DNA from: Acidobacteriota bacterium
GTDB taxonomy: Bacteria > Acidobacteriota > Terriglobia > Versatilivoradales > Versatilivoraceae
Assembly (NCBI GenBank): GCA_009841055.1
Contig: VXMN01000326.1
Location: forward strand, 1 to 32,938
Reading direction: 5' to 3'
Length of the DNA stretch: 32,938 bases
Below the pieces are notes generated by a model, which was not told the DNA's origin, did no database searches, and worked only from the letters and a program-made list of their open reading frames with translations. A program made the position numbers and the translations under genes. How positions within the stretch are numbered: the stretch's first letter is position 1; each line of letters begins with the position of its first letter. Below are positions 1-32,938 of this stretch, piece by piece.

Positions 1-19
1 TTCCCCTGCATCTTAGCCC

Positions 20-1708
20 TTGCCACACTCTCTGGGCTGTGATTGCGGGGCCCGGGGCTCGTTGGGTGGGGGTTTATTTTTTTATGGGGTGGTCTATCGC
101 CCCCTGGCCGAAGGCCGCTACCCCGTGCTGGTGGCCCGCACACCCTATAGCGCCGAGGCGCGACCGGAGCCCAAGTTCTTCTCCAGGCGGGGCTACGTCT
201 TCGTGATTCAGGACGTCCGGGGGCGGTACGAATCGGAGGGGCGTTGGGACCCGTTTCGCCACGAGGCCCGGGACGGTTACGACACCATCGAGTGGGCGGC
301 CCGCCAGCCCTGGTCCAACGGCAAGGTGGGCATGCTGGGCAAATCCTACCTGGGGCTGGTGCAGTGGCAGGCAGCCAAGGAGGCCCCTCCGCACCTGGTC
401 ACGATCTTCCCCGACGTGGCCTCGACCAGCCCCTACCACGACTTCGTGACCCTCAACGGCGGCTGGCGGCTGTCCTTCAACTTTGGCTGGGGCGCGGTCC
501 GTCAGGAGTCTCGCATCGGACAGAACCCCCGTCTCCACTGGAGCGATAGCGGCTCGGACAATCTCGCCTACGACCGGGTGATCTGGCACCTGCCCCTGCT
601 GGACATGCAGCGGCTGTTGGGCCGGAAGGCGCAATTCTATGACCAGTGGATCGGGCATCCCGACTACGACGACTACTGGAAATCGCTAAACGCGGTAGAA
701 CAGTTCGAGAAGATCACGATTCCGGTGCACAACTTCGGCGGCTGGTTCGATATCTTCACCCAGGGCACCGTCGACGGCTACGTGGGCATGAGGGAAAGAG
801 GGGGATCGGAGACGGCCCGCCGGCAAAGTCGGATGATCGTGGGGCCCTGGGGGCACGGCCCCTCCCGAACCACCGGCGACCTGGACTTCGGGCCCGAAGC
901 CCCGGTGGACGTCATGGCCGTGCAGCTCCGCTGGTTCGACTACTGGCTCAAGGGAAGAGCGGGACTGGATCAGGAAACACCGGTCAAGATCTTTGTCATG
1001 GGCCGGAATCGATGGCGATTCGAAAAGGAGTACCCGCTGCCCGGGACCCGGTACCGGAAGCTCTACCTCCACAGCGACGGCGGGGCCAACAGCTCCAGGG
1101 GCAACGGGCGACTGGGCTGGAATACTCCTCCCGCGGACTCCACGGCCGACCGCTACCTCTACGATCCTGACAATCCCGTGCCCAGCCTGGGCGGCAACAA
1201 CTGCTGCGGCACTCCCACGCCGGCAGGACCGGTCGATCAGCGCCCCATCGAGCAACGCCGGGATGTGCTGGTCTACACCACCGATATCCTGCAGGAGGAA
1301 GTGGAGGTGACCGGGCCCGTCAAGCTGGTGCTGTATGCTGCTTCCGACGCTCCCGACACCGACTTCGTGGCCAAGCTGGTGGACGTCTACCCCGACGGTA
1401 GGGCGATCAACGTCGCCGAAGGAATCTTGCGAGCCCGCTACCGTAACGGCGCCGACCGCCCGGAGGCCCTTCAGGAGAACCGGGTCTATGCCCTCACCAT
1501 CGATATGGTCGACACCAGCAACGCCTTCCTGCCCGGACACCGCATCCGCCTGGACGTGACCAGCAGCCACTTCCCCCAGTTCGACCGCAATCCCAATACG
1601 GGAGAGGCGTTCGGCACCGGCGCAAGCACGAGGCCGGCCCAACAGACCGTCCATCACTCTGCCGAGCACCCCTCACACCTGCTTCTTCCAATTATCTCGG
1701 CTGAATGA
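20..1708 (+). CDS. CocE/NonD family (X-Pro dipeptidyl-peptidase S15-like) serine hydrolase, N-terminus damaged or missing
   Basis: This is a serine hydrolase of the CocE/S15 family, which cleaves esters or acyl-peptide bonds. The catalytic set is visible in the family order: nucleophile Ser109 in GKSYLG, acid Asp244 in GGWFDIF, and His279 in VGPWGHG. The C-terminal part, from about residue 410, fits the jelly-roll domain of the family (DTDFVAKLVDVYPDG). The fold becomes recognisable only at about residue 24 (VVYRP). The usual opening strand and any signal peptide are absent, the frame has a TAG at 14-16 and the first codon is TTG. None of the three plus frames encodes a normal start in the first 80 bases. 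The gene is therefore truncated, frameshifted or affected by a contig edge. The substrate cannot be told from sequence. It converges on the next gene with a 16-base gap. Confidence 0.85.
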   Translation: MPHSLGCDCGARGSLGGGLFFYGVVYRPLAEGRYPVLVARTPYSAEARPEPKFFSRRGYVFVIQDVRGRYESEGRWDPFRHEARDGYDTIEWAARQPWSNGKVGMLGKSYLGLVQWQAAKEAPPHLVTIFPDVASTSPYHDFVTLNGGWRLSFNFGWGAVRQESRIGQNPRLHWSDSGSDNLAYDRVIWHLPLLDMQRLLGRKAQFYDQWIGHPDYDDYWKSLNAVEQFEKITIPVHNFGGWFDIFTQGTVDGYVGMRERGGSETARRQSRMIVGPWGHGPSRTTGDLDFGPEAPVDVMAVQLRWFDYWLKGRAGLDQETPVKIFVMGRNRWRFEKEYPLPGTRYRKLYLHSDGGANSSRGNGRLGWNTPPADSTADRYLYDPDNPVPSLGGNNCCGTPTPAGPVDQRPIEQRRDVLVYTTDILQEEVEVTGPVKLVLYAASDAPDTDFVAKLVDVYPDGRAINVAEGILRARYRNGADRPEALQENRVYALTIDMVDTSNAFLPGHRIRLDVTSSHFPQFDRNPNTGEAFGTGASTRPAQQTVHHSAEHPSHLLLPIISAE

Positions 1709-1724
1709 AGCCCTCGGGCTCGTT

Positions 1725-2606
1725 TCAGGGATCCAATCCGGCCTGGATCAGGAAGTCCTCCAGCACTCGATTGAAGCGGTCAGTCTCGTCGACGAACAAG
1801 GCGTGACCTGCCCGCTCGAAGACCTCCACCCGGGCGGAAGGAACGTCGGCCGACACCCCCTCCGCCTGCTTCCGCTGCGGCTCGGTCACCACGAAGAGGA
1901 GAGGCCGGTCGATAGCGTGCAGGATCTTGCGCCAGTCCCCCACCGCGGCGAAACTGGCCCCCAGGGTGACCGCCGTGTTGGTTGGAGTCCGCAGGGAGGC
2001 GGCCATGATTCTCTGTAGGTAGCCCTCCGGCTGCGGCCGCTTGTACATGCCGCGCACGAAGCGATCCGTCACTCTCTTGCGATCGGCCTGCAGCTCCAGT
2101 CTTCCCTTCCCCCGGCCGCGGGAATCGATCCAGGCGTTGGGGGGATATCCCAGCACTTCGTCGACCAGAACCACCGCGCTGAGCCAGTCGGTCCCGAACT
2201 GCTCCACGGCAGTCAAGACCTGCAAGGCTCCCATCGACCAACCCACCAGGACGATTTGGGGCAGCTCCAGGTGCCGGGTCAACTCACGGATGTCCCGAGC
2301 CAGCCGGTTGGGGTAGTGTCCATCCGTCACCCGCTCCGAGTCGCCGTGTGAGCGAGGATCGAAGGCGACGACGCGATAGTGCCGGGAAAAGTAAGCGATC
2401 TGGTGTTCCCAGATCCAGGCAGGCATCGTCCAACCCGGGACAAAAACAATGCTGCGCCCCTGACCGGCCTGGAGATAGTGCAACCGGACCCCGTCGCTGG
2501 TTGTGAAATAGCCGCTTTGGGCCGGCGACGGCTTCCCTGCCGCCGGTTGGACCGTCAACAGCAGGATGCTCAACCAGCCCAAAAGTACTGGCCCCACTGC
2601 ACTCAT
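1725..2606 (-). CDS. Secreted alpha/beta-hydrolase fold protein
   Basis: This 293-residue protein has a hydrophobic signal sequence at residues 1-24 (ending PAAG) followed by an alpha/beta-hydrolase domain. The nucleophile elbow is GWSMG with Ser124, the oxyanion-side motif is VPGW, and the catalytic His is His268 in RAGHALFVD. The acid normally found after strand 6 is not in its usual G-x-D context. The strand reads PLLFVVTEPQRK, so Glu242 or a later acidic residue may serve instead. Export suggests a periplasmic or surface esterase-like role. It is the last gene of the minus-strand run, 26 bases after the glycosidase-like lipoprotein gene. A haloperoxidase- or lactonase-like activity is possible but not shown. 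Confidence 0.85.
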   Translation of the reverse strand: MSAVGPVLLGWLSILLLTVQPAAGKPSPAQSGYFTTSDGVRLHYLQAGQGRSIVFVPGWTMPAWIWEHQIAYFSRHYRVVAFDPRSHGDSERVTDGHYPNRLARDIRELTRHLELPQIVLVGWSMGALQVLTAVEQFGTDWLSAVVLVDEVLGYPPNAWIDSRGRGKGRLELQADRKRVTDRFVRGMYKRPQPEGYLQRIMAASLRTPTNTAVTLGASFAAVGDWRKILHAIDRPLLFVVTEPQRKQAEGVSADVPSARVEVFERAGHALFVDETDRFNRVLEDFLIQAGLDP

Positions 2607-2632
2607 CAGCCTGTTCCCCAGCCGGCTCCGGA

Positions 2633-4249
2633 CTATTTCCCCCTCCGGTAGACATAGACCTCCAACTCTTCCAGGGTCACTTCCCCCTTGGTCCGGGAGC
2701 GGTTTCCTGTGAGTCGGACCTCGAGGCGGTTGTCTCCGTGGACGAGCAGCGGTTGCGGCGACCCTCCATCCAGATCGAGGACGTACAGGTGGAAAGCGGG
2801 CAGCACCTTGCCTTCCCAGCGGTTCTGTCCGTCCTGGTCGAAGTGGCGGGTGATCTGCGGGTTCGGTACTGGATTCCCGTTGAGCGCGATCTCCAGGGAT
2901 TCGTCCGCGGCCAGCCCCACGGCCTTGAATTGCAGGGTGGCCCGCAGACGCTTGTCGCTCAGATCCTCCGCCAGTCGAAACTGCTGGGAGCCCGACGGTT
3001 CAGCCACGGCCCGGTCCAGCCTGATGCGGTCATCCTTGGGGCCGGTTTCCGTAGGCGCCCCTTCCTCCCACAACGGATAGTACCTGTAGTGCCGGTCGTG
3101 CCGGCCGATGTCCTCCGGGTCCTTCAAGTGGTCCAGGTAACCCAGGGCGGCCGGCCACAGGTAAGCCGGCCAGGGCGTATTGCGGCCGATGCGCCGTCCC
3201 CAGTGGTACTGATAGTTGTAGGCTTCCACCCCGGAGGCCCCGTAGGCGTAGAAGTTCCGGGCGGCGGCTCGATAGTGGGACAGGTCGTTGATTCCTACGT
3301 CGTCACTTCGATAGGTGATGGGATGGATGGCCGGATAGATCCGGCAGTCGGTCCCTTCGGCCAGCTTGACGAAGTCTTCTACCCGGGTGTTGAGGTCGGT
3401 GTAGAAGAAATCGGAGGGCACCACGAAATCGACCAGCCCCTGCTTGATCCAGGCGGCCAGGTCGAAGCCGAGATACTCGCACTCCGCCAGGGTCTGGGGC
3501 ACGCGTACACCCAGGACCAGGGGACCCCGGCCCTTCCGCTCGGCGGCCGCCTCCAGCAGAGTGCGTGTCTTCCGCATGAAGTCGGTCAGCAGGTGGGCGT
3601 TGCCGGCCCCCTGGCCCGGGGGGAACATGTGGCACCAGCGCATGTAGTCCAGTTCCAGCCCATCGAGATCAACGGCCGCTACCAGCTCTTCGATGTAGTC
3701 CAGCATCTTTTGCCGCACCGGTTCGGGAGCGAAGTCGATGGCCGGCCCCCTGGGCAGCTTGAGATGCCACTGAGGGTTCTCTTCAATGAACCGTCCCACC
3801 GGACCGCCATGCCGGTCGTTCATGCGGATGCAACCGAGAAATTCCATACCGCTCCGATGGGAAAGCTCCGCCATCAACTGCCGGAAATCCACGCCGGCCT
3901 CCCGCAGCGAGCGATAACCGCCGCCCTTGTCGACTTGCCTCCAATGTTCCTCCAGAACTTCGGAAGGCCCGTAGAGTGAATGAAAGCGGTGGCTGACCAC
4001 CATCGACAGCGTGTCCACTCCCGCCCGGGCCAGCTCGTCGACGCCCCGGGCCACCACCTTCCGGACGGCTTCGGCGTCCATCTCGCTCAGCGGAGCCCCG
4101 CTCCCCCAGAATTCGGCGAAGGCGTTACCGGTATCGCTGTTGTATATAATGCGGCGTTCACCGGCAGGGGTCCTTGAGGGCTCTTCGGTGGCCGTGCAAC
4201 CTCCGAACAGAACGAGCAACGCCGCTGCCATTCGCCATGCGTATTTCAT
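2633..4249 (-). CDS. Lipoprotein with glycoside-hydrolase-like TIM-barrel domain
   Basis: The ORF track opens at a TTG two codons earlier, but the ATG at 4249 has AAAGGGG at good spacing, giving 538 residues. The N-terminus is a lipoprotein signal with lipobox LFGGC (Cys18), so the protein is probably anchored in a membrane. Residues about 35-370 look like a putative glycosyl-hydrolase barrel of the GHL10-like sort. The motif DGLELDYMRW at about 196-205 gives acidic residues at a strand end, as in retaining glycosidases. The C-terminal 130 residues look like a beta-sandwich accessory domain. The family match is from memory of the fold pattern and the substrate is unknown. It lies 30 bases after the upstream Tat lipoprotein gene and is probably cotranscribed with it. 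Confidence 0.75.
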   Translation of the reverse strand: MKYAWRMAAALLVLFGGCTATEEPSRTPAGERRIIYNSDTGNAFAEFWGSGAPLSEMDAEAVRKVVARGVDELARAGVDTLSMVVSHRFHSLYGPSEVLEEHWRQVDKGGGYRSLREAGVDFRQLMAELSHRSGMEFLGCIRMNDRHGGPVGRFIEENPQWHLKLPRGPAIDFAPEPVRQKMLDYIEELVAAVDLDGLELDYMRWCHMFPPGQGAGNAHLLTDFMRKTRTLLEAAAERKGRGPLVLGVRVPQTLAECEYLGFDLAAWIKQGLVDFVVPSDFFYTDLNTRVEDFVKLAEGTDCRIYPAIHPITYRSDDVGINDLSHYRAAARNFYAYGASGVEAYNYQYHWGRRIGRNTPWPAYLWPAALGYLDHLKDPEDIGRHDRHYRYYPLWEEGAPTETGPKDDRIRLDRAVAEPSGSQQFRLAEDLSDKRLRATLQFKAVGLAADESLEIALNGNPVPNPQITRHFDQDGQNRWEGKVLPAFHLYVLDLDGGSPQPLLVHGDNRLEVRLTGNRSRTKGEVTLEELEVYVYRRGK

Positions 4250-4279
4250 GGGCAAACCCCTTTCACCCGGAGCCGGGTT

Positions 4280-5158
4280 CTATCCTTCAATGGCAAAGAT
4301 TCTGTTCTTTGCCGGCAGACTTAGAATGCGCGAATAGTGGTGGACCCGGGTCAATTCCCGGTCGTCCTGGAGAATCGGGGTCTCGTCCTCAATCACGAAA
4401 TCGGCAAAGTGAGGCGCGTTGAACGCAACGAAGGCCAACGACAGCGCGTCAGGCAAACGCTTATGGCGCCGGCTCAAGTCGGGAAAGGCAATGGGCCCCG
4501 TATCCACTTGATAGGTCGGTTCTTCGTCTCGAATGTTCATGGTCTTGACGGGGTACTCAATGATGGCCCTCAAGCCGGTATCGGCCCCGTTGATTTCGGT
4601 TTGGGCGACCAGGGGAAGCGCTTCGGCGGTAGCTCGGTGGATTTCGTCCGTCGACGACACCAGTCGGCTGGCTCGAGGCGTTATCACCTGATAGATCTGA
4701 CCTCCCCAAAGATCTTCCGCCTTTCTCCATTCCCGGTAGCGAGGATTCAGATAGGCTTTGCGTCGAAAGAGCAAGCCGTCCTCAGGACCGAAGATGGGGA
4801 TAAAGTCGTAGTTGTCCTCCATGAAGAGATCTTTCCGGGCAAAGGTGTTCTCGCTCTTGCAGGAAGCGCACTGATAGTAGTCCTGGGTCTTGCCGCTGCG
4901 TTCATCGAGGATGCGCGTGCGGGACTCTACCAGGAATCGAACCCGGTTCGAGGAGACCGTGCCCGAGATGAAGGATTGACCATAGTCGATCACCGGCCAC
5001 TGGCTGGCCGAGGATTTCCCGGCAGACCCGCATCCTCCCATCCAGGCGCCGGCGGCTCCCAACAGAGAGGACCCGGCGCCGGCTTGAATAAAGGCGCGGC
5101 GACTCAGGAAGGGCTCCGATTCCCGTCGAGGCGCTCTTCGGAGTGGGCATTTCTTCAC
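4280..5158 (-). CDS. Unrecognised Tat-exported lipoprotein with a CxxC motif
   Basis: I do not recognise this family. The track ORF starts at 5212, but a GTG at 5158 is preceded by AAAGGAGG seven bases away, giving 292 residues. The N-terminus carries a twin-arginine signal (SRRAFIQAG, Arg20-Arg21) that ends in a lipobox-like MGGC (Cys43), so it should be exported folded and lipidated. A CASC pair lies at Cys97/Cys100, the only CxxC in the protein, and could bind a metal or form a redox pair. The rest is rich in aromatic and charged residues and has no membrane segment. The gene follows the DUF1501 gene by 182 bases and precedes the glycosidase-like lipoprotein by 30. Tat export fits a folded, perhaps cofactor-bearing protein. 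Confidence 0.75.
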   Translation of the reverse strand: MKKCPLRRAPRRESEPFLSRRAFIQAGAGSSLLGAAGAWMGGCGSAGKSSASQWPVIDYGQSFISGTVSSNRVRFLVESRTRILDERSGKTQDYYQCASCKSENTFARKDLFMEDNYDFIPIFGPEDGLLFRRKAYLNPRYREWRKAEDLWGGQIYQVITPRASRLVSSTDEIHRATAEALPLVAQTEINGADTGLRAIIEYPVKTMNIRDEEPTYQVDTGPIAFPDLSRRHKRLPDALSLAFVAFNAPHFADFVIEDETPILQDDRELTRVHHYSRILSLPAKNRIFAIEG

Positions 5159-5340
5159 AACGTTCCCTCCTTTCCGAGATCTTGCGGGAGAGCTCAGCGG
5201 CCCGACAGGCAATCTGTCAATCGTTCAGTGGGGGAACGCTCCGGATCGACCCCTTGCCCCGAAGAAAAGAGGCTGCGGTTTCAGGCTTCCTGCCACCCGG
5301 AGATGGAATGGAGCGCCAGGCCGCCTGCGGTCGAAGCCGC

Positions 5341-6684
5341 TCAGATCAACTCCTCGATCGGCTTTCCGGTTTCGTCGTTGATGGAGTTGGCGATCTTGAG
5401 GGGACGGCCAATGGGGTGCATGTACTCCCGGGTCCAATCGATGCCCAGGGCCTTGTAGATGGTGGCCAGGAGATCTCCAATGGTCACCATGCGGTCCGCC
5501 ACATAGGCTCCCCTTTCGTCGCTGGCGCCGATGATCTGCCCTCCACGGATGCCCCCGCCCCCCAGGACCATGGACCAGCAGTGGCACCAATGATCCCTGC
5601 CTCCTCCGGGGTTGAGATCGTAGGTCCGGCCGAACTCTCCCATGGCAATCACCAGGGTCGATTCCAGCAGGCCCCGTTCCTCCAGGTCCGTCAACAACGT
5701 GGAGAGGGTTTGATCCAGCACGGGCACCAGGACGTCCCTGTGCTGCTTGTCATTGGTTCCGTGGGTGTCCCAATTGCGCCCTGTCTCGACCCGCTTCAAG
5801 TCGAAAGCCGTCACGAAACGGCTGCCTGCTTCCACCAGCCGCCGGGCAATGAGCACACTTTGGCCGAACATGTGGCGGCCATAGGCGTCTTTGAGCTTTT
5901 CAGGCTCCCGGGAAAGATCGAAGGCTTGCCGCACCGACTGCGACAAGACCATATTCAGGGCCTGCTGTCGAAACTTATCCAGATTGGCGTACTCGGTGCT
6001 CTCGACTGCCTGACGGTAACGCCCATCGACCAGCTCGAGAAAGGCATTGCGAGCCTCGATCCTTTCAAGCGTGAGCGACCCGGGCAAGCTCAGTTCGGGA
6101 ATGTTGTAGTCCTGCCGGTTGGGGTCCGGGATCTGCAGCGGATCGTACTGGGCTCCCAGAAAGTGGGACCTGAAATAGTCGTGCTTGCTCGCGCTGATCT
6201 CCGGAACCATGACGTTGGGAGGAACGTTGTGGCGCTGTCCCAACTCCTTGGTAATGACGGAGCTGAATGCGGGAAACTTCATGGCCGGGCTGGGTCTGTG
6301 TCCCGTCATGGCGTAGTGATGGGCCACCCCGTGGTTGTTTTCCTCGGTGTGCATCGAGCGGATGACCGCCAGCTTGTCCATCTTTTTGGACATTCTCGGC
6401 AGCAGCTCCGAGATCTGAATTCCCCCTACGTTGGTGGCAATGGGCTTGAAGGAGCTGTTGGGCTTGGGATCCCAGGTGTCGATGTGGCTGGGTCCACCGT
6501 CCAGCCACAGCAGAATACAGGCCTCCGCCCTCTTGCCGGCCGGCCCACCCTTCACCGGGCCCAATGCCGCCTCGAGTTCCAGGATTCGACCGAGGGTGAT
6601 CCCCAGGAAACCCAGGGACCCCGCCCTCAGGACCGCTCGACGGCCGATCGGGCCTCCAAGGTTCAATCCCTCCAACTGGTTCAT
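5341..6684 (-). CDS. DUF1501 family Tat-exported protein
   Basis: This 447-residue protein belongs to the DUF1501 family, which has a sulfatase/alkaline-phosphatase-like fold and is usually encoded next to DUF1549/DUF1553 genes. The N-terminal GRRAVLRAG motif (Arg15-Arg16) is a Tat signal. The core motifs are DGGPSHIDTWDPK at about 62-74 and GEFGRT with GGRDHW near residues 345-365. The start ATG has GAGGGGG upstream. The gene lies 19 bases downstream of the DUF1549/DUF1553 gene, the usual pair arrangement. The biochemical role of the family is not established. Hydrolysis or binding of sulfated or phosphorylated polymers has been suggested from the fold only. Confidence 0.93.
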   Translation of the reverse strand: MNQLEGLNLGGPIGRRAVLRAGSLGFLGITLGRILELEAALGPVKGGPAGKRAEACILLWLDGGPSHIDTWDPKPNSSFKPIATNVGGIQISELLPRMSKKMDKLAVIRSMHTEENNHGVAHHYAMTGHRPSPAMKFPAFSSVITKELGQRHNVPPNVMVPEISASKHDYFRSHFLGAQYDPLQIPDPNRQDYNIPELSLPGSLTLERIEARNAFLELVDGRYRQAVESTEYANLDKFRQQALNMVLSQSVRQAFDLSREPEKLKDAYGRHMFGQSVLIARRLVEAGSRFVTAFDLKRVETGRNWDTHGTNDKQHRDVLVPVLDQTLSTLLTDLEERGLLESTLVIAMGEFGRTYDLNPGGGRDHWCHCWSMVLGGGGIRGGQIIGASDERGAYVADRMVTIGDLLATIYKALGIDWTREYMHPIGRPLKIANSINDETGKPIEELI

Positions 6685-6703
6685 GAGTACCCCCTCATCC
6701 GGG

Positions 6704-9271
6704 TCAATGGTTGCTGGCGAACTCGCGAGAGCAGATCACAGCCCAAAGCAGATCTTCCAAGGCCTCCCGCCTGGAAGGCTGCTCTTGGATCAGACTCTCC
6801 AGACCGGCCTGTTCCTCTTCGCTCGGAAACCGCGAAAGGGCAGCCAGGTAGAGTTCTTCAATGATCTCCCGGTTGGACGCTCCCCGTTGGAGCAACCGAT
6901 CGATCCGCCCTCCCTTTTTCCCCAGCTTGTCGTTATAGGTGGGGCTCACCGTCATGTGGAGGGCCTGCATGAGGTTTACCTTGCCGTCTCTGGTCACCAC
7001 CACATCCCGCTTGGGGCGTTCGAAGACCTCCAGAAACCGATTGGCGTAGCTGGCAGGATATTTCAAATTGATGGCCCGGGTCCCGGGCGGCGCCGTTCCG
7101 CTCAACATCCCCTCGGCCTTGTACAGCTCCGGCACGCCGGTCACCGTCGAAATCGCGTCCAGAAGGACCTCGGCCTCCAGTGGACGGGGGTAGGCGTGCG
7201 AGTAGTTCAGACGGTCCCCCCGGTTGTTGGCATTGGGTCGACTGCCAAGCTGGTAGGTCCCGGAAGAAACAATCCGCCGCATCAGGTGCTTCAGGTCGTA
7301 GCCGTGCTCCTGAAAGTCCCGGGCCAACCAGTCCAACAAGTTCGGATGAGTCGGCGGGTTGCCCAAGCGAAAGTCATCGACCGGATCCACAATCCCTCTT
7401 CCGAAGAAATGACCCCACATCCGGTTAACCATGGCTTGGGCAAAGTCGGGATGGGTCGTCATCCAGGCGGCCAACTCCCGCCGGAGGTCGCGACGGTCCC
7501 GGCCGGGTAGCACGCGACCGTCGAGGAAGGTCGGAGGCACCAACTGCTTGGTGCGAGGGTGGCGGTTCTCCCGGAAGGACAGCGTGCTCTTGCCCTCCCC
7601 GAAATTCACCTCGTGCCCGTCGGGATCGTCGAAGACCACGTTGTCGAATGCCCAATCGGTATTGGTCACGCGGCGGTAGAAAGCCGCCAGTCCCCAGAAC
7701 TGATCCTGCGTCCACCGGTCGTAGGGATGGTTATGGCACTGTGCGCAATCCATCCTTCGGCCCATGAAGACCCGAAACTGCTCGGCCACCATCCGTTCCA
7801 AGGCCGGGGGCTTGTTGTTGTCGATCAGGTAGATTCGCGAGGGGCCATCGTAGCCTTGAGCCGCAATGCTTTCCCGCGCCATTTGATCGTAGGACTTGTT
7901 TGCGGCCAGGCTCTTTCTGACCCATTCCCAATAGACATGAGCCCACCGATAGTGTCCCCTGACCCGGAACAGGTCGGCAAAGCGGAAGGTCCAGTAGTCC
8001 ACATACTCCGGGGACTCCAGCAGCGCCTCGATCAGCTTCTCCCGCTTGTCTTCCTCCCGGCTGCCTAAAAATTCCCGTACTCGCTCCGGCGGCGGCAGTG
8101 TCCCGGTCAAGTCCAGACACACTCTCCGGATGAATTCCCCATCCTCCGACAACTCCGACGGAACCAGGTGAAACCGCCGCAGCTTCCCAAACACCTCCTC
8201 ATCGATGAAGTTCTGCCGCGAAACCTCGGGATACTCCCGGATCGCCTCCCCAATCACCCCAAACCGCGCTTCGGCGGCTCGACCCGCCGTGCGGATCATG
8301 ACCGCCGCTTCTCCCTTGCCTACGCCTTCAACCAGCCCCTCTTCACCGACCCGCACGACTTCCTCGTTGAGCGATTCATACCTCACTTGCCCGGTGATGT
8401 CTTCCTGACGACCATCCGAAAAATAGGCCGTTACCGCCAATTGATGCTTGCCGTTCTCCTCGATCACCGCTTCGCCAGGAAACACCTCCACTCGCTCAAC
8501 CTTGACTCCTGCCTCCCCATTCCCGTCAAACCCGGCGCCCCGGCTCACCCAGTTCAAGACCGTCTCATAGTCTGCCGTCCCCACTCCCAGCCGCTCCCCG
8601 CCTCCGTGAGCCACCCTGAAGCTCGGTTTCCGCAACAGCAGACTCTCTTCAGGCCGGTCAAGGTCAATGCGGGACTTGCGCGGACCCAGCGGCTCAGCCG
8701 TCAGGACCTGGTATCCCCCTCCGCGCACAATCCACTGGTAGTCTTCCGCCGGATCGGTAGCATCCGACGACAATCGGAAGCCTCCTCTCCCCTTCACTCC
8801 TCCGTGGCAACTGCTGCCGTTGCAGCCACGCTTGGTCAGAATCCCTCCGATGTCCCAACTGAAGCTGAACGGGCGCCTCCGCTCGGTTTCCACCGTCGAT
8901 ATCCCTGCCTGCGCTACCCTGCCTCCCAACTCGGCTCTCAACTCCGTCCGGCCTGAACTCACCGAAACCACTTGCCCCGATGCGCCCAGACGCGCGATCG
9001 CCGGGTCCGCAATCCTTAACCGACTGGCGGAAGTCACCTCTCGCTGCAGGCCATCCGAGAACTCTCCCAGCACCAGAAATCGCCGTGTCGCACCCGCCCC
9101 CTGCAATTCCACCGCCTCCGGCTCCAGCCGAATGGATACCAACTCCGGCTCACCCGAATTCAGGGACACACCCTCGGAGCCCACATCCCGATGGCCGAGG
9201 CCCAATATCAGCACCGTCGCTACCGCTGCCTTGAGCCAATGCCGGTCCACCCTTTTTAGTCCTGTACTCAC
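6704..9271 (-). CDS. DUF1549/DUF1553 protein with Ig-like BIG2 and cytochrome-like motifs
   Basis: The track start at 9349 overlaps the upstream gene. A GTG at 9271 gives 855 residues and leaves a normal 34-base gap, and a signal-anchor-like hydrophobic stretch (LKAAVATVLILGLG) follows it. Domain order: a BIG2-type Ig-like domain (about 40-130), a planctomycete cytochrome-C-like segment with C-x4-CH (Cys150, Cys155-His156), a second BIG2 domain (about 260-340), DUF1549 (about 354-560) with a CAQCH haem-type motif (Cys509, Cys512-His513), and DUF1553 (about 580-840). The CxxCH motif suggests covalent haem, and the first motif is a looser variant. Such proteins are exported and their function is unknown. 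They are nearly always paired with DUF1501, as here. Confidence 0.92.
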   Translation of the reverse strand: MSTGLKRVDRHWLKAAVATVLILGLGHRDVGSEGVSLNSGEPELVSIRLEPEAVELQGAGATRRFLVLGEFSDGLQREVTSASRLRIADPAIARLGASGQVVSVSSGRTELRAELGGRVAQAGISTVETERRRPFSFSWDIGGILTKRGCNGSSCHGGVKGRGGFRLSSDATDPAEDYQWIVRGGGYQVLTAEPLGPRKSRIDLDRPEESLLLRKPSFRVAHGGGERLGVGTADYETVLNWVSRGAGFDGNGEAGVKVERVEVFPGEAVIEENGKHQLAVTAYFSDGRQEDITGQVRYESLNEEVVRVGEEGLVEGVGKGEAAVMIRTAGRAAEARFGVIGEAIREYPEVSRQNFIDEEVFGKLRRFHLVPSELSEDGEFIRRVCLDLTGTLPPPERVREFLGSREEDKREKLIEALLESPEYVDYWTFRFADLFRVRGHYRWAHVYWEWVRKSLAANKSYDQMARESIAAQGYDGPSRIYLIDNNKPPALERMVAEQFRVFMGRRMDCAQCHNHPYDRWTQDQFWGLAAFYRRVTNTDWAFDNVVFDDPDGHEVNFGEGKSTLSFRENRHPRTKQLVPPTFLDGRVLPGRDRRDLRRELAAWMTTHPDFAQAMVNRMWGHFFGRGIVDPVDDFRLGNPPTHPNLLDWLARDFQEHGYDLKHLMRRIVSSGTYQLGSRPNANNRGDRLNYSHAYPRPLEAEVLLDAISTVTGVPELYKAEGMLSGTAPPGTRAINLKYPASYANRFLEVFERPKRDVVVTRDGKVNLMQALHMTVSPTYNDKLGKKGGRIDRLLQRGASNREIIEELYLAALSRFPSEEEQAGLESLIQEQPSRREALEDLLWAVICSREFASNH

Positions 9272-9305
9272 AATAATTTCCCCGTCCGGTGAATTGGAAT
9301 GCGTC

Positions 9306-11264
9306 TCAGTTCGTTTCGGCCATCGTGACCTGCTCTGCCTCCGGACCACAGATCATCAAGAGGATTTCCTGCACCCCCAGCGCCTTGCCGATCTTCCCGT
9401 CGACAACGGGCCGAGCCGTCAACCGGATCCGCTGGGGCATCGGCGTTGCGGGGGCATCCCGACCGGCCACCAGGACGATGGTGGCCAAGTGACGAGGCGG
9501 GAAAAATCGCTCCCTGTGCATGGCCCCGCGTCCGTTTCCCGTCTCCAACAGGCGAGGGTTGACCGTGGTCGTGGCCGCGGCAAGCGCTTGCACCCCGGTG
9601 GGAAGATTCTCCAGTGTCAGGGCGATTTCCCCGTCAAAGCCCTCCTCCGGCTCGGTCACCACGGTGAGCTTGCGGGTTTCTCCACTCCGCAAGTTGATGT
9701 GATCGACCACTTCCCCTCTCCCCATCTTGACCCCAACCTCTCCAAGGTGGGGCACCTGCGGGCGAACCAGCACGCGATATCGGAAGTGCGGGGCAGCTCT
9801 TCGGGTGGTCAGGTCGCGAATCTGCAGGAAATACTCCCCCGCTTGCTCGAAGGTGTAGACGGTCTTGGCCTTTATGGACTTGATCCAGTCGTCTCCCACG
9901 CCTGCGACTTCCCGGTAGATATTGCTCACCAGTTCCGTTCCGGTACTGTCAATGACAACCAGGTGCGGATTGAAGAAGGGCGGCACGGTTTCGGGTGTCT
10001 CGATTTCGAAGGCCAAGGCCTGTCCCGATTCCGCTTTGAATCGAAAGATGTCCACGTCACCCGGATGTTGTATGGCCCCCTCCACGGTCATCGGCAGGGA
10101 CAGGTCCGGTGCCCGGGAGGCCCAATCGTTCGGTTCTTCTTCTCGCGTCGGGCTCGGCAATCGAAGCCTGTCGGCTTGATCGATGGTTTCCGCCAATGGT
10201 GACCGTTTGGATTTTTCCAAGCCAGTGGAATCTTTGGCGCCCACGGCGGTCTTGCCATCCTGGCCCGGTTCCGGGACCCGGATCGCCCGCGACCACAAAC
10301 GGGTGAGGTGGTCGCGATCGATCCTCCTGGAAAAGTCCCGTTCCTGCCAGACAAGGGGACTTGAACCGTGGGCGGGATCGCCCGGAAAACGGCGGTGGTC
10401 GGCTCCCGAATCCCGCGCCGGCGTGGGAATGACCCGAAGCTGGTAGGAAAAGTCGGGGCCTCCTTGACCTTCCAAGGTCCCAACCTCCGCCAAATAGCGC
10501 CCCTTTCGGTCGAATCGGCGAATCAATCTCGGCAGAAAATGAGAGGTCACCCACTGGTGATTTCCCGGACCGGGGCCCGTTTCGTCCCTGACCTCCAACC
10601 GCTTGATCCGCTGGGAATCGAACCAGCTTCCCGTGGGCTCGTAGAGGATCAGTTGCGGGTCGCCGGCCACGGTAGCGGCGGCAAAGGTGGAGGTGATCAC
10701 TTCAAAACGCAGGTGTTGTCCTTCGCCGACTTCAAAAGCATAGTAGTCGAGCTCGCCGGGGTGACCGAGCCTGCCGTTGACAACCACCGGAATCGTGATG
10801 GGCTGGGCACTCTGCGGGGAATTGATGGATTGCCCGCTCTCCTGGATCTGCGGCTCCGGATTGACCAGCAACGCCAGCGGGTTCGAAAGTCCCTGGCGGG
10901 AAACCAGTCGAAACGTATGGGCACCCACAGCCGCCTTGTGGTCCACGTTGAGTTTCAGGACGACGTGGTGGAACTCCTTGGTGTCCTTGGCCGTGGTGCC
11001 GGCCTGTTGAACGACGTCGACCTCTTCAACCGTCTTCTCTATTTTCCGGACTTCCGCCTCAAGCGCGTCGCAGTCGAACCAGACACCATAGACGCTGCCC
11101 AGATTCTCTCCTCGAATGCGCACCTCGAAACTCGTTCCCGGCTGCCCACCCAAAGGGAACAGGGAGCTGACCTGCGGATCTGCGTTCTCCTTCGCAGATA
11201 CCGGGTTTCCTGAAGCGGCCAGGAATAGGGAAACAACCAGGAACGTACGGAGATGCAGCTTCAT
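9306..11264 (-). CDS. Secreted protein with TIG-like and two PPC (pre-peptidase C-terminal) domains
   Basis: The track ORF begins at 11792, but its first 176 residues lack protein-like character and overlap the divergent gene. The ATG at 11264 opens a clean signal peptide (FLVVSLFLAASG, cleavage after NPVSA), leaving 652 residues. Residues about 29-135 resemble an IPT/TIG domain. Residues about 150-280 and 375-500 are two PPC-type beta-sandwiches with the typical HPGELDYYAFEV and HPGDVDIFRFKA openings. The remaining C-terminal part is another beta-rich region. No catalytic motif is visible, so it is probably a binding or scaffold protein. It is the first gene of the minus-strand run, 34 bases upstream of the DUF1549/DUF1553 gene. 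Confidence 0.88.
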   Translation of the reverse strand: MKLHLRTFLVVSLFLAASGNPVSAKENADPQVSSLFPLGGQPGTSFEVRIRGENLGSVYGVWFDCDALEAEVRKIEKTVEEVDVVQQAGTTAKDTKEFHHVVLKLNVDHKAAVGAHTFRLVSRQGLSNPLALLVNPEPQIQESGQSINSPQSAQPITIPVVVNGRLGHPGELDYYAFEVGEGQHLRFEVITSTFAAATVAGDPQLILYEPTGSWFDSQRIKRLEVRDETGPGPGNHQWVTSHFLPRLIRRFDRKGRYLAEVGTLEGQGGPDFSYQLRVIPTPARDSGADHRRFPGDPAHGSSPLVWQERDFSRRIDRDHLTRLWSRAIRVPEPGQDGKTAVGAKDSTGLEKSKRSPLAETIDQADRLRLPSPTREEEPNDWASRAPDLSLPMTVEGAIQHPGDVDIFRFKAESGQALAFEIETPETVPPFFNPHLVVIDSTGTELVSNIYREVAGVGDDWIKSIKAKTVYTFEQAGEYFLQIRDLTTRRAAPHFRYRVLVRPQVPHLGEVGVKMGRGEVVDHINLRSGETRKLTVVTEPEEGFDGEIALTLENLPTGVQALAAATTTVNPRLLETGNGRGAMHRERFFPPRHLATIVLVAGRDAPATPMPQRIRLTARPVVDGKIGKALGVQEILLMICGPEAEQVTMAETN

Positions 11265-11338
11265 GGACCTTTTTCCCGTCAACGGGCCGGGCGAATGCTT
11301 GCCAAGTGTAAGCCTTTTGCTGTGCATTGGATAGCCCC

Positions 11339-11367
11339 AATATACAGAGACCAGGCCAACCTGACAA
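11339..11367 (-). promoter_or_regulatory. Sigma70-type promoter of the DUF1549/DUF1501 run
   Basis: On the minus strand TTGTCA (11362-11367) and TATATT (11339-11344) are separated by exactly 17 bases. Transcription would start near 11332, leaving a leader of about 68 bases before the ATG at 11264. It is the best promoter match in this intergenic region. Confidence 0.65.
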
Positions 11368-11444
11368 CTCCAAAGGCGGTCAGTGGCACAGGACCACAAA
11401 AATCTTGACAAGTGCCTCAGAAAGATCACACTTGAGGCCCAATC

Positions 11445-11951
11445 ATGAAACCATACCTTTACATCCTGATTGTCCTGTCGGTTGGAGGGGTCATCGGCTT
11501 CTTTGTGGGGCGGGAGATGGTTGTCGCCCCGCCCCGGGTCGAAACCCCGGTGGAGACCACCCAGGCCGATTCGGAAGCAATTCACCGAATCCTGGAAAGG
11601 CAGGTCGAGGCCTATCGGCTCAAGGATGCGCTGCTGCTGATGCGGGACTGCGAGGAATCTTTCGTGGAAATCGATGGAAACAGCGGCAGGAGCTACAACC
11701 TGGCTCAGGCGCTGGTCCATTACCACGAGCAGTTCCGACCTGATCAGGGCATTCGCCTCCAACTCAGACAGCCCGAGATGACCATCACCCACAACTCCGC
11801 GGTAGTTCGATCACACTACGTCAAGACTTCGGACAGATACGCCGATCAGGGCATTGACAGAGTGACAGGGGACGGCCAGTGGCTGCTGACCAAAGTTGGA
11901 GGCGTCTGGCAAATCACTGTTTTCTTCAGAACCGAAACCATACAGCAGTAG
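11445..11951 (+). CDS. Membrane-anchored NTF2-like (SnoaL/DUF4440-type) protein
   Basis: This 168-residue protein has one N-terminal membrane segment (residues about 4-23, YLYILIVLSVGGVIGFFVG) followed by a domain with the helix-strand pattern of NTF2-like/DUF4440 proteins. That pattern includes an early helix (LERQVEAYRLKDALLLM), an FVEIDG strand and a terminal strand pair GVWQITVFFRTE. Members bind small ligands or act as simple enzymes, and no active site can be assigned here. The start is ATG with GAGG seven bases upstream. A TTGACA lies at 11405-11410, but no good -10 follows it. It is divergent from the TIG/PPC gene and followed by a small membrane protein on the same strand. Confidence 0.75.
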   Translation: MKPYLYILIVLSVGGVIGFFVGREMVVAPPRVETPVETTQADSEAIHRILERQVEAYRLKDALLLMRDCEESFVEIDGNSGRSYNLAQALVHYHEQFRPDQGIRLQLRQPEMTITHNSAVVRSHYVKTSDRYADQGIDRVTGDGQWLLTKVGGVWQITVFFRTETIQQ

Positions 11952-12026
11952 GGTTCCGGGTACCGTCGGGATCTACCCTGAAGCGGCCTTGAATCAGGCC
12001 TGCAAGGATCCTTGGGAGGGCTCACC

Positions 12027-12356
12027 TTGCTGAACTTCGAGACCTTTTACCTCATCTCCATTCCCGGATTTGTGGTCGGCATCATGACCGGGCGTTTTTT
12101 CGCCGGGCGCCACTGGCAGAACATGGGAAGCCGCATGGGCAGTGCCGCCAAGCTCATCGGCGGGATGGTCTTTCTCGTCTATCTGGTCTCCATTCCCCTG
12201 ATTCTGGCGATCATGCTGATCTACCTGATCCATTTGCAGGAAGCTGAACCGGCAAAGATAGCCGTCACCCTGCTGGCCGGTCTTTGGATGGCGGCCAATT
12301 TCGTCCTGGAAATCGTCAACCTGGTCAACCACCGGTCTCCAAATCAATCCAGGTAG
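12027..12356 (+). CDS. Small multi-pass membrane protein, unknown function
   Basis: I do not recognise this protein. The track start is a TTG at 12012, but the in-frame TTG at 12027 has GGGAGGG six bases upstream and is the better start, giving 109 residues. Three hydrophobic segments are visible: about 6-21 (FYLISIPGFVVGIMTG), 42-70 (LIGGMVFLVYLVSIPLILAIMLIYLI), which may hold one long or two short helices, and 80-98 (VTLLAGLWMAANFVLEIV). There are no cysteines and no obvious active site. Its 3' end overlaps the 3' end of the opposite-strand Cache gene by 13 bases. It may be cotranscribed with the NTF2-like gene. Confidence 0.65.
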   Translation: MLNFETFYLISIPGFVVGIMTGRFFAGRHWQNMGSRMGSAAKLIGGMVFLVYLVSIPLILAIMLIYLIHLQEAEPAKIAVTLLAGLWMAANFVLEIVNLVNHRSPNQSR

Positions 12357-13312
12357 TAGCCTGCCCCGATCAGCACCGGAACCCCGAAGGATGTGATTCT
12401 CTTGACGAAGGTCAGCTTGCGTTGCCACTGGTTGGTGGCCGGATTCCGGTTCGAGTAGTAGAGGAAGGTTCCACCGAAGGCATTGGCAACGCCCAGAACG
12501 TTCCGTCCCCCGAAGGTGCCGATGAAATCGGAGGACAACTCGGAGCCGAGCAGGGGATTGGCCGGGGACCCGGTAAAGAGAGTGTAGCCGTAGGTGTCGA
12601 GGCCGAACAGATAGATGGAGCCACGCCGCCAGCGGGGGTCGTTGGCCAGGCTGACCGAGGCGAAATACCCGTTTGAGTCGAGTTCCATGGCGGCGCAGCG
12701 GACTAACTCCTGCAGCCTTTCGGGTGAAGGATCCTCCTCCAGCCTCATGGCGCTGACTTCTTCGCTCCAGCAGGTGCCCGGAATGTCACGCCGATAGATT
12801 CCTGCCCCGATCGCCGCCGGGGTTCCACCCCAGTCGAGTGCCTTGACATAGGAAGACTTCGGCTCATCCCTGCCGGTGGACGGATTGGTGAAGGAGTAGT
12901 AGATCCAGCCCTCGTCGGAGTGGCCCATGACACGAGTCAGCTCCTTGTAGTAGTCGTTGCCGAAAGCGTCGATCAGCAACCCCCAGGGCTCCCCTTCCCT
13001 GGAGGGGTCGGGTGGGAATACGAGGGCTCGAGCCATATCGGTCATGGGAGTCACTTCGTCGACGAAGATATAGGTGGGGCCGCTCTTCCATCGCTCGTCC
13101 TCGTTGAAGGCTCGCCGAGCCTCCTCGATGCCCATTCCCTGGGCGAACTCGTAGGCGCATTGGACAAAGGCCTGGACGTCGTCCTGGGTGCGCACGGCGC
13201 TGGCGACGACGGATTTCTCCGCGCAGGTCCGAGTCTGAGCGACAACCGATTCCTGTACACCCAAAATCAGTGCGCAGAAAATCAGCAGCAAACGGATATA
13301 AGGTACATGCAT
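12344..13312 (-). CDS. Secreted tandem Cache-domain protein
   Basis: This 322-residue protein has a signal peptide (residues 1-25, LLLIFCALILGVQESVVA) and then two related modules, about 35-180 and 205-322. Each ends in the same pattern: a WIYYSF or FLYYSN strand, an NP turn, then SYVKALDWGG...IGAGIY or TFVKRITSFG...IGAGYY. That is the signature of Cache ligand-binding domains (sCache_2-like). Such domains usually sit outside a transmembrane signalling protein, but this one has no second membrane segment and no output domain. It is probably a free periplasmic sensor or binding protein. The ATG is preceded by GGGAGG. The gene stands alone, downstream of cysK on the same strand with a 251-base gap. 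Confidence 0.82.
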   Translation of the reverse strand: MHVPYIRLLLIFCALILGVQESVVAQTRTCAEKSVVASAVRTQDDVQAFVQCAYEFAQGMGIEEARRAFNEDERWKSGPTYIFVDEVTPMTDMARALVFPPDPSREGEPWGLLIDAFGNDYYKELTRVMGHSDEGWIYYSFTNPSTGRDEPKSSYVKALDWGGTPAAIGAGIYRRDIPGTCWSEEVSAMRLEEDPSPERLQELVRCAAMELDSNGYFASVSLANDPRWRRGSIYLFGLDTYGYTLFTGSPANPLLGSELSSDFIGTFGGRNVLGVANAFGGTFLYYSNRNPATNQWQRKLTFVKRITSFGVPVLIGAGYYLD

Positions 13313-13563
13313 GGTAAATCCTCCCTCGGTTCATGGGACACGGACGACCGATCGCCGGCACGAGCGTCGGCCAATTCGTATTGATGGTTCCGGGCACGAA
13401 GACAATAACACTGCAGACATACTCTACCACTCTATTGTGCAAATAGTGTGGAGAGGTCAGTTAAGTGTTTGTAATGTAAGGGGTTTTATCCTGTCCATCG
13501 AAGTTCAATTACGCGGCTGAGCGGCCTATCGGGACAGGGGCCGGGCTTGGCTGGAAGCAAGGG

Positions 13564-14517
13564 TTAGAACCCGGTCGGCGGGTCGCCATTCAAGTCTTCG
13601 AACAGCGATGTGCTCAGATAACGTTCGCCGGTGCTCGGAAGGACGGTCACGATCAGCTTCCCTTCGTTTTCCGGCCGTCTGCTCACCTCTACGGCGGCGT
13701 GAGCGGCGGCTCCGGAGGATATCCCCACCAGCAACCCCTCCTCCCGAATCAAGCGACGGGCCATGTGAATGGCCTGCTCGTTGGTGACTCGGATCACCTC
13801 GTCGATCACGCCGGTGTTGAGAATGTCCGGAATAAAGCCGGCGCCGATGCCCTGGATCTCGTGCCACCCGGGGCTCCCGCCGGAGATTACAGCGGAATCC
13901 TCCGGTTCCACGGCGATGACTTGAAAGCCCGGCTTCCTGGACTTGAGGATTTCCCCCACACCGGTAATGGTGCCGCCCGTACCGACGCCTCCCACAAAGA
14001 TGTCGATCCGGCCTTCGGTATCGTTCCAGATCTCCTCGGCCGTCGTCTCGCGGTGAATCTTGGGATTGGCCCGATTGCGGAACTGCTGGGGTATCCACGA
14101 ATTGGGTGTCTCGGCGGCCAGCCTCTCGGCTGCCTTGATAGCCCCCTTCATGCCCTCGAATCCGGGAGTCAGGACCAGTTCGGCGCCGAAGGCTCTGAGG
14201 AGCGTGCGCCGTTCCAGGCTCATGGTATCGGGCATGGAAAGAATGAGCCGATACCCCTTCACCGCGCAGACGAAGGCCAGGGCGATTCCGGTGTTGCCGC
14301 TGGTGGGTTCGATGATCACCGTGTCCTTGTCGATGGCGCCCATCCTCTCGGCTTCATGGATCATGCTGATCCCGATACGATCCTTGACGCTTCCGGCAGG
14401 GTTGTGGGACTCCATCTTGGCCACCACCGTGGCCACCGCCCCCGAAGTCACGCGATTCAGCCGCACCAGGGGAGTATTCCCCATCAGTTCAAGGACATTG
14501 TTTGCGATCCTCGCCAT
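13564..14517 (-). CDS. cysK: Cysteine synthase A (O-acetylserine sulfhydrylase)
   Basis: CysK makes cysteine from O-acetylserine and sulfide, using pyridoxal phosphate in the cytoplasm. At 317 residues it has the usual length. The PLP lysine is Lys45 in NPAGSVKDR, the substrate loop is [11 protein letters not shown], the phosphate-binding loop is [10 protein letters not shown], and GISSGAA lies near the C-terminus. A cystathionine beta-synthase-like enzyme is the only real alternative, but the length and loops fit CysK. The start lies eight bases after the rrf2 stop, so the two form an operon. In Firmicutes CysK also binds the Rrf2-family repressor CymR and relays O-acetylserine levels, and the pairing here suggests a similar moonlighting role. 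Confidence 0.97.
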
Positions 14518-14525
14518 GGAGCCTC

Positions 14526-14963
14526 CTAGATGTAGTACATGATCTGCGGGTCCAGCTTCTTCCGCCTTTCACACACCTCTTCAACCGTGGTCGTGCGCAG
14601 GACTTCGGAGGCATGTTCAAAGATCTCCGACCAGAGATCCCTGAGAATTTTCCGGGTCGGATCCTGGTTTGACCCCTCTCTCATGAAGACGTCGTTGCTG
14701 TCGATCGAGCCCTCCAGTGCCCTGACCACCTGCAGCAGGTTGATATGGCTGGCAGACCGGGCCAACTGGTATCCGCCCTGACGCCCGCGGCTGCTCTCGA
14801 CCAGTCCGGCCTTTTTCAGGAACAGCAGGAGCTGGTCCAGGTACTGTTTGGGAATGTTCTGTCGTTCGGCGATCTGGGCGCTCTGAACCGGAGCCTCAAG
14901 GGAATGCAAGGCCAGATCGATGACCGCCAACAGGCCATATTCACCTTTTGTGGACAATCTCAT
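14526..14963 (-). CDS. Rrf2-family transcriptional regulator, CymR-like, of cysteine synthesis
   Basis: This 145-residue regulator has the Rrf2 winged helix at residues 1-65 ([19 protein letters not shown] opening, [18 protein letters not shown] recognition part, [11 protein letters not shown] wing). It lacks the three clustered cysteines that bind an iron-sulfur cluster in IscR. Its only cysteine is Cys131 in EEVCERR. The C-terminal IMYYI ending also fits cysteine-metabolism members of the family. It is the first gene of rrf2-cysK and faces cysHDN across 179 bases, so it probably controls both units and itself. The start ATG follows an AT-rich control region with repeated GACTAA words. Confidence 0.92.
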
Positions 14964-14980
14964 GATCGACCGGCCCGCCG

Positions 14981-14997
14981 GACTAATACATGACTAA
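14981..14997. promoter_or_regulatory. Candidate Rrf2 operator half-sites near the rrf2 start
   Basis: Two GACTAA words (14981-14986 and 14992-14997) are spaced 11 bases apart, about one helical turn, between the candidate rrf2 promoter and its start codon. The second lies in ATGACTAA, which is the exact reverse complement of TTAGTCAT at 15120-15127 on the cysH side. Their binding by the Rrf2 protein is an inference. Confidence 0.4.
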
Positions 14998-15013
14998 AAT
15001 AATCCAAATACTG

Positions 15014-15043
15014 TAAGTACTTGATTTTGACACCTTCCGTCAA
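15014..15043 (-). promoter_or_regulatory. Candidate rrf2-cysK promoter
   Basis: On the minus strand TTGACG (15038-15043) and TACTTA (15014-15019) are separated by 18 bases. The -35 is good and the -10 is mediocre. Transcription would start near 15007 and run through the GACTAA half-sites. Confidence 0.4.
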
Positions 15044-15074
15044 CAATAATATCAGACTAACCTAAAGAAATCAC

Positions 15075-15103
15075 TTGACTTTTGTGAAATACCCCAATAT
15101 ATT
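15075..15103 (+). promoter_or_regulatory. Sigma70-type promoter of cysHDN
   Basis: TTGACT (15075-15080) and TATATT (15098-15103) are separated by exactly 17 bases. The predicted start is near 15110, about 33 bases before the cysH ATG. Confidence 0.7.
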
Positions 15104-15126
15104 GACTATTTTTATTAACTTAGTCA
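15103..15126. promoter_or_regulatory. Inverted-repeat operator overlapping the cysH promoter start
   Basis: TGACTA and TAGTCA are perfect reverse complements separated by a 12-base AT-rich centre, giving a 24-base imperfect palindrome. It overlaps the last base of the -10 element and the predicted transcription start, a typical repressor position. The adjacent Rrf2 gene makes that protein the natural candidate ligand, but the match to a known box was not tested. Confidence 0.55.
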
Positions 15127-15142
15127 TCTTTTTCTGAGAATC

Positions 15143-15883
15143 ATGGTTGCCACTTCAAAAGACGCGGGTGAAATTGAGCGGTGGCGGGACCAGTTGCGCT
15201 CGTCCTCGCCCAGTGAGATCCTGAAATGGGCCCATCGCCGATTCGGCCCCCGGGTGGTGTTCGCCACGGCCCTGGGCCTGGAAGACCAGGTGATTACCCA
15301 CTTCCTGGCCCAAGACGCCCTCCCTGTTCGGATCGTGACTCTGGACACCGGCAGACTCTTTCCGGAAACCCTTCAGCTTGTCGAAAGGACCGAAGAGCGA
15401 TACCGGCTGAGAATCGAAACCTTTTTCCCCCGAACCGAAGAGGTGGAGACCATGGTCCGGGACCATGGCATCAACCTCTTTTACCGGAGTGTCGAGTTGA
15501 GACAGCTCTGTTGCCGCATCAGGAAAATCCACCCCCTGGCGCGGGCGCTCAAGGACATGGACGCCTGGATCTGCGGTCTCAGGCGACAGCAATCGGTGAC
15601 TCGACGTGATGTGTTTCCCGTCCAATGGGACGACAGCAACGGGCTGGTCAAGATCAATCCTCTCTGGAATTGGGAGGAGTCCCGCCTTTGGGAGACCGTC
15701 AAGGCCAACCAGATACCCTACAATCCGTTGCACGAACAAGGCTTTCTGAGCATCGGCTGCGCCTGCTGCACGCGGGCCGTGGAACCGGGAGAAGACCTGC
15801 GGGCCGGACGCTGGTGGTGGGAGCGTCCCGAGCACAAGGAATGCGGACTGCACCGCCGTCCGAGTCCCGCCGCGAACCGGTGA
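15143..15883 (+). CDS. cysH: Adenylyl-sulfate (APS) reductase, CysH family
   Basis: CysH reduces activated sulfate to sulfite with thioredoxin or glutathione electrons. The 246-residue protein has the PP-loop fold and the four cysteines that mark the iron-sulfur type: the Cys123-Cys124 pair (QLCCRIRK) and Cys206/Cys209 (GCACC). The catalytic cysteine is Cys234 in the KECGLH tail. These cysteines are typical of enzymes that accept APS rather than PAPS. That agrees with the lack of an APS kinase domain in the downstream CysN. It starts the cysH-cysD-cysN operon, 59 bases before cysD, under the promoter and palindrome described separately. Confidence 0.95.
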   Translation: MVATSKDAGEIERWRDQLRSSSPSEILKWAHRRFGPRVVFATALGLEDQVITHFLAQDALPVRIVTLDTGRLFPETLQLVERTEERYRLRIETFFPRTEEVETMVRDHGINLFYRSVELRQLCCRIRKIHPLARALKDMDAWICGLRRQQSVTRRDVFPVQWDDSNGLVKINPLWNWEESRLWETVKANQIPYNPLHEQGFLSIGCACCTRAVEPGEDLRAGRWWWERPEHKECGLHRRPSPAANR

Positions 15884-15942
15884 TATTTGTGTTGACGCCC
15901 CTCTTCCGCTGCCTTCCAAACCGGGAAAGCTGAACCGAAACC

Positions 15943-16848
15943 ATGGACAGCTATTTTCTATCCCACCTGGACGTCCTGGAGGCCGAGGCCATCTACGTCA
16001 TGCGTGAAGTGGCCTCGGAATTCGAGCGGCCGGTGCTGCTCTTCTCTGGCGGAAAGGACTCCATCTGCCTGTTGAGGCTGGCCGAGAAGGCCTTTCGTCC
16101 GGCCCACTTCCCCTTTCCCCTGCTGCACATCGATACCGGCCACAACTTTCCGGAGGTAATCGAGTTTCGTGACCGGCGGGTCAAGGAGCTTGGGGAGAGG
16201 TTGATCGTCCGCACCGTGGATGACGCCATCGACGCAGGCATCGTCACCGAGCCCGGCGGGACAGACAAGAGCCGCAACTGGCTGCAGATCCCCACTCTGC
16301 TGCACGCTCTGGAGGAGTTCAAATTCGACGCTGCCTTCGGGGGAGCGCGCCGCGACGAGGAAAAATCCAGGGCCAAGGAAAGGTTCTTTTCCTTTCGAGA
16401 CGAATTTGGACAGTGGGACCCGCGCAACCAGCGACCGGAGCTCTGGAGTGTTTACAACACCAGGATACACCCGGGTCAGCACATCCGCGTCTTCCCCCTG
16501 TCCAATTGGACCGAACTGGATGTCTGGCAATACGTCGCCAGGGAGAAGCTGGAAATTCCGAGCATCTATTTCAGCCACCGGCGGGAGGTCTTCCGAAGGG
16601 ACGGTCTTTGGATGAGCGCCTCCGACCTGCTTCCGCTCAAGCGCGGAGAGGCGATCGAAACCCGGTCGATTCGCTTCAGGACGGTTGGGGATATCCTCTG
16701 TACGGCGGCCATTGAATCGTCCTGCTCCACGGTTGAGGAAATCATCGGAGAAGTCTCTTCCCTCAAGGTAACGGAACGGGGCGCCCGGGCCGATGACAAA
16801 GTCTCAGAAACTTCCATGGAAGACCGTAAGCGGGAGGGGTATTTCTAG
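15943..16848 (+). CDS. cysD: Sulfate adenylyltransferase subunit 2
   Basis: CysD is the catalytic ATP-pyrophosphatase subunit of ATP sulfurylase, forming APS from sulfate and ATP together with the GTPase CysN. The 301 residues include the PP-loop SGGKDS (35-40), the HIDTGHNFPE segment, the GGARRDEEKSRAKER motif and the conserved tail SETSMEDRKREGYF. The length is normal. Its TAG stop directly abuts the GTG start of cysN, so the two subunits are translationally coupled. Confidence 0.97.
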   Translation: MDSYFLSHLDVLEAEAIYVMREVASEFERPVLLFSGGKDSICLLRLAEKAFRPAHFPFPLLHIDTGHNFPEVIEFRDRRVKELGERLIVRTVDDAIDAGIVTEPGGTDKSRNWLQIPTLLHALEEFKFDAAFGGARRDEEKSRAKERFFSFRDEFGQWDPRNQRPELWSVYNTRIHPGQHIRVFPLSNWTELDVWQYVAREKLEIPSIYFSHRREVFRRDGLWMSASDLLPLKRGEAIETRSIRFRTVGDILCTAAIESSCSTVEEIIGEVSSLKVTERGARADDKVSETSMEDRKREGYF

Positions 16849-18168
16849 GTGAATGCCGGAACGAACGATCCTCAGGTTACGGTTCAGTTGCTGCGGTTTA
16901 CCACCTGCGGCAGCGTCGACGATGGGAAGAGCACCCTGATCGGCCGCTTGCTCCACGATTCCAAGTTGATCCTGGAAGATCAATTGGCCGCGCTGAAGCG
17001 AGCCAGCCTGATGCGCGGCGAATCGGAGGTCAACCTGGCCAACCTCACCGACGGACTGCGGGCCGAGCGGGAACAAGGCATCACCATCGATGTCGCCTAC
17101 CGCTACTTCGCCACACCCCGCAGGCGGTTCATCGTTGCTGACACCCCGGGTCACGTTCAGTACACCCGCAACATGGTCACCGGCGCCTCCACCAGCAGCC
17201 TGGCCCTGATCCTGGTGGACGCTCGCACGGGAATCATCGAGCAGACCCGCAGGCATGCCACCATCGCATCCCTGCTGGGCATTCCCCACCTGGTGCTGTG
17301 TGTCAACAAGATGGACCTGGTCGATTTTTCCGAAGAGGTTTTCGAATCCATTCGGCAGGACTTCACCCGATTTTCGACCCGGCTCAAAATCAGGGACGTC
17401 ACCTTCGTCCCCATGAGCGCCCTGCTGGGAGACAACGTGGTCGACCGCTCCTCCAGCATGCCCTGGTATCTGGGCGAGACGCTTCTTTCCTTTCTGGAGA
17501 GCGTCCACATCGCCAGCGACTGGAACATGCAGGATCCCCGCTTCCCGGTTCAATGGGTCATCCGCCCCCAGTTCGGCCGCTCCACCGATTTCAGGGCCTT
17601 TGCCGGACAGGTCTCCAGCGGGGCCTTCAGAGTCGGCGACCGGGTCACGGTTCTTCCGTCCGGAAGACAGTCCCGGATTCGGGACATTCAACTCATGGGC
17701 CGATCCCTGGAGGTTGCCCACGCCCCCATGTCGGCTTGCATCCTGCTTGAAGACACCATCGACGTCAGTCGAGGGGACCTGATCGTGGCCTCCGACAATC
17801 TGCCCCACGTCGGCAAGGACCTGGAAGCCATGTGCTGCTGGATGGACGAGACTCCCCTGCAGCTCGGCAAGAAATACCTGCTGAAGCACACCACTCACAG
17901 CACCAAGGCCATGGTTCACCACTTGCACTATCGGCTGGATATCAACCGGCTGGAGGAGGACTCGGCTCACGTGCTGAAACTCAACGAGATCGGACGCATC
18001 GCCCTGAAGACGGCCACTCCCCTGCTATACGACCGCTATCACCGCAACCGGAGCCTGGGTGGCTTCGTGCTCATCGACGAATCCACCCATGCCACGGTGG
18101 GAGCCGGCATGCTGGAGGAACCCGCCAAACCCGCCCCTCTTCCGGAACGTGTCGACTACTCCATCTGA
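16849..18168 (+). CDS. cysN: Sulfate adenylyltransferase subunit 1 (GTPase)
   Basis: CysN is an EF-Tu-like GTPase that drives APS synthesis by CysD. The G motifs are GSVDDGKST (21-29), QGITIDVAYR (G2), DTPGH (98-102), NKMD (153-156) and SALLGDN (G5), followed by the two beta-barrel domains. At 439 residues it ends after the barrels and has no fused CysC (APS kinase) domain, which in many bacteria adds about 200 residues. The start is GTG directly after the cysD stop, with GGGAGG upstream inside cysD. It is the last gene of the cysHDN operon. Confidence 0.96.
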   Translation: MNAGTNDPQVTVQLLRFTTCGSVDDGKSTLIGRLLHDSKLILEDQLAALKRASLMRGESEVNLANLTDGLRAEREQGITIDVAYRYFATPRRRFIVADTPGHVQYTRNMVTGASTSSLALILVDARTGIIEQTRRHATIASLLGIPHLVLCVNKMDLVDFSEEVFESIRQDFTRFSTRLKIRDVTFVPMSALLGDNVVDRSSSMPWYLGETLLSFLESVHIASDWNMQDPRFPVQWVIRPQFGRSTDFRAFAGQVSSGAFRVGDRVTVLPSGRQSRIRDIQLMGRSLEVAHAPMSACILLEDTIDVSRGDLIVASDNLPHVGKDLEAMCCWMDETPLQLGKKYLLKHTTHSTKAMVHHLHYRLDINRLEEDSAHVLKLNEIGRIALKTATPLLYDRYHRNRSLGGFVLIDESTHATVGAGMLEEPAKPAPLPERVDYSI

Positions 18169-18189
18169 TCCGGCCTCTCCCCACAATAG

Positions 18190-18220
18190 TTGAACAATCT
18201 TCAGGCTGTGAGGTTATATT
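18190..18220 (+). promoter_or_regulatory. Candidate promoter of the SDR gene
   Basis: TTGAAC (18190-18195) and TATATT (18215-18220) are separated by 19 bases, which is longer than ideal. It lies between cysN and the SDR gene, so the latter may be transcribed separately from the sulfur operon. Confidence 0.35.
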
Positions 18221-18265
18221 AGGGGCTTCAATTTCATCCCGACGGGCCACGAGAGGAAACCATCC

Positions 18266-19018
18266 ATGAAACTGGCCGGCAAGGTAGCACTCATCACAGG
18301 GGGCGGCACCGGGATCGGGAGAGCCATTTCCCTGTTGTTTGCCCGGGAAGGCGCCACCGTTGCCATCAACTATTCCAAGTCCGAGGCGGAGGCTTCCGAA
18401 ACGGCTTCCCGGGTTCAGGAATCGGGAGGGCGAAGCCTGCTGGTTCGCACCGACGTCTCATCCGATGCCCAGGTCAGGCAAATGATGGAACGGGTCCACG
18501 GAGAATTGGGCGCCATCGACATTCTGGTCAACAACGCCGGCTTCACTCGATTTATCAGCTTTGCCGACCTGGAGCAGCTGACCGAGGACATCTGGGACAG
18601 CCTCTTTGCCGTTAACCTGAAGGGCACCTACTTCTGCTGTCGTGCCGCGGCTCCCCTCATGCAAGCGCAAGGCGGCGGCCGCATCGTCAACATCGCCTCG
18701 GTGGCCGGAATCACCGGACAGGGCAGTTGCATTGCCTATTGCGCATCCAAGGCCGGGGTCATCAGTCTGACCAAGTCATTGGCTCGAGCCCTGGGCCCCG
18801 ACGTGCTGGTGAACGCCGTGGCTCCAGCTCTCACCGAGACCCGCTGGCTGGACGGAGTTGAGAGAGCTCCGGAGATGCGGGAGAATTTCAGGAAGGCCTC
18901 GGCTCTCAACCGCATGGGTACAGCCGAGGATGTCGCCGAGGTCACGCTATCCATGGCGACCGACTGGAGCTTTGTCACCGGGCAAATCGTGGTCGTGGAC
19001 GGCGGCAGAATGCTCTGA
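18266..19018 (+). CDS. Short-chain dehydrogenase/reductase, FabG-like
   Basis: This 250-residue classical SDR uses NAD(P)H to oxidise or reduce a small alcohol/ketone. The cofactor motif is TGGGTGIG (11-18) and the structural motif is NNAG (89-92). The catalytic Ser145, Tyr158 and Lys162 are in NIASVAG and AYCASK, and the C-terminal FVTGQIVVVDGG is typical of the FabG group. It resembles 3-oxoacyl-ACP reductase, but many sugar and alcohol dehydrogenases share this pattern, so the substrate is open. No other fatty acid synthesis genes are nearby. AGAGGAAA lies about nine bases before the ATG. A 380-base non-coding stretch follows. Confidence 0.9.
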   Translation: MKLAGKVALITGGGTGIGRAISLLFAREGATVAINYSKSEAEASETASRVQESGGRSLLVRTDVSSDAQVRQMMERVHGELGAIDILVNNAGFTRFISFADLEQLTEDIWDSLFAVNLKGTYFCCRAAAPLMQAQGGGRIVNIASVAGITGQGSCIAYCASKAGVISLTKSLARALGPDVLVNAVAPALTETRWLDGVERAPEMRENFRKASALNRMGTAEDVAEVTLSMATDWSFVTGQIVVVDGGRML

Positions 19019-19087
19019 CGGCGACTGCCGAGGCAGGATCCTGCGCGGGATCAGGCCCATTGCCCCCGTCGTTGCGGATGCGTCCGG

Positions 19088-19117
19088 CCCCCCGCCCTGT
19101 CGGGCAGATCATCCGAG
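19088..19117 (+). repeat. Dispersed repeat module 1, copy A
   Basis: This 30-base word contains CCGCCCTGTCGGGCAG followed by ATCATCCGAG. It matches the reverse complement of 24678-24706 at nearly every position. It contains a short self-complementary core, CTGYCGGGCAG. Confidence 0.7.
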
Positions 19118-19293
19118 AGTAAAACAAGAGAAATTCATGGCCTGTCGGGAACAAGACTATTGAACATGGACCATCTGCTCATGCTCAACGTTGAACCGGT
19201 TTCCAGCCAACAGAGATCATGGGATAAATCCTACCCGAGGGCGCGGGCCAGGTTGCCGGGTCGCGGCCCTGCCGATGCGACAGAGCCGTCCCG

Positions 19294-19330
19294 CTTCGTG
19301 TCCCTTCGTGGTCCTTCGTGTAACTTCGTG
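19294..19330 (+). repeat. Dispersed repeat module 2, copy A: four phased CTTCGTG words
   Basis: Four exact CTTCGTG words start at 19294, 19304, 19314 and 19324, a strict 10-base period of about one DNA turn. They are followed by GGAT and a T-rich tail. The same layout occurs inverted at 24568-24604. Confidence 0.8.
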
Positions 19331-19398
19331 GATAGCTCTTTTTCGCTTGTTGCAGTGGAGTTGCCGAATCCCCGGACTTCGCTGCCTCGCCAAACCTG

Positions 19399-20241
19399 AT
19401 GCGCGAACTGGCCAACGTCAACGGTACCATCTGTGCTCTCGAGGATGCCGTGATCCCGGCGGAGGACCGGGGCTGCCTGTTTGGAGACGGGGTCTACGAG
19501 GTCGTGCGCGCCTATCAGGGTCGGCTCTGGGGATTACACCGGCACTGGAGGCGATTTCAGCGCAGTTTGAGGGAGATTGACCTCCAGCCTGCCAACCTTG
19601 AGGAGATGCGGAGTTGGATCGAGGAGACCTACCGCGCCAGCCGGATCCCGAACGCTACCGTCTACTTTCACTTGACCCGAGGAGCCAGTCCCAGGAACCA
19701 TTCCTGGAGCGAAGTCCTGGAGCCCTCTTTCTTCATGAGCGTGCGCCCGTTTACCGACAGGGGAATCGTGGCAGGCGTCAAGGTTCAGTCGGTTCCCGAC
19801 CTGCGCTGGCGCCGGTGCGACATAAAATCTCTCAACCTGCTGCCCAATGTGCTGGCCAAGCAGCAGGCCCGAAAGCTGGGCGCCTATGAAGCGCTGCTGG
19901 TGGATACCAGGGGAAATGTCACCGAGGGCAGCTCCTCGGCCGCCCTGGCAATTCTCGAGCGAACCATCATCGCTCCCCCCCAGACTTCGTCGATATTGCC
20001 GAGCATCACTCGTGAATTCGTCGAGGAGATTGCCGTCGGGCTGAAGCTCTCGTTCCAGGAGCGATGGCTTTCATTGGCCGAGTTCCGCTCGGCCGGTGAA
20101 GCCTTTCTCGCCGGTACTTCAGACGAGGTCACCGGGATTACCCACGTGGACGGCCAGGCCGTCGGGACAGGCGGGGTCGGGCCATGGACCCGGGAAATCC
20201 AGAAGGCCTACCGGCAGCGCATTGAACGGGGGAAAGACTGA
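19399..20241 (+). CDS. Class IV aminotransferase (D-amino-acid or branched-chain aminotransferase-like)
   Basis: This fold-type IV PLP enzyme transfers amino groups between amino and keto acids. The 280 residues carry the PLP lysine Lys143 in CDIKSLNLLPNVLAK and Glu176 in NVTEGSSSA. Other family marks are the RGCLFGDGVYEVVR opening (about 24-37), the phosphate-binding ITREF region, and SLAEFRSAGEAFLAGTSDEVTGI near the C-terminus. The short length and the DIKSLN motif favour a D-alanine aminotransferase-like member over a branched-chain enzyme or aminodeoxychorismate lyase, but these are hard to separate. No clear ribosome site precedes the ATG. It converges on the RodZ-like gene, 47 bases away. 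Confidence 0.88.
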   Translation: MRELANVNGTICALEDAVIPAEDRGCLFGDGVYEVVRAYQGRLWGLHRHWRRFQRSLREIDLQPANLEEMRSWIEETYRASRIPNATVYFHLTRGASPRNHSWSEVLEPSFFMSVRPFTDRGIVAGVKVQSVPDLRWRRCDIKSLNLLPNVLAKQQARKLGAYEALLVDTRGNVTEGSSSAALAILERTIIAPPQTSSILPSITREFVEEIAVGLKLSFQERWLSLAEFRSAGEAFLAGTSDEVTGITHVDGQAVGTGGVGPWTREIQKAYRQRIERGKD

Positions 20242-20288
20242 CAGTGGGAGAGGGAGGAAGACGCCTTCGGTTCAGACCCGAGTTGAAT

Positions 20289-21212
20289 CTAGTTGAGGCT
20301 GCCCACACGCGAGGGGCCGGGAGACGGGTCGACCGCGTCCGGGACGGCCAGAAAGCCCTGGTAGTTCTCTGCCGAAACGAAGATGGTTTTGGTCTTCCCT
20401 GCCTCACCGAGTTGGCCGAAGACCCGATCGTTCACCCAGAGTTGAGTCCCCAGGGGATTGCCGAGCTTCAGGTTCAGGGGGCGCTGGAGGGAAAAGCTCC
20501 TGGTATCGCCAGACCGCAAGATGCCGCTGAATAGCGTGCTTTCCCCAACGCTGACCCTTACCCAGGCCTCCTCTTGAGCCTCGATACGTAACATCGGCTC
20601 GGCCACCGAAGCGCCCCTGGCGCCTGAAGGTGTCTCCGAGGGCAGCTTGGGAGTCAGTTCCCCCAGGACACTCAAGTCAGCCTGACCACCCGATCCGCTC
20701 ACACCGACAAGCTTGCCGTTGTTCCGGGAAGTTTGTGCGGGCGCCGGGGCTTGAGCCTGCGAAAGCTGCGCGACTCCGGAGCTCTTGTCCACACTCAACC
20801 AATCCTGGTCTGTCCGGGCGCGCACTTCGACGAAGTAAAAGATCGTCAAGGCCCCCAGAAGTGCCACCACGGAGGGAAGGAGGGCGGCGGATTTTGCGCT
20901 TGCAGCCCGGGTTTTCAACCTCGCGCCCAAGGATGGCCGGGCTGTCTGAGCGGCACGGAACCTTTGGCCCGAGGATTTGACCCGGTCTTCCGCCAGCAGG
21001 TATTCCCGGACCGGCTTGTCTTCATCAATACCCAGGTAGCGGGCATAGCTCCGAACAAAGGACTGTCGAAAAACGCCGGCGGGCAATCGATCGAAGCGGT
21101 CGTCTTCGATGTAGCCGAGCAAACTGGCCCGGATCTTGGTTTCCCTGGCTATCTCTTCCAGGGTAACCCCTCTAAGTTCCCGCTCACGTTTCAGATCGGC
21201 GCCCAAGGACAC
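20289..21212 (-). CDS. RodZ-like helix-turn-helix membrane protein
   Basis: RodZ links the MreB cytoskeleton to the cell wall machinery. This 307-residue protein has its architecture: an N-terminal HTH_25 domain (about 1-65, LKRERELRGVTLEEIARETKI), one membrane helix (about 109-129, LLPSVVALLGALTIFYFVEV), a low-complexity linker and a C-terminal DUF4115-type beta domain (about 208-285, AWVRVSVGESTLFSGIL with LKLGNP). The start is GTG, supported by GGGAG seven bases upstream. No mre or pbp gene is nearby. It is divergent from the VWA gene and has its own strong promoter. Confidence 0.88.
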   Translation of the reverse strand: MSLGADLKRERELRGVTLEEIARETKIRASLLGYIEDDRFDRLPAGVFRQSFVRSYARYLGIDEDKPVREYLLAEDRVKSSGQRFRAAQTARPSLGARLKTRAASAKSAALLPSVVALLGALTIFYFVEVRARTDQDWLSVDKSSGVAQLSQAQAPAPAQTSRNNGKLVGVSGSGGQADLSVLGELTPKLPSETPSGARGASVAEPMLRIEAQEEAWVRVSVGESTLFSGILRSGDTRSFSLQRPLNLKLGNPLGTQLWVNDRVFGQLGEAGKTKTIFVSAENYQGFLAVPDAVDPSPGPSRVGSLN

Positions 21213-21244
21213 AGTGGGTCTCCCACAAGAAAAAACGGCAATTC

Positions 21245-21273
21245 ATACTATGCCCGCGCCCGGCACCTGTCAA
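21245..21273 (-). promoter_or_regulatory. Promoter of the RodZ-like gene
   Basis: On the minus strand a perfect TTGACA (21268-21273) and TAGTAT (21245-21250) are separated by 17 bases. The predicted start is near 21238, about 26 bases before the GTG. Confidence 0.7.
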
Positions 21274-21289
21274 GAATTTGAGGAAGGAA

Positions 21290-21319
21290 TTGAATTCGCA
21301 CCGGCTCCAGGTTTAAAAT
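21290..21319 (+). promoter_or_regulatory. Candidate promoter of the VWA gene
   Basis: TTGAAT (21290-21295) and TAAAAT (21314-21319) are separated by 18 bases. In the roughly 95-base leader a perfect CTTGAA-AAA-TTCAAG inverted repeat (21328-21342) follows within 10 bases and could be an operator or a weak hairpin. Confidence 0.5.
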
Positions 21320-21418
21320 CGCTCGGTCTTGAAAAATTCAAGCCCTTGAATCCCATGAACCGGTGACCCACGGCTCTTCCAACGCGTGGAGACATTGACT
21401 GGAGCCCCGGGCAAACTG

Positions 21419-22312
21419 ATGAACTTCTTATCGCGACTGCTGCTGACGTGCTGCCTTCTCTACGGGCTGTGCATCACCGCCTCTGCCGACGAAATCCCCA
21501 AGGTGAGGACACTCCGAATTGACGTTCGCATGGTGGAGGTCTATACCGCCGTCTTCGACCAGAGAGGCCGATACGTTCCGGGATTGGCGCCGGCTGATTT
21601 TGAAATCGAAGAAGATGGTCAAATCCAGTCTATCCAGGCCTTCGAGTCCCAAACCTCGGCTCTGACCATCGCGTTGCTGGTGGACACCACCGGAAGCATG
21701 CTGAAGCCGCTGCCGCACGTAAAGAATGCGGTGGCCGATCTCTTGACGGAGATCAAGCCCCAGGATCGCTTCGGTCTCTTCGCTTTCAACAATCGGCTCC
21801 AGGTTCTGGTGCCGTTTACCAAGGACAGGCGCGCGGCCCTTCGAGCCCTTTTCCGCATGCGGGCTTCCGGGAGCACCGCCCTCTTCGATTCCCTGGCCCA
21901 ACTGGCTCCCCATCTGGCCCGAGTGACCGGCAAGAAAGCCATTCTTCTCTTCACCGACGGCGAGGATACCAGCAGCGTCCTCTCCATGGAGGACTCGGTC
22001 AGGACCATCAAGCGAGTCGGGATTCCCATCTATACCGTTTTTCAGGGACGGGCGCTGCAAAGCCAACTCCTGATCGATCGTCTGACGGAGATTTCGAATG
22101 CGACCGGAGGCGTCGCCGTCAGGATCAGACGCCCCGAAGAAATCGGCCGGGTCTTCACCGAGATCGTCCAGGACCTTCAGCACCTCTATCTGCTCGGCTA
22201 CTACCCTCCCGCCGAGATCGGCTCCAGCAATGGAGGGTGGCGTAGGATCTCGGTGCGTGTTCCTCGGCACAAGGACTTCCGGGTCAGAGCCAAGGAAGGT
22301 TACCTTCCGTAA
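21419..22312 (+). CDS. Secreted VWA protein (VWFA-related Acidobacterial domain type)
   Basis: The ATG at 21419 opens a signal peptide (FLSRLLLTCCLLYGLCITASA), so I prefer it to the GTG at 21386. The protein then has 297 residues. A short beta module (LRIDVRMVEVYTAVFDQRG...LAPADFEIEEDG) precedes the von Willebrand A domain. This arrangement is the hallmark of the VWFA-related Acidobacterial family. The metal-binding MIDAS residues are intact: DTTGS (89-93), Thr153 in GSTALFD and Asp180 in LFTDGED. VWA domains bind protein partners through a divalent metal. Its partner is unknown. The C-terminal GWRRISVRVPRH...VRAKEGY is also typical. It lies 139 bases upstream of the BMC gene, which probably has its own promoter. 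Confidence 0.92.
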   Translation: MNFLSRLLLTCCLLYGLCITASADEIPKVRTLRIDVRMVEVYTAVFDQRGRYVPGLAPADFEIEEDGQIQSIQAFESQTSALTIALLVDTTGSMLKPLPHVKNAVADLLTEIKPQDRFGLFAFNNRLQVLVPFTKDRRAALRALFRMRASGSTALFDSLAQLAPHLARVTGKKAILLFTDGEDTSSVLSMEDSVRTIKRVGIPIYTVFQGRALQSQLLIDRLTEISNATGGVAVRIRRPEEIGRVFTEIVQDLQHLYLLGYYPPAEIGSSNGGWRRISVRVPRHKDFRVRAKEGYLP

Positions 22313-22389
22313 CCCACCATTAGACAAAAGCGGAAACGGCCTCCACTCGGAAACTACCGTCGCCTCGTGGCTTCGGCGGTTGTCGCCGG

Positions 22390-22418
22390 TTGACCGGACA
22401 AACCTTAAGTGATAGTTT
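22390..22418 (+). promoter_or_regulatory. Candidate promoter of the BMC gene pair
   Basis: TTGACC (22390-22395) is followed after 17 bases by TAGTTT (22413-22418). The -35 is good and the -10 is weak. It would give a leader of about 27 bases before the BMC start. Confidence 0.4.
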
Positions 22419-22451
22419 CACCTTCACCAATCTGACACGGGAGCTGAGGTT

Positions 22452-22733
22452 GTGCCAGGCGAAGCGCTAGGAATGATTGAAACCAAGGGGTTTGTTGGTG
22501 CCGTCGAGGCGGCGGACGCCATGGTGAAGGCAGCCAACGTCACTCTGGTGGGAAAAGAGTACATTGGAGCCGGCTTCGTGACGGTATGCGTGCGAGGGGA
22601 CGTCGGGGCCGTCAAGGCCGCCACCGACGCGGGCGCTTCCGCGGCGCGACGAGTCGGCGAACTGGTAGCTGTCCACGTCATTCCCAGCCCCCACGCCGAA
22701 GCTGAAAAGAACATCCCCGGCGAAACTCGCTAA
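22452..22733 (+). CDS. BMC-H hexameric microcompartment shell protein (PduA/EutM-like)
   Basis: BMC-H proteins form the flat hexagonal tiles of bacterial microcompartment shells, with a small central pore. This 93-residue protein is a single BMC domain: [20 protein letters not shown], then the pore loop in [10 protein letters not shown], then [15 protein letters not shown] and HVIPSPH. It is close in layout to PduA and EutM. The pore loop reads GAG, where PduA has GSG. The start is GTG with GGGAG upstream, and an internal ATG would cut off the first strand. It is the only shell gene in the window. The aldehyde dehydrogenase gene follows after 117 bases. Confidence 0.97.
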
Positions 22734-22850
22734 GCCATTCACGCGACGTGGCAGGCGGATGAAGGCGACCCTTAACCTGGGGCGCCGACACTTCCCGGCG
22801 GGTTCTCCCTTGACCAACCTCTCCAATTGTCCCCGGACCTCTCAGAGGCC

Positions 22851-24527
22851 ATGGATCGAGATCTTGAGTCCATTCAGCAGGCCCGGTCACTGCTCGACAA
22901 GGCACTCCAGGCCCAGAAACACCTGTCTCTATTCTCCCAGGACCAGGTCGATTCCGTAGTCCGACAAATGGCAGAGGCCGGGTTGGGAGCTGCCGAGAAG
23001 CTTGCCCGCATGGCCGTGGAGGAGACCGGCTTCGGCAACGTCGCCGACAAGATCCTCAAGAACAAGTTCGGCTCCGAGTTTGTCCACGAGGCCATCAAGG
23101 ACCTCAGAACGGTCGGCATCATCAGGGAGGACAGAAAAAAAGGAATCCTCGAGATCGCCTCGCCGGTCGGGGTCATTGCCGCGATCATTCCCTCCACCAA
23201 CCCGACTTCCACCACCATCAACAAGGCCCTGATTGCGCTCAAGGGCCGTAACACCATCGTTTTCAGCCCCCACCCCTCGGCTTCGGGCTGCATCCGGGAG
23301 ACCAGCAGAATCCTGTCGGAGGCCGCGGTCGCAGCCGGCGCTCCTGACGGATCGATCGGGTGTCTGTCCCATTCCACGCTCGAGGGAACGCGAGAGCTGA
23401 TGAGCCATCGCAACACCGCCCTGATCCTGGCAACGGGAGGGCATGGTCTGGTCAAGGCCGCCTACAGTGTGGGAAAGCCTGCGTTCGGGGTGGGTCCGGG
23501 CAACGTCCCCGCCTATGTGGAGTCTTCGGCCGACATCCCTCAGGCCATTCAGGACATTTTTACCGGCAAGTGCTTTGACAACGGCACGCTCTGTTCTTCG
23601 GAGCAGGCCATTGTCACCGATGCGGCCATCAAGGATCGCGTGATCGACGAGGTCAAGCACAACGGCGGTTATTTCCTGAACGAACAGGAAATCCAGGCGT
23701 TGGGCCAGGTGGTCGTCACTCCCAGGAGAACGGTGAACCCCAAGATCGTCGGCAAGCCGGCAGCGACCATTGCCGCGCTGGCCGGGATCCGGATTCCGGA
23801 AGGCACCCGGGTCCTGGTAGCCCCGCTCTCCGGCGTCGGTCGGGACTATCCCCTTTCCATGGAAAAGCTCTCTCCGATTCTGGCGTTTTATGTGGAGAAA
23901 GACTGGGAGGCGGCCTGCGACCGATGCATCGAGCTGCTCAACTACGGTGGTTTGGGACACACCCTGGCGATCCATTCCAAAAACGACGAGATCATTCGGC
24001 AATTCGGCCTGCAGAAGCCCGTCTTTCGAATCGTCGTCAATACCCAGGCAGCCCTGGGAGCCGTGGGCTACACCACCCGGCTCTTTCCGAGCATGACTCT
24101 GGGATGCGGAACCCTTGGCGGCAACATCACGTCCGACAATATTTCCCCATTTCACCTGATCAACGTCAAACGGGTGGCCTACAGCCGCACACACGAACTC
24201 GGGGAGGACTCGTCCCAGGCCACCAACGCTCCACAACAGCAAGCAGCCCCCATCGATCGAGGAGAGGTCTCGGCCCTGGTGGATCGCCTGATGGCGGACC
24301 GCCAGCTTGAATTCCAGCGACCGCCCGAACCGGCGCCACCGCCAGCCGAGCCGAAGCCCCCCGAGACGGCCCCGGATCCACCGGAGACGGCCGACTTCGT
24401 TTGTGAGGATGATATCCGGCAGGCAGTCAGGGAAGACCGCAAGATTCATGTCGACGGAAAGTCGATCATCACCCCGGCCGCACGCGATCTCGGGAACCAG
24501 AAAGCCGTTCTGGTCTACCTTGCCTGA
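22851..24527 (+). CDS. CoA-acylating aldehyde dehydrogenase with C-terminal microcompartment-targeting-like tail
   Basis: This enzyme converts an aldehyde, CoA and NAD+ to an acyl-CoA, the signature reaction of metabolosomes. I chose the ATG at 22851 (558 residues), since the track TTG lacks a ribosome site and MDRDLESIQQAR fits the family start. The catalytic Cys248 lies in FDNGTLCSSEQ, closer to AdhE-type acetylating dehydrogenases than to the PduP/EutE wording. Cofactor-side motifs are PVGVIAAIIPSTNPTS and GVGPGNVPAYV. The core ends near residue 455. Beyond it are an amphipathic segment (VSALVDRLMADRQLE), a proline-rich linker and a final module of about 45 residues (DDIRQAVREDRKIHVD, then IITPAARDLG). 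These look like encapsulation and interaction tails. It is paired with the BMC-H gene. Confidence 0.93.
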   Translation: MDRDLESIQQARSLLDKALQAQKHLSLFSQDQVDSVVRQMAEAGLGAAEKLARMAVEETGFGNVADKILKNKFGSEFVHEAIKDLRTVGIIREDRKKGILEIASPVGVIAAIIPSTNPTSTTINKALIALKGRNTIVFSPHPSASGCIRETSRILSEAAVAAGAPDGSIGCLSHSTLEGTRELMSHRNTALILATGGHGLVKAAYSVGKPAFGVGPGNVPAYVESSADIPQAIQDIFTGKCFDNGTLCSSEQAIVTDAAIKDRVIDEVKHNGGYFLNEQEIQALGQVVVTPRRTVNPKIVGKPAATIAALAGIRIPEGTRVLVAPLSGVGRDYPLSMEKLSPILAFYVEKDWEAACDRCIELLNYGGLGHTLAIHSKNDEIIRQFGLQKPVFRIVVNTQAALGAVGYTTRLFPSMTLGCGTLGGNITSDNISPFHLINVKRVAYSRTHELGEDSSQATNAPQQQAAPIDRGEVSALVDRLMADRQLEFQRPPEPAPPPAEPKPPETAPDPPETADFVCEDDIRQAVREDRKIHVDGKSIITPAARDLGNQKAVLVYLA

Positions 24528-24540
24528 AACAAACGCGAGT

Positions 24541-24649
24541 GAACCACAAAGGCCAAAAAAAGAAATCCACGAAGACACACGAAGAACGACGAAGGGCCAC
24601 GAAGAAAATCGGCAAGACGTTTATCCCTATTCGTGTCCATTTGTGGTTC
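24541..24649 (-). repeat. Dispersed repeat module 2, copy B, bounded by 10-base inverted repeats
   Basis: A perfect inverted repeat, GAACCACAAA (24541-24550) and TTTGTGGTTC (24640-24649), encloses this 109-base piece. Inside, read on the plus strand, are CACGAAG words at 24568, 24578 and 24598 and GACGAAG at 24588, again every 10 bases. On the minus strand this is the CTTCGTG array of copy A, including the GGAT and T-rich flank. It sits between two convergent genes and encodes nothing credible. Confidence 0.75.
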
Positions 24650-24677
24650 GTCTTCAAATTCGATCGACAGATTCTTC

Positions 24678-24706
24678 CTCGAATGATCTGCCCGGCAGGG
24701 CGGGGG
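24678..24706 (-). repeat. Dispersed repeat module 1, copy B
   Basis: On the minus strand this reads CCGCCCTGCCGGGCAG then ATCATTCGAG, matching 19088-19117 with only a few differences. Relative to the CTTCGTG array it has the same order and orientation as in copy A, but the spacing is shorter (about 75 bases instead of 175). Confidence 0.7.
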
Positions 24707-24724
24707 CGTCACTTGCCTGAATCA

Positions 24725-25795
24725 TCAGGCCTTCACCTTCAACCCCAGCAACCTGGCCAACCGGTAGAGCTTTGACTGCCTGATCGCCTCCAGCTTGGCA
24801 TCCATCTCCAGAGCCCACTGGGTGCGATCCTCGAATTCGGATTGAAGTTTCACTATAGCCTCGTCCTTCTCTTCCAATTGTCGGGACAACTCCTCCGCCC
24901 ATCGACTGCGATCCTCAAATTCCGCACGCAGGCGCGTCAGGTCCCGGTCCCTCGACTTGACCCGCCGATTCAACTGTAGCGCCCAGCTGGAACGTTCCTC
25001 GTACTCCCCCTGAAGTCGGGTCAAAGCGCGGTCGAGCCTGGCGACTTCGTCTTCCAGCCGCTGAATATCCTGCTGGCGTTCTCGCAGCAGGTTACCGGTT
25101 CCCGGCAGCAGGCAGAAGTTTCCTGATGCGGGCTGATGTTCCCGGCCATGGGTGCAAACGGCTACGAAAAAGTTGGAGGTCGTCTCCAGATTGCCGGCTT
25201 CTTCCTCAAGGCGGGTCGTTACCTCCCGGTAGAGGCTCGGGTTCCCGACAATCAGACCCGCGATGTGATTCTGAAAATAGATCTGCACGGAACTGAAGAC
25301 GGACTTCAGGAGGTCGAGGAACTCCTGGAAATCGAACTCACGAGTGTGGAATGGATTGGCCTGGTTGCTCTCGTGGCTGTAGAAGATTCGATTGGGTGTG
25401 GAAATGACCGTCAATCCATCCGGCTTGAGGACCCGGCTTACCTCCAGCAGATGGGCTTGCTGGGCTTGCAAATGCTCGATCAACTCAAAGCTGACCACAA
25501 CATCCACACTGTCGCTGGCCAGCGGCAGTTGATGGCAGTCGCCGACCACCAACTCGATATTCTCGCCGGCATACCGCTCACCGGCGTAGCCTATCGCTTC
25601 TACCGCGACGTCCAGGGCAAGGACGGAACCCGCCTTCTCAGCCAGGATTTTCGAGCCATAGCCGACTCCGGAGCCGACGTCCAGGACCACTTTATCCTCT
25701 ACCAGCAGCTGAGCGAACCTGTAGCGGCAGAGGTGCTCGTTCAGAAGGTCGTCATCGACGCTTCCGGGGATGATTCTCTCACCGGTGAATTCCAT
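24725..25795 (-). CDS. SAM-dependent methyltransferase with C-terminal coiled coil of 28-residue repeats
   Basis: The ATG at 25795 has GGAG five bases upstream and gives 356 residues. Residues about 20-150 form a class I methyltransferase with motif I VVLDVGSGVGYG (36-47), motif II LALDV and the post-core ELIEHL and VLKPDGLTVISTPN. Residues about 235-340 are a coiled coil that contains three units of 28 residues (four heptads), each with the signature E-[FY]-E-[DE]-R-[ST]-x-W-A. Similar W-A repeat coils occur in enzymes of O-antigen and surface polysaccharide synthesis, where they may set chain length or anchor complexes. It is the last gene of the galE-GT-C-methyltransferase run, so a role in capping or decorating a surface glycan is likely but inferred. 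Confidence 0.85.
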   Translation of the reverse strand: MEFTGERIIPGSVDDDLLNEHLCRYRFAQLLVEDKVVLDVGSGVGYGSKILAEKAGSVLALDVAVEAIGYAGERYAGENIELVVGDCHQLPLASDSVDVVVSFELIEHLQAQQAHLLEVSRVLKPDGLTVISTPNRIFYSHESNQANPFHTREFDFQEFLDLLKSVFSSVQIYFQNHIAGLIVGNPSLYREVTTRLEEEAGNLETTSNFFVAVCTHGREHQPASGNFCLLPGTGNLLRERQQDIQRLEDEVARLDRALTRLQGEYEERSSWALQLNRRVKSRDRDLTRLRAEFEDRSRWAEELSRQLEEKDEAIVKLQSEFEDRTQWALEMDAKLEAIRQSKLYRLARLLGLKVKA

Positions 25796-25848
25796 CACCA
25801 CTCCAATAGTGCCTTAGAGCGTCGGAACCAACTTTGTATTCGTCAGGA

Positions 25849-28800
25849 TCACAACTCTTCAATCCTGAGCCATTGAACGGCACTCCCCAGGTTTCTGTAA
25901 TCCGGCGACACTCCCGCCAGGCTGGGATTCCAGACGGGACGCACCCGAATGCGAATCGTCGGCGTCTGCCTGTCAAGAGATCCGGGTGAAATGGGGAATG
26001 CATAGTTTCGGAAGTGGTCCCCTACCCCAATCAGCTCCTGGGTGTCCAGTTTCACCTCATTGACCCAAACCGTGAGGAATTGTCGGAATCCGGGATCCGG
26101 ATTCGATTTGACCGTACGAATCACAAGTCGATACTTCCGATCTGGATCCAGCGGAAACGGCCAGACCAGGCTGGGGGAAATCCCCGCCCAGGAATACCCG
26201 TCGGCTTCGGTTGGATAGAAATCGATCCGTTGTGTCCCATCGCACTCAGTGCCGAAATCCACCTGATAGGCACGGGTTCCTCCCATCGGCACCAGGGATT
26301 GAAGCTTGATGCAGTCCAGCATAAACCCCAGGTCACGAGTATCCTCCCAACCCTGGAGGGCCGCTGGGTTGAAAGAATGCGACAAAAACTCGACCCGGTT
26401 TCTCTCCCCTCGAGCCAGCAGGGATTTTCTGATCGGGATTTTATAGTCCTTGAATCTCGGAGAAAGCTGCACCGCCCCCAGATCCTGGCCGTTCAACCGG
26501 ACAAGTACCGGAGATTCGGTTGCGGGCCCCATATCCGGGCGAGCCAGTCGCGCGATCAGAACTGCCGGATACGACCCATCGATTTCCGACAATTCCACCG
26601 AAGCATCCCCCTGGCTCCACCGGTACGCATTGCCGCCCTCCCCGAATTCCGACTGGTGGAATCCTTCTGACGCATAGCCGAAATTGGAGTGTGAAATGAG
26701 AGCCTCGTATGTCTTCGGCCCTCCTTGTGGACGGGGTTTGACCTCGTAGATCTGAAGGCTGTAATGCACTTCCTGCATTTGCTCGGGCAGACGCTCGAAG
26801 GTCCGTTCAACCAGGTCGCTGGTAAAGTAAAACCGCTCCCTGGACTCGAAGAAGAACTTGGAACTATCCAGGGATGTCCACTCCTCGCTGGAAATGAGAA
26901 ACACTCTCCTTTTTTCGGCCAGAAATTCCCCGACCACCCGTTCAAACGAGGCAGGATCAGGCTTGGTGTGGGCAAGAGGCAGCACGGTCTGCCCGAACAG
27001 ATTCCTCAGAGGGCCTAGAAAAAACTCCTGAGCGCGGCCGTGTTCGAACAGGATCACATCCGCTTCCTTTGTCTGGCTGGCCAGCGCTGCCATTTGCGTC
27101 CATGATCCACCCAGCTCTCCCTGGCGAAAAAAAGGCCAGGCCGCAGCCGTCTGGGCAGCGACCATGGCGGCCAATACCCCCAGACCGCAAGCCTGCAAGA
27201 GGAATCGACGGGAAGCCGATCGCACCCGCAACCTCGGGTGGACGGAAGCCAATCGATACAAACGCTGCATCGTCAGGCCTGCCAGGATGAGCATCGCCGG
27301 AATCGCGACCTCGGCGTACCGGCGGATGACCCAGTAGTTGTCGGGAAAGGCGCGAGACTTGTAGCCGTAGAACAGCAGGAAAGCCGCCAGCAGGAGCAGG
27401 AGGGGCAAGGGGCGCACCTGCCCCTTCAACACAACCTGCCGCAGGGCCAGGATGGCGCCGAGAAGCGCCAGACAAAGACCCAGGGGAGAGAGATACCATC
27501 CCAGGCGAACCAGATTCAACTCGTCGTAGTAGGGGATGAACCCCTGGTGAGGGGGCGCCAGCGGCAGCAGGTTGGCTCCCGGGTCCATCACGGGGCGTAA
27601 GAAATACCCCCAGCCGAAGGCGATGATCAACAAGCCCGAGAGGCTCACAAAGACAACCCGGCGCCGGGTCGCGGGATCTCCCCAGGAGGTGGCGATGGGA
27701 AACCCTCTTTCCTGCCAGGCTCTCGTCAATCGCCTGGAAGACCATGCCGCGATTGCCGCCAGCAGTACAAGCGCCAAAAGCCAACGCCATTGGCGGTCAA
27801 GTAAGGAGAGCACACCCTGGTTATGCAGAATGGACAGCACGTAGGGGTAGGCAAACAAGGCCATGTGCGCCAATGAATAAGCGACACCGATAACCAAACC
27901 CGCCGCGACAGGGCGAACCGCCAATCCGACCCTTCCGGCCAACCTCGACCGGACCAGAATCAGGAACACCGACACTGCCAGAATCGCCAGAACGGAGTCA
28001 ATGCGCACCATCAGACTCAGACCGAACACCAATCCCGACAAGAAGCCCAGACCACCCTTGCGTCGAGAGAGGGCCAGGGTGAGCATCCAGACACCGGCCA
28101 GCAGCAGAACCTGGGCCAGGGTCTCGCTGAATGGACTTCGCACCAACCATATCTGGCCCAGGTTCAGGCAAAGCAGACTCGAAGCCACCAAACCGACAGT
28201 CCTGGACCGAAAGATCTCAATGCCCAATGCAACCACCAGCAAGAGGCTCAGCAGGCCCAGGAAGACATTGAAACCGAAAAGCCCGTCGAACCTCCAGAGT
28301 TTGAATGCCAGGGACAGCCAGAGCGGAAACAGGTGCAGATACTGCGGCAACATTTCCCCGGTCTCGGCATCCAGCAGTGAAAATCCGGGAACGGCTTCCA
28401 GGTAAAGCGCATTTTCGAGAAGGACCGGCAGGAACAGTTTCTGGCGGTCCTCATCGAAATTCCGGAAGTCGGGATCGCTGAAGCGCAGGCTCTGCTCCTG
28501 GGCCAAACGCACCGCAATATTGGCGTGCTCCCCGGGGTCTCTCTGGCTGGCGATGTATTCGGCGGTCCTTCCGAAGGCGAACAGACCCAGAAGCAGGATG
28601 CCCGCCAGCCACACGTCGTTCCATCCGGGGCGGGGTCGTCTCCAGGCCGGCAGCCGCAATCTCAGGGACCCCGACTTCAACAGCCATGCCAGACAGACCA
28701 GGCTATAGACCGCGAGCAGCACAAACAGATAGCGAATGCGAGCCACGCCCAGTTGCGCGCTCAGCATGAGGAAACAGGAGGTCACGATCAATCCGCAGAC

Positions 28801-28989
28801 GGTGCTGAGCAACGCCGGACTGATCAGGCACTTGAACAGGTCGGCGCAGGTCGCGGAGGGTGCGCCCGAAAAGAAAGGTTCCTGGAGACGGCCAGCCGCA
28901 AGCCTGTAAGTCAACCAGCCGCTGACGCCGAACAGTCCGGCGAATTGAAGCAAGAGCGAGTAGTCTCTCCAACCGGGAACAAAATCCAT
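25849..28989 (-). CDS. Very large GT-C type membrane glycosyltransferase with C-terminal beta-sandwich domains
   Basis: The track start at 29133 overlaps galE, whereas the ATG at 28989 gives 1046 residues and a 37-base gap. The first 620 residues or so hold about a dozen hydrophobic segments. An early extracytoplasmic loop contains the acidic motif RDPGEH (Asp151), as in GT-C enzymes that use lipid-linked sugars. The remaining 420 residues are soluble and include two beta-sandwich-like stretches, one around LVRLNGQDLGAVQL and one around FLTVWVNEVKLDTQ. The acceptor cannot be told, and glycan polymerisation or protein glycosylation are both possible. It lies between galE and the methyltransferase gene, 53 bases before the latter, on the same strand. 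Confidence 0.8.
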   Translation of the reverse strand: MDFVPGWRDYSLLLQFAGLFGVSGWLTYRLAAGRLQEPFFSGAPSATCADLFKCLISPALLSTVCGLIVTSCFLMLSAQLGVARIRYLFVLLAVYSLVCLAWLLKSGSLRLRLPAWRRPRPGWNDVWLAGILLLGLFAFGRTAEYIASQRDPGEHANIAVRLAQEQSLRFSDPDFRNFDEDRQKLFLPVLLENALYLEAVPGFSLLDAETGEMLPQYLHLFPLWLSLAFKLWRFDGLFGFNVFLGLLSLLLVVALGIEIFRSRTVGLVASSLLCLNLGQIWLVRSPFSETLAQVLLLAGVWMLTLALSRRKGGLGFLSGLVFGLSLMVRIDSVLAILAVSVFLILVRSRLAGRVGLAVRPVAAGLVIGVAYSLAHMALFAYPYVLSILHNQGVLSLLDRQWRWLLALVLLAAIAAWSSRRLTRAWQERGFPIATSWGDPATRRRVVFVSLSGLLIIAFGWGYFLRPVMDPGANLLPLAPPHQGFIPYYDELNLVRLGWYLSPLGLCLALLGAILALRQVVLKGQVRPLPLLLLLAAFLLFYGYKSRAFPDNYWVIRRYAEVAIPAMLILAGLTMQRLYRLASVHPRLRVRSASRRFLLQACGLGVLAAMVAAQTAAAWPFFRQGELGGSWTQMAALASQTKEADVILFEHGRAQEFFLGPLRNLFGQTVLPLAHTKPDPASFERVVGEFLAEKRRVFLISSEEWTSLDSSKFFFESRERFYFTSDLVERTFERLPEQMQEVHYSLQIYEVKPRPQGGPKTYEALISHSNFGYASEGFHQSEFGEGGNAYRWSQGDASVELSEIDGSYPAVLIARLARPDMGPATESPVLVRLNGQDLGAVQLSPRFKDYKIPIRKSLLARGERNRVEFLSHSFNPAALQGWEDTRDLGFMLDCIKLQSLVPMGGTRAYQVDFGTECDGTQRIDFYPTEADGYSWAGISPSLVWPFPLDPDRKYRLVIRTVKSNPDPGFRQFLTVWVNEVKLDTQELIGVGDHFRNYAFPISPGSLDRQTPTIRIRVRPVWNPSLAGVSPDYRNLGSAVQWLRIEEL

Positions 28990-29026
28990 CAGGATCCTGC
29001 CAGAGCTCTCAAGAGTGCGGATTCGG

Positions 29027-30016
29027 TCAGCCGAAAAGGGGTTTACGGTGCCAGTTGAGCGCAGTCGCAACGATGTCTTCCAGGGCGGTGTATTTCGGGG
29101 TCCAGCCCAGAACCCTGAAGGCCCGGGAGGCATCCGCTACCAGGGTGGAAGCATCCCCGGTCCGCCGCGAGCCCTCCCGCACGGGCACCTTCCTGCCTGA
29201 AAGCCGTTCAACGGTAGCGACGATTTGCTTCACCGAGTGCCCCTGCCCCGTCCCCAGATTCAGCGCCGCACTCCCGCCGCCCTCCGACAGATACCGCAGA
29301 GCCAACACATGGGCCGCAGCCAGATCGGAAACGTGGACAAAGTCTCGAACCGCCGTACCGTCAGCCGTTTCATAATCCGTCCCGAAAATCTCAAAATGGC
29401 TCCGGCCGCCAAGGGCCGATTCTATCGCCAGGGGAATTACATGAGTTTCGGGTCGATGGCTTTCGCCGATCTCACCGTCCGGGTCGGCCCCGGCGGCATT
29501 GAAGTACCTCAGACAGACGTAGCCAATGCCATAGGCCATGCTGAAATCCCGCAGCATGTGCTCCACTACCAGTTTGCCGACCCCGTAGGGGTTGATCGGA
29601 ACCTTGGCCTGAGTCTCCGGGATCGGAAGCGTCCCGGGGACTCCATAAATGGCGCAACTGCTGGAAAAGATGATGGACCGTACCCCCTGATCCAGCATTC
29701 CCTTCAGGAGGTTCAGACTGCCCACAAGGTTGTTGTGGTAGTAGCTGGCCGGATCCGTCACCGACTCACCGACATCGCACAGGTCTGCAAGATGCATGAT
29801 TCCGCCCGGCCGATACTGCTCGATCACGGCTCTCAAGCGGGCCTCGTCCGTCAGATCGACCCTTTCGAGCGGTCCCCACTTTACGGCCGATTCATGTCCA
29901 CGGGAGAGACAGTCCACCGCTACCGGATGGAATCCCTCTGCTGCCAGCGACTTGCAGACATGACTGCCGACATAGCCGGCTCCACCCGTAACCAGAATGG
30001 TTCGTGCCAGGACCAT
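29027..30016 (-). CDS. galE: UDP-glucose 4-epimerase
   Basis: GalE interconverts UDP-glucose and UDP-galactose, with tightly bound NAD+, to supply galactose for glycans. The ATG at 30016 has GGAAGGAAAG upstream and gives 329 residues. The track ORF adds an implausible 37-residue leader. Visible motifs are the NAD loop GGAGYVGSH (11-19), the SSSCAIYG strand, the catalytic Tyr144 and Lys148 in NPYGVGK, RYFNAAGADP, and GTAVRDFVHVSDLA. An epimerase acting on N-acetylated or pentose nucleotide sugars cannot be excluded. It is the first gene of the minus-strand glycan run. Confidence 0.93.
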   Translation of the reverse strand: MVLARTILVTGGAGYVGSHVCKSLAAEGFHPVAVDCLSRGHESAVKWGPLERVDLTDEARLRAVIEQYRPGGIMHLADLCDVGESVTDPASYYHNNLVGSLNLLKGMLDQGVRSIIFSSSCAIYGVPGTLPIPETQAKVPINPYGVGKLVVEHMLRDFSMAYGIGYVCLRYFNAAGADPDGEIGESHRPETHVIPLAIESALGGRSHFEIFGTDYETADGTAVRDFVHVSDLAAAHVLALRYLSEGGGSAALNLGTGQGHSVKQIVATVERLSGRKVPVREGSRRTGDASTLVADASRAFRVLGWTPKYTALEDIVATALNWHRKPLFG

Positions 30017-30355
30017 GCTTTCCTTCCCGCTCAGGCCCGATCGGTGGCCCCGTATCGGAGCCGCCGCCAATCGCCCGAGCCCGAATAATTCAATCAGAAA
30101 ACGCCCGTTGCCGCAATTAAGGGCCAAGCCCGCATTTCTCGCCAGGTCGCTGGTAGCATGAAGAAGGGTAGTCTATCTTTCAGTACCTTGATCGACTCCA
30201 TGTAAAGGGCTTGCAGGTAACAGACGTCGCTGGGCATGCCCTGGCTTGTCCGTTTCCCTTCAGCGCGCCCATGCTCCCTGGTGAGAAATGCCGGCTCGTG
30301 GCCGCCTCTTCGCGTTGCCTTGACTCCGGCGACGTTCTAAAATGCGCCCCGCGTC
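30017..30355. other. Divergent intergenic region between galE and the GT2 gene
   Basis: No credible gene is seen here. It must hold the promoters for both directions. The only good match is the TTGCCT-N17-TAAAAT pair close to the GT2 start. No convincing minus-strand promoter for galE was found. Confidence 0.5.
30315..30343 (+). promoter_or_regulatory. Promoter immediately before the GT2 gene
   Basis: TTGCCT (30315-30320) and TAAAAT (30338-30343) are separated by 17 bases. The -10 matches five of six consensus positions and ends only 12 bases before the ATG at 30356. The mRNA would have a leader of about six bases or none. Confidence 0.5.
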
Positions 30356-31117
30356 ATGACTCCGACCACCACACTCTCGGTCATTGTCCCCGTTTTCAAT
30401 GAACAATCTCTGGTTCACGCCAGTCTCTCCAGGCTGCGAGTCCTGGGAGACAGCCCGCTGTTGAGTTCGATCCGGGTGATCGTGGTGGACGACGGTTCCC
30501 GCGATCAAACCGCGACCGTTCTCCAGCAGTTCCAGCAATCCCTGCAAAGGGACGATTGGGGAGCAAAATTTGTCTGGGAGTTTGTCCGCCACCCAAGGAA
30601 TTACGGCAAGGGCAAAGCTCTGAGAACAGGGTTGGCCCTGGCGGACACCGACCTCACCGTCTGCCAGGATGCCGACCTCGAATATCATCCTCAAGAGCTT
30701 CTTGGCATGATTCGGCTATTCCTCGAGGGTGAGGTGGATGCCGTCTTCGGTTCGAGATTCCACCGGGCAGCGCCGCGGCCAAGGGGCCTTTCTCCCCATC
30801 GGATGGTCAACGGTTTCCTCACCGCACTCTCCAACCTGGTCAGCCGTTTGAACCTCTCCGATATGGAAACCTGTTACAAGATGGTTCGCACCGACCTGCT
30901 CAAGAGCATCCCGCTGGAGAGCAACGATTTCCGCATTGAACCCGAGCTTGCCATCAAGTTGGCCAAACGCGGAGCCCGCCTGCTGGAAGTCCCCATTGGT
31001 TATGCGGGCAGGAGCTACCAGGAGGGGAAAAAAATCAATTGGAAGGACGGTCTCAAAGCCGTCCTGGCGATATTCAGATTCGCTCTGTCGGACCGGATCA
31101 ACCGGAAGGTGAACTAG
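30356..31117 (+). CDS. GT2 family glycosyltransferase (dolichyl-phosphate mannose synthase-like)
   Basis: This 253-residue GT-A enzyme transfers a sugar from a nucleotide sugar, probably to a polyprenyl phosphate. The GT2 motifs are SVIVPVFNE (8-16), VVDDGSRD (43-50), the metal-binding DAD (105-107) in QDADLEYHP, and GSRF followed by NDFRIEPEL. There is no membrane segment, so it resembles the soluble catalytic domain of DPM1-type synthases. Such enzymes make the lipid-linked sugars that GT-C transferases use, which suggests it may feed the large GT-C enzyme encoded divergently. No ribosome site is seen before the ATG. It converges on the amidase gene with a 22-base gap. Confidence 0.92.
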   Translation: MTPTTTLSVIVPVFNEQSLVHASLSRLRVLGDSPLLSSIRVIVVDDGSRDQTATVLQQFQQSLQRDDWGAKFVWEFVRHPRNYGKGKALRTGLALADTDLTVCQDADLEYHPQELLGMIRLFLEGEVDAVFGSRFHRAAPRPRGLSPHRMVNGFLTALSNLVSRLNLSDMETCYKMVRTDLLKSIPLESNDFRIEPELAIKLAKRGARLLEVPIGYAGRSYQEGKKINWKDGLKAVLAIFRFALSDRINRKVN

Positions 31118-31139
31118 CCCCCGGCTTCAGTTTCAGGGC

Positions 31140-32537
31140 CTACTCCACCTTGGAAAATACGATGGCTCCACGGGGAAGCTGCGCGAAGTTCTCGATCTGC
31201 TCTCCGGACTGCAAAACACCGCCCGGCAGGAGATACAGGGTTTGATGGCTCAGGTAGTCATCGTCCAGGTCTTCTCCCAAGGGATCGCTGGTGCGCGGCG
31301 TGGGTACCCGGCGGTAGGCGATGAGCACTCTCGTTCCCGATGGCACATCCGCGAATCTCTCGATCCGATGGCCAGCCAGGATCTTGCCACCGGGGTAGAG
31401 GTAGTAGGTGAATGAGGAATTGTGCAGGACGTTGGCGATTTTCCAGGGAGACATATTCTCGCCGACAACCGGAAGCAAAACCTCCGCCCGAACTGCGCTG
31501 ACCACCTTGTCTTCCTCTACACCCAGCTCGACCACAGTGCCGGAAGGAATGTCGGACCAGTCCCGGATTTCGTGACCGCGCAGCGAGCGGCCTTCCGGGA
31601 AACGATAGAGCGTGGTAGCGGCCTTGTACTGGCGACCGGCAATCTTCCACGCCGTCCGGCGGGCGGTGATGGTGTTTTTCCCGGAGGGATCCGCTGCCGG
31701 CGGCCTCAGGCGACCGTTGTCCTGACCCTTTTGGTTGTTCCGCGCCGTTGTCGCCAATCCACCCTTATCCTCCCGTTTTTCAGGGTTGCGGGCTGCGGTC
31801 GCCGGACTGCCGTTATCCGCTCGCTTTTTCGGTTTGCGAGCTGTCGCCACCGGCGCCTTGGGCTGGGCTTTCCGAGCCAGTTGGATGCCATCCGGATTGG
31901 CCCCGATCCTTCCGGCGACCACGTCCGGGTCTCGAGGGTACGCATCGGTCAAGCCGGCCCGTCTGCGGTCGAAGTTGTCGATGCCCGGATCCTTTTTCCT
32001 TCCCCTCAGCTTCCTCTTGTGGAACCGGTTCGGTCTGGAATAAGCGATTCGGTAGTGTTCCAGGACATCCCGGTCCTTTACCCGAAAGCGCTTTTGCAGG
32101 ATTCTCAGCAATTCCTTCAGAGACCGATACTGTCGATCCGTAAAGGGCACATTGTGGTACCCCTCCAGCTCGATACCCAGCGAATGGTCGCTGAGTCGGT
32201 CCAGCCCGTTCCACATGCTCACTCCGGCGTGGTTCGCCCGGTACCTGGGATCGAGGATCCTGTAAACCGTACCGTTCTTGGCGACGAGGTAGTGGGCGTG
32301 TCCACCCCGACTGATGTATCGCCGGCGCCGGACCTTGCCGCGGGAAAGGGTTCTCAAGGAACTGGGCAGACTACCTTCGGTGGAGTGAATGATGATGAAG
32401 CGGGTACTCTTGCGTGAGCGTTTGGCAAAGCGCGGATTCAGCTTTTTCTGATAGTCGATGATCTTGAGCGCCACCATTTCGGTGGCGAAGAACCCAAGCA
32501 CCACCGTGGTCAGCGCAACGATGAACACTCGACTCAT
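31140..32537 (-). CDS. N-acetylmuramoyl-L-alanine amidase (Amidase_2/AmpD-like) with internal repeats
   Basis: This zinc amidase cleaves the bond between N-acetylmuramic acid and the stem peptide. The 465 residues begin with a signal anchor (VFIVALTTVVLGFFATEMVAL), so it acts outside the cytoplasm. The amidase domain spans about 45-190, with metal ligands His51 (IIIHSTEG), His161 (EHYRIAYS) and Asp183 in KKDPG. HAHYLVAKNGTVYRI and HAGVSMWNG are also typical. A linker (229-276) consists of three 16-residue basic repeats. The C-terminus holds three related modules with the pattern Y-x(2)-P-x-G-x(2)-L-x-G-[HE]-x-I and then D-x-PSGT, possibly wall-binding. The 174-residue catalytic part is normal; the repeat half is unusual. 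Confidence 0.9.
   Translation of the reverse strand: MSRVFIVALTTVVLGFFATEMVALKIIDYQKKLNPRFAKRSRKSTRFIIIHSTEGSLPSSLRTLSRGKVRRRRYISRGGHAHYLVAKNGTVYRILDPRYRANHAGVSMWNGLDRLSDHSLGIELEGYHNVPFTDRQYRSLKELLRILQKRFRVKDRDVLEHYRIAYSRPNRFHKRKLRGRKKDPGIDNFDRRRAGLTDAYPRDPDVVAGRIGANPDGIQLARKAQPKAPVATARKPKKRADNGSPATAARNPEKREDKGGLATTARNNQKGQDNGRLRPPAADPSGKNTITARRTAWKIAGRQYKAATTLYRFPEGRSLRGHEIRDWSDIPSGTVVELGVEEDKVVSAVRAEVLLPVVGENMSPWKIANVLHNSSFTYYLYPGGKILAGHRIERFADVPSGTRVLIAYRRVPTPRTSDPLGEDLDDDYLSHQTLYLLPGGVLQSGEQIENFAQLPRGAIVFSKVE
31710..31853 (-). repeat. Three in-frame 48-base repeats in the amidase linker
   Basis: The repeats encode PVATARKPKKRADNGS, PATAARNPEKREDKGG and LATTARNNQKGQDNGR. They are diverged but keep an exact 16-residue period. 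They are basic and probably disordered. Confidence 0.75.
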
Positions 32538-32938
32538 GGAAGAAGGGTCTCGAGTTCGACCTCTATCAGGAGTGGGGAGAATTGATCCCCCCCCTACAAC
32601 TTGTGGCTATGTTCTCCCCAATCTGTCCGGAAGGCAAGCGAATTCGAGGCGCCCGGCGGCTGCCGACAGGCTTCGGCCACCGGAAAAGCACGCATTTCCC
32701 CTCGCGGGCCACTGTTAATGAAAACGACAGGGAGTAACGATCCGGGGGAACCAAAAAGCCGCAAATGCGGCGACACGCGGGTGATCGTGGCGTGGGGCGG
32801 CGTTTCTTTGGTGAGGCTGTGCGTTCCGGAACGGGTGCTTCCTATTCGCCGCGTTCGCGGCTGGGTTGGCGCGGGATCAGACGACCCCGGGTTGACACCC
32901 GGGGCTACCCTGAGCCGCAGCTACGCAGCTCTATAAGG
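32538..32938. other. Non-coding right edge with a palindrome cluster
   Basis: I see no supportable gene. The 111-residue plus-strand ORF here runs through palindromes and has no family character. The first 200 bases should hold the amidase promoter, but no clear one was found. The last 180 bases hold four perfect palindromes. Confidence 0.5.
32758..32904. repeat. Cluster of four perfect palindromes/hairpins
   Basis: GCCGCA-AA-TGCGGC (32758-32771), GTTCCGGAAC (32823-32832), GCCGCG-TT-CGCGGC (32848-32861) and CCCCGGGT-TGAC-ACCCGGGG (32885-32904) are all perfect. The first and third share the GCCGC arm. No T-run follows, so they are not typical terminators. They look like a REP-type extragenic element. 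Confidence 0.65.

What the first reader, a model, noticed from the sequence alone, without database searches (positions are those of the whole stretch)
19088..19330. Composite dispersed repeat with CTTCGTG words phased at 10 bases (copy A)
Four exact CTTCGTG words follow a strict 10-base period and lie about 175 bases after a CCGCCCTGYCGGGCAG word. Both modules recur at 24.5-24.7 kb in the same relative order and orientation, but with different spacing. Two linked modules moving or being kept together points to a real element, and one-turn phasing suggests a protein binding along one DNA face.
Basis: seen in the sequence. Interest (0 to 1): 0.6.

Follow-up and report, generated by a model that had tools for sequence, protein, structure and literature searches.

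The report
Mini jumping elements sharing IS110 ends

Summary
They are the left end and the inner right part of one dispersed mobile element. Copy A is window 19083-19360 (+); copy B is 24519-24711 (-). Sister genomes hold clean empty sites for both. The element is confined to one genus of sponge-associated Acidobacteriota (7 of 7 genomes, 43-217 CTTCGTG pairs each). In 2.0 Mb of a complete relative, 76 of 146 right ends have a left end within 700 bp upstream on the same strand (3.4 expected). Size classes run from 60 bp to about 1.69 kb. The 1.69-kb copies are autonomous IS110-family insertion sequences (PF01548 and PF02371) with the same left end, right end and target word CAGRYAAG. The short copies lack the transposase and most lack space for a bridge RNA, so they look like MITE-like IS110 derivatives moved in trans. 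The IS left end carries two guide-like words: one matches the flanking target, the other the element's right end. Distant relatives show the same. The CTTCGTG block is cargo: the 60-bp, 150-bp and autonomous members lack it. No IS110-derived MITE was found in the papers searched. Movement in trans is inferred, not shown.

The parts
19083..19360 (+). Copy A: whole non-autonomous element, 278 bp
   Evidence: Empty sites in G003 (CGGGTGCG|TCGCCGAG), G005 (CGGGTGCG|TCGCCGTATCC) and G001 (CAGGTGAG|TTGCCGAATCC) against GGATGCG|TCCGGCC...TTGCAGTGGAG|TTGCCGAATCC here
19083..19117 (+). Copy A left end (LE): short lead, stem word CTGCCC/GGGCAG type, GATCATCCGAG
   Evidence: Family LE; LE model has 166 hits in 2 Mb of G001 and 0 in the reversed control
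19294..19330 (+). Copy A CTTCGTG block, four words at 10-bp steps (cargo)
   Evidence: spacing survey
19349..19360 (+). Copy A right end word GTTGCAGTGGAG (family consensus GTTTCAGRYAAG)
   Evidence: Right-end logo of 247 ends; conservation stops directly after the final G in 196 non-tandem copies
19075..19082 (+). Target word left of copy A, CGGATGCG (consensus CAGRYAAG)
   Evidence: Empty sites; target logo of 118 unique host flanks
24519..24711 (-). Copy B: whole non-autonomous element, 193 bp
   Evidence: Clean empty sites in G003, G005 and G001, for example TCAGGCAAG|GTAGACC in G003
24678..24711 (-). Copy B left end with CTGCCCTGCCGGGCAG stem and GATCATTCGAG
24568..24604 (-). Copy B CTTCGTG block, three exact words (cargo)
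24519..24530 (-). Copy B right end GTTTCAGGCAAG; on the + strand it reads CTTGCCTGAAAC and supplies the last codons and TGA stop of ORF 22827-24527
   Evidence: the same stop word is present in the empty site of G003
24712..24720 (-). Target word of copy B, TCAGGCAAG (repeated at the right end)

Best explanation
Copies A and B are non-autonomous (MITE-like) members of an IS110-family element. The autonomous member (about 1.69 kb) encodes a DEDD transposase and, in its 230-250 nt non-coding left end, a predicted bridge RNA. One guide word of that RNA matches the host target just left of the insertion (CAGRYAAG, ending in the presumed core AG, which is CT on the other strand). The second matches the element's own right end. 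The short members keep the same left end (about 55 nt) and right end (GTTTCAGRYAAG). They would be excised as circles joining right end to left end, and inserted after a CAGRYAAG word by the recombinase and bridge RNA supplied in trans, without target duplication. SHOWN: the family, its exact boundaries, empty sites, the shared ends with the IS110 element, the target motif and the guide-word matches. INFERRED: transcription of the bridge RNA, the circular form, and movement of the short copies in trans.
For: Linkage of the two ends is far above chance (76 of 146 against 3.4). The LE model, trained on short copies only, finds the left ends of the two IS copies in the 2 Mb at E 2.4e-18 and 3.9e-15. 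All five intact IS110 copies of the genus (G001 x4, G004 x1) carry this LE and RE. Transposase: PF01548 E 9.5e-23 and PF02371 E 8.5e-12. The ~150-bp class matches both ends of the IS: 45 nt at 87% and 70 nt at 74%, as an internal deletion would. The minimal 60-bp class is LE joined to RE. In copy A, L035 and L147 the left word follows the target while the right word is the element's own, so there is no target duplication. The target logo is CAGRYAAG. Guide words: L306 guide 1 AGACAAG = target, guide 2 AGGCAAG = RE; the 64%-identical relative L309 has guide 1 GGATTAG = its left flank and guide 2 AGGTCAG = its RE; L310, L311, L312, L313 and L315 also match RE 7/7 (shuffle p 0.008-0.036 each). 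The guides lie in two predicted stem-loops. LE longer than RE with the bridge RNA in LE is the IS110-group rule (PMC11208160). Three copies in G000 are identical over 159 nt at three loci, so amplification is recent.
Against: No intact IS110 gene was found in the window's own genome or in G002, G005 and G006; these are fragmented MAGs whose contigs often end in repeats, but the present source of the enzyme there is unproven. L126 has GGTTAG at both ends against ACCAG at the empty site, and L054 has AAATAAG on the left while its right end equals the relative's target; neither fits the simple rule. L314 fails the guide test (5/7), and L303 guide 2 differs from its RE at one base. The guide that matches the target lies on the 3' side of the predicted loop, and no partner for the other half of the site was found, so the pairing scheme is not a copy of the IS621 scheme. 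The RE shared by the CTTCGTG class and the IS is short (12-16 nt).
Confidence: 0.84

Rival explanations
1. The repeat is a REP-like or IS200/IS605-type (Y1, HUH) non-autonomous element moved by a RAYT transposase as single-stranded DNA.
For: No target duplication, a short target word repeated at the right end, a small stem near the left end, and RAYT genes in 4 of 7 genomes.
Against: The RAYTs inspected sit among their own, different REPs. G002, G004 and G005 have no Y1_Tnp match but carry the element. An IS110 transposase is found between exactly these ends. Copies A and B do not fold better than shuffles as single-stranded DNA (z 1.5 and 0.35).
Confidence: 0.06
2. A fixed regulatory or nucleoid-protein site: the 10-bp phased words bind a protein along one DNA face and the copies are kept by selection.
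For: Strict 10-bp phasing and intergenic placement.
Against: Copies are absent at the orthologous place in sister genomes with clean empty sites; the block is missing from other members of the family; the words are homologous by descent. Cargo could still bind a protein.
Confidence: 0.05
3. A DDE-type MITE that duplicates its target (TCAGGCAAG at both sides of copy B).
For: Copy B and L126 have the same word at both junctions.
Against: In copy A, L035, L147 and L046 the two junction words differ and the left one follows the empty site; the right word is conserved genome-wide as part of the element.
Confidence: 0.03

Closest known systems
IS110 family, IS110 group (IS621 and its bridge RNA; Durrant et al. 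2024, PMC11208160; PMC11208158)
   Same: DEDD transposase, long non-coding left end and short right end, predicted left-end RNA with two guide-bearing stem-loops, no target duplication, presumed CT core (AG on the gene strand), some insertions into REP-like repeats.
   Different: Here the family is dominated by transposase-free copies down to 60 bp; the guide word matching the target lies on the 3' side of the predicted loop; only one half of the target is constrained.
Prokaryotic MITEs (for example Correia, ERIC, SMN1/SM3A of Sulfolobus)
   Same: Short, multicopy, intergenic, no transposase, share ends with an autonomous IS.
   Different: No perfect terminal inverted repeats and no target duplication, because IS110 elements lack both; hence tools that look for inverted repeats would miss them (PMC3852290).
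QMITE2 of Coxiella burnetii (PMC5896051)
   Same: A MITE connected with the IS110/IS1111 group.
   Different: QMITE2 is a target into which IS1111 inserts, not a derivative carrying its ends.
REP/RAYT systems
   Same: High-copy short intergenic repeats in the same genomes.
   Different: Other enzyme (Y1), other ends; the genus has its own separate REPs and RAYTs.

Membership tests
IS110 family (autonomous member) | DEDD_Tnp_IS110 and Transposase_20 domains in one protein | tested here: met
   PF01548 9.5e-23, PF02371 8.5e-12
IS110 family (autonomous member) | Non-coding left end longer than right end (IS110 group) | tested here: met
   About 250 nt from LE to the ATG, about 25 nt after the stop
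IS110 family (autonomous member) | Left-end RNA with guides matching target and donor | tested here: inconclusive
   Guide words match in 7/7 positions in most elements and sit in two predicted stem-loops; L314 fails; transcription not testable; the other half-guides were not found
IS110 family (autonomous member) | Insertion without target duplication beyond a dinucleotide core | tested here: met
   Junctions of copy A, L035 and L147 (short members) against empty sites; L126 and L054 not explained; no empty site was compared for the IS copies themselves
Non-autonomous derivative of this IS110 element (copies A and B) | Same left end as the IS | tested here: met
   LE model E 2.4e-18 and 3.9e-15 on the IS
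Non-autonomous derivative of this IS110 element (copies A and B) | Same right end as the IS | tested here: met
   GTTTCAGRYAAG at both; short, 12-16 nt for the CTTCGTG class
Non-autonomous derivative of this IS110 element (copies A and B) | Mobilised in trans by the IS | not testable with these tools
   Needs an assay; only presence/absence polymorphism and identical copies at three loci shown
Classical MITE | Terminal inverted repeats and target duplication | tested here: not met
   hence called MITE-like only
IS200/IS605 or REP/RAYT | Y1 transposase associated with these ends | tested here: not met
IS91/Helitron (Y2) | Y2 transposase | tested here: inconclusive
   PF04986 found nowhere in the genus, but the control genomes did not ring either

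The most novel reading that the evidence does not exclude
A natural trans-acting bridge-RNA system: hundreds of transposase-free and RNA-free minimal donors, down to about 60 bp, mobilised by an IS110 recombinase and its bridge RNA, with insertion steered to CAGRYAAG words (including other copies and REPs), so that the genome keeps a dispersed set of ready-made recombination sites.
Probability: 0.55. Interest if true: 0.75.

Novelty: new variant of a known kind. Interest (0 to 1): 0.6.

Why it matters
MITEs are known for several IS families, but none derived from IS110 was found in the papers searched (open-access full texts only). If these copies move in trans, nature has already run the minimal-donor experiment for bridge recombinases: the 60-bp members would show which end sequences suffice, and the many insertion sites give a natural catalogue of target tolerance. 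Because they lack inverted repeats and target duplications, similar elements may be hidden in many genomes as unexplained dispersed repeats.

Tried and rejected
Rfam: no match in the window. RAYT/Y1 as the mover: rejected on flanks and distribution. Y2/IS91: no match, uninformative control. Target duplication: rejected for most junctions. Replication-strand bias: no clear relation between orientation and GC skew in 2 Mb. Strong single-strand folding of copies A and B: not better than shuffles. Convergent-gene preference: not seen. Match of the transposase to solved structures by sequence: none at E 0.01. Constraint on the host side right of the insertion: none in 196 flanks. Literature on CTTCGTG: nothing usable.

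Full report
1. Check of the observation. The window holds 15 CTTCGTG against 4.98 expected, four of them at exact 10-bp steps at 19294-19330, and two CCGCCCTGYCGGGCAG words against 0.16 expected. In the whole assembly (4.32 Mb, 374 contigs) there are 190 CTTCGTGNNNCTTCGTG with 0 in the reversed-pattern control and 71 CCCTGYCGGGCAGATCAT with 1 in the control. Seven of seven genomes of the genus carry 43-217 CTTCGTGNNNCTTCGTGG; of the 34 others sampled one has a single hit. Records holding the right-end word are Acidobacteriota MAGs, one of them Candidatus Versatilivorator; that they come from sponges is my reading of the record names and general knowledge, not a tool result.

2. The thing is one element. 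Printing the loci shows that the two modules are the left end and the inner right part of one unit. Left: (target word CAGRYAAG)|YNCCGCCCC, a short stem (CCGCCC/GGGCGG or CTGCCC/GGGCAG), GATCATNCGAG. Right: CTTCGTGGATAACTCTTTTT...GTTTCAGRYAAG|. Profile searches of 2.0 Mb of the complete relative G001 (OX638355.1) give 166 left and 146 right ends and none in the reversed sequence. 76 right ends have a left end within 700 bp upstream on the same strand (3.4 expected), and 31 have a left end starting within about 80 bp downstream, as expected for directly abutting tandem copies. Copies avoid coding sequence.

3. Exact boundaries from empty sites. Copy B is missing in G003, G005 and G001; in G003 the sequence reads TCAGGCAAG|GTAGACC; with the element it reads TTCAGGCAAG|TGACGCC...GTTTCAGGCAAG|GTAGACC. 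Copy A is missing in G003, G005 and G001, and the comparison gives 19083-19360. In copy A, L035 and L147 the left junction word follows the empty target while the right word does not, so the right word belongs to the element and there is no target duplication. The right-end logo of 247 ends is GTTTCAGRYAAG, and conservation falls to background directly after the last G in 196 non-tandem copies. Host flanks left of 118 unique non-tandem insertions show C58 A50 G62 R76 Y83 A59 A80 G89 percent; the last three positions are slightly favoured by the way the boundary was placed. In copy B the right end supplies the same CTTGCCTGA stop of ORF 22827-24527 that the empty site has, so the insertion leaves that reading frame whole.

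4. Size classes and the autonomous parent. In G001 the distance from the left-end anchor to the right end falls into classes: about 60 bp in all (left end joined to right end), about 150 bp, about 200 bp (CTTCGTG class), 300-1000 bp mosaics that hold other repeats, and two copies of 1.69 kb. The last encode a 464-526 aa protein with the IS110 domains. A genus-wide search finds four such genes in G001, one in G004, a fragment in G003 and none in G000, G002, G005 and G006. All five intact copies are bounded by the same left and right ends. The left-end model, in whose training set no IS copy was present, finds them at E 2.4e-18 and 3.9e-15, and the 150-bp class aligns to both ends of the IS (45 nt, 87%; 70 nt, 74%). 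So the window copies share their ends and their target with an IS110-family IS.

5. How it most likely works. IS110 elements insert through a recombinase bound to a bridge RNA; in the IS110 group that RNA lies in the long left end, and two internal loops pair with target and donor (PMC11208160, PMC11208158). Here the left end is about 250 nt and the right end about 25 nt. Two predicted stem-loops of the left end carry the words AAGRCAAG. In L306-L308 the first word (AGACAAG) equals the left flank and the second (AGGCAAG) equals the right end; L303 and L304 differ and follow their flanks except at one base each. The 64%-identical relative L309 has quite different words, yet its first (GGATTAG) equals its left flank and its second (AGGTCAG) equals its right end; L310-L313 and L315 match their right ends 7 of 7, L314 does not. 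I read the first word as the target guide and the second as the donor guide, with AG (CT on the other strand) as the likely core. The right ends of the relatives were placed by eye, so these matches are supportive rather than blind tests. What differs from IS621 is that these words lie on the 3' side of the predicted loops and that no guide for the other half-site was recognised. The short copies carry neither gene nor room for the RNA (60-bp and 150-bp classes), so they must depend on a full copy; this step is inferred. Tandem arrays follow naturally, because an element's own right end is a good target. Three G000 copies are identical over 159 nt at three loci, which speaks for recent spread.

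6. The CTTCGTG block. The phasing is strict (240 spacings of 10 bp, 60 of 20, 8 of 30; 5 of 9 or 11), and the base after the word tends to alternate T then G, as a 20-bp unit would. It is absent from the minimal, 150-bp and autonomous members, and a similar run exists without these ends in another genus (L061). I therefore treat it as captured cargo; its own function, protein binding included, is open.

7. What does not fit. L126 and its ortholog L190 have GGTTAG at both ends where the relative has ACCAG, and L054 has AAATAAG on the left but a right end equal to the relative's target. No IS110 gene is seen in the window's own assembly. Novelty was judged from open-access papers only: no IS110-derived MITE appeared, and QMITE2 is an IS1111 target, not a derivative.

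Noticed in passing
window 30125-30311 (and G003:C101:91700-91956, 92756-93036; G004:C22): A second dispersed element with ends AGCCCGCATTTCTCACCAGG...CCTGGTGAGAAATGCGGGCT; the window copy is absent at the orthologous place in G004.
   Followed up: no
G003:C101 68154-68428, 73096-73372, 47614-47899 (loci L095-L099): A palindrome-ended repeat of about 275 bp, TGTYCTGTNNCAGAAATA...TATTTCTGNNACRGAACA, absent at the orthologous place in G000 or G001.
   Followed up: no
L069, L114 and L117, L118: Two RAYT genes in the genus, each amid its own REP family (GCGGCTTCGCCGC type and GCGGGCGGGACGCCCGCGCTCCCGGG type); both REPs occur inside or beside the element.
   Followed up: partly
G001, many places (for example L067): The element sits again and again after the same REP sequence (TATTCTCAGGTAAG|, ATTGCTAACAAG|), so repeated targeting of a REP or joint spread of REP and element is possible.
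   Followed up: partly
L126, L190 and L054: Junction words that do not follow the simple insertion rule, with several clustered transitions against the empty site.
   Followed up: partly
L027 against L194: An element copy that starts inside the unit at a shared TTCATGGC word, as if truncated on the left at a microhomology.
   Followed up: no
L061 (G010), 1200-1520: CTTCGTG-type 10-bp runs as inverted arms between genes in another genus, without the IS110-type ends.
   Followed up: no
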